Source: an uncultured Eubacterium sp. (lineage in GTDB: Bacteria; Bacillota; Clostridia; Lachnospirales; Lachnospiraceae). Taken from it: 39,496 nt of DNA. The notes below the pieces were generated by a model. The model had not been told where the DNA came from. It did not search any database and saw nothing but the letters and a program-made list of their open reading frames with translations. Position 1 is the first letter of the stretch, and every line of letters starts with the position of its first letter. Below, piece by piece: positions 1 to 39,496 of this stretch. A program made the translations under genes and the position numbers. The DNA lies in the NCBI GenBank assembly GCA_947385105.1, contig CANDJR010000002.1, forward strand, positions 1-39,496, in the 5' to 3' direction.

Positions 1-50
1 AGGCGGACATAACCGTCTACCATTGTAGGAGTATGGATTGCTGTCATCAT
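1..50 (-). CDS. Partial CDS running off the left edge (N-terminus only)
   Basis: An AAGGAGGA ribosome site on the minus strand (59-66) lies 8 nt before ATG at 48-50; a second ATG follows directly at 45-47. The frame is open to the edge and begins MMTAIHTPTMVDGYVR. Only about 16 residues are visible and I do not recognise the protein. The ribosome site is strong enough to support a real gene. It lies downstream of, and in the same direction as, the small protein at 125-328, so the two may be co-transcribed as part of the accessory block. Confidence 0.5.
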   Translation of the reverse strand, partial: MMTAIHTPTMVDGYVR

Positions 51-124
51 AAAAATCGTCCTCCTTATCTTGCTTTCTGCCTATAGTTTACCATACAGGC
101 AGGATCACACAATGTTGTCGCCGC

Positions 125-328
125 TCAGTGAAAATGGTTGCGAACCACATTCCGCAATCCATGTTCTATTGCCTTACCTCCTTCGATCATGGTAACGACC
201 AGATATCCCCGTCTGCTTAGATCTTCTTTTTTTCTTGCGATTTCAGAACGGTCAGACTCCTTTTTCTGAAGTAAGTAGCAAACCTCCTTTTGCTTTCCTA
301 TGACAATCACCTCAAATTCTTGCTTCAT
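125..328 (-). CDS. Small uncharacterised protein (67 aa)
   Basis: A 67-residue charged protein rich in Lys, Arg and Glu, with a central segment (KKESDRSEIARKKEDLSRRG) likely to be helical, followed by a short hydrophobic strand (YLVVTMIEGG). It has no signal peptide and no transmembrane segment. I do not recognise the family. It lies between the toxin-antitoxin pair and the partial gene at the edge, all on the minus strand. No convincing Shine-Dalgarno sequence precedes its ATG, which lowers confidence. Its amino-acid composition looks like real protein rather than a shadow frame. It could be a small accessory protein of a mobile element. Confidence 0.5.
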   Translation of the reverse strand: MKQEFEVIVIGKQKEVCYLLQKKESDRSEIARKKEDLSRRGYLVVTMIEGGKAIEHGLRNVVRNHFH

Positions 329-376
329 ATTATTGTATGAAAAGTCAGGCTTATCCTATCAATAAAACAGTTTTCT

Positions 377-703
377 TCATACAAAATCACAATCAGGAAA
401 CAGAATTCGAAGATAATCCCGTCTGCCGTAGAGAACACGGTCAATGTACACATCTTGCCCATTCACACGGTAAAAAACCATGTAATTTCCACTGGTGAGA
501 AATCGGTAGTCGCTTTCTATATCTGTCACAGAGGACAGCGGAGCGCCGATTTCTGAAAAATTTTCCAGTTCATCAACAGTGTCCATGATTTTGTTTACGG
601 TGTTTTCAGCGGCTTGCGGATTGCATAATTCAAAGGTAATATACTCCCAGATTTCGTCCAGATCGTTCTGGGCTTTCGGGGAGTAGTGGATGCTATTCTT
701 CAT
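377..703 (-). CDS. Type II toxin, RelE/ParE superfamily
   Basis: A 108-aa protein of typical RelE/ParE size. The N-terminus (YSPKAQNDLDEIWEYI) matches the usual first strand and helix. The C-terminus has the usual core strands, FLTSGNYMVFYRVNGQDVYIDRVLYGRRDY, in two halves: 'YMVFYRV' and 'VYIDRVLYGRRDYLRIL'. ParE members poison gyrase and RelE members cleave mRNA on the ribosome; the sequence does not settle which applies here. The ATG at 701-703 lies inside the end of the antitoxin gene (11-nt overlap, 693-703). This gives the antitoxin-first translational coupling usual for such operons. It belongs to the left accessory block. Confidence 0.88.
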   Translation of the reverse strand: MKNSIHYSPKAQNDLDEIWEYITFELCNPQAAENTVNKIMDTVDELENFSEIGAPLSSVTDIESDYRFLTSGNYMVFYRVNGQDVYIDRVLYGRRDYLRILFPDCDFV

Positions 704-953
704 TTGCTTTTGCCCGGAAATGTTCTCTCACATCAGAGGATGAAAGCCATCCCTTTTCCTCTCCTGATTTTTTCCCTTTTGCAAGCTCGCCCATGAGCTT
801 TAGGGTCGCTCGTGTTTTTTCATAGTCCTGTATGTCAATGATTGCATAGCGCCCGCGTCCGTTTTTGGTGAGAAAGACTGGAGCGCCCACAGATACATCA
901 CGGAGCACATCACTGTAATTCCTCAAATCAGAGATAGGTTTGATATTCGGCAT
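693..953 (-). CDS. Phd/YefM-family antitoxin
   Basis: The protein starts MPNIKPISDLRNYSDVL, the characteristic Phd/YefM DNA-binding opening, followed by VGAPVFLTKNGRGRYAIIDIQDYE and a helical, charged C-terminal tail that would wrap the toxin. I chose ATG 951-953 (86 aa) because AAAAGGAGAA lies 7 nt upstream. The open frame extends further to 1013, but that part has no ribosome site and overlaps the promoter. The protein should neutralise the downstream RelE/ParE toxin and, with it, repress the shared promoter at 979-1007, which overlaps an inverted repeat at 996-1021. Confidence 0.88.
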   Translation of the reverse strand: MPNIKPISDLRNYSDVLRDVSVGAPVFLTKNGRGRYAIIDIQDYEKTRATLKLMGELAKGKKSGEEKGWLSSSDVREHFRAKANEE

Positions 954-978
954 AATCACATTCTCCTTTTTTGCCTTT

Positions 979-1021
979 AGTATACCTTGATTTGATGTAA
1001 AATTCAACGGCATATTTTACA
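979..1021 (-). promoter_or_regulatory. Promoter and putative operator of the toxin-antitoxin operon
   Basis: Read on the minus strand, TTGAAT (1002-1007) and TATACT (979-984) are separated by 17 nt. An inverted repeat TGTAAAAT-N10-ATTTTACA (996-1003 and 1014-1021) overlaps the -35 box. That is where an autoregulating Phd-type antitoxin would be expected to bind. The operator assignment is an inference from position and symmetry. Confidence 0.65.
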
Positions 1022-1044
1022 ACATTTGAATGAGCGCCCAGTGC

Positions 1045-1524
1045 CTATTCCAAGCAGAACAGGGAGTTCTCATAATCTTTGACATAATATTTTATATTTT
1101 TGCGGCCCTTTTGAATGATTGTGTGTCCCTCTGATTCCAGTTTTTCTTTCTGAGCTTCTATGCCGCCGGGATATTTTGGATTTAGTTCCCCGTTGGCTTT
1201 TAAGGTTCTCCAATACGGAGTTTCATCTTCCAAACGCTGGTAACTTGCCCATGCTGCAATTGATACAAATATTCCTGCTGTGATCGGTTCTGTAAAATCT
1301 GCACCGTTTTGTTTAGCAAAATATTCTCTTATTTTACCTACTGTGAGCAGCTTTCCCGATGGAACAAGCCGCATGATCTTGTCATAGTCAATCGGCGGAG
1401 CGAAATACATGTTACTTCCGCCATATCTTTCAATACTTTTCTGGTCAGTAATGGTTTGGAATTTTGGCATATCCTTACTGTCGTTCAACATTGCATTAAA
1501 ATCTTTTTTATCTTCATTCGCCAT
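1045..1524 (-). CDS. MGMT-family alkyltransferase-like protein without the acceptor cysteine
   Basis: A 159-aa protein with an O6-methylguanine-DNA methyltransferase DNA-binding fold: VPSGKLLTVGKIREYFAKQNG, then ITAGIFVSIAAWASYQR, then TPYWRTLKANGEL. In active MGMT the corresponding motif is PCHR; here it reads PYWR, so the alkyl-accepting Cys is absent. Such alkyltransferase-like proteins bind alkylated bases and recruit nucleotide excision repair in characterised cases. The start at 1524 is supported by AGGAGGTG about 10 nt upstream. A minus-strand promoter lies at 1549-1577. The gene lies in the left accessory block, transcribed toward the toxin-antitoxin pair. Confidence 0.75.
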   Translation of the reverse strand: MANEDKKDFNAMLNDSKDMPKFQTITDQKSIERYGGSNMYFAPPIDYDKIMRLVPSGKLLTVGKIREYFAKQNGADFTEPITAGIFVSIAAWASYQRLEDETPYWRTLKANGELNPKYPGGIEAQKEKLESEGHTIIQKGRKNIKYYVKDYENSLFCLE

Positions 1525-1548
1525 ATAATCTTAACACCTCCTGCCCTA

Positions 1549-1577
1549 ATTATAGAGAAGAACAATGCTCTATGCAA
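1549..1577 (-). promoter_or_regulatory. Promoter of the alkyltransferase-like gene
   Basis: On the minus strand TTGCAT (1572-1577) and TATAAT (1549-1554) are separated by 17 nt, close to the consensus for the vegetative sigma factor. The ribosome site and start codon follow within 25 nt. Confidence 0.65.
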
Positions 1578-1734
1578 TGAGGAACTTTTCATCAGAAATG
1601 TACGTACTTGCCCATATTGAAATCTTCCAGTATAATAAATTAACACGTATATTACAGTTCTCTGACTGCCACACACTGTTATATATTAACACCTATAAAA
1701 TTGTGAGTTTACAATTGAAAGTTAAGGAGATTTT

Positions 1735-1899
1735 ATGGATAACATTAGAATTGAAACAAACAGACTGATATTGAGAAGATTTGAAGAAAACGATTTGCAG
1801 GCAATATACCTGCTTACAGTTCCTATGTTACATCGTGACTGGGCATACCGCCTGCCCGCCCGCCTAATACATCCTTGTTTTTTAAATCAGAGAGCTTAA
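1735..1899 (+). pseudogene. 5' remnant of a GNAT-family acetyltransferase gene
   Basis: An AAGGAGA ribosome site precedes ATG 1735. The first 27 or so codons read MDNIRIETNRLILRRFEEND and on to LQAIYLL, a classic RimJ/RimL-type N-terminus (ETxRLxLRxF). After about 1815 the frame turns into an unrelated sequence and stops at 1897-1899, giving only 54 residues against the usual 150-190. The loss of similarity falls at the same place where the oppositely oriented lipoprotein gene loses its C-terminus. The gene was therefore most likely cut by the rearrangement that joined the accessory block to the chromosome. Confidence 0.7.
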
Positions 1900-2443
1900 A
1901 TGCATCCGTTTCTTGGCGGGCAACGATAAAATTGCCTGCCCGTTGGGTAAGCTGTGCAAAGTTAACAATTGCATCACTGATGCCTTCATTATAAGTATAT
2001 ACCGTCGTTTCAGGCCCCATAAACCCAATATCTGCTTCTTCTGCTAACACAGCAGCCATTACTTTGTCCGCACCGAATCCGGTGACCAGTTCCAATGCAA
2101 TGCCTTCGTCGGCAAAATAGCCATTTTCAATTGCAGCGTACATTGGTGCATAAAAAATAGAGTGTGCGACCTCGTTTAACGTAATTGTTGTCAGCTCTTT
2201 TTTCGCAGATTCTTTGTTATCAGTTTCTTTTTGGCCGTCTGTTTCACTGCTGGCAGATGTCTCAAACGTATTTGTGTCTGCATCTGCATTTGCGCTAGAT
2301 TCGTTTTTAGAAGTTTCGCTTTTTACGGGATCCTTCTTATCTGGATTGTTTGCTGCGTCTCCTTTTTTGCCGCAGCCAACAACAAAAAGGACTGCAAGTA
2401 CAGCCAGTATTAAGAGTAGGGGGATTCGTTTTTTTAGCCTCAT
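1823..2443 (-). pseudogene. Truncated ABC-transporter substrate-binding lipoprotein (SsuA/THI5-like)
   Basis: The N-terminus has a lipoprotein signal peptide with lipobox FVVGC (Cys 24) and an acidic, Ser/Thr-rich linker. It is followed by a NMT1/THI5/SsuA-type binding domain: ITLNEVAHSIFYAPMYAAIE, NGYFADEGIALELVTGFGAD, VLAEEADIGFMGPETT. Family members run to about 330 residues. This one stops after 206, just past VLGGRAGGMP, so the second lobe is missing. No permease or ATPase gene follows on the left. The remaining fragment is probably non-functional, although its promoter and start are intact. The break at about 1841 coincides with the end of the GNAT remnant. Confidence 0.75.
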
Positions 2444-2472
2444 AACAGACTCCCTGCATATGGATTTGTTAT

Positions 2473-2502
2473 AGTATACTAGGAAATTAGAAAAATGTGC
2501 AA
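2473..2502 (-). promoter_or_regulatory. Promoter of the truncated lipoprotein gene
   Basis: On the minus strand TTGCAC (2497-2502) and TATACT (2473-2478) are separated by 18 nt. It sits back to back with the purM promoter; the two -35 boxes are only 9 nt apart, so the two polymerases would compete. Confidence 0.55.
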
Positions 2503-2511
2503 AGAAAAACC

Positions 2512-2540
2512 TTGGCAGGATTGCTTACAATTGGTATAAT
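2512..2540 (+). promoter_or_regulatory. Promoter of purM-purN-purD
   Basis: TTGGCA (2512-2517) and a perfect TATAAT (2535-2540) are separated by 17 nt. The predicted transcript start is about 50 nt before the purM ATG. There is no room for a purine riboswitch and none was seen. No PurR-box pair was recognised. Confidence 0.75.
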
Positions 2541-2596
2541 TGAAAAAATAATAGTACAAAAAACGAATGTGTAAACGTGCAGGAGGCAATACAAAT

Positions 2597-3622
2597 ATGG
2601 ATTATAAAAATGCTGGAGTGGATATTGAGGCTGGCTATCGGTCAGTGGAGTTGATGAAAAAATATGTAGCGGGCACAATGCGTCCGGAAGTGTTAACAAA
2701 CCTGGGAGGATTTTCCGGGGCATTTTCACTGGCATCGTTTCGGGATATGGAAAAGCCGACGCTTGTTTCAGGGACAGATGGGGTTGGCACAAAATTAAAA
2801 CTTGCATTTTTAATGGACAAGCATGATACAGTAGGTATAGACTGTGTAGCTATGTGTGTCAATGATATTGCATGTGCAGGCGGTGAACCATTATTTTTCT
2901 TAGATTATATTGCATGCGGTAAAAATTATCCGGAAAAAATTGCAGCGATTGTAAGCGGTGTTGCCGAAGGATGCAGGCAGTCGAATGCAGCGTTAATCGG
3001 CGGGGAGACAGCGGAAATGCCAGGTTTTTATCCGCCGCAGGAGTATGACCTGGCTGGATTTGCCGTAGGTATTGTAGACGAAAAGGATATCATTACAGGA
3101 GCAAATATTGCGCCAAATGATGTACTGATTGGGCTTGCGTCTTCAGGTGTGCATTCCAATGGATTTTCTTTAGTGCGCAAGGTATTTTCCATGGATACGC
3201 AGACGCTTCATACGCACCAGGATGAGCTTGGCACAACGCTTGGGGAGGCTTTGCTTACACCGACAAAAATTTATGTAAATGCGCTGCGCAAAGTAAAAGA
3301 AGCAGGTGTTGTCATCAAAGGCTGCAGCCATATTACAGGCGGCGGGTTTTATGAAAACATTCCGCGTATGCTCCCGCAGGAACGCCATGCAAAGATTAAA
3401 AAAGACAGCTACGAAATACCGGCTATTTTTCAAATGCTTGCTGCGCAGGGAAATATTGAAGAACACATGATGTATAATACTTATAATATGGGCATAGGGA
3501 TGGTGCTTGCCGTTGATGAAGCTGATACGGACAAAGTACTAGAGGCTGTAAAGGCGGCTGGAGAAACAGCGTATATTATTGGTGAAATTACAAATCAGGA
3601 AAAAGGAGTTACATTATGCTAA
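2597..3622 (+). CDS. purM: Phosphoribosylformylglycinamidine cyclo-ligase (AIR synthetase)
   Basis: PurM closes the imidazole ring of FGAM with ATP to give AIR in de novo purine synthesis. The 341-aa protein begins [20 protein letters not shown] and has the family motif [13 protein letters not shown] (from residue 58), then [27 protein letters not shown] and [15 protein letters not shown] chose ATG 2597 because AGGAGG lies at 2581-2586; an earlier in-frame ATG at 2567 adds ten non-family residues. It is the first gene of purM-purN-purD and overlaps purN by 7 nt, implying translational coupling. Confidence 0.97.
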
Positions 3623-4251
3623 AACTTGCTGTGCTAGTATCCGGCGGCGGGACAAATTTACAGGCTATTATAGACGCAGTTGAGGCAGGCGAAATCAGCC
3701 AGGCTAATATTGCAGCCGTAATCAGCAATAAGAAGGATGCTTATGCGTTAACACGGGCAGCGGAGCATGGGATTTATAATTGCTGTATTTCACCAAAGGA
3801 TTATGAAAGTAGGGAATTGTTTGAACAAGCGCTTTTAGAGGTGCTTACAAGAGAACAGATTGATCTGGTAGTTTTAGCAGGGTATCTTGTCATCCTGCCA
3901 GAGGGTTTGATCCAAAAGTACAAAAACCGAATCATTAATATCCATCCTTCGCTCATCCCATCCTTTTGCGGGAATGGCTTTTACGGGCTTAAGGTACATG
4001 AGGCAGCGTTAGCAAGAGGCGTGAAAGTCACAGGTGCAACGGTACATTTTGTAGATGAGGGTACAGACACTGGCCCGATTATTCTGCAAAAGGCAGTCGC
4101 AGTCCAGCCAGGAGATACACCGCAAATACTGCAAAAGCGCGTAATGGAGCAGGCAGAATGGAAAATTCTGCCACAAGCGATAGAGATGATAGCCAAAGGC
4201 CAGATAGCAGTAGAGGAAGGGATAGTAAAAGAGGTTTCCAAGCAGGCATAG
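3616..4251 (+). CDS. purN: Phosphoribosylglycinamide formyltransferase (GAR transformylase)
   Basis: PurN transfers a formyl group from 10-formyl-tetrahydrofolate to GAR. The 211-aa protein starts with the phosphate-binding [10 protein letters not shown]. It carries the catalytic Asn and His in [17 protein letters not shown] and the catalytic Asp in [11 protein letters not shown], in the expected order. AAAGGAG precedes ATG 3616, which overlaps the purM stop. It uses folate one-carbon units, so its neighbourhood with folA fits metabolically. The length is normal and nothing is missing. Confidence 0.97.
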
Positions 4252-4275
4252 GAAATAGAAAAGGAGATTCTACAG

Positions 4276-5547
4276 ATGAATATTTTAATTGTAGGCAGCG
4301 GTGGCCGTGAGCACGCGATTGCAGCAAGCGTAGCAAAAAGCCGCAGGGTTTCCAAGATTTATTGTGCACCGGGCAATGCCGGAATTAGTGAAATTGCAGA
4401 ATGCGTGCCATACGGCGCTATGGAGTTTGACAAGCTGGTGGCATTTGCCAAGGAGCATGCCATTGATTTTACGATTATTGGTATGGATGACCCGTTAGTA
4501 GGGGGAATTGTAGATGCATTTGAGGCAGAGGGCTTAAAGGTATTTGGGCCGCGGAAAAATGCAGCTATTTTAGAAGGTTCCAAAGCATTTTCCAAAGAAT
4601 TAATGAAAAAATATCAGATTCCAACAGCAGCATATGAGACATTCGACGATCCAACAGCAGCGATTGCATATTTAGAAACAGCGAAAATGCCAATCGTCTT
4701 AAAAGCTGACGGTCTTGCGCTTGGAAAGGGTGTGCTCATTTGCGATACGCTTGCGCAAGCAAAAGAAGGCGTAAAAACGATTATGGAAGACAAAAAATTC
4801 GGTACTGCGGGTAATAAAATTGTAATTGAAGAATTTATGACTGGCCGTGAAGTATCGGTATTGTCTTTTGTAGATGGTAAGACAATTAAAATTATGAGCT
4901 CTGCACAGGATCACAAGCGTGCACAGGACGGCGATCAGGGGTTAAATACAGGCGGCATGGGAACTTTTTCACCAAGCCCGTTTTATACAAACGAAGTCGA
5001 TGCGTTTTGCCGCGCGCACATTTATCAGGCAACTGTGGACGCTATGGCAAGCGAAGGCAGGCCGTTTCAGGGTGTCATTTTCTTTGGCCTGATGCTGACA
5101 GAGGACGGCCCGAAAGTGCTGGAATATAATGCAAGATTCGGTGATCCGGAGGCACAGGTTGTTTTGCCGCGTATGAAAAATGATATCATCGATGTCATGG
5201 AGGCATGCGTGGATGGCAGGCTGGATACTATTGATCTCCAATTTGAAGATCAGGCGGCAGTTTGCGTGGTACTTGCTTCTGGAGGCTACCCGCTTTCTTA
5301 TGAAAAGGGACATGAAATCAGTGGCCTGGAGGCATTTGCGGGCAAAGAGGATTATGCTTGTTTTCATGCAGGGACAGCCTGGAAAGACGGCAGGATTGTG
5401 ACAAATGGCGGACGGGTGCTTGGCATTACAGCTAAGGGCGCAGATTTGCATGAAGCCCGCAGAAAGGCGTATGAAGCTACACAATGGGTACAGTTTGAGA
5501 AAAAATATATGCGCCATGATATAGGAAAAGCGATTGAAGAAGCTTAG
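4276..5547 (+). CDS. purD: Phosphoribosylamine-glycine ligase (GAR synthetase)
   Basis: PurD joins glycine to phosphoribosylamine with ATP. The 423-aa protein has the N-terminal VGSGGREHAI and APGNAGI motifs, then the ATP-grasp domain (LKADGLALGKGV, VIEEFMTGREVSVLSFVDG, NTGGMGTFSP, LEYNARFGDPEAQ) and the C-terminal domain. AAGGAG lies 12 nt upstream of the ATG, 24 nt after purN. The gene's last codons (GAA GAA GCT TAG) form the first unit of a 14-bp tandem repeat that continues beyond the stop to 5620. Confidence 0.97.
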   Translation: MNILIVGSGGREHAIAASVAKSRRVSKIYCAPGNAGISEIAECVPYGAMEFDKLVAFAKEHAIDFTIIGMDDPLVGGIVDAFEAEGLKVFGPRKNAAILEGSKAFSKELMKKYQIPTAAYETFDDPTAAIAYLETAKMPIVLKADGLALGKGVLICDTLAQAKEGVKTIMEDKKFGTAGNKIVIEEFMTGREVSVLSFVDGKTIKIMSSAQDHKRAQDGDQGLNTGGMGTFSPSPFYTNEVDAFCRAHIYQATVDAMASEGRPFQGVIFFGLMLTEDGPKVLEYNARFGDPEAQVVLPRMKNDIIDVMEACVDGRLDTIDLQFEDQAAVCVVLASGGYPLSYEKGHEISGLEAFAGKEDYACFHAGTAWKDGRIVTNGGRVLGITAKGADLHEARRKAYEATQWVQFEKKYMRHDIGKAIEEA

Positions 5548-5620
5548 ATGAAGAAGCTTAGATGAAATAATTTAGATGAAAAGAGCTTAGGTGAAAAAAC
5601 TTAGATGAAAAAAGCTTGAA
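5536..5620 (+). repeat. Six-copy 14-bp tandem repeat starting at the purD stop
   Basis: Units begin at 5536, 5550, 5564, 5578, 5593 and 5607. The first two are identical (GAAGAAGCTTAGAT); the rest vary at a few positions, and one has 15 bp. The first unit is the last coding sequence of purD, including its TAG. Because 14 is not a multiple of 3, the repeated TAG appears in successive reading frames. About 60 nt of unremarkable sequence then leads to folA. Confidence 0.85.
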
Positions 5621-5682
5621 CTCGCGAAAAAGCCAAACGGCACAGCAACAGTAAAAATAACAAGAAGGGAAACATTCAATCA

Positions 5683-6180
5683 ATGAATTTAATTGCAGCA
5701 GTCGACAGTAACTGGGGAATTGGATATCATGGTCAGCTTTTGGTCAGCATTCCGGATGATATGCAGTTTTTCCGTAAATGCACAGCTGGAAAAGTCGTTG
5801 TCATGGGCCAAAAGACGCTGGAAAGCCTTCCAGGCGGACTGTTAAAAGGCCGCACAAATATCGTACTGACCCATGACAAAAGCTATCAGGCTGACGGAGC
5901 GCTGCTTGTGCATTCCTTAGAGGAATTATATCGTCAGCTTGAGCAGTATGATACAAAGGATGTCTATGTTATTGGCGGAGAAAGTATTTACCGCCAGCTT
6001 TTAGATGCATGTGATACCGCGCATATTACGAAAATAGATTTTGCGTACCATGCAGATGCCTATTTTCCAAATCTGGACGATAAGGCAGAGTGGGAAATTA
6101 CAAAAGAAAGTGAAGAACAGACATACTTTGATTTGATTTACCATTTCCTGCAATACGAAAAGAAGAAAAATCATGGATAA
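5683..6180 (+). CDS. folA: Dihydrofolate reductase
   Basis: Reduces dihydrofolate to tetrahydrofolate with NADPH. The 165-aa protein is full-size: it begins MNLIAAVDSNWGIG and has the substrate-site P-x-D-x-x-x-F (Pro24, Asp26, Phe30), VVMGQKTLESLPG and the NADPH-site VYVIGGESIYRQLL. An AGAAGGGAAA ribosome site precedes the ATG. The stop overlaps the next gene by 8 nt. The same window encodes ThyX, which does not itself oxidise tetrahydrofolate, so the enzyme is probably used for reducing imported or newly made dihydrofolate. Confidence 0.95.
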   Translation: MNLIAAVDSNWGIGYHGQLLVSIPDDMQFFRKCTAGKVVVMGQKTLESLPGGLLKGRTNIVLTHDKSYQADGALLVHSLEELYRQLEQYDTKDVYVIGGESIYRQLLDACDTAHITKIDFAYHADAYFPNLDDKAEWEITKESEEQTYFDLIYHFLQYEKKKNHG

Positions 6181-7126
6181 TTTTATATACAGCCTGAATG
6201 TGACAGTTCCAATTTTCTTAGTGATGGTGCTAGGCTGGCTGCTTCGGCAGCGGGGCATGCTAAACGAAGGATTTGTCAGCGTAGCCAATAAATTTAATTT
6301 TCAGGTTACATTGCCATTTATGCTGTATCGGGATATTGCAGCTGTGGACATCCGGGCAGTGTTTGACTTAAACTATGTACTATTTTGTGCAGCTGCAACG
6401 ACCGTCTGCTTTTGGGGAGTTTGGGGCGCTGCAAAGCTATTTTTAAAGGATCACACAATGCGGGGCGCTTTTGTACAGGCTTCATTCCGCAGCAGTGCCG
6501 CTGTCATGGGACTGGCGTTTATCCAAAATATTTATGGCCAGTCTGCCATGGGGCCTTTGATGATTATCGGCGCAGTGCCGCTTTATAATATTTATTCGGT
6601 CATTGTACTGACATTTGAAGCAGATGCTCCAAAAGATACTGTAAAAGATACGGGAAAAATTAAAGAGGCATGTAAAAATATTGTAAAAAACCCGATTATT
6701 ATTTCCATTATCCTGGGTCTTTTGGCGGCTTACTTCCAGTTTCATTTGCCGGTTATGCTGCAGTCTACCGTAGACAGTGTCGCAAAGATGGCTACGCCAT
6801 TAGCATTGGTTGGCATGGGCGCAGGGTTTGAAGGGCAAAAAGCGCTGGCAAAGATGAAACCTACGTTATGGGCAGCATTTATTAAGCTGGTCGTTCAGGC
6901 AGCAGTTTGTTTGCCGATTGCAGTGGCAATGGGATTTGCTGGGGAAAAGCTGATTGCAATTGTCGTCATGCTGGCTGCGCCCGCAACACCAAGCTGTTAT
7001 ATTATGGCAAAAAATATGGGCAATGATGGTACGCTGACAGCCAGCATTGTGGTTATGACGACGCTTTTGGCAGCGTTTACACTAACAGGATGGATTTTTA
7101 TCCTCAAATCCCTGGCATTGATTTAA
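6173..7126 (+). CDS. AEC-family (auxin efflux carrier-like) transporter
   Basis: A 317-aa membrane protein with about ten hydrophobic segments in two five-helix repeats. It opens with VTVPIFLVMVLGWLLRQRGM and has the family's mid-protein ASFRSSAAVMGLAFIQNIYG and C-terminal VMLAAPATPSCYIMAKNMG. Bacterial AEC members export or exchange organic acids such as malate; the substrate here cannot be read from sequence. The ATG (6173) overlaps the folA stop, so the two genes are translationally coupled, an unusual pairing whose biological sense is unclear. Confidence 0.88.
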   Translation: MDNFIYSLNVTVPIFLVMVLGWLLRQRGMLNEGFVSVANKFNFQVTLPFMLYRDIAAVDIRAVFDLNYVLFCAAATTVCFWGVWGAAKLFLKDHTMRGAFVQASFRSSAAVMGLAFIQNIYGQSAMGPLMIIGAVPLYNIYSVIVLTFEADAPKDTVKDTGKIKEACKNIVKNPIIISIILGLLAAYFQFHLPVMLQSTVDSVAKMATPLALVGMGAGFEGQKALAKMKPTLWAAFIKLVVQAAVCLPIAVAMGFAGEKLIAIVVMLAAPATPSCYIMAKNMGNDGTLTASIVVMTTLLAAFTLTGWIFILKSLALI

Positions 7127-7244
7127 CGTAACGGAATTTTGCCCATTGAAAATTCGCTTTGCGAAGGGCCAAATCCCTCTTGGCAGAATTTATGCGTTCT
7201 TACGGGTTTTGCAGCAGGTGCAAAACCCTGGTGCGAACAGTAAA
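7127..7244 (-). repeat. Copy A of the dispersed structured repeat (inverted, degenerate)
   Basis: Read on the minus strand it matches copies B and C: TTTACTGTTCGCAC at the start, then a 10-bp perfect hairpin with a 5-nt loop (arms 7219-7228 and 7204-7213 in plus coordinates), then GTAAGAACGCATAAATTC. A second hairpin follows with inner stem TTCGC-AAA-GCGAA and then TTTTCAAT. The far terminal inverted repeat is missing or degraded where the element abuts the stop codon of the AEC gene. It would lie at the 3' end of the folA-AEC transcript. Confidence 0.7.
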
Positions 7245-7282
7245 GCTTTCCGTGCATCTGAAATGTTTCAAGAAACACTTCA

Positions 7283-7314
7283 TTGACAGATTATGGATAT
7301 TTTGATAATATAAT
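7283..7314 (+). promoter_or_regulatory. Promoter of the LacI-family regulator gene
   Basis: A perfect TTGACA (7283-7288) is followed after 17 nt by TAATAT (7306-7311), with TATAAT overlapping at 7309-7314. The predicted start near 7320 leaves an unusually long leader of about 170 nt before the lacI-type start at 7492. The leader contains a GC-richer stretch (about 7320-7400) whose role I cannot identify. Confidence 0.7.
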
Positions 7315-7491
7315 CATAAGATTCTAGTGCCCAGAGCATGCCCAACACTGATTCCTGTGGCCGCATGCCTGACTTTGCGAAGAATCGAAACAACCCACAT
7401 GTATATCCCAAGAAAGCATTTTTCAAATACACTTTGTTGGTATTGCTGCCAGAGGCTATGATGGACAAAAGTTGATAGAAAGGTGTTACAT

Positions 7492-8499
7492 ATGGGAATT
7501 TCAGCAAAAGAGCTGGCGCAGAAGCTCAACGTGTCGCCGGCAACAATCTCTATGGTATTTAATAATAAACCAGGTATTAGTGAGGCGACGCGGAAGTTTG
7601 TCCTGGATGCGGCGAAGCAGTATAATTACGTACCGACAAAATCAGCGCTGCATGAAAAAAAGATGATCCAATTGGTCATTTATCAAAAGCATGCCCTGGT
7701 TGTCTCTGATACACCCTTTTTTTCTCAAGTAGTAGAAGGTATTACACAGGAATGCAATGATAATAACTGCATTGTTAATGTCAGCTATTTTATTGAGTCA
7801 GCTGATAAAATGCAGCAGCTTGCAAATTTAGCATCTACAACTGCGGATGGCATGATTTTGCTGGCGACAGAGATGAACCGGGAGGATTTTAATATCTTTA
7901 AGGGTTTAAAAGTACCGATTGTAGTATTAGACTGTTATTATGATGAGCTGGAATATGATTGTGTTGTCATTAATAATGCACAAGGCGCTTATGCTGCCAC
8001 AGATTATTTAGCAAAAATGGGCCATAAAAAAATTGGTTATCTGCATTCTGCTGTTTCCATCAGTAATTTTGAAGAACGTGCAGACGGCTATTTTAAAGCG
8101 CTTCGAAAGCATGGCATTACGTCTTCAGAGCAATTTGTACATCGGATTTCACCGACATCGGCAGGATATCAAGATATGCTTCAGATCTTATCGCAAAAGC
8201 CGGAGTTGGCGGACGCCTATTTTGCAGACAATGATATTATTGCAACAGGAGCCATGAAAGCATTTCAGGAGTATGGATATAAAGTGCCGGGAGATATTTC
8301 GATCGTAGGATTTGATGATATGCCGCTGTGTGATATGATGAATCCTCCGCTGTCTACGATGCAGGTGAATAAAAAGCAGCTGGGCATTACAGCAGTTTAT
8401 AGTTTACTGCATTGTATTACAGGAGATACCAAAGAACGGTTAAAACTTTCCCTGCGAACATCGCTTGTCTGCCGGGAGAGCGTACTGCAAAAAGTTTAA
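7492..8499 (+). CDS. LacI-family transcriptional regulator
   Basis: A 335-aa repressor-type protein: an N-terminal LacI helix-turn-helix (MGISAKELAQKLNVSPATIS, then MVFNNKPGISEATR with the hinge), followed by a periplasmic-binding-like sugar sensor domain ending in GDISIVGFDDMPLCDMMNPPLSTM, the standard C-terminal signature. I chose ATG 7492 because AGAAAGG lies 8 nt upstream; a GTG three codons earlier is inside the ribosome site. It is followed by a glycosidase gene in the opposite direction and then a sugar ABC transporter, so it is the probable local regulator. A strong terminator closes the gene. Confidence 0.93.
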   Translation: MGISAKELAQKLNVSPATISMVFNNKPGISEATRKFVLDAAKQYNYVPTKSALHEKKMIQLVIYQKHALVVSDTPFFSQVVEGITQECNDNNCIVNVSYFIESADKMQQLANLASTTADGMILLATEMNREDFNIFKGLKVPIVVLDCYYDELEYDCVVINNAQGAYAATDYLAKMGHKKIGYLHSAVSISNFEERADGYFKALRKHGITSSEQFVHRISPTSAGYQDMLQILSQKPELADAYFADNDIIATGAMKAFQEYGYKVPGDISIVGFDDMPLCDMMNPPLSTMQVNKKQLGITAVYSLLHCITGDTKERLKLSLRTSLVCRESVLQKV

Positions 8500-8550
8500 T
8501 GTGCCAGGCAAACTTGCCAATGTAGCTGGAAGTTTGCCTGGCACATTTTT
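8500..8550 (+). terminator. Strong intrinsic terminator after the LacI-type gene, likely bidirectional
   Basis: A perfect 16-bp stem (8500-8515 with 8530-8545) and a 14-nt loop are followed by TTTTT. A run of A's upstream of the left arm (8489-8494) would serve as the U-tract for the convergent glycosidase gene ending at 8596. Confidence 0.92.
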
Positions 8551-8595
8551 ATGAACCAGCTAAGCGAAAGGGCGGCTGGAAAGGAGCGCTGGTAC

Positions 8596-10161
8596 TTAGG
8601 AAGGATCGGTTTGGTCGGCACTTTTCTTTAAACGGATACCAATATACTGCGTGCCTGGGAGCGGAAGCTCATATTTGCCCTTATGCCTGCCGGCAGGCGT
8701 TACAGTCATATTCCATGTATCCACAATTTCTGCATCATACCATGTCGTATCATCAATATAGATTTGGCGGAACGTCGGGCGCCAGATGCTGAAGTAATAA
8801 AAATAATATTCGCCTGCATAGCTGTCTTCTTCTGGCACAGCAATTTTGTCATCCCATTGGAAATGACAGTCATCGCGCAGGTTGCCTTCTTTTAACCCGT
8901 GTCCAGGCACATCGCTTAAAAAGTCTGCTAAAAACTGAAAACGTTTTGCACTGTCGCCTTTGAGCTGGCCGCCATGGCACCACCAAATGATCTGATCGTC
9001 GCTTAAGTATGTTTCACTGTGGCCGCAATAGCCGCCGCGGATGACAGCCTCCCAGCTGCGGCGTACGAGTTCTTCTGCTGTCAGATTGCCCCAACAGTGC
9101 GGCAGGTTTCCTTCATATCCAACTTCATCCCAAATCACAGGCTTGCCATAAGTCTCACGCATCTGCGAAGTGTTTTCTGTGGTTTTGTAGTGATCACAGC
9201 GCTGGCAGCTGCAGTGGGTAATCCAAGGCTTAGAATAATCATAAAAAGTTTCACAATTATGGATCGAACGCAGGTGGCTGTATGGATCATGGGCAACCAG
9301 GTATTCAGCCATTTGTTCCCAATGTTCTATCGAAAGATGCCGCAGCAAATCATATTCATTTGCAAGTGACCACCATACATTGCGAAATGCGCTATACCGG
9401 GCAATGATATAGGAAAGATAACGCAGATTTTCTTCCATTGTCATTTGCGAAAAGCCCCAGCGGTCATAAGCGTGAAAAAGAATTAAATCTGCCTCAATCC
9501 CTAAATCCATTAAGCGCGCAATTGTTTGATCATGGATTTGGAAAAATTCCGGACAAAAACGGGTAAAATCCCAATCATTCCCTTTGGCGCGGTCACAGTA
9601 CTGGCTGAAATTTTCACGTGTCAGTACACTGGCATCCATCGGCGTGCCTTCATATGGGAATGCAATTGGATCGTGCAGGCAAAAGTCATAATGCTTTGGC
9701 ATGATGCAAAAACGCATTTTGTTGAAGTAGCCTTTTTCCAATTCTGCAAAGGTGTGTTCAACAATTGATTTTTTTTGCAAATCAAACGTGTAGCAGGTTG
9801 TCCCTACAGAATAGTGCGGCGTATTGTCAGCATAAGCGAGCTGATACTGTTTGTATACGCGTACAGGGCCATGGTTATTTCCAGTAGGCGCACAGGCAGT
9901 AAAAGTACCTGTATGCGTGCTGTCAGAAAAAGAACCAAAAACCTGGTATTCATAGACCCCTTCATAAGATGGCATAAAACGGATCTTATAGGCTGCATTT
10001 CCGTCATAAAATCCATTTACAGTCACAGTTTCTTTTTCGTGTGTAAACGTCCCTTGGATTTCATAATCCAGAAATGGATTGCCGTCGCTCTTACCATTCA
10101 GGGTAAGTTCAAAAATTCCCCATTTTTCAATGGATTGGTGGATTGCTGTATCGTTTGCCAT
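8596..10161 (-). CDS. Cytoplasmic glycoside hydrolase, DUF5060/DUF4038 type (paralogue 1)
   Basis: A 521-aa protein without a signal peptide. The N-terminal beta-sandwich (about 10-95: KWGIFELTLNGKSDGNPFLD, FYDGNAAYKIRFMPSYEG) resembles DUF5060. It is followed by a TIM-barrel related to DUF4038/apiosidase-like enzymes (about 105-440). Candidate catalytic residues fit clan GH-A: acid/base Glu269 in WWSLANEYD and a nucleophile Glu in VIWDEVGYEG (Glu346 or Glu350). It is a close relative of the gene at 14916-16454, more than half identical by eye over the first 270 residues. Lacking export signals, it probably acts on oligosaccharides brought in by the adjacent ABC importer. AGGAGGTT precedes the ATG. 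The substrate is unknown. Confidence 0.85.
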   Translation of the reverse strand: MANDTAIHQSIEKWGIFELTLNGKSDGNPFLDYEIQGTFTHEKETVTVNGFYDGNAAYKIRFMPSYEGVYEYQVFGSFSDSTHTGTFTACAPTGNNHGPVRVYKQYQLAYADNTPHYSVGTTCYTFDLQKKSIVEHTFAELEKGYFNKMRFCIMPKHYDFCLHDPIAFPYEGTPMDASVLTRENFSQYCDRAKGNDWDFTRFCPEFFQIHDQTIARLMDLGIEADLILFHAYDRWGFSQMTMEENLRYLSYIIARYSAFRNVWWSLANEYDLLRHLSIEHWEQMAEYLVAHDPYSHLRSIHNCETFYDYSKPWITHCSCQRCDHYKTTENTSQMRETYGKPVIWDEVGYEGNLPHCWGNLTAEELVRRSWEAVIRGGYCGHSETYLSDDQIIWWCHGGQLKGDSAKRFQFLADFLSDVPGHGLKEGNLRDDCHFQWDDKIAVPEEDSYAGEYYFYYFSIWRPTFRQIYIDDTTWYDAEIVDTWNMTVTPAGRHKGKYELPLPGTQYIGIRLKKSADQTDPS

Positions 10162-10191
10162 AAATAACCTCCTAAAGTTTTACAAGAATAA

Positions 10192-10277
10192 TTTAGTAAA
10201 CTTTGTATATGTAATTTAAATTTTATCGAAGCTTAGGCGTCTCTGTCAAGCAAAAACTATCTGTCAATTTTACTAAA
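10192..10277. promoter_or_regulatory. Minus-strand promoter flanked by TACTAAA motifs
   Basis: For the glycosidase gene, TTGACA (10244-10249) and TAAAAT (10220-10225) are separated by 18 nt on the minus strand. TTTAGTAAA (10192-10200) and TTTACTAAA (10269-10277) lie on either side. A third TACTAAA at 10425-10431 adjoins the oppositely directed promoter, so these are candidate operator half-sites for the LacI-type regulator. The operator role is inferred only from recurrence and position. Confidence 0.5.
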
Positions 10278-10435
10278 AAGAAGGATCGCAATTGAAGCAG
10301 AGGAGACATAAAAATTACTCGAAAAGTACTGAATTTATAGGAAATATAGCGTATTTCACACAAATTTCCATAGCGGGTGTGCGAAAGGAAATGTTGTTAT
10401 ATTTAGCCAAATTTTATTTAATTATACTAAATTTA

Positions 10436-10464
10436 TTGACAAGAATTTAATAAACGGGTAAAAT
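10436..10464 (+). promoter_or_regulatory. Promoter of the sugar-transport operon
   Basis: A perfect TTGACA (10436-10441) and TAAAAT (10459-10464) are separated by 17 nt. ATTTAG (10401-10406) and CTAAAT (10427-10432) form an inverted repeat just upstream, possibly an activator or repressor site. The rest of the interval 10162-10658 holds no other recognisable element. The leader to the first gene is about 190 nt. Confidence 0.75.
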
Positions 10465-10658
10465 GATAGTCAAATAGCACTGGCAAATACTAGGAAGAAT
10501 ACTTTCCAAAAAGGGATAAGCAATTTGCAATACATATCGGTCACGAAATAGTGCGCGGCGGCTGTAGTAGACTTCGGTTTTCTAGTGGTTATACCGTTTT
10601 AAGGATCTTTTACATCAGCCGGACCCGGTTGCAGGAATACGGGCATTTTACAAAGCGC

Positions 10659-11489
10659 ATGATTTGGGATAACTGTCTGTGGGAACAACAGTTAAGAAAC
10701 GTTCCCACAGCAGACAGTATAGACAAAGACAAGTTGCTTTTGGGACTTATGAAAAGAAAAAATGAAATTAGGAAACGTGGAACCTGGAAAACCAGGGACG
10801 GATGGCAGCAGGAGGATCAGGATCGGGGGATTGCCCGCAAGCAATGGCATACATGGTCCATACGCGAAAAATTGCAGTATCTTGTTTCCTATTATGGGAT
10901 TGCAATGGCTGTATGTATCATAGCCGTCTGCTGTGCCATCTTTTTTATCACAGATATCAAAAAGGAAAAAGTGCAGGATGCTTTCTTTGTTATGGCAGTT
11001 GATGCAAAACTGCAGGAGGACGAGGCAGCATCTATGCAGGAGGAATTAGCCGGGCTTTTGGGACTGGATCAAAAAACGCAGCGTTGTGTGATAGAGGCAG
11101 GATATTCTGGCATGGCAAATATGCAGAGCGAAGCTACGGTGTCTGCTTATCTGCGCAGCGGACGTGCTGATCTTTTGATTGCTCCGGAAACTGACTTTAA
11201 CCGTTATGCATCGGCTGGCTATTTGGCAGCGCTTACTGATACAAAACTTACAGATTTGTATGAGATGCAGGACCTGTTTTATGCACAGCAGATAGACTAC
11301 AGCAAAGGCGGCGCGATTACAGAAATACCTTTCCATCCGCATGAAGCAACCGCGTCATCTGCGTGCTATGGGATTTATATAAGAAATGGACAGTTTCGCG
11401 GATATGTCATAGGCGTTATGGCGAACTGCCCGCACAAGAACTATATCCAAGACAGTTTGGCGTATTTCCTCGGCTTGCCTAAGGAATGA
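10659..11489 (+). CDS. Membrane-anchored protein with a possible substrate-binding-like extracytoplasmic domain
   Basis: About 277 aa. The N-terminal 75 residues are cytoplasmic and charged (with VPTADSIDKDKLL). One transmembrane helix follows (about 76-98, YYGIAMAVCIIAVCCAIFFI), then an extracytoplasmic domain of about 175 residues. Within it, YLRSGRADLLIAPETDFNRY and ASAGYLAALTD recall the core of solute-binding proteins; that likeness is my inference. I do not recognise a named family. The start is uncertain: the frame is open back to GTG 10551, but ATG 10659 gives the most natural N-terminus; neither has a good ribosome site. It is the first gene after the operon promoter, immediately before the transporter, so a role in sugar sensing or uptake is plausible. 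Confidence 0.6.
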   Translation: MIWDNCLWEQQLRNVPTADSIDKDKLLLGLMKRKNEIRKRGTWKTRDGWQQEDQDRGIARKQWHTWSIREKLQYLVSYYGIAMAVCIIAVCCAIFFITDIKKEKVQDAFFVMAVDAKLQEDEAASMQEELAGLLGLDQKTQRCVIEAGYSGMANMQSEATVSAYLRSGRADLLIAPETDFNRYASAGYLAALTDTKLTDLYEMQDLFYAQQIDYSKGGAITEIPFHPHEATASSACYGIYIRNGQFRGYVIGVMANCPHKNYIQDSLAYFLGLPKE

Positions 11490-11601
11490 TACAGCAGGCT
11501 GCGGCAGTACAGGAAATACCGGATAGTTTCTAAATTCAAATATCAGGCAATAGTGCCTTGATAGGGTATAACCAAGTGTTAATATGAAAGGAGAAGAACA
11601 C

Positions 11602-13041
11602 ATGAAAAGAAAACTGGTAAAAAAACTCATTTCAACTGCTTTAGTAGGGGCTATGGCAGTAAGCATGCTGACAGGATGCGGATCAGGATCTGACGATGCT
11701 GACGACAAAACGCAGACAAATAAGGAAAGTACAACCGGAGATGACAAGACGTCAGATGACAGCAGTGCTGATAATACGGGCACAGATGATAACAGCGGCG
11801 ACAGTACTTCCGATGACAGCTCATCTGATATGGCTGGTGTAGAAGCAATTGCAGATGTCGGCTATGACGGAGAGCCGGTAGAATTATCCTTCTGGTACCT
11901 GCAGACCAGACAGGAAGGTACGGAAGAACTGACAAAAATCTTTAATGAAGCAAACCCAAATATTAATGTTACAGTATCTTACTATGATACAGACGGTATC
12001 AAAGACTCCTGCAAGACAGCAGCACAGTCTGGCTCAATGCCAAGCATGTGGTTTAACTGGGGCGGCGCTTTAGGCCAGTATTATGTAGACAATGGCGTAA
12101 CTTATGATTTGACGGAATATGCAAAAGAGAATGATTGGGAAAATACATACACACCGGGCGCTATGAACCTTGTAACATTAGGCGGACAGATATCCGGTAT
12201 CCCAACTTCCTATAATGTACTTGGTATGTACTACCGTACAGATATCTTTGAACAATGCGGCGTTGAAGTTCCAACAACCATCGAGGAATTTGACACAGCC
12301 TGCGCAACGTTAAAAGAAGCAGGTTATACACCAATTTCTACTGCAGGCTTAAACGGCTGGCATGTAATGCGTCTGATTGAACAATTTATTGAAAATGAAG
12401 CTGGCGCAGAGGAACACGATAAGCTGCAGACTTTAGAAGCAAGCTGGGATTGCGACGCTGTTGTAAAAGGCTTGGAAAGATACCAGACATACTGTGAAGA
12501 AGGATACTTCCCAGATGGCTTTATTACAGCAAATCCGGACGATACCTATATGTCATTTGCAATGGGTACTGCTGCAATGGATATCCAGGGTCAGTGGTAT
12601 GATTCAACACTTCAAAACAATGATGTGACATTGGAAAACGTAAGCTGGTTCCCATTCCCGAACGGAACAGGCAGAATGTCAGCATTTGCTGAAATGAATC
12701 AGTTTAATAAAGATTTATCTGATGATGAGCTCAAAGCAGCTGTTGCATATACAAACTTCTTATTCAGCAATGAAGCTGCAAAGGTTTATCCAACCTATTA
12801 TAACCTGCCGCTGCCAAGAACAGATGCAGATCCAGTAGATCCAAAGGTAAATCCAAACGTACAGAACATGATCGATAATTCTTCTGAAAACGGAACATTT
12901 ACGATTACAGACCAGGCATTTCCAACAGAAGTAGCTGACGTATTGTTTAACTACCAGGATGCGATTGCAAATGGTGAGTCAAAGCCAGCAGACGCTGCAA
13001 AAGCAATTCAAGAAGCGATTGAGTCTTATCAGGCAAAATAA
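11602..13041 (+). CDS. Sugar ABC transporter, substrate-binding lipoprotein
   Basis: A 479-aa lipoprotein. The signal peptide has lipobox MLTGC (Cys 26), followed by an Asp/Ser/Thr-rich linker of some 50 residues typical of lipoproteins spanning a thick wall. The mature part is a family 1 extracellular solute-binding protein: ELSFWYLQTRQEGTEELTKI, FNEANPNINVTVSYYDTDGI, later FAMGTAAMDIQGQW. It should capture an oligosaccharide for the two permeases encoded next. ATG 11602 is preceded by AAAGGAG; the ATG at 11584 lies upstream of that site. No ATPase gene is present, as is usual for Firmicutes CUT1 systems that share an MsmX-type ATPase. Confidence 0.95.
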   Translation: MKRKLVKKLISTALVGAMAVSMLTGCGSGSDDADDKTQTNKESTTGDDKTSDDSSADNTGTDDNSGDSTSDDSSSDMAGVEAIADVGYDGEPVELSFWYLQTRQEGTEELTKIFNEANPNINVTVSYYDTDGIKDSCKTAAQSGSMPSMWFNWGGALGQYYVDNGVTYDLTEYAKENDWENTYTPGAMNLVTLGGQISGIPTSYNVLGMYYRTDIFEQCGVEVPTTIEEFDTACATLKEAGYTPISTAGLNGWHVMRLIEQFIENEAGAEEHDKLQTLEASWDCDAVVKGLERYQTYCEEGYFPDGFITANPDDTYMSFAMGTAAMDIQGQWYDSTLQNNDVTLENVSWFPFPNGTGRMSAFAEMNQFNKDLSDDELKAAVAYTNFLFSNEAAKVYPTYYNLPLPRTDADPVDPKVNPNVQNMIDNSSENGTFTITDQAFPTEVADVLFNYQDAIANGESKPADAAKAIQEAIESYQAK

Positions 13042-13076
13042 GTAAAGAAGCTATCAGATGAGAGGTGGAACAAATT

Positions 13077-13943
13077 ATGAAAGATAACAGATCAAAAGCA
13101 ACGCCTTACCTCTTTATGCTTCCAGCGCTGATTATTTACTTATCGGTTATTATTTTCCCAGTATTCTACTCACTGTCAATTAGTTTTAAGAGTGGTACGG
13201 GTATTGGAAATATGAAGTTTGTGGGGTTACAAAACTATAGCCAGCTGATAAAAGATAAAGTGTTTTGGATGTCTTTCCAGCATACGATTGTCTGGATTGT
13301 GCTGACTGTAGTGCTGACAACAACAGTGTCGTTAGCCTTAGCTGTATTACTGAACCAGAAATTTGCCGGCAGAACATTCTTCCGTGCATTCTTCTACTTC
13401 CCAAGTGTTATCTCTGCAATTGCGGTAGCTATCATTTGGAGATGGATTTATAATCCGCAGATTGGCTTTATCAATCAATTTGCAAAGGCGCTTGGTTTGG
13501 ATTTTACCCAGACATGGATTTCCACACCAAAAACAGCTCTGATTGCATTGTTTGTAGCTGCCCTCTGGCAGGCAATCGGGCAGCCGATGATCCTGTTTTT
13601 GGCGGGCCTTGGCGGTATTTCTTCGGATGTATTAGAAGCTGCGTCAATTGACGGTGCAAATGCAGTTCAGAAGTTTTTCCGCATTACAGTCCCGTTAATG
13701 AAGGATACCTTTATTATGGTAATTTCTACTTTGCTGATTGCAGCGATGAAAGTTTATGATATTGTAAAGGGTCTTACAGACGGCGGGCCAAACAATGCAA
13801 CCCAGGTATTGGCATCTTATATGTACAACCAGGTGTTCCAGTATAACAACGTAGGATATGGAACTGCTATCGCTATCGTCATGGTTTTGATGATGCTGGT
13901 CGTTATCATCCCATACATGTCCTTCACTGCAAAGAAAGAATAG
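13077..13943 (+). CDS. Sugar ABC transporter permease, MalF/UgpA type
   Basis: A 288-aa CUT1 permease with six transmembrane segments. It opens with ATPYLFMLPALIIYLSVIIF and has the EAA loop that docks the ATPase, DVLEAASIDGANAVQKFFRI, followed by TVPLMKD. AGAGGTGG at 13061-13068 sets the start at ATG 13077; a GTG at 13065 is part of that site. It lies 35 nt after the binding protein gene and 13 nt before the second permease, so the three are one operon. Confidence 0.95.
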   Translation: MKDNRSKATPYLFMLPALIIYLSVIIFPVFYSLSISFKSGTGIGNMKFVGLQNYSQLIKDKVFWMSFQHTIVWIVLTVVLTTTVSLALAVLLNQKFAGRTFFRAFFYFPSVISAIAVAIIWRWIYNPQIGFINQFAKALGLDFTQTWISTPKTALIALFVAALWQAIGQPMILFLAGLGGISSDVLEAASIDGANAVQKFFRITVPLMKDTFIMVISTLLIAAMKVYDIVKGLTDGGPNNATQVLASYMYNQVFQYNNVGYGTAIAIVMVLMMLVVIIPYMSFTAKKE

Positions 13944-13956
13944 GGAGGGGATTCGG

Positions 13957-14793
13957 ATGGAAGGTAAAGCAAATAAAATAGTGAAATCTACAGCACGCTA
14001 TATCATATTGATTTTGCTGGCAGCTCTTTGGATTGTACCGATTGTTACACTGGTGCTTACAGCGATAAAGGCAAAATCAGACTTTATCAGTGGACTTGGA
14101 TTGTTCCAAATACCGGAAAAGATTGCTTGGGATAACTTTATAAATTCCATGACGCAAGGCAGGCTGTTTAGTTATATGAAAAATGATCTGATTATCTGTC
14201 TGATGAAAGTACCACTTGGCATCTTCCTTTCATCAATGGCAGCATATGCGCTGACAAGGCTGAAGCTGAAACATGCGACAGGCTGGTTTGTATTCCTGCT
14301 GCTTGGCATGATGCTGCCAATGCAGATTGCGTTAGTTCCAATCAGCATTATTTATAATAAGCTGAACTTGATAAATACATACTTTGGTTTGTTTTATGTA
14401 TACATTGGCTTTGGCGTGTCTTTTATGATTCTGATTATGCATGGATTTATGAAGGGGATCGATTTTGCAATTGATGAAGCGGCTTATATTGACGGCGCAA
14501 ATAAATGGCAGAGTTTTATTCGTATTATTCTGCCGATTTGCAAGCCGGCGATTGCAACTTTGTTTATTACTGACTTTTTATCAACATGGAATGAGTATCT
14601 GCTGGCATCTGTTATTATTAATGATAACAAGCTTAAGACAGTACCGACCGGGTTAATGACTTTTGTAGGTGAGCATGGAACGGATTACGGCTATTTGTGC
14701 GCCGGCGTGCTGATATCTGTCATTCCGGTTATGGCAGTATACTTAATCTTCCAGCGATATTTCGTAGAAGGTATGGCTGGTGCTGTAAAATAA
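13957..14793 (+). CDS. Sugar ABC transporter permease, MalG type
   Basis: A 278-aa second CUT1 permease with six transmembrane helices and the EAA motif IDEAAYIDGANKWQSFIRII followed by LPICKPA. An AGGGAGGGG ribosome site precedes the ATG. It should form a heterodimer with the upstream permease. A long hairpin (14834-14882) follows before the second glycosidase gene, suggesting mRNA processing or partial termination that would let the transporter be expressed above the downstream genes. Confidence 0.95.
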   Translation: MEGKANKIVKSTARYIILILLAALWIVPIVTLVLTAIKAKSDFISGLGLFQIPEKIAWDNFINSMTQGRLFSYMKNDLIICLMKVPLGIFLSSMAAYALTRLKLKHATGWFVFLLLGMMLPMQIALVPISIIYNKLNLINTYFGLFYVYIGFGVSFMILIMHGFMKGIDFAIDEAAYIDGANKWQSFIRIILPICKPAIATLFITDFLSTWNEYLLASVIINDNKLKTVPTGLMTFVGEHGTDYGYLCAGVLISVIPVMAVYLIFQRYFVEGMAGAVK

Positions 14794-14833
14794 TACTGTT
14801 TCTTTTGCAAGAAACTGCAAAGCAACAGGAGTG

Positions 14834-14882
14834 ACGGCGCTGCAGGAATGTATGCTGGTAGGGCAGCTTCATGCAGCGCCGT
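14834..14882 (+). other. Long hairpin between permease and glycosidase genes
   Basis: A perfect 11-bp GC-rich stem, ACGGCGCTGCA (14834-14844) with TGCAGCGCCGT (14872-14882), encloses a 27-nt loop that itself contains GCTG/CAGC. There is no U-tract, so it is probably not a classical terminator. It may stabilise the 3' end of the transporter mRNA or attenuate transcription into the hydrolase gene. Confidence 0.6.
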
Positions 14883-14915
14883 TGTCATAATCTGGCTGAT
14901 TGGAAAGGGAAAAAT

Positions 14916-16454
14916 ATGAGTAAGTTGATAAAGGATACACAAAAGGTAGAAAGATGGGGGATTTTTGAAATCGCTTTGGAAGGAAAAAGTGCAGGAAATC
15001 CTTTTACAGACTATGAAATACAAGCTACATTTACAGGCGTAAATGAGTGTAAAACAGTCTATGGGTTTTATGATGGAGATGGAATTTATAAGGTGCGGTT
15101 TATGCCTTCTTTTGAAGGTACCTATTCGTATCGCGTAGAAGGTACTTATGCAGACGATGCAGTATATGAGGGCACATTTGAAGTAACCGCAGCTGCTGCA
15201 GGCAATCATGGCCCAGTAAGAGTCTCCAATACATACCATTTTGCATATGAGGATGGAACACCGTATTATTCCATCGGAACCACATGCTATGTGTGGGAGC
15301 TGCAGTCTGAACAGTTACAGGAACAGACATTACAAACGCTTAAGGACAGCGCATTTAATAAAATCCGTTTTTGTATTTTCCCGAAACATTATGATTACAA
15401 TTTCAATGAGCCGTGCAGCTATCCTTATGAAGGCACGCCGGTAGACAGTTCTGTTTTGACAAGGGACAACTTTATGGAATACTGCGGATGTCCAAAGGGA
15501 AACGATTGGGATTACAAGCGCTTTAACCCAAAGCATTTTGCGCATATCGAACAGCGAATCAAAGATTTGATGGAGCTTGGGATTGAAGCAGATTTGATTG
15601 TAATGCACCCGTATGACCGCTGGGGCTTTTCTATGATGTCAAAGGAAGAAGATGATTTATACTGGAATTATGTCATTGCCAGATTTTCTGCTTACCGTAA
15701 CGTATGGTGGTCCTTGGCAAATGAATATGATTTAATGCCGCAAAAATCAATGGAAGACTGGGAGCGCTATGCGTCTATTTTATGCCAAAAGGATGTTTAC
15801 TGCCACTTGCGTTCCATCCATAACTGCAGGCGGATTTATGATTTTACAAGGCCATGGGTGACACATTGTTCGATTCAGCGGATTGATTCCTATCTGTCCG
15901 GCGAATCTGTGACAGAATGGAGAGAGCGTTACCAAAAACCAGTTGTTTTAGATGAAATTGTATACGAAGGGAACATCCAGCATAATTGGGGCAATATTTC
16001 AGGAGAGGAAATGAACCGCAGGTTCTGGGAAGGCGCTGTGCGCGGCGGCTATCCAGGCCATGGGGAGACTTATTACTCACAGGATCAGATTTTATGGTGG
16101 TCACATGGCGGGACACTCAAAGGCACGAGCCCGAAGCGGTTTGAATTTTTATTGCAGATTTTAAAAGAAACGCCGGGACCTGGCTTAAAGCAGCTGGTAC
16201 ATCCTATGAAAGAGGATTTAGAAGCAACTGTCGATGGACTGATTCCAGTGCCGTATTATTTGTATTATTATGGTTTCCGCTGCCCGTCATTTAAGGAGTT
16301 TGACTTTGGCGATGAAAAAGAATACGAAGTAGAAGTTTTAGATACATGGGATATGACCATTAAAAAGTGCGGCGTTTTCAAAGGGAAATTCAGGGTAGAA
16401 TTACCAGCAAAGCCATATATGGCAATACGTATTTATGAAAAAGGGCTGCTGTAA
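14916..16454 (+). CDS. Cytoplasmic glycoside hydrolase, DUF5060/DUF4038 type (paralogue 2)
   Basis: A 512-aa paralogue of the minus-strand gene at 8596-10161 with the same order: beta-sandwich (about 10-95, RWGIFEIALEGKSAGNPFTD), then barrel. Likely acid/base Glu270 lies in WWSLANEYD and the nucleophile candidate in VVLDEIVYEGN. It has no signal peptide. GGAAAGGGAAAA sets the start at ATG 14916; an upstream ATG at 14871 lies in the hairpin. Both paralogues keep the catalytic motifs, so both are likely active, perhaps on different linkages of one oligosaccharide. It is part of the transporter operon. Confidence 0.87.
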   Translation: MSKLIKDTQKVERWGIFEIALEGKSAGNPFTDYEIQATFTGVNECKTVYGFYDGDGIYKVRFMPSFEGTYSYRVEGTYADDAVYEGTFEVTAAAAGNHGPVRVSNTYHFAYEDGTPYYSIGTTCYVWELQSEQLQEQTLQTLKDSAFNKIRFCIFPKHYDYNFNEPCSYPYEGTPVDSSVLTRDNFMEYCGCPKGNDWDYKRFNPKHFAHIEQRIKDLMELGIEADLIVMHPYDRWGFSMMSKEEDDLYWNYVIARFSAYRNVWWSLANEYDLMPQKSMEDWERYASILCQKDVYCHLRSIHNCRRIYDFTRPWVTHCSIQRIDSYLSGESVTEWRERYQKPVVLDEIVYEGNIQHNWGNISGEEMNRRFWEGAVRGGYPGHGETYYSQDQILWWSHGGTLKGTSPKRFEFLLQILKETPGPGLKQLVHPMKEDLEATVDGLIPVPYYLYYYGFRCPSFKEFDFGDEKEYEVEVLDTWDMTIKKCGVFKGKFRVELPAKPYMAIRIYEKGLL

Positions 16455-16520
16455 CAAAGGAGCATATCAAAGGACATCTGATAGACGAAAGAAAGAATTT
16501 GGAAGGGGAGGCAGTGATAT

Positions 16521-17246
16521 ATGAATTTTGTTTTCAATATTGATTCAAAGCTATGGAAATTTTTTGACTATATAGGGGATTTGGTTGTGTTAAACTTCCT
16601 GTTTCTGCTGACTTCCATTCCAATCCTAACAATCGGCGCGTCCATAACGGCTATGAATGCAGTACTTTTTCGAATGAAGGAAAAACGAAGTGAACGTGTA
16701 GCAAAAGAGTATTTGGATGCGTTTAAGGAAAATTTCAAAAACAGTACAATCCTATGGGTATGCTTTATCGTATTTGTCATCATGTGTGTGCTGAATGTGA
16801 ACCTGGTTTCAAACATCAGCCTGCAAAACCGCGGCACTCTTTTGATGATACTGGGAGCTGTTTTAGCAGTACTGCTTATGACAGTGCTTTATAGCTTTGC
16901 GATGTTGGCAAGGTTTGCAAATGATTTGCTGACAACGGTTACAAAAGCATTTTTAATTGGGATTATGAGCTTTCCATATACGATTGTAATCTTTCTTGTT
17001 TTGACAGCGTCAGTGCTTATGAGTATCCAGACGTATTTGTCTATTTTGGTTGCATTTTCCGTATGGATTTTAATAGGATTTTCACTTGTCGGCTATTTGT
17101 GCTGCATGATGTTTTACCGTGCATTTCGCAGGTTTACTTGCAAAGAGGATTTGCCAAAGGATACGCTCGATGAGGAAATGTATGCAAGGCGGGATTATTA
17201 TAGGGCACAAAAAGAACAGGAAAAGAAAAAACGGGGCAGGGCATAA
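16521..17246 (+). CDS. YesL/DUF624-family membrane protein
   Basis: A 241-aa protein with about five or six transmembrane segments: DLVVLNFLFLLTSIPILTIG, STILWVCFIVFVIMCVLNVN, TLLMILGAVLAVLLMTVLYS, PYTIVIFLVLTASVLMSI, LVAFSVWILIGFSLVGYLCC. The opening LWKFFDYIGDLVVLN and the GAS-T-A-M-NAVLFRMKE region are the DUF624 signature. Such genes accompany CUT1 sugar transporters and pectin-related loci in Firmicutes (yesL of Bacillus subtilis), but the biochemical role is not established. GGGGAGG precedes the ATG. It is the last gene of the operon, before a strong terminator. Confidence 0.87.
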   Translation: MNFVFNIDSKLWKFFDYIGDLVVLNFLFLLTSIPILTIGASITAMNAVLFRMKEKRSERVAKEYLDAFKENFKNSTILWVCFIVFVIMCVLNVNLVSNISLQNRGTLLMILGAVLAVLLMTVLYSFAMLARFANDLLTTVTKAFLIGIMSFPYTIVIFLVLTASVLMSIQTYLSILVAFSVWILIGFSLVGYLCCMMFYRAFRRFTCKEDLPKDTLDEEMYARRDYYRAQKEQEKKKRGRA

Positions 17247-17261
17247 GATGTAACCGGCCAG

Positions 17262-17317
17262 ACAGCGTCTTGTAAAAAGCAAAGCGAAACCGCTGCTTTT
17301 TACAAGGCGCTGTTTTT
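17262..17317 (+). terminator. Intrinsic terminator of the carbohydrate operon
   Basis: A 19-bp stem with one G-T wobble (17262-17280 with 17295-17313) and a 14-nt loop are followed by TTTT. It cleanly separates the sugar operon from fprA. Confidence 0.92.
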
Positions 17318-17340
17318 GTATGAGAAAACCAAGAAAACGT

Positions 17341-17369
17341 TTGAAATAATCCCATTTATGGAGTATACT
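17341..17369 (+). promoter_or_regulatory. Promoter of fprA
   Basis: TTGAAA (17341-17346) and TATACT (17364-17369) are separated by 17 nt; the start codon lies 33 nt after the -10 box. An in-frame ATG at 17316 lies upstream of this promoter and inside the preceding terminator, supporting the later start for the gene. Confidence 0.7.
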
Positions 17370-17402
17370 ATAGCCTGTATCAGATTAAGAAAGGAGAGAA
17401 AG

Positions 17403-18575
17403 ATGCAGGTGACAATTTCAGATTCAATCAAATATATCGGCGTAGATGACAGGGATATCGACTTATTTGAAAGTCAGTATGTTGTCCCAGATGGGGTAAC
17501 GTATAATTCTTATGTGATATTAGACGAAAAAACAGCATTGATGGATACAGTAGATCAAAGAGGGGCACAAGAATGGGAACAAAACCTCCAGGCAGCTTTA
17601 GGCGGGCGTAAACTGGATTATCTTGTTGTATCTCATCTGGAGCCAGATCATGCTGGGAGCATTGGCAGGCTTTTAGAGCTGTATCCGGATGTAAAACTGG
17701 TAGGGAATGCCAAAACTTTCCAGATGCTGCCGCAATTTTTCCCAGTTGACTTAGAAGGACATATGGTAACAGTAAAAGAAGGCGATGTGTTATCGCTTGG
17801 TACTCATACATTGAATTTTTATATGGCCCCAATGGTACATTGGCCAGAAGTTATGGTGACATATGAAAGCAGCGAAAAAATATTATTTTCAGCAGACGGC
17901 TTTGGCAAGTTTGGAGCAATGGATGCCAAAGATGATGAAGGCTGGGCTTGCGAAGCAAGAAGATATTATTTTAACATTGTCGGCAGGTATGGCGCTTCTG
18001 TACAGGCGCTTTTAAAAAAGGCAGCTAAGCTTGATATTGCTATGATCTGCCCGCTTCACGGCCCGATTTTAAAAGAAAACCTGGGCTACTATATTGGGTT
18101 ATATGATACATGGAGCAGCTACAACCCAGAGGATAAGGGCGTATTAATCGCATATGCGTCTATTCATGGCAATACGGCAAAGGCAGCACAAAAGCTGGCC
18201 GAAATGCTGCGTGAAAAAGGTGTAGAAAAGGTAGTAGTCAGTGATTTAGCCAGAGAAGATATGGCAGAGGTTGTTGAAGACGCTTTCCGATATGACAGAA
18301 TGGTATTGGCAGCAGCCAGCTATGACGGCGGTGTTTTCCCTTGTATGCAGGATTTCTTACACCATTTACAGAGTAAAGCATACCAAAAGCGTACCGTTGG
18401 TATTTTAGAAAATGGTTCCTGGGGCCCGACAGCAGGCAGGACGATGAAGTCTATCTTAGAAACAATGAAAAATATTACAGTTCTAGAACCAATGGTTACA
18501 ATAAAATCTACATTAAAAGAAGAAAATATGGCGGATTTTGAAGCATTGGCAGATGCAATCGCACAGGCGGACTAA
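17403..18575 (+). CDS. fprA: Flavodiiron protein (A-type flavoprotein, O2/NO reductase)
   Basis: Class A flavodiiron proteins reduce O2 to water (or NO to N2O) and protect anaerobes. The 390-aa protein has a metallo-beta-lactamase-like domain with the full diiron ligand set: His78, Glu80, Asp82 and His83 in HLEPDH, His146 in HWPEV, Asp165 in SADGFGKFG, His219 in CPLHGP. A flavodoxin domain follows (from about 245: VLIAYASIHGNTAKAAQKLA). There is no C-terminal rubredoxin, so electrons must come from a separate partner. AAAGGAG precedes ATG 17403. It is monocistronic; a 15-bp tandem repeat begins at its stop codon. Confidence 0.95.
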   Translation: MQVTISDSIKYIGVDDRDIDLFESQYVVPDGVTYNSYVILDEKTALMDTVDQRGAQEWEQNLQAALGGRKLDYLVVSHLEPDHAGSIGRLLELYPDVKLVGNAKTFQMLPQFFPVDLEGHMVTVKEGDVLSLGTHTLNFYMAPMVHWPEVMVTYESSEKILFSADGFGKFGAMDAKDDEGWACEARRYYFNIVGRYGASVQALLKKAAKLDIAMICPLHGPILKENLGYYIGLYDTWSSYNPEDKGVLIAYASIHGNTAKAAQKLAEMLREKGVEKVVVSDLAREDMAEVVEDAFRYDRMVLAAASYDGGVFPCMQDFLHHLQSKAYQKRTVGILENGSWGPTAGRTMKSILETMKNITVLEPMVTIKSTLKEENMADFEALADAIAQAD

Positions 18576-18647
18576 TTGATATTAATGTAATTGGTATTAA
18601 TGTAATTGGTATTAATGTAATTGATATGAATAAAATTGATATCAGAA
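18573..18647 (+). repeat. Five-copy 15-bp tandem repeat starting at the fprA stop codon
   Basis: Units start at 18573, 18588, 18603, 18618 and 18633. The second and third are identical (TAATTGGTATTAATG). The first unit begins exactly with the fprA TAA. The units differ from each other by only one to a few bases. Confidence 0.85.
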
Positions 18648-18712
18648 TAATAGATTCAAAATATTTGATATCAAACGAACGGATATAATAGTTTTGTATA
18701 TTTGCAAATATG

Positions 18713-18761
18713 CCTTACTGTCCAGGATGATTACGACCGATTGGTTACCCGGACAGTAAGG
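18713..18761 (+). other. Long inverted repeat downstream of fprA
   Basis: A perfect 11-bp pair, CCTTACTGTCC (18713-18723) with GGACAGTAAGG (18751-18761), encloses a 27-nt loop. There is no U-tract. It could be a foldback remnant of an insertion or a structured mRNA end. Confidence 0.55.
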
Positions 18762-18880
18762 AGCATTTTGCAGTCTATTTCCATAATCATGAAACGATTT
18801 ACCCTGGAATCAATGAGCGTATCCAAGCTGTTTGCTATAGCGAATCAGACTCTATTTATGTACAAATAAACGGCAGCTGA
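18731..18880 (+). pseudogene. Possible gene remnant
   Basis: A frame without a start codon reads through GYPDSKEHFAVYFHNHET, then IYPGINERIQAVCYSESDS and IYVQINGS, before TGA at 18878. The composition looks like a real protein rather than random sequence. There is no ribosome site, no upstream continuation and no family I recognise. It may be the tail of a decayed gene, or chance. Confidence 0.2.
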
Positions 18881-18972
18881 AAGTCTGAGGGCTTTCAAAA
18901 CAAATATCTTATTCAGAAAAGCAGCTTGCTCAAGGAACAGGCAGTATTTTGATGTCCGTTTTATGAAAAAAG

Positions 18973-19059
18973 TACTGGAAAAAGCGGCGGCATTTGATAT
19001 CCTGCCATTCATAAAAAGCAGAACCGGAACTTGTCCGGACGCTTTTTCCAGTATTTTTT
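18973..19059 (+). terminator. Terminator-like long hairpin
   Basis: A perfect 14-bp stem, TACTGGAAAAAGCG (18973-18986) with CGCTTTTTCCAGTA (19040-19053), is followed by TTTTTT. The 53-nt loop contains a smaller hairpin, CCGGA/TCCGG. The A-run before the left arm could make it bidirectional. Confidence 0.65.
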
Positions 19060-19123
19060 AAAAAAGTATATGATGATAGGAAGAAACATTTTTTAAAGAA
19101 AACTTCTTAAACTAAGAAATATG

Positions 19124-19212
19124 TTTGACAAAGAAACGAGATTTAACAAGGAAACAGGATTTAACAAGGAAACAGGATTTAACAAGGAAACGCGATTTAA
19201 CAAAGAAATACG
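19124..19212 (+). repeat. 18-bp tandem repeat, about five copies
   Basis: Units start at 19124, 19142, 19160, 19178 and 19196. The core is TTTAACAAGGAAACAGGA; the second and third are identical, and the first carries TTTGACA. It lies upstream of proB. Confidence 0.85.
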
Positions 19213-19258
19213 TTAAGCAAAGCATTATTATATTATGAAATACGTTTAAACAAAGAAA

Positions 19259-19384
19259 CATATTTTACTAGAAAATACAGAAAGCAAAAATACAAAGAAA
19301 CATATTTTACTAGAAAATACAGAAAGTAAAAATACAAAGAAACATATTTTACTAGAAAATACAGAAAGCAAAAATACAGAGAAA
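19259..19384 (+). repeat. 42-bp direct repeat, three copies
   Basis: Copies occupy 19259-19300, 19301-19342 and 19343-19384 and differ at one base each. Each begins CATATTTTACTAG and ends in AAAGAAA or AGAGAAA. The copies are contiguous with no spacers, so this is not a CRISPR array. It ends 61 nt before proB. Confidence 0.92.
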
Positions 19385-19445
19385 CTTTTTTATTTTGAGA
19401 AACACATCTTAGTTACGAGACAGAGGAATAGAGAGGACAAAAGTT

Positions 19446-20213
19446 ATGCGAATCGTAGTAAAAGTTGGCACTTCCACGCTGGCGCATCCTACTGGATGCT
19501 TAAATATTCGGCATGTGGAAGTATTGGTAAAGACTTTAAGTGACTTGGCAAATGCAGGCCATGAGATTGTGCTGGTATCTTCTGGAGCAATTGGAATGGG
19601 AGTTGGCAAGCTGTCATTAAACGGAAGGCCGGATGATATGCCGACCAAACAGGCAGCGGCATCTGTCGGTCAGTGTGAACTGATGTATACGTATGACAAG
19701 CTGTTTAGTGAATACAATCATGTGGTAGGGCAGATTTTATTAACAGGCGCAGATTTTTCACAGGAAGATCGCAAAGTGAATTTTGAAAATACTATTTTGC
19801 GCTTGATCGAATTAGGTGTGATACCAATTGTAAATGAAAATGATACGATTGCTACGGACGAGATATCAGTCGGTGATAACGATACATTAGGAGCAATGGT
19901 AGCGTGCAGCATCCAGGCAGACCTGCTCGTACTGTTAAGTGATATCGATGGACTGTATACCAAAGATCCACATAAAAACCAGGATGCAACGCTGATTCCT
20001 GTTGTTACAGAAATTACGCCAAGCATTGAAGGCCTGGCAGAAGGAGAAGGCAGCGGGCTTGGGACTGGCGGTATGGTTACGAAAATACATGCCGCAAGGA
20101 TGGCGATGGAGCATGGCGTGGATATGGTTATCGCGAATGGAACAATGCCAACAGTCCTGTATGATATTGCAGAGGGAAAGCTGGCAGGAACACGTTTTTC
20201 CGGAATTCGTTAA
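19446..20213 (+). CDS. proB: Glutamate 5-kinase, short form without PUA domain
   Basis: Phosphorylates glutamate in the first step of proline synthesis. The 255-aa protein contains the amino-acid kinase domain only: VVKVGTSTLAHP, IVLVSSGAIGMGVGKL, KQAAASVGQCELM, PIVNENDTIATDEI, GDNDTLGAMVA, GTGGMVTKIHAARMA. The roughly 100-residue C-terminal PUA domain of the E. coli enzyme is absent, as in many Firmicutes. A GAGGAC ribosome site precedes the ATG. It is followed 21 nt later by proA. Confidence 0.96.
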   Translation: MRIVVKVGTSTLAHPTGCLNIRHVEVLVKTLSDLANAGHEIVLVSSGAIGMGVGKLSLNGRPDDMPTKQAAASVGQCELMYTYDKLFSEYNHVVGQILLTGADFSQEDRKVNFENTILRLIELGVIPIVNENDTIATDEISVGDNDTLGAMVACSIQADLLVLLSDIDGLYTKDPHKNQDATLIPVVTEITPSIEGLAEGEGSGLGTGGMVTKIHAARMAMEHGVDMVIANGTMPTVLYDIAEGKLAGTRFSGIR

Positions 20214-20234
20214 AGGGAAGGAGAAAGGAAAGCA

Positions 20235-21500
20235 ATGACCACACAGGAGATTTTAATACAGGCAAAAGAAACAAAAACAGCGTTAATGCTTGCAGATACA
20301 GACAAAAAAAACAAGGCACTGGAATATATGGCGGATGCCTTGGAAAAAACAGATACACAGGAAAAAATCCTGCAGGCAAATGCGCAGGATTTAGAAGCAG
20401 CCAAAGGTACGATTTCAGATGTCATGCTGGATCGGCTGTTGCTTACAAAGGATCGGATTCATGCGATGGCAGAGGGGATAAGGGCAGTCATTCAGCTGGA
20501 AGATCCGGCAGGAAAGGTGCTTGCGCAAATCCAAAGGCCGAATGGGATGCTGATTCAAAAGACAGCGGTTCCAATGGGTGTCATTGCCATTATTTACGAA
20601 AGCCGGCCAAATGTCACGAGCGACGCGGCTGCATTAGCGATTAAGAGCGGAAATGTATGCGTGCTGCGCGGCGGAAAAGAAGCATGGCGTACTTGCCATG
20701 CGATTGTCCTGGCAATGCAGGAAGGGCTTGTGAAAGCCAGTCTGCCGCGTATGGCAGTCAGCTTAATCGAGGATACGGCCCGCACAAGCGCTACAGAACT
20801 TATGACAGCGGAAGGATACGTAGATTTACTCATTCCAAGAGGAGGCAAAGGACTGATCCGTGCCTGTGTAGAGAATGCTACAGTGCCTTGTATCCAGACG
20901 GGAACAGGAATTTGCCACATTTATATAGATAAAGCGGCTGATTTAAACAAAGCAGTCCGCATTGTAGAAAATGCGAAAACAAGCCGCCCGAGTGTATGCA
21001 ATGCGCAGGAAGTCTGCCTTGTGCACAAAGAGATTGCACAGCAGTTTTTGCCAATGCTGCAGGAGATACTTTGTAAAAAGCGCATACAAGACGGTCTTTT
21101 GCCTGTAGAGCTTCGGCTTGATCAAGATGCGGCTGCTGTGATTACAGGAACACCAGCAGGCGAACAGGACTTTGACACAGAGTTTTTAGATTATATCCTT
21201 GCTGTTGGGGTTGTAGATGACACAGACGCAGCGATCGCACATATTAATAAGCATTCAACGGGGCACAGCGAGGCAATTGTTACACAAGATGCAGCAGCTG
21301 CAGCAAAGTTTACAGCAGCAGTTGACAGTGCGGCTGTCTATGTCAATGTATCGACGCGGTTTACAGATGGCGGGGAATTTGGATTAGGATGCGAGATGGG
21401 AATTTCTACGCAAAAGCTCCATGCAAGAGGGCCAATGGGGCTGTTGGAATTGTGCACATACAAATATATCATTTCAGGCGACGGACAAATTCGCGGGTAA
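20235..21500 (+). CDS. proA: Gamma-glutamyl phosphate reductase
   Basis: Reduces glutamyl-5-phosphate with NADPH to the semialdehyde that cyclises toward proline. It is an aldehyde-dehydrogenase-fold protein of 421 aa, full length. Motifs include [33 protein letters not shown], the catalytic-Cys region [17 protein letters not shown], and [19 protein letters not shown] near the end. GGAAGGAG precedes the ATG. It forms an operon with proB, and thyX follows 69 nt later. Confidence 0.96.
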
Positions 21501-21569
21501 AAAACAAATTCGTCTGTGCATGGGTGAAAAGAAGATAGTATGAAAGATGATCATATGAGGAGGGCAGCT

Positions 21570-22241
21570 GTGGGTAAAGTAACGATATTAGAAGAAACGA
21601 CAAAACATCCGATTCAGCTTATGGGACAGCGTGCCGGTGTGTGCTGGAATGCAGATATTTCAAATGCAGACAGAAATTATAAGCGCGGGCTGGAATGTCT
21701 GTCTAACGGTCACGGGCGGGTGATGGAGTATGTCAATGTAGAGATGGTATTAGAAGGTTATTCTGCCCGCGTTATCCGTGAATGGTATACACATATAGGA
21801 GGTTCTCCAACAAGACTGCAGGCAAGCACAAGATATATTAATTACGAGGATTTTTCTTATGTCATTCCGCATACCATAGCAAGTAATGAAGCAGCATGTG
21901 CCCGTTATGAAGCGGTTATGCGTGAAATCAGCATGGCGTGTGATTATTTAGAGAAAGAATGTGGCATACCAAGAGAGGATGCTGCGATGCTTCTTCCGCT
22001 TGGTATGCGTACAAAAGTTGTTGACAAGCGTAATTTGCGAAATCTGGCAGATATGAGCCGTCAACGGATGTGCAGCCGTGCATATCATGAATATCGGGCA
22101 TTGTTTTTTGATATTTGTCAGGCACTGGCAGCAGTATCAAACGAATGGGCGTATGTAGTGCAGCATTATTTTATGCCAAAATGTGAAGAACTTGGATATT
22201 GTCCGGAGCGGAAATCCTGCGGGAAAATGCCGCAAAGATAA
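21570..22241 (+). CDS. thyX: FAD-dependent thymidylate synthase
   Basis: Makes dTMP from dUMP with methylene-tetrahydrofolate and reduced FAD. The 223-aa protein aligns with Clostridia ThyX annotations: MGKVTILEETTKHPIQLMGQ at the start and GGSPTRLQASTRYINY (about residues 77-92) at the dUMP/FAD site. The canonical RHRxxSxxxxSxRY motif is altered: the first half reads REWYTHIGGS, but the S-x-R-Y end is kept. I chose GTG 21570 because AGGAGGG lies 5 nt upstream and it gives the family N-terminus; an ATG at 21540 has no such site. folA in the same window would be complementary. Confidence 0.85.
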   Translation: MGKVTILEETTKHPIQLMGQRAGVCWNADISNADRNYKRGLECLSNGHGRVMEYVNVEMVLEGYSARVIREWYTHIGGSPTRLQASTRYINYEDFSYVIPHTIASNEAACARYEAVMREISMACDYLEKECGIPREDAAMLLPLGMRTKVVDKRNLRNLADMSRQRMCSRAYHEYRALFFDICQALAAVSNEWAYVVQHYFMPKCEELGYCPERKSCGKMPQR

Positions 22242-22289
22242 GGTGTTTTGCCTGTATAACGGATGATTTGGCAGATAAAGGCAGATGGC

Positions 22290-22422
22290 GTTACTGTTCA
22301 CACAGGACTTTGCATTTACTGCAAAGTCCGTAAGAAAATGATTCAGAAGTGCTAAAATTCCATTGCCTAAGGCAATTTTAGATGAATTTTTGCATGTTGC
22401 TGGTCACGGAGTGAACAGGAAC
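22290..22422 (+). repeat. Copy B of the dispersed structured repeat, with 8-bp flanking direct repeats
   Basis: The element starts GTTACTGTTCAC (22290-22301) and ends GTGAACAGGAAC (22411-22422), an imperfect 12-bp terminal inverted repeat (11 of 12). CAGATGGC flanks it exactly on both sides (22282-22289 and 22423-22430), as expected of target-site duplication. Inside are a 10-bp perfect hairpin (22305-22314 with 22320-22329, loop TTTAC), then CGTAAGAAAATGATTCAGAA, then a second hairpin ATTGCC-TAA-GGCAAT followed by TTTT. It lies between thyX and the ilvB promoters. Confidence 0.85.
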
Positions 22423-22460
22423 CAGATGGCAGGAATCTTTCATAGGGCAAAAGTTTCAGC

Positions 22461-22489
22461 TTGAAACCATAGGCAAACGATGCTATAAT
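22461..22489 (+). promoter_or_regulatory. ilvB promoter P1
   Basis: TTGAAA (22461-22466) and a perfect TATAAT (22484-22489) are separated by 17 nt. It lies 38 nt downstream of copy B of the structured repeat. Confidence 0.72.
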
Positions 22490-22504
22490 ATGACAATATT
22501 TTTC

Positions 22505-22533
22505 TTAACAGTTTCCAAATTTTGTGCTATAAT
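22505..22533 (+). promoter_or_regulatory. ilvB promoter P2
   Basis: TTAACA (22505-22510) and TATAAT (22528-22533) are separated by 17 nt. The predicted transcript begins within about 30 nt of the start codon. Neither promoter leaves room for a T-box or leader-peptide attenuator, and none was seen. Confidence 0.72.
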
Positions 22534-22565
22534 ACGGGCACTTGGCTAGAATAAAGGAGGATACC

Positions 22566-24284
22566 ATGGATATAGCAGGGAAGAAATTGTTTATCAAAGC
22601 AATGCGCGAAGAAGGCGTAGATACAATATTCGGATATCCGGGCGGCATGGTTACGGATTTATTTGATGAATTATATAAGCAGGAGGATATTCATGTCGTC
22701 TTACCAAGGCACGAGCAGGGGCTGATTTTTGAAGCAGAAGGCTATGCGAGGGCAACAGGAAAAGCAGGTGTCTGCCTTGTTACAAGCGGCCCTGGGGCGA
22801 CAAATATTATTACTGGGCTGGCAGATGCGCATTATGACAGCATCCCGCTTGTATGCATTACAGGACAGGTGCCGCTTAGCCTGATCGGAAACGATGCATT
22901 TCAGGAAGTAGATATAGTAGGTATGACGCGATCCGTAACCAAATATGGTGTGACGGTGCGCGAACGCAAAGACCTTGGGAAAATATTAAAAATGGCATTT
23001 CACATTGCTCAGACAGGGAAACCAGGCCCTGTATTAGTTGATATTCCAAAAGATATTCAGCTGGCGTCCGGCGACCCGGAATATCCAAGTGAAGTGCAGA
23101 TTCGTGGGTACAAACCGAACGAAGGCGTTCATATTGGTCAGTTAAAAAAGGCGTACCGTTTGTTAAAATCTGCAAAGCGGCCGTTGATTTTGGCTGGCGG
23201 CGGCATTAATGTCGGCCGGGCCAATGAACAGCTTTTGAAATTTGCGGAATTTACGAATATACCAGTTGTTACTACGATTATGGGCAAAGGCGCAATGCCG
23301 CCAAAGCATCCGCTGTATCTTGGCAATTCTGGTATGCATGGGCGGTATGCCTGCAATCAGGCGGTCAGTGAATGCGACGTGCTCTTTTCGATAGGAACTC
23401 GTTTTAACGACCGTATTACAGGTGATTTGAATGAATTTGCCCCACATGCAAAGATTGTCCATATTGACGTGGATACAGCAGCGATTTCAAGAAATGTAGC
23501 GGTTGATGTGCCGATCGTAGCAGACGCGAAGCTTGCGCTGGAGAAGCTTTGTGAGTGGGCAGAAAAGCAGGATACACAGGCATGGCAAGATCGGATCAAA
23601 AGCTGGGAAAGCGAACATCCGCTGCAGATGCGAAAAGACCGCGGTATGACTCCGCAGATGATTATGGAAGCAATTAATGCGGCCTATAAAGAAGCGATTA
23701 TTGTAACGGATGTCGGACAGCATCAGATGTGGGCGACACAATATTTGGAAATCGGCGGCAGCAAGCAGCTCATTACTTCCGGCGGATTAGGCTCTATGGG
23801 CTTTGGATTTCCGGCAGCTATTGGGGCCAAAATCGGCAAGCCGTACCAAAACGTCATTTGTATTACAGGAGATGGCGGGTTTCAGATGAACTTGCAGGAG
23901 ATGGCGACTGCAATATCACAAAAGACGCCGATTACGATCTGTTTGCTGAATAATTATTATCTTGGTATGGTTCGGCAGTTTCAGCAGCTGTTTTACGGCA
24001 AGCGCTATGCAGCTACTTGCCTGCGCAAACGCAAAGGATGCCCGGAAAACTGCAAAGGGCCGAACGAAGCATGTCCTCCATATGAACCAGACTTTATCAA
24101 ATTTGCAGAAAGCTATGGTGCGCATGGGATACGTGTTACGCAGGAAACGCAGATTCGGGATGCATTAGAAGAAGCACGTTCCCATACAGATGCGCCGACG
24201 CTCATTGAGTTTATGATTGCAACGGATGAGATTGTATTGCCAATGGTAAAAGGCGGGAATCCGATGAGTGAGATGATTTTGTAA
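22566..24284 (+). CDS. ilvB: Acetolactate synthase large (catalytic) subunit with a Cys-rich insert
   Basis: Condenses pyruvate with pyruvate or 2-oxobutyrate at the head of branched-chain amino acid synthesis. The 572-aa protein has the TPP-activating Glu50 in PRHEQGL, the FAD/central domain, and the TPP/Mg motif GDGGFQMN (from 435) with LLNNYYLGMV. After GMVRQFQQLFYGKRY comes an insert with Cys485, 492, 496 and 503 (spacing C-x6-C-x3-C-x6-C), which E. coli and plant enzymes lack. AAAGGAGG sets ATG 22566. The small subunit follows after 31 nt. Confidence 0.95.
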   Translation: MDIAGKKLFIKAMREEGVDTIFGYPGGMVTDLFDELYKQEDIHVVLPRHEQGLIFEAEGYARATGKAGVCLVTSGPGATNIITGLADAHYDSIPLVCITGQVPLSLIGNDAFQEVDIVGMTRSVTKYGVTVRERKDLGKILKMAFHIAQTGKPGPVLVDIPKDIQLASGDPEYPSEVQIRGYKPNEGVHIGQLKKAYRLLKSAKRPLILAGGGINVGRANEQLLKFAEFTNIPVVTTIMGKGAMPPKHPLYLGNSGMHGRYACNQAVSECDVLFSIGTRFNDRITGDLNEFAPHAKIVHIDVDTAAISRNVAVDVPIVADAKLALEKLCEWAEKQDTQAWQDRIKSWESEHPLQMRKDRGMTPQMIMEAINAAYKEAIIVTDVGQHQMWATQYLEIGGSKQLITSGGLGSMGFGFPAAIGAKIGKPYQNVICITGDGGFQMNLQEMATAISQKTPITICLLNNYYLGMVRQFQQLFYGKRYAATCLRKRKGCPENCKGPNEACPPYEPDFIKFAESYGAHGIRVTQETQIRDALEEARSHTDAPTLIEFMIATDEIVLPMVKGGNPMSEMIL

Positions 24285-24315
24285 TTTCTATTGCTTGAAG
24301 CAGGAGGGATGGAAG

Positions 24316-24813
24316 ATGAAAAATAGATGGATTGCCCTATATGTAGAAAACCAGGTAGGCGTATTGGCGCAAGTAGCAGGACTTTTTTCCGGAAAATCAT
24401 ATAATTTGCAAAGCCTTACTGTCGGTACAACGGAAGATCCGACCATTTCACGTATGACGATCTGTGTTATGAGTGATGATGTGACATTTGAACAAATTAA
24501 AAAACAATTGAATCGTATGGTAGAGGTCATTAAAGTGATTGATCTTACGAATGTACCGATTCATATGAAAGAGATTTTATTTGCAAAAGTCAAGGGGATT
24601 GATGCGTCACAAATTGAGCAAGTGTTTCAAATTGCACAAGTATTCCAAGTACAGGTTGCAGATATCGGCCAAGACAGCGTAATGCTGGAATGCAAACTGG
24701 CAGAACGCAGGGCGAATGAGCTCATAGAGCTTTTAAAGAGTCAGTTTACAAATATAGAAATCGTACGCGGCGGAGCGGTTGCGATGGAGGCAATTAGTAC
24801 TTCGAGCAGGTAA
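24316..24813 (+). CDS. ilvN: Acetolactate synthase small (regulatory) subunit
   Basis: A 165-aa protein with an N-terminal ACT domain (RWIALYVENQVGVLAQVAGL, then FSGKSYNLQSLTVGTTEDPT) and the usual C-terminal domain (from about 80). It activates the catalytic subunit and confers valine feedback inhibition in characterised homologues. ATG 24316 follows AGGAGGG by 7 nt. It is the second gene of ilvBN; copy C of the structured repeat lies 91 nt after its stop. It is called ilvH in some annotations. Confidence 0.94.
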   Translation: MKNRWIALYVENQVGVLAQVAGLFSGKSYNLQSLTVGTTEDPTISRMTICVMSDDVTFEQIKKQLNRMVEVIKVIDLTNVPIHMKEILFAKVKGIDASQIEQVFQIAQVFQVQVADIGQDSVMLECKLAERRANELIELLKSQFTNIEIVRGGAVAMEAISTSSR

Positions 24814-24904
24814 GCATATAATATGGGAAACAGAAGCTGCGGCTGGAATGCGCGTAAGGTAACAGACAGCGTCAAGAGGAAAAAAAGACGAAACAGAAGC
24901 TGTG

Positions 24905-25047
24905 GTTACTATTCACAGCCAGAAATGCGCATAAACTGCGCATTTCGTAAGAACATGATTCAGGAGTGAGGGGCGATTTTGCGAAGCAAATTTTAAATAT
25001 CGCCTCGAATTGTTGCTATGAGCAGCCTTTGGGCTGTGAATAGTAAC
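24905..25047 (+). repeat. Copy C of the dispersed structured repeat, with perfect 16-bp terminal inverted repeats
   Basis: GTTACTATTCACAGCC (24905-24920) is exactly complementary to GGCTGTGAATAGTAAC (25032-25047). The 8 bp outside each end, AAGCTGTG and AAGCTGCA, share six positions and may be a decayed target duplication. Inside are a perfect 10-bp hairpin (24922-24931 with 24937-24946, loop TAAAC), CGTAAGAACATGATTCAGGA and a second hairpin (TTTGC-GAA-GCAAA then TTTT, enclosed by GGCGAT/ATCGCC). The rest of 24814-25165 holds a direct repeat GAAACAGAAGCTG and AT-rich DNA with no clear promoter. Confidence 0.88.
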
Positions 25048-25165
25048 AAGCTGCAACTGAAACGCGCAGACTGAAAGTTCGCAGGAAATTAGGATAGAAT
25101 ATATGTAATATTAATAAAAAAAAGAATTTGTTTTTACTAGAAGAATAAGATAGGGAGGCATTGAT

Positions 25166-26056
25166 ATGCTCAACTTTACTGCCTTGTCGTTTCAAGATCG
25201 TGAGTGGGTAATCCAGCGTATGGCGGAAGACGACAGACAGGCATGCGAATATACATTCGCAAACAATTTTTTATGGAGTGATATTTACGGCGTGAAGATG
25301 GCAAAGGCTCACGGATGTCTCATTTTGCAGTTCCAGGAAACAGACAGCCGCTGCTATACGATTCCGATTGGAGCAGGCGACCGGAAAGCAGCACTGGACG
25401 ATTTACTTGCCATGGTGCGTGCAAATGGGGAGCAGCTTGTCTTAAATACGCTTGTAAAGAGTGACTTGGAGTGGCTGGAGCAATATTATTCAGGACAGTT
25501 TACGGTTCAAACGAACCGTGACGATTACGATTATGTCTATACAACAGAAAAATTATCAACACTTGCTGGCAGGAAACTGCACGGCAAACGCAATCATATT
25601 GCAAGATTTAAAGACGATGCTAACTGGCGTTACCGTGAAATGATGCCAGAAGATGCAGGAGAGTGCATGCGGCTTTTGGATTTCTGGAAGGAATCCGAGT
25701 CAGAAAACTGGAATGATGATATGGAAAATGAGCTTCAGATTAACCGAAAAGCTTTACGAAATTTGGCGGATTTAGTGTTGGACGGCGGGATGCTGTATAA
25801 GGGACAAAAGCTGGTGGCATTTTCCATTGGAGAACCGCTCAACTCTAATACGTATGTTGTACACATTGAAAAAGCACTGGCAAGCGTCCAGGGGGCATAC
25901 CCAATGATTAACCAGCAGTTTGTCCTGCATAACTGCCAAGAGTATCAATATGTAAACCGTGAAGAAGATACTGGAGACGAAGGGCTGCGAAAAGCAAAGC
26001 TGTCCTATTATCCAGAACTGTTAGTGGAAAAATTCCGGGCGAGGTTTACGATATGA
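25166..26056 (+). CDS. DUF2156 family protein (GNAT-fold, aminoacyltransferase-like)
   Basis: A 296-aa soluble protein matching the DUF2156 type seen in Clostridia: it opens with LSFQDREWVIQRMAEDDRQA and has CEYTFANNFLWSDIYGVKM, then LAGRKLHGKRNHIARFK (typical of the family), and ends with LRKAKLSYYPELLVEKFRAR. The fold is related to the catalytic domain of lysyl-phosphatidylglycerol synthases, but there is no membrane part, so the substrate is unknown. AGGGAGG precedes the ATG. The stop overlaps the next gene by 4 nt (ATGA), indicating a coupled pair. Confidence 0.85.
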   Translation: MLNFTALSFQDREWVIQRMAEDDRQACEYTFANNFLWSDIYGVKMAKAHGCLILQFQETDSRCYTIPIGAGDRKAALDDLLAMVRANGEQLVLNTLVKSDLEWLEQYYSGQFTVQTNRDDYDYVYTTEKLSTLAGRKLHGKRNHIARFKDDANWRYREMMPEDAGECMRLLDFWKESESENWNDDMENELQINRKALRNLADLVLDGGMLYKGQKLVAFSIGEPLNSNTYVVHIEKALASVQGAYPMINQQFVLHNCQEYQYVNREEDTGDEGLRKAKLSYYPELLVEKFRARFTI

Positions 26057-26961
26057 TATACGATACAGTGCAATATGGAGATAAAAAATATATTCCAGAA
26101 TTAAAAAGACTCTGGAAAGCTTGTTTTGAAGACGAAGATTCATATATTGATGCTTTTTTTGCAGCAATGTATGCAGATGAAAACGTATTACTGGCGCAGA
26201 AAAATGGGATGCTGATGGGTGCATCCTTTTTTCTTCCAGGGAGAATTTTCTTGAGCGGTCAGTGGCAGGAGATTCGCTATGTTTATGCACTTGCGGTATA
26301 TAAACAGTACCGCGGGCAAAATATTGCGCATCATCTGCTGCAGGAAGCGTCCAAGGTTTTCTGTGTGCCGCTTCTTACAGAACCTGCAAATGAAGGGCTG
26401 GCAGAGCGGTTCTATGCGCCATATGGCTTTTCCGACAGCTTTTATCTGACATATGATAAAATTAGCTTAAAACAGGCCCAGGCAATGTACCAGCATGAGC
26501 ATTGGACACAACAGGCACACGTTGAACCAGCAGATGCAGCTACTTATTACCAATTACGAGAGCAGCACTTTCAAGGCCAGGGATATGTTAGCTGGCCGGA
26601 AAACCATATTGCCTTTGCGATTGACCAGCATCGTGCAAATGGCGGGGATGCGCTTGTAATCACAGGCTCTGTCAGAAACGATCTTTTATTATACACAGCA
26701 GAAGGAACACAGGTAACGATAACTGAGACAACACTGCCGTTTCAAGATGTGGCTGCACTATTTTCCAACAGGCGGATTCCTTATGCCATGAATCACAAGA
26801 CGTATGACTTGCTTGAAATGAAAAGCGGCATTGTAAGGGCAGAGCAGCCTTCCATCCGTGCAATGGAGCTGCAGCCGGAAACGAATCATTACCAGCAGTT
26901 ATTAGGAATGTCTTATGGCATTGATTTGGCGCAGGGATATTTAAATCTTACACTGGATTAG
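26053..26961 (+). CDS. GNAT-family N-acetyltransferase (two-domain, Eis-like length)
   Basis: A 302-aa protein. The N-terminal half is a GNAT domain: LKRLWKACFEDEDSYIDAFF, then VYALAVYKQYRGQNIAHHLL with the acetyl-CoA pyrophosphate loop (R/Q-x-x-G-x-G/A form RGQNIA), then TEPANEGLAERFYAPYGF. The C-terminal half resembles the sterol-carrier-like tail of longer members. The substrate is unknown. It is translationally coupled to the DUF2156 gene, so the two may act on the same target. tcdA follows 31 nt later. Confidence 0.85.
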   Translation: MIYDTVQYGDKKYIPELKRLWKACFEDEDSYIDAFFAAMYADENVLLAQKNGMLMGASFFLPGRIFLSGQWQEIRYVYALAVYKQYRGQNIAHHLLQEASKVFCVPLLTEPANEGLAERFYAPYGFSDSFYLTYDKISLKQAQAMYQHEHWTQQAHVEPADAATYYQLREQHFQGQGYVSWPENHIAFAIDQHRANGGDALVITGSVRNDLLLYTAEGTQVTITETTLPFQDVAALFSNRRIPYAMNHKTYDLLEMKSGIVRAEQPSIRAMELQPETNHYQQLLGMSYGIDLAQGYLNLTLD

Positions 26962-26992
26962 GAATGGGCATTGTGACAAGAGGAGCAGTTTT

Positions 26993-27733
26993 ATGTTACA
27001 TCAATTTGCAAGAACGGAATTACTGATAGGAGAAGATGGCCTGCAGCGGCTGAAGGATGCGCGTGTTGCCGTCTTTGGAATCGGCGGGGTTGGCAGTTAT
27101 GTCGTAGAGGCGCTTGCGCGCAGCGGGATTGGAACGTTGGATTTGATTGATCATGATAAAGTGAGCTTAACAAACATCAACCGCCAGATTATTGCAACTA
27201 TGAAAACAGTTGGACAATATAAGGTTACTGTTGCAAAAGAACGGATTCTGGATATTAACCCGAATGCAGTGGTGCATGCATATCGTACCTTTTATCTGCC
27301 GGATACAGCAGGACAATTTGATTTTACGAAGTATGACTATGTTGTAGACGCCATTGATACAGTTACTGGCAAGCTTGCATTAATCCAGCAGGCACAGGCA
27401 GCAGGTACGCCGATTATTAGTTCTATGGGAGCAGGAAATAAGACGGAACCATCCGCTTTTATGGTGGCAGATATTTATGAAACCTCTGTCTGTCCTTTGG
27501 CAAAAGTGATGAGGCGAGAATTGAAAAAACGAGGGGTAAAACAGCTCAAAGTCGTCTATTCGAAAGAAAAACCATTATCAATTAATGAGGCAGCTTGGAA
27601 CAAAGAGCTGCCAGCTGATGGTTCTGATTCTGGCAGTAAGCCTGTCCCTGGCAGTCATGCCTTTGTTCCGGCAGCTGCCGGATTAATTGCTGCAGGGGAA
27701 GTAGTAAAAGATTTACTATCTAACGATTCTTAA
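26993..27733 (+). CDS. tcdA: tRNA threonylcarbamoyladenosine dehydratase
   Basis: Cyclises t6A37 to ct6A37 in ANN-decoding tRNAs using ATP. The 246-aa E1-like (ThiF/HesA) protein begins HQFARTELLIGEDGLQRL and has the nucleotide-binding AVFGIGGVGSYVVEALARSG, LTNINRQI, YVVDAIDTVTGK, and VCPLAKVMRRELKKRGVKQ, characteristic of TcdA rather than ThiF. AGAGGAG precedes the ATG. The last gene of the cluster starting at 25166, it is followed from its stop codon by a six-copy 16-bp tandem repeat. Confidence 0.93.
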   Translation: MLHQFARTELLIGEDGLQRLKDARVAVFGIGGVGSYVVEALARSGIGTLDLIDHDKVSLTNINRQIIATMKTVGQYKVTVAKERILDINPNAVVHAYRTFYLPDTAGQFDFTKYDYVVDAIDTVTGKLALIQQAQAAGTPIISSMGAGNKTEPSAFMVADIYETSVCPLAKVMRRELKKRGVKQLKVVYSKEKPLSINEAAWNKELPADGSDSGSKPVPGSHAFVPAAAGLIAAGEVVKDLLSNDS

Positions 27734-27825
27734 AATAGTAACTTTTTAAAATAGTAACTTTTTAAGATACTAATTTTTTAAGATATTAATTTTTTAAGAT
27801 ACTAATTATTTAAAATAGTAACTTT
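27730..27825 (+). repeat. Six-copy 16-bp tandem repeat starting at the tcdA stop codon
   Basis: Six units in perfect 16-bp register begin at 27730, 27746, 27762, 27778, 27794 and 27810. The first, second and sixth are identical (TTAAAATAGTAACTTT); the others vary at two to four positions. The first unit contains the tcdA TAA (27731-27733). Confidence 0.92.
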
Positions 27826-27909
27826 ACAAATAAATAACGCAAGGAAATTATTTACAGCATATTTGCAGAAAAGTAGTTTATCCTAATTAGAAAAAAGGAG
27901 AAAACGAAA

Positions 27910-28377
27910 ATGAAAGAAGAAGAAAAACAGCGGCAGCAGCAAGAGTATAATGAATATGTCAAGCAAGTGACACCAACTCGTAATCTTGCAGGGGCTATGT
28001 GCCGGGCTTTCCTTGTCGGCGGATTGATCTGTGTGGTTGGACAGGCAATCTTAAATATTGCCAAAAATATGGGCATTGATCAGGATACAGCAGGCAGCTG
28101 GTGCAGCTTAAGTTTAATTTTTCTAAGTATTTTACTGACAGGGCTTAATATTTATCCTTCCTTTGCAAAGTGGGGCGGGGCTGGCGCACTTGTTCCGATT
28201 ACCGGGTTTGCAAATAGCGTTGCAGCTCCAGCTATTGAATTTCAAAAAGAAGGTCAGGTATTTGGAATAGGCGCAAAAATATTTACCATTGCCGGGCCGG
28301 TCATTTTATATGGGATTTTTTCAAGCTGGGTGCTTGGACTTGGGTATTGGCTAGGTAAACTGGCCGGGATTTTTTAA
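27910..28377 (+). CDS. spoVAC: Stage V sporulation protein AC
   Basis: A 155-aa membrane protein: a charged N-terminus, FLVGGLICVVGQAILNI, then AGSWCSLSLIFLSILLTGLN, a third segment containing GAGALVPITGFANSVAAPAI (the SpoVAC/SpoVAE signature), and a final hydrophobic segment. SpoVAC is part of the channel that moves dipicolinate into the developing spore and is mechanosensitive in Bacillus. AAAGGAG precedes the ATG. spoVAD and spoVAE, its usual partners, are not adjacent. Confidence 0.88.
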   Translation: MKEEEKQRQQQEYNEYVKQVTPTRNLAGAMCRAFLVGGLICVVGQAILNIAKNMGIDQDTAGSWCSLSLIFLSILLTGLNIYPSFAKWGGAGALVPITGFANSVAAPAIEFQKEGQVFGIGAKIFTIAGPVILYGIFSSWVLGLGYWLGKLAGIF

Positions 28378-30277
<1,900 letters not shown>

Positions 30278-30393
30278 TTACACATACAATAGATTGGAAA
30301 AAGTTTCCAGCATATGACACGGAAAAAATAGGTAACCAATTCGTATCTTTTATTGTTAAATCATATTTATTTATGAAAATGATGTATTTGTGT

Positions 30394-30458
30394 TTTGCAG
30401 CTGTAGTATGATGCTGTCATGCTTTGCAGCTGTGGTAAGATGCCATGATGCTTTACAG
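30394..30458 (+). repeat. 29-bp tandem repeat, 2.2 copies
   Basis: Units TTTGCAGCTGTAGTATGATG... (30394-30422) and TTTGCAGCTGTGGTAAGATG... (30423-30451), followed by TTTACAG. It lies between the GH51 and GH25 genes. The function is unknown; it may belong to the leader of the lysozyme gene. Confidence 0.7.
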
Positions 30459-30532
30459 TATAACAGACAGGCCAAAGGTCTTGCTGTTACAAACATTTTA
30501 AGCAACGAAAAAGATGATAGAAGGAGTTACTT

Positions 30533-32452
30533 ATGATACGACAAAAACGAATTATAGCAGGCGCACTTGGCTGCATATTAGTATGTACCCAGCCAGCCGG
30601 CTATCTGGTAAAAGCAGCACAAGCAATGCCACAGACCATAGGGGTACAAGAGCAGGAGCTGGAAACACTTCCGACATCTCCGGAGGATTTGCAGCCGGAT
30701 TTCAATGATCCGGATTATGTAAAACGTATGTTGCAAGAACAGCAACAACCAGAAGATGCCGCAGCATTTTCTATACGTGCGGCAGGCAATACGTCAAAAA
30801 GCCCATTTACAGGGTTAACCTATACCCATGGGGCACAGCTTCAATATAACAGTATTGTCCATGGGATTGATGTATCAAAATGGCAGGCGCAGATTGACTG
30901 GCAAAAGGTAAAGGCAGCAGGAGTAAAATTTGTATTTATCCGGTGCGGTTATACGAGTCTTTCACAAACCTTTGCAATGTATGAAGATGAATATTTCAGA
31001 CAAAACGTACAAAAGGCATATGAAGCTGGGATTAAAGTAGGGATTTATTATTTTTCTAATTCAATCACAGCAGCAGAAGCAAGAAAAGAAGCAGCAAAAA
31101 CATTAGAACTGATTTCGGGATACAAAAAGATGATCACCTTACCAGTTGTATTTGACTTTGAAGCATTTTCCAGTTCCTACAGAGCGTATGGGACGTCAAA
31201 GGACCGGGTAACGAAAAATGCGCTCATTTTTATGGAGGCCGTGGAGGATGCAGGGTTTGATGCTATGTATTACAGCAGCCCGTCCTTTTTAAATACTTTT
31301 TTTGATGTCAACAAGCTAAGTGATTATGATTTCTGGCTGGCAAACTATACAACGCGGACATCTTATCAGGGAGATTACACGTATTGGCAGTATTCCAGCT
31401 CTGGACAGGTAAATGGAATCCAAGGAAATGTAGACTGCAACTTTTATTATTCACCGGATGGAAACGGCGGTCAGGTTATCGAAACGCCGGATGTCCCAAG
31501 AAATGACGCAGTTGTTACAGGACTGAAAATGACTGCAAATACGACAGATTCTATTTCGATCCAATGGAACGAGCTGTTAGATGTAGAAGGATATGAAATT
31601 TACCGCAGCAATGCAATGGGCGGAACCTATGAGAAAATTGCGACGATTACGAATGCGTCAGACAACAGCTATGTAGACAATACAGTAGATGAGACCGAAG
31701 GCCGGCAATATTACTATAAAGTAGTTCCATATCGGATGGAAGAAGTTAGTACTGTAGATGATCCAGGTGTTCAAGAACCAGGTGAAGGCGATGCGCCGGA
31801 TGGAACAGGGAGTACGAATGTGCCAGGTACAGACATAGAAGAACCAGGCGAAGGCGATACGCCAGTTTCCAATGTTACGACAGATCAAACAGGACAAAAC
31901 CAAACAGGGCAAAATCAAACAGATCAGCTGCAAACAAACGAGTATACGTCAGGCGATGGGGAAGACAAGGAGATGGTCATCAGCTATGGAAAAGAATCAG
32001 ATACATTGGTGGCAAACACTGTCTGCCTCTATAAACACCGGCTGAAAACAAACACATCGTTAAATCTGAGGTCACAGGCAGGTACAGAGTATGCGCTTGT
32101 AACAGTCGTGCCAGAAGGTACAAAGCTTAGTTACAAAAAATATACGATGTCAGCGCAGGGCAGGCCATGGTATATGGTTACATATAAAAATAACGGGATA
32201 TCTTACAAAGGATATTTGTCTGGCAGCTATGTAGATACATATTCTTTTGGGGAAACAGACCGGAAAATGAAAATGCGCAAAGATGCAGGAACAAGCTACC
32301 AAGCAGTAAAAAGTATTCCAAAGGGCACAGAAGTAAAAATGATTCGCGATAAAAAAGACAGCAGCGGAAGAACTTGGATTTATGTAAGGTGTACAGTAGC
32401 AGGAAAAGTTTATAAAGGATATGTGAAAGAAAAGTTTGTAGACCTAATTTAA
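30533..32452 (+). CDS. Secreted GH25 lysozyme with fibronectin-like and SH3 domains
   Basis: A 639-aa peptidoglycan hydrolase. It has a signal peptide (about 1-31, ending AAQA), an acidic/Gln-rich spacer to about 90, and a GH25 muramidase domain (about 108-320) with Asp113 in GIDVSKWQ and Asp208/Glu210 in VVFDFEAF. A fibronectin type III-like domain (about 328-405, with VEGYEIYRSNAMGGTYEKIA) is followed by a Pro/Gly/Glu and Asn/Gln/Thr-rich linker (with TGQNQTGQNQ) and two bacterial SH3 domains (about 510-570 and 575-639) that would bind the wall. It acts outside the cell in wall turnover or against neighbours. AGAAGGAG precedes the ATG. Confidence 0.92.
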   Translation: MIRQKRIIAGALGCILVCTQPAGYLVKAAQAMPQTIGVQEQELETLPTSPEDLQPDFNDPDYVKRMLQEQQQPEDAAAFSIRAAGNTSKSPFTGLTYTHGAQLQYNSIVHGIDVSKWQAQIDWQKVKAAGVKFVFIRCGYTSLSQTFAMYEDEYFRQNVQKAYEAGIKVGIYYFSNSITAAEARKEAAKTLELISGYKKMITLPVVFDFEAFSSSYRAYGTSKDRVTKNALIFMEAVEDAGFDAMYYSSPSFLNTFFDVNKLSDYDFWLANYTTRTSYQGDYTYWQYSSSGQVNGIQGNVDCNFYYSPDGNGGQVIETPDVPRNDAVVTGLKMTANTTDSISIQWNELLDVEGYEIYRSNAMGGTYEKIATITNASDNSYVDNTVDETEGRQYYYKVVPYRMEEVSTVDDPGVQEPGEGDAPDGTGSTNVPGTDIEEPGEGDTPVSNVTTDQTGQNQTGQNQTDQLQTNEYTSGDGEDKEMVISYGKESDTLVANTVCLYKHRLKTNTSLNLRSQAGTEYALVTVVPEGTKLSYKKYTMSAQGRPWYMVTYKNNGISYKGYLSGSYVDTYSFGETDRKMKMRKDAGTSYQAVKSIPKGTEVKMIRDKKDSSGRTWIYVRCTVAGKVYKGYVKEKFVDLI

Positions 32453-32471
32453 AGAAAGTTTGCTATTTTTG

Positions 32472-32612
32472 TTTACGCTGGGGCTTTCATGTGCTAAAAT
32501 GCAACCAGGCTGTAGTTTTTATCAGCTTGGTTGCATTATATGTATACCTTGTCGGATAAAGTCCGCCAGTCCCATCGGGACGTAAATAAAGGGGTGCCCA
32601 GATGGGTATAGG
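32472..32612 (+). promoter_or_regulatory. Promoter and structured leader of yerC
   Basis: TTTACG (32472-32477) and TAAAAT (32495-32500) are separated by 17 nt. The transcript would then carry a 12-bp hairpin (32501-32512 with 32523-32534) that could also be the terminator of the lysozyme gene, though its U-tract is poor. Downstream, TATACC/GGTATA and CCCATC/GATGGG pairs enclose TCCC-ATC-GGGA, suggesting a folded leader to about 32612. It matches no riboswitch I recognise. Confidence 0.4.
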
Positions 32613-32641
32613 ATTAAAAATGATTAAAAGGAGCAGGGGCT

Positions 32642-32956
32642 ATGGGGAAAAATCTTCGGACAGGTGCGGTAGATGAGTTGTTTGATGCAATATTATGCCT
32701 TCAAAACAGAGAAGAATGCTATCAGTTTTTTGAGGATGTATGTACAGTGAATGAACTGCAGGCGATTGCACAGCGATTTGAAGTAGCACATATGCTGCGT
32801 GATAACTGGACCTATGTAGATATAGCAGATAAGACAGGAGCATCTACAGCGACAATTAGCCGCGTAAACCGCTCATTAAATTATGGAAATGATGGATATG
32901 ACATGGTGCTGAAGCGGCTGTCAGAACAAAAAGAGCATCTAAACAGTGAATTATAA
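32642..32956 (+). CDS. yerC: YerC/YecD-family TrpR-like regulator
   Basis: A 104-aa DNA-binding protein of the TrpR-like superfamily: ELFDAILCLQNREECYQFFE, DVCTVNELQAIAQRFEVAHM, then the helix-turn-helix YVDIADKTGASTATISRVNR and SLNYGNDGYDMVLKRL. Members are small Firmicutes regulators of largely unknown targets, often beside pcrA-related genes. Here pcrA follows about 1 kb downstream. AAAAGGAG precedes the ATG. An inverted repeat closes the gene (32991-33045). Confidence 0.92.
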   Translation: MGKNLRTGAVDELFDAILCLQNREECYQFFEDVCTVNELQAIAQRFEVAHMLRDNWTYVDIADKTGASTATISRVNRSLNYGNDGYDMVLKRLSEQKEHLNSEL

Positions 32957-32990
32957 GTCAGATGCTGCAAAACTGCGTACTTTCCAGACA

Positions 32991-33045
32991 GCACAATCAA
33001 AAATCCATACGGCAGATTGTACGTTGCGTTCGATTTTTGATGTGC
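32991..33045. terminator. Inverted repeat between convergent yerC and DUF1836 genes
   Basis: GCACAATCAAAAATC (32991-33005) pairs with GATTTTTGATGTGC (33032-33045) with a single-base bulge. It sits just after yerC and just after the minus-strand gene ending at 33080, where a shared bidirectional terminator is expected. The U-tract is within the stem, so the assignment is tentative. Confidence 0.5.
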
Positions 33046-33079
33046 CTATTTGGAAAAAGCATTTTGTGTATATGCTGCA

Positions 33080-33733
33080 CTATGCATCAGGTTTCACCTT
33101 TTTCTTTGCATCTTTTGCAGATTTCCTGTTTTTTTCAATCGGCGGTTCCGCTAATTTTGCATCAATAATTTTTTCGATGAGCATACGTTTTACATAGACA
33201 TCAAAGCTGAGCATACAGATAAACGAAAACAGCTGCAGGTTTTCGCGTTCTTTTGGGGCAACATCTGTAAAGGTGCGATTACTTGTATGAAACTTACGGA
33301 TAATATCTTTGGTAAGTACTTTTGCTTCATCGTACTCCAGACTGAACACTTCTTTATAAATGGCAGTCAAATCCAATTCACCATTACCAGAAAAATATTG
33401 TTCTGTAATAGGGTTTAAGATGCCTTGTATGTCGCTGATGCTTAAAATGCCTTTAAAATAGTAAATAAATATAAGTGTCAGCAAGTGCTCCTTTGAGTAC
33501 TTTTTCCGTTCTGGGGGAGGCAGAAGATTATTTTTTGCATAATTGTTAATCATTGTTTTTGTTAGAATTTTATCTTCTGGATGCCGTTTCGTATCGGCCA
33601 GCTGTGTATTCATAAAAGTTGTAACCTGATCCATATATAGATCAATATTCGGAATATCTTCCGGTTTCACATAATCAATGCGGTTTAAACTTTCCAGAAT
33701 GCTATTTAAAAGATCTTTGTTGTTGATTGTCAT
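33080..33733 (-). CDS. DUF1836 family protein (MerR-like helix-turn-helix)
   Basis: A 217-aa soluble protein. DUF1836 members have a degenerate MerR-type DNA-binding region: here DKILTKTMINNYAKNNLLPP, then PERKKYSKEHLLTLIFIYYF and KGILSISDIQGILNPI. The C-terminus is Lys-rich. It is common in Lachnospiraceae and other Firmicutes, and its function is undetermined. GAGGTGAT precedes the ATG. It is transcribed convergently with yerC and divergently from pcrA. Confidence 0.88.
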   Translation of the reverse strand: MTINNKDLLNSILESLNRIDYVKPEDIPNIDLYMDQVTTFMNTQLADTKRHPEDKILTKTMINNYAKNNLLPPPERKKYSKEHLLTLIFIYYFKGILSISDIQGILNPITEQYFSGNGELDLTAIYKEVFSLEYDEAKVLTKDIIRKFHTSNRTFTDVAPKERENLQLFSFICMLSFDVYVKRMLIEKIIDAKLAEPPIEKNRKSAKDAKKKVKPDA

Positions 33734-33751
33734 ATTATCACCTCACGATAC

Positions 33752-33780
33752 ATTATATAGTAATCAAAACCATATGACAA
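33752..33780 (-). promoter_or_regulatory. Promoter of the DUF1836 gene
   Basis: On the minus strand TTGTCA (33775-33780) and a perfect TATAAT (33752-33757) are separated by 17 nt. Confidence 0.7.
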
Positions 33781-33797
33781 GATGAAAATCTACAGAC

Positions 33798-33826
33798 TTG
33801 ACGGATTGTTTGAGAAAAGATATGAT
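33798..33826 (+). promoter_or_regulatory. Promoter of pcrA
   Basis: TTGACG (33798-33803) and TATGAT (33821-33826) are separated by 17 nt. The leader of about 170 nt contains several short inverted repeats, such as CAAAC/GTTTG at 33877-33893, and is Cys-codon rich in one frame, without a convincing small gene. Confidence 0.55.
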
Positions 33827-34004
33827 AAGCAGAGGGAAAAAGCAAGCTGCGTTGTTTCGCAACCCATTCTGCTGCAAACAAATTTCGTTTGCCCGCAAAG
33901 GCTGCTTGGCGCAAACAACATTACATAAGAAACCGTTTTGTGACAAAAAAGCAGAAAAAGAAGGATTTGTTTGCAGGAATGTTTGCTGATAGAGAGGATT
34001 AACT

Positions 34005-36629
34005 ATGTATGAAAATATGAATGACATGCAAATGCAGGCAGTCTGTCAAACGGAAGGTCCAGTGTTGATTTTGGCTGGTGCAGGTTCCGGAAAGACCAGG
34101 GTGCTAACGCACCGGGCTGCATATTTAATCGAGGAAAAAGGGATCAATCCGTACCATATTATGGCGATTACCTTTACGAATAAGGCAGCTGGGGAAATGC
34201 GGGACCGGATTGATAATATTGTAGGATTTGGTTCAGAAAGTATATGGGTAACTACCTTTCATGCTACCTGCGTGAGAATCCTAAGGCGCTATGCGGACCG
34301 GATCGGCTTTGGGACAAATTTTACAATTTATGATACAGATGACCAAAAGCAGCTGATGAAGGATATTTGCAAACGATTGCAGGTGGACACGAAAAATTTT
34401 AATGAAAGGTTTTTTTTGAACGCAATTTCACATGCCAAAGACGAGCTCATAGATGCAGCTTCTTATCAGCGCAAAGCACAGGGAGATTATCAGAAGCAGC
34501 GCATTGCACAGATTTATACAGAATACCAACAAATGCTACATAAAAATAATGCGCTTGATTTTGATGATTTAATTATGAAAACAGTGGAGCTGTTTCGAAC
34601 AGATGGAGAGGTGCTCAATTCCTATCAGAAGCGGTTTCGTTATATTATGGTGGACGAGTATCAAGATACAAATACAGCGCAATTTACGCTGATTCAGCTG
34701 CTAGCCTCCAAATATGAAAACTTATGTGTCGTAGGCGATGATGATCAGTCTATTTATAAATTCCGCGGGGCAAATATCCGCAATATTTTAAACTTTGAAC
34801 ATTATTTTCCAAATGCCGTTGTCATAAAGCTGGAACAAAACTACCGTTCAACACAGAACATCCTGGACGCAGCAAATGCAGTGATTGCCAATAATATAGG
34901 TCGAAAGCAAAAAGCACTTTGGACGGAAAACAGGGCAGGTGCTCCAGTCGCATTCCGGCAGTTTTACACATCTTTTGACGAGGCGGAATATATCATTGAA
35001 GATATCCAGGAAAAGGTAAAAAGCGGTGTCAGCTGTTACAGAGACTGTGCAATATTATACCGGACTAACGCGCAGTCGCGTCTTTTTGAGGAACGCTGCA
35101 TTGTGTCAAATATTCCTTATAAGATCGTAGGCGGCGTCAACTTTTATGCGCGCAAAGAAATCAAAGACTTACTGGCATATTTAAAAACGATTGACAATGC
35201 GCAAGACGATTTGGCAGTACGCAGGATTTTAAATGTGCCAAAACGCGGCATTGGGGCGACCACGATGCAAAAGGTACAAGAATATGCGGATGCGCATGAA
35301 ATCAGTTTTTATCATGCGCTGCGTGGAGCTAGTGAAATACCAACGCTTGGAAGGGCAGCAGCAAAAATCAAGCCTTTTGTAACATTTATCCAGGCCATGC
35401 GCTCTAAGGCGGGAATTGTGCCGTTATCTGATTTATTACAAGAACTGATCGATACGACCGGGTATATCGCAGAGCTGGAAAAAGAAGGCACGCCAGAAGC
35501 ACAGTCTAGAATTGAAAACATTGAGGAACTGCAAGGAAAGCTGCGTACTTATGAACAAAACGAAGAAACGCCAACACTCTCAGGTTTTTTGGAAGAAGTG
35601 GCACTTGTCGCAGACATTGACAGACTGGAGGATGACAGCGATTATATTGTATTGATGACGCTGCATAGCGCAAAAGGACTGGAATTTCCAAACGTCTATC
35701 TGGCTGGCATGGAGGACGGGCTTTTTCCAAGCTACATGTCAATTACAAGTGATCAGGCACAGGAGGAAATAGAAGAAGAAAGAAGACTTGCCTACGTTGG
35801 GATTACGAGGGCAAAAGAAAGTCTCACACTTACTTGCGCAAGGCAGCGGATGCTGCGCGGACAAACACAATATAATAGAGTATCGCGTTTTGTCGAGGAA
35901 ATTCCTGCGCGGCTTTTACAAAGCGAAGCGGTACAGATGCAGCATCAGATGCATCCGCAGATGAAACCGCAAAAGCAAAAAGCCCGCGAAACGCTGCGTG
36001 CAAAGCCTATGGCACTCCAATTAGGCGGATATTCGGATACAATGTTTGATATGGCCCATGGTACACAAGCGAGCATGGAAGGGCTGGGAATCAATCTTAC
36101 AGGCAATCATACGTCTGATAAGACAACAGTCGATTTTGACACAGAAAAGAATTCTTTGCATACTATGGTAGGGAAAGCAGTCATGTATGCTTCAGAGGAT
36201 ACTTTGCCAGACAGGCAGCTTGAGAGTACAGCATCGTATGTGACAGAGAATACGATACCAGATAGGCAGTTTGAGGGTACAGCATCGTATGGTTCAGGTA
36301 ATACAAAAATCAAGATGCAGCCTAACGGCTCAAGAGTGGATGAGAAAGATCTGTCTGCACATACAGAGGCAAAAGCAAATCCAAATGAACCATTCCAGGA
36401 CAGCAGTCAAGGCAATTTTGAGGCATATTCCCAAAATGCAGCAAATGAACAATTTAGAAAGCAGCTTGGCTATGGTGTTGGTGATTTGGTACAGCACCGA
36501 AAATTTGGAGAAGGTCTGGTGGTAAAAATTGTTTCTGGCGGACGTGACTTTGAAGTAACTGTTCAGTTTCATCAGGCTGGGACGAAGAAGATGTTTGCAG
36601 GTTTTGCAAAACTAAAAAGATTACAATAA
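34005..36629 (+). CDS. pcrA: ATP-dependent DNA helicase PcrA (UvrD/Rep family)
   Basis: A superfamily 1A 3'-5' helicase acting in repair and in clearing proteins or RNA polymerase from DNA. The 874-aa protein has Walker A GAGSGKT (25-31), ITFTNKAAGEMRDRI, VTTFHATCVRILRRY, DEExx-type VDEYQDTN, VGDDDQSIYKFRGA, KLEQNYRS, VMTLHSAKGLEFPNVYL and VGITRAKESL. The C-terminal Tudor-like tail (GVGDLVQHRKFGEGLVVKI) binds RNA polymerase in PcrA. The linker before it (about 650-815) is long, low-complexity and contains a 17-residue duplication. GAGAGGA precedes the ATG. Confidence 0.95.
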   Translation: MYENMNDMQMQAVCQTEGPVLILAGAGSGKTRVLTHRAAYLIEEKGINPYHIMAITFTNKAAGEMRDRIDNIVGFGSESIWVTTFHATCVRILRRYADRIGFGTNFTIYDTDDQKQLMKDICKRLQVDTKNFNERFFLNAISHAKDELIDAASYQRKAQGDYQKQRIAQIYTEYQQMLHKNNALDFDDLIMKTVELFRTDGEVLNSYQKRFRYIMVDEYQDTNTAQFTLIQLLASKYENLCVVGDDDQSIYKFRGANIRNILNFEHYFPNAVVIKLEQNYRSTQNILDAANAVIANNIGRKQKALWTENRAGAPVAFRQFYTSFDEAEYIIEDIQEKVKSGVSCYRDCAILYRTNAQSRLFEERCIVSNIPYKIVGGVNFYARKEIKDLLAYLKTIDNAQDDLAVRRILNVPKRGIGATTMQKVQEYADAHEISFYHALRGASEIPTLGRAAAKIKPFVTFIQAMRSKAGIVPLSDLLQELIDTTGYIAELEKEGTPEAQSRIENIEELQGKLRTYEQNEETPTLSGFLEEVALVADIDRLEDDSDYIVLMTLHSAKGLEFPNVYLAGMEDGLFPSYMSITSDQAQEEIEEERRLAYVGITRAKESLTLTCARQRMLRGQTQYNRVSRFVEEIPARLLQSEAVQMQHQMHPQMKPQKQKARETLRAKPMALQLGGYSDTMFDMAHGTQASMEGLGINLTGNHTSDKTTVDFDTEKNSLHTMVGKAVMYASEDTLPDRQLESTASYVTENTIPDRQFEGTASYGSGNTKIKMQPNGSRVDEKDLSAHTEAKANPNEPFQDSSQGNFEAYSQNAANEQFRKQLGYGVGDLVQHRKFGEGLVVKIVSGGRDFEVTVQFHQAGTKKMFAGFAKLKRLQ
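36186..36287 (+). repeat. 51-bp in-frame tandem duplication inside pcrA
   Basis: Copies at 36186-36236 and 36237-36287 encode YASEDTLPDRQLESTAS and YVTENTIPDRQFEGTAS (residues 728-744 and 745-761). A third partial copy begins YGSGNT. The duplication lies in the disordered linker, outside the helicase core. Confidence 0.9.
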
Positions 36630-36760
36630 GTATTATTTTATTAAAAATTAATAAAATACGATTTTTTTCTGGCTATCTGGGAAAGATATGTTATAATAAG
36701 ATAGATTAGGTGAGTGCAGTTACTGCACTTTCAAATAGAGCGGAAAGGAGAATGAGTATC

Positions 36761-37087
36761 ATGAATCGATTAGATGATTTACATGGTTTGCTGTCTGAAA
36801 ATGTCGCAAAAGTAGGAGAGCTTTTGAGAAAAGATAGTGAGGCCGAAAAGAAAAAGAGCAAGACGGTATGGATTTTTGCAGCATTAGGAATTGTTGTAGT
36901 AGCAGCTGCAGCTATTTATGGAATTTACCGTTTCTTTGCCCCTGATTATCTGGAAGATTTCGAAGACGACTTTGACGATGATTTCGATGATGATTTCTTT
37001 GAAGATGAAGATGAAAAATCTGAAGAAGAATCTGAGAAAGAAGCAGACAAAGCAGATATCACGGATGATATGACAGAAGAAGATTAA
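36761..37087 (+). CDS. Small membrane protein with an extremely acidic C-terminal tail
   Basis: A 108-aa protein with an N-terminal amphipathic part (MNRLDDLHGLLSENVAKVGE), a basic patch KKKSK, one transmembrane helix (about 34-55, VWIFAALGIVVVAAAAIYGI), then YRFFAPDYLEDFEDDF and a tail of some 45 residues that is mostly Asp and Glu. The positive-inside rule places the acidic tail outside. It resembles small Lachnospiraceae proteins annotated as DUF4366, which I offer tentatively. ATG 36761 is 10 nt after AAAGGAG; ATG 36752 would be too close. Its 3' end forms a 17-bp tandem repeat. Confidence 0.75.
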   Translation: MNRLDDLHGLLSENVAKVGELLRKDSEAEKKKSKTVWIFAALGIVVVAAAAIYGIYRFFAPDYLEDFEDDFDDDFDDDFFEDEDEKSEEESEKEADKADITDDMTEED

Positions 37088-37162
37088 TTTTAAAAGAAGA
37101 TTAATTTCAAGAGAAGATTAATTTTAAAAGAAGATTAATTTCAAGAGAAGATTAATTAAAAA
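37078..37162 (+). repeat. Five-copy 17-bp tandem repeat starting at the stop of the acidic membrane protein
   Basis: Units begin at 37078, 37095, 37112, 37129 and 37146. They alternate between AGAAGATTAATTTTAAA and AGAAGATTAATTTCAAG, so the array also has a 34-bp higher-order period. The first unit contains the gene's terminal Glu-Asp-stop codons. Confidence 0.92.
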
Positions 37163-37166
37163 AAGA

Positions 37167-37201
37167 AAAACTGGCCAGGACATAGTTCCTGGTCAGTTTT
37201 T
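37167..37201 (+). terminator. Intrinsic terminator of the acidic membrane protein gene
   Basis: A 14-bp stem with one G-T wobble, AAAACTGGCCAGGA (37167-37180) with TCCTGGTCAGTTTT (37187-37200), has a 6-nt loop and a closing T-run. Confidence 0.88.
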
Positions 37202-37248
37202 ATGTGGTGCGTATTGTAGAGGAACATGTGTCTGCTCCTAAGTCTGTG

Positions 37249-37535
37249 GTATTATGTGAGAAAGCCAGGGGAGAGGCATTATGCGAGAAAGCCAGGGGTG
37301 ACTGTCCGATAACTAAAAATCGTACAGACAAAACCACAAGAAATAGAAACAAATAATATAAATAACAACAAGATAATACGATCTGAAAATTTTAAAAAGG
37401 AGTTTTCGGACAGTCTGAGGGGGAGGTATTTAGCGAGAAAGCCAGAGATGGTGGCATTATGCGAGAAAACCAGGGGAGAGGCATTTAGCGAGAAAATCAG
37501 GGTTAGTGTAATTTAGCGAGAAAGCCAGGAAAGAG
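37249..37535 (+). repeat. 27-bp tandem repeat array (six copies) interrupted by an insertion
   Basis: The unit is close to GCATTATGCGAGAAAGCCAG followed by GGGAGAG. Copies start at 37249, 37276, 37426, 37454, 37481 and 37508; the second is split from the third by the element at 37299-37417. Copies share GCGAGAAA and CCAG best. It is not obviously coding on either strand. Confidence 0.88.
37299..37417 (+). mobile_element. MITE-like insertion with 15-bp terminal inverted repeats
   Basis: GACTGTCCGATAACT (37300-37314) and AGTTTTCGGACAGTC (37401-37415) are inverted repeats matching at 14 of 15 positions. AGGGG flanks the element on both sides (37294-37298 and 37418-37422). The interior is AT-rich and non-coding. 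The surrounding 27-bp array shows the empty-site sequence, confirming insertion. It is too short for a transposase, so it would be mobilised in trans by a related insertion sequence. Confidence 0.8.
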
Positions 37536-37815
37536 GGGAGTGGAACAGAGCAAGAGGAGAGAATCAGGAAGGGAAGTGAATAAAACGAGAATGGATGAGG
37601 GTGAGATGAAGATAGCAATGGATAAGAGTAAGGTTTGGATGTGAGTAAAATAGTATAAGAATACGAAAGAGAACAAGCAAGAGAGTGAGTACAAAAAGTA
37701 AGTAAGAATGCAAACACAAAATAGACATATAGAAATCATGCCAGAGTGTGTGAAGAAGCAAAGAAAAACGCTTATGCAAATAAAATGATATATTGGAAAG
37801 GGAAAGCAGAAAAGG
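37536..37815 (+). other. Purine-rich non-coding stretch before the methyltransferase gene
   Basis: The plus strand here is strongly A/G biased (for example GAGTGGAACAGAGCAAGAGG), with very few C residues for over 200 nt. No promoter with convincing boxes and no gene were found. Confidence 0.6.
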
Positions 37816-39309
37816 ATGAAAAAGGGAGAAATAAGTGTAGGAAAAATAGAAAAAGTAGAATTTCCAAATAAAGGTATCTTACATACACAAGAAGGAGAAA
37901 AAGTAATTGTAAAAAATTGTCTTCCAGGGCAGACAATACGTTTTATTGTGCAAAAAAGAAGAAAGGGAAAATGTGAGGGCCGTCTATTAGAAGTATTAGA
38001 GCGTTCGCCTGTTGAATTAGAACAACCATATTGCGTCCATTTTGAAAACTGTGGTGGTTGTGTATATCAGAGACTTAGATATGAGGAACAGCTTGCATTG
38101 AAAGAAAGCCAGGTAAAGGATTTACTTCAGGCTGTTGTATCCGAAAAAGAAGAAGTGAGTGAATCATGTAAGGCAACCCAAGAAGCGCCCCTGGCTGATG
38201 CAGATGAAAAAAGTGTGCGTACGGGTACTTCTGAACAGAAAGTTTTAAAGTGGTTTGAGGGGATGAAACCGAGTCCGAAACAATTTGGATACCGCAATAA
38301 AATGGAGTTTTCTTTTGGAGATGAATATAAGGATGGGCCATTAGCTCTTGGACTGCACAAACGGGGTAGCTTTTACGATTTGGTTACAACGGATCAGTGC
38401 AGGATTGCAGATGCGGATTATAATCATATACTGCATCAGACATTAAAATACTTTTCAAATGCAGGCGTTGGATATTTTAAAAAGACGGTACATGAAGGAT
38501 ACCTAAGGCATTTACTAGTGCGCAAAGCAGCAAAAACAGGGGAGATTTTGGTTGTGTTAGTAACTACTACACAACAGTGCGAAAATATATCAGAAGAATC
38601 ACTGTTATCAGGCTTTTGGAAATCACTGATACAGTTACCGCTTGCGGGAAAAATTGTTGGAGTATTGCACACAAAAAATGATAGTGTGGCAGATGTTGTA
38701 AAAGATGAAGGGACAGATATTTTATATGGACAGGACTTTTTTTATGAGGAATTGCTTGGGCTAAAGTTTAAAATTTCTCCATTTTCCTTTTTCCAGACAA
38801 ATTCACTTGGCGCGGAAGTATTGTACGAAACTGCACGGGAATATATCAATCAGCAGGATACAAACCGCTCCAGTGTGGTTTTTGACTTGTATTCCGGCAC
38901 TGGTACGATTGCTCAAATCATAGCTCCTGCAGCAAGAAAGGTTATTGGCGTAGAAATAGTTCAAGAAGCTGTAGATGCGGCAAGAGAAAATGCGGTCCTA
39001 AACGGGTTAGATAATTGTGAATTTATAGCAGGTGATGTTTTAAAAGTATTAGATGAAATAAAGGAAAGGCCAGACGTTATTATTTTAGATCCACCGCGGG
39101 AGGGAGTACATCCAAAGGCATTGCAAAAGATTATAGCATACGGGGTGGATCGAATGGTGTATATTTCTTGTAAACCTACAAGTTTGGTACGAGATTTGAA
39201 TGTGCTCCTGGCAAATGGGTATGAGATAGCACGTGGATGCTGCATTGATATGTTTCCAGGAGCTGGGCACACAGAATGCGTGGTGTGGATACAAAGGAAA
39301 GATATCTAG
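37816..39309 (+). CDS. rlmD: 23S rRNA (uracil-C5)-methyltransferase, RlmD/RlmCD type
   Basis: SAM-dependent m5U methyltransferase of the RumA/TrmA family. The 497-aa protein has an N-terminal TRAM domain (about 5-60), 4Fe-4S cluster cysteines Cys73, Cys79 and Cys82 (C-x5-C-x2-C) with Cys195, the SAM motif VFDLYSGTGTIAQI, ILDPPREGVHPKAL, and the catalytic Cys452 in YISCKPTSL. An insert of about 30 residues (about 112-140, acidic and Ser/Thr-rich) interrupts the linker after the cluster. Firmicutes RlmCD enzymes modify U747 and U1939; which sites this one modifies is not readable here. The ribosome site is weak, and the 39310-39496 flank holds nothing I recognise. Confidence 0.9.
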   Translation: MKKGEISVGKIEKVEFPNKGILHTQEGEKVIVKNCLPGQTIRFIVQKRRKGKCEGRLLEVLERSPVELEQPYCVHFENCGGCVYQRLRYEEQLALKESQVKDLLQAVVSEKEEVSESCKATQEAPLADADEKSVRTGTSEQKVLKWFEGMKPSPKQFGYRNKMEFSFGDEYKDGPLALGLHKRGSFYDLVTTDQCRIADADYNHILHQTLKYFSNAGVGYFKKTVHEGYLRHLLVRKAAKTGEILVVLVTTTQQCENISEESLLSGFWKSLIQLPLAGKIVGVLHTKNDSVADVVKDEGTDILYGQDFFYEELLGLKFKISPFSFFQTNSLGAEVLYETAREYINQQDTNRSSVVFDLYSGTGTIAQIIAPAARKVIGVEIVQEAVDAARENAVLNGLDNCEFIAGDVLKVLDEIKERPDVIILDPPREGVHPKALQKIIAYGVDRMVYISCKPTSLVRDLNVLLANGYEIARGCCIDMFPGAGHTECVVWIQRKDI

Positions 39310-39496
39310 AAATCCTTTGTTTTAAACAGTTTTATAAGCATTTTGTGTTCGTGGAAGATGAAAAGGGGAATCGGAGAAAGAGGATGGAGAAGTATTTGGA
39401 GGTTTCGGCGGTGGTTGATGTGGGGTGTGGGGATACAAGAAAATAATAAGCCTTTTTAAGTTTCATTTCCCGCAGCGAGTTACAAATAATCTAAGT

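Follow-up and report, generated by a model that had tools for sequence, protein, structure and literature searches.

A structured repeat between thyX and an ilvB-like gene in a Lachnospiraceae genome is a small non-autonomous transposon with a probable IS66-like partner

The 133-bp structured repeat located between thyX and an ilvB-like gene in the 39,496-nt stretch of DNA analyzed in the present study (hereafter, the window) raises the question of whether it arrived by transposition and, if so, which transposase moved it and what its folded interior is for. The element, designated copy B, reads GTTACTGTTCAC...GTGAACAGGAAC and is bounded directly on both sides by CAGATGGC (Table 1). An earlier note on this DNA had described perfect 8-bp direct repeats around a 133-bp element with inverted-repeat ends matching at 11 of 12 positions, and both descriptions were reproduced by direct sequence comparison and by end comparison, respectively; identical 8-mers at a spacing of 141 occur at only three of 39,347 window positions. 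The consensus of the 133-bp subfamily has perfect 12/12 ends, and the imperfect match in copy B is a decayed end. Most of the aligned subfamily copies are near the consensus, many of them one or two changes away, and copy B has 8. The window also contains tandem or clustered short repeats with periods of 15-55 bp that are unrelated to this family (18573-18647, 19124-19391, 27727-27841, 37078-37162, and 37246-37556).

Table 1. Copy B, its neighbors, and related copies. Coordinates here and in the text are positions in the window, except for loci labelled L and genomes labelled G.
Feature	Position	Strand	Remarks
Third copy, decayed	7097..7244	-	Degenerate right end, without target duplication
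thyX (PF02511)	21540..22241	+	Upstream neighbor of copy B
Left 8-bp target-site duplication CAGATGGC	22282..22289	.	Direct sequence comparison
Structured MITE, copy B, 133 bp	22290..22422	+	8 differences from 133-bp subfamily consensus
Left terminal inverted repeat GTTACTGTTCAC	22290..22301	+	End comparison
Hairpin P1, 10-bp stem, 5-nt loop	22305..22329	+	Fold prediction; compensatory changes
Hairpin P2, one-sided 7-8-nt bulge, apical triloop TAA (usually GNA)	22349..22395	+	Fold; compensatory changes
Right-end imperfect hairpin, 27 bp	22396..22422	+	Right terminal repeat lies opposite a copy of the end sequence
Right terminal inverted repeat, GTTCCTGTTCAC on minus strand	22411..22422	-	11/12 match to left end
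Right 8-bp target-site duplication CAGATGGC	22423..22430	.	Direct sequence comparison
ilvB-like thiamine-pyrophosphate enzyme	22542..24284	+	Downstream neighbor of copy B
Copy A, diverged relative of copy B's family, 143 bp	24905..25047	+	Flanks AAGCTGTG / AAGCTGCA, 6/8

The host assembly (3.08 Mb, 265 contigs, 94% complete) contains 92 exact matches to the internal core of the repeat and 335 matches to its end motif with at most one mismatch, against 0 and 17, respectively, for the reversed control patterns. The many copies are mostly 132-148 bp in length, contain no coding sequence, and have terminal inverted repeats with 12-bp consensus ends. Since the contigs fetched were chosen for carrying copies, they provide no unbiased copy density and no basis for extrapolation; this choice had no effect on the duplication test, in which 62 complete elements with different flanks, delimited solely by their ends, were taken from 0.77 Mb of fetched sequence and from extra loci. 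The 8-bp flanks were perfect at 21 of the 62 elements (shuffled expectation 0.32) and identical at 7 or more of 8 positions at 37 (0.64), and flank identity averaged 74% for a length of 8 against 27-39% for all other lengths between 2 and 14. Duplications of 8 bp also surround the repeat in sister species, and those with at least 7/8 identity were found at 15 of 23 loci that each represent a separate genus outside that of the host. This spike at 8 bp, genome-wide and in other species and genera, bears out the transposition with target duplication that the earlier note had proposed for copy B and leaves it all but proven; the repeat belongs to the MITEs, which are small non-autonomous transposons, and leaves an 8-bp footprint at new sites.

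When the flanks of the elements were joined, no interrupted gene was convincingly restored, and the insertions look intergenic; the family would insert mainly into intergenic DNA through an 8-bp staggered cut. Several irregular copies were observed. Tandem arrays with a unit of one element plus its short (~8- or 9-bp) duplication are present at L100:745-1065, L022:1705-1902, and L076:8083-8357, and hairpin P1 is swapped for a different terminal-repeat sequence (GGGGCTGTCGCA...TGCGACAGCCCC) at L064:14549-14753. Four solo 27-bp right-end hairpins, each with a perfect 8-bp duplication (L061:152, L065:13629, L079:1267-1278, and L080:1948-1959), could have originated from deletion between short direct repeats or from the transposition of the hairpin itself. 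In young copies of the 133-bp subfamily (3 changes or fewer), the duplications had 11 mismatches against approximately 3.2 predicted from the copies' own divergence, and mismatches showed no rise with element divergence in the subfamily, in a comparison that excluded duplications with more than 2 mismatches and used a fragmented assembly. Homogenization between copies is one possibility for this excess.

The interior of the MITE is composed of P1, a conserved GTAAGAA, the long bulged hairpin P2, and the right-end hairpin, whose copy of the end sequence can compete with the left end for pairing with the right end. Both-sided changes were found at 19 of 42 pairs in an alignment of 13 sequences, and both-sided compensatory changes at 31 of 39 pairs in one of 36 sequences that included 23 loci from other genera, although the counts from this larger alignment lean towards the model to which it was fitted. 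The covariation score of that alignment was 0.595, compared with 0.156 after shuffling and no more than 0.098 in slid controls, and the apex of P2 was C(GNA)G in 26 of its 36 rows. Because the stems stay paired through compensatory changes and the sequence of some loops and bulges is retained, we infer that selection acts on the conserved folded interior in single-stranded form, as either RNA or ssDNA. The stems contain 36 G-T versus 12 A-C cells, an excess that may be inflated by the fitting to the structure; both this excess and the P2 apex, for which the fitting calls for the same caution, hint that the element folds as a single strand in the given orientation. A search of the window and 17 related loci against Rfam yielded no family at the gathering threshold, apart from one neighboring tRNA.

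A fold of this type may chiefly represent a functional structured RNA or cis-acting element, such as a terminator or a processing or attenuation signal, that is kept by hosts, with past transposition explaining only its spread. The strength of the covariation, the conserved single-stranded segments, and the preference for the strand as read in the G-T excess, with its possible inflation, are consistent with this explanation; however, the orientation of the elements showed no bias relative to neighboring genes (14 same, 10 opposite), no fixed class of neighboring gene was noticed among the elements checked for neighbors, and the copy number is very high, and we consider the explanation rather unlikely. 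It is conceivable, and we suggest it only tentatively, that the MITE is instead a selfish element with the fold as cargo, the architecture of which has been selected across many genera as something needed for its spread, for example in a transposition step, and not as a service to the host.

Regarding the enzyme that moved the MITE, the earlier note presumed a transposase supplied elsewhere and proposed a search of the genome for an insertion sequence (IS) with the same ends. Autonomous IS66-like elements with these ends and 8-bp duplications were indeed found in Lachnospiraceae relatives; however, no IS with MITE-type ends was found in this genome, and a PF03050 and protein search of the assembly (94% complete, 265 contigs) detected no IS66-like transposase. 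The partner IS is 2.2-2.4 kb in length, has ends of the form GTTACT(G/T/A)TTCA(C/G), and encodes a DDE-type transposase of ~560 aa. In the same genus, one sister species has an intact copy, and five have decayed ones. Among the 13 genomes of the genus searched, a distant PF03050 match in G002 (L158) revealed an IS of 2314 bp between GTTACTTTTCACACCCACGCCAG (23 bp) and its exact reverse complement, with a 575-aa transposase and flanks that agree over 7 bp, not 8. Transposase pieces, mostly 46-80% identical, were identified by a protein search in G003, G005, G006, G007, and G009, and GTTACTTTTCAC ends are located beside transposase remnants in three of these five genomes. The same-genus IS ends differ from copy B at position 7, with T for G.

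Outside the genus, a relative of the transposase is present in 18 of 200 Lachnospiraceae genomes; the IS of G115 has the ends GTTACTGTTCACAC and an 8-bp duplication, GCCGGAAT. A scan of named genomes provided 78 loci, largely from Lachnospiraceae (Butyrivibrio, Blautia, Oribacterium, Roseburia, and others). Among 47 full-length IS relatives, 40 have an inverted repeat starting with GTTA or GTAA at 2.1-3.1 kb, and all of these except L308 read as the MITE-type end, many being exactly GTTACTGTTCACAC and most being located at 2.2-2.4 kb; perfect 8-bp duplications flank 15 of the 47, three of them at one shared site. In L294, the IS occupies the place of a MITE's right end, and the unusual variant GTTACTGTACAGAC is shared by the two.

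All five full transposases scanned matched PF03050 above its cut-off, and the four scanned with NCBIfam NF033517 scored 120-172 bits, below its 180-bit cut-off. In each of the 29 elements checked, the transposase is immediately preceded by a small ORF, coiled-coil-like by eye, and several of these small ORFs (loci L278-L331) have an N-terminal motif of the IKQ-DKR-GITYVYES type in common. ISDge4, a member of the ISBst12 group of the IS66 family that was seen to transpose, has the ends GTGACTACTCAGCA / GTAACTGCTCAGCA, makes an 8-bp duplication, and is described as having a single ORF, which encodes an IS66-family transposase of 449 aa (PMC12898284). The partner IS resembles it in its ends, its 8-bp duplication, and its IS66-type transposase, and differs in the length of the transposase (~536-581 aa) and in the small ORF just upstream. 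The PF03050 transposase and 8-bp duplication are both features of the IS66 family, whereas the presence of a second ORF departs from the single-ORF organization of the ISBst12 group. Because of the PF03050 match, the NCBIfam score below the cut-off, the ISDge4-like ends, and the extra small ORF, the partner IS is most readily placed in a divergent IS66 subgroup near, but not within, ISBst12. Canonical IS66 was rejected as the partner, being absent from this genome and lacking such ends at the other IS66 loci retrieved from relatives, and IS256/Mutator was rejected as the mover, with no match in this genome.

An IS66-like partner of the MITE is strongly supported by these sequence comparisons, and an IS66-like transposase would recognize the GTTACTGTTCAC ends of the MITE and have moved it in trans. 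The latest movement by such a transposase would date to the expansion of the 133-bp subfamily. A different transposase family that also makes 8-bp duplications, with similar ends by chance, appears improbable as the mover. In its favor, the IS and the MITE, present in 18 and 37 of 200 genomes, respectively, occur together in five, which is about the level expected by chance and would fit the loss of the transposase after the expansion and, equally, a different transposase, and no IS66-like transposase was found in this genome; against it, the combination of end sequence and duplication length recurs in the IS66-like group across many genomes, the end variant in L294 is common to the fused IS and MITE, and the IS256/Mutator family is without a match here.

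MITEs are usually regarded as decaying leftovers of insertion sequences. A classical origin of this type, with the MITE as an internal-deletion remnant of the IS and the fold as a by-product of inverted repeats, would account for the shared ends and duplications, and shortened remnants of the IS do exist. However, the outer ~12-14 bp are all that the IS and the MITE share, and a covariance model detected the MITE interior in none of the IS copies examined, its one strong match falling on the MITE that is fused to the L294 IS. Considering also that the interior is conserved across genera with compensatory changes, the MITE does not appear to be a simple deletion derivative of the partner IS, and the remnant origin is already disfavored, with a very small likelihood in our assessment.

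The earlier note also proposed a comparison with the orthologous thyX-ilvB interval of close relatives. This interval was not found, as thyX and ilvB do not lie side by side in the relatives examined: they are ~0.9 Mb apart in the near-closed genome G001, and both are present in the genus on different contigs in the others. No empty site was detected in the fetched sequence, in which joined flanks matched only elements themselves or tandem arrays. The lack of an empty site would be in keeping with an immobile repeat flanked by CAGATGGC through coincidence, a scenario that is statistically refuted by the sharp 8-bp signal over 62 sites and in other genera and retains a negligible probability.

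Taken together, we regard copy B, with a probability of approximately 85%, as one insertion of a MITE family that an IS66-like partner would move in trans and the fold of which is probably under selection. Under strict filters, with which weak copies may be missed, the covariance model detected the MITE in 37 of 200 genomes, representing 36 of 199 genera of the family Lachnospiraceae, and in a class-level sample of 291 genomes, matches were confined to members of Lachnospiraceae; viral contigs provided one exact match to the MITE core. In the open-licence literature, we found no paper that reports these end sequences or describes this repeat from Lachnospiraceae. Since a covarying fold is present in 36 of 199 sampled genera and only the ends are common with the IS, the family lends itself to testing whether selection acts on the structure of a mobile element without genes. 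The partner IS appears to represent an IS66 subgroup of Lachnospiraceae that has yet to be described, and the MITE is a repeat that fills intergenic regions and coincides with numerous contig breaks in gut bacteria.

Bacterial MITEs mobilized in trans have been described, including MITEPsy1 (PMC3189936) and QMITE2 of Coxiella (PMC10969869). They resemble the present MITE in being short and gene-free, with terminal inverted repeats, short target duplications, and ends like those of a full IS; the absence of a gene also separates the present MITE from ISDge4. The duplication of MITEPsy1 is 4 nt, in contrast to 8 bp here, and MITEPsy1 is attributed to ISPsy2, which is listed as 'IS5?' (PMC3189936). 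The cross-genus compensatory covariation of the interior found in the present MITE is not reported for MITEPsy1 or QMITE2 in the descriptions consulted. Another abundant interspersed repeat with features of a mobile element, bcr1, reaches up to 130 copies in the Bacillus cereus group (PMC6542083) and is, similar to the present MITE, confined to one bacterial group; however, its mobility has been tied to TTTAT repeats and a proposed mechanism resembling site-specific recombination (PMC6542083), in contrast to the 8-bp duplication and the IS66-like partner associated with the MITE in the present study.
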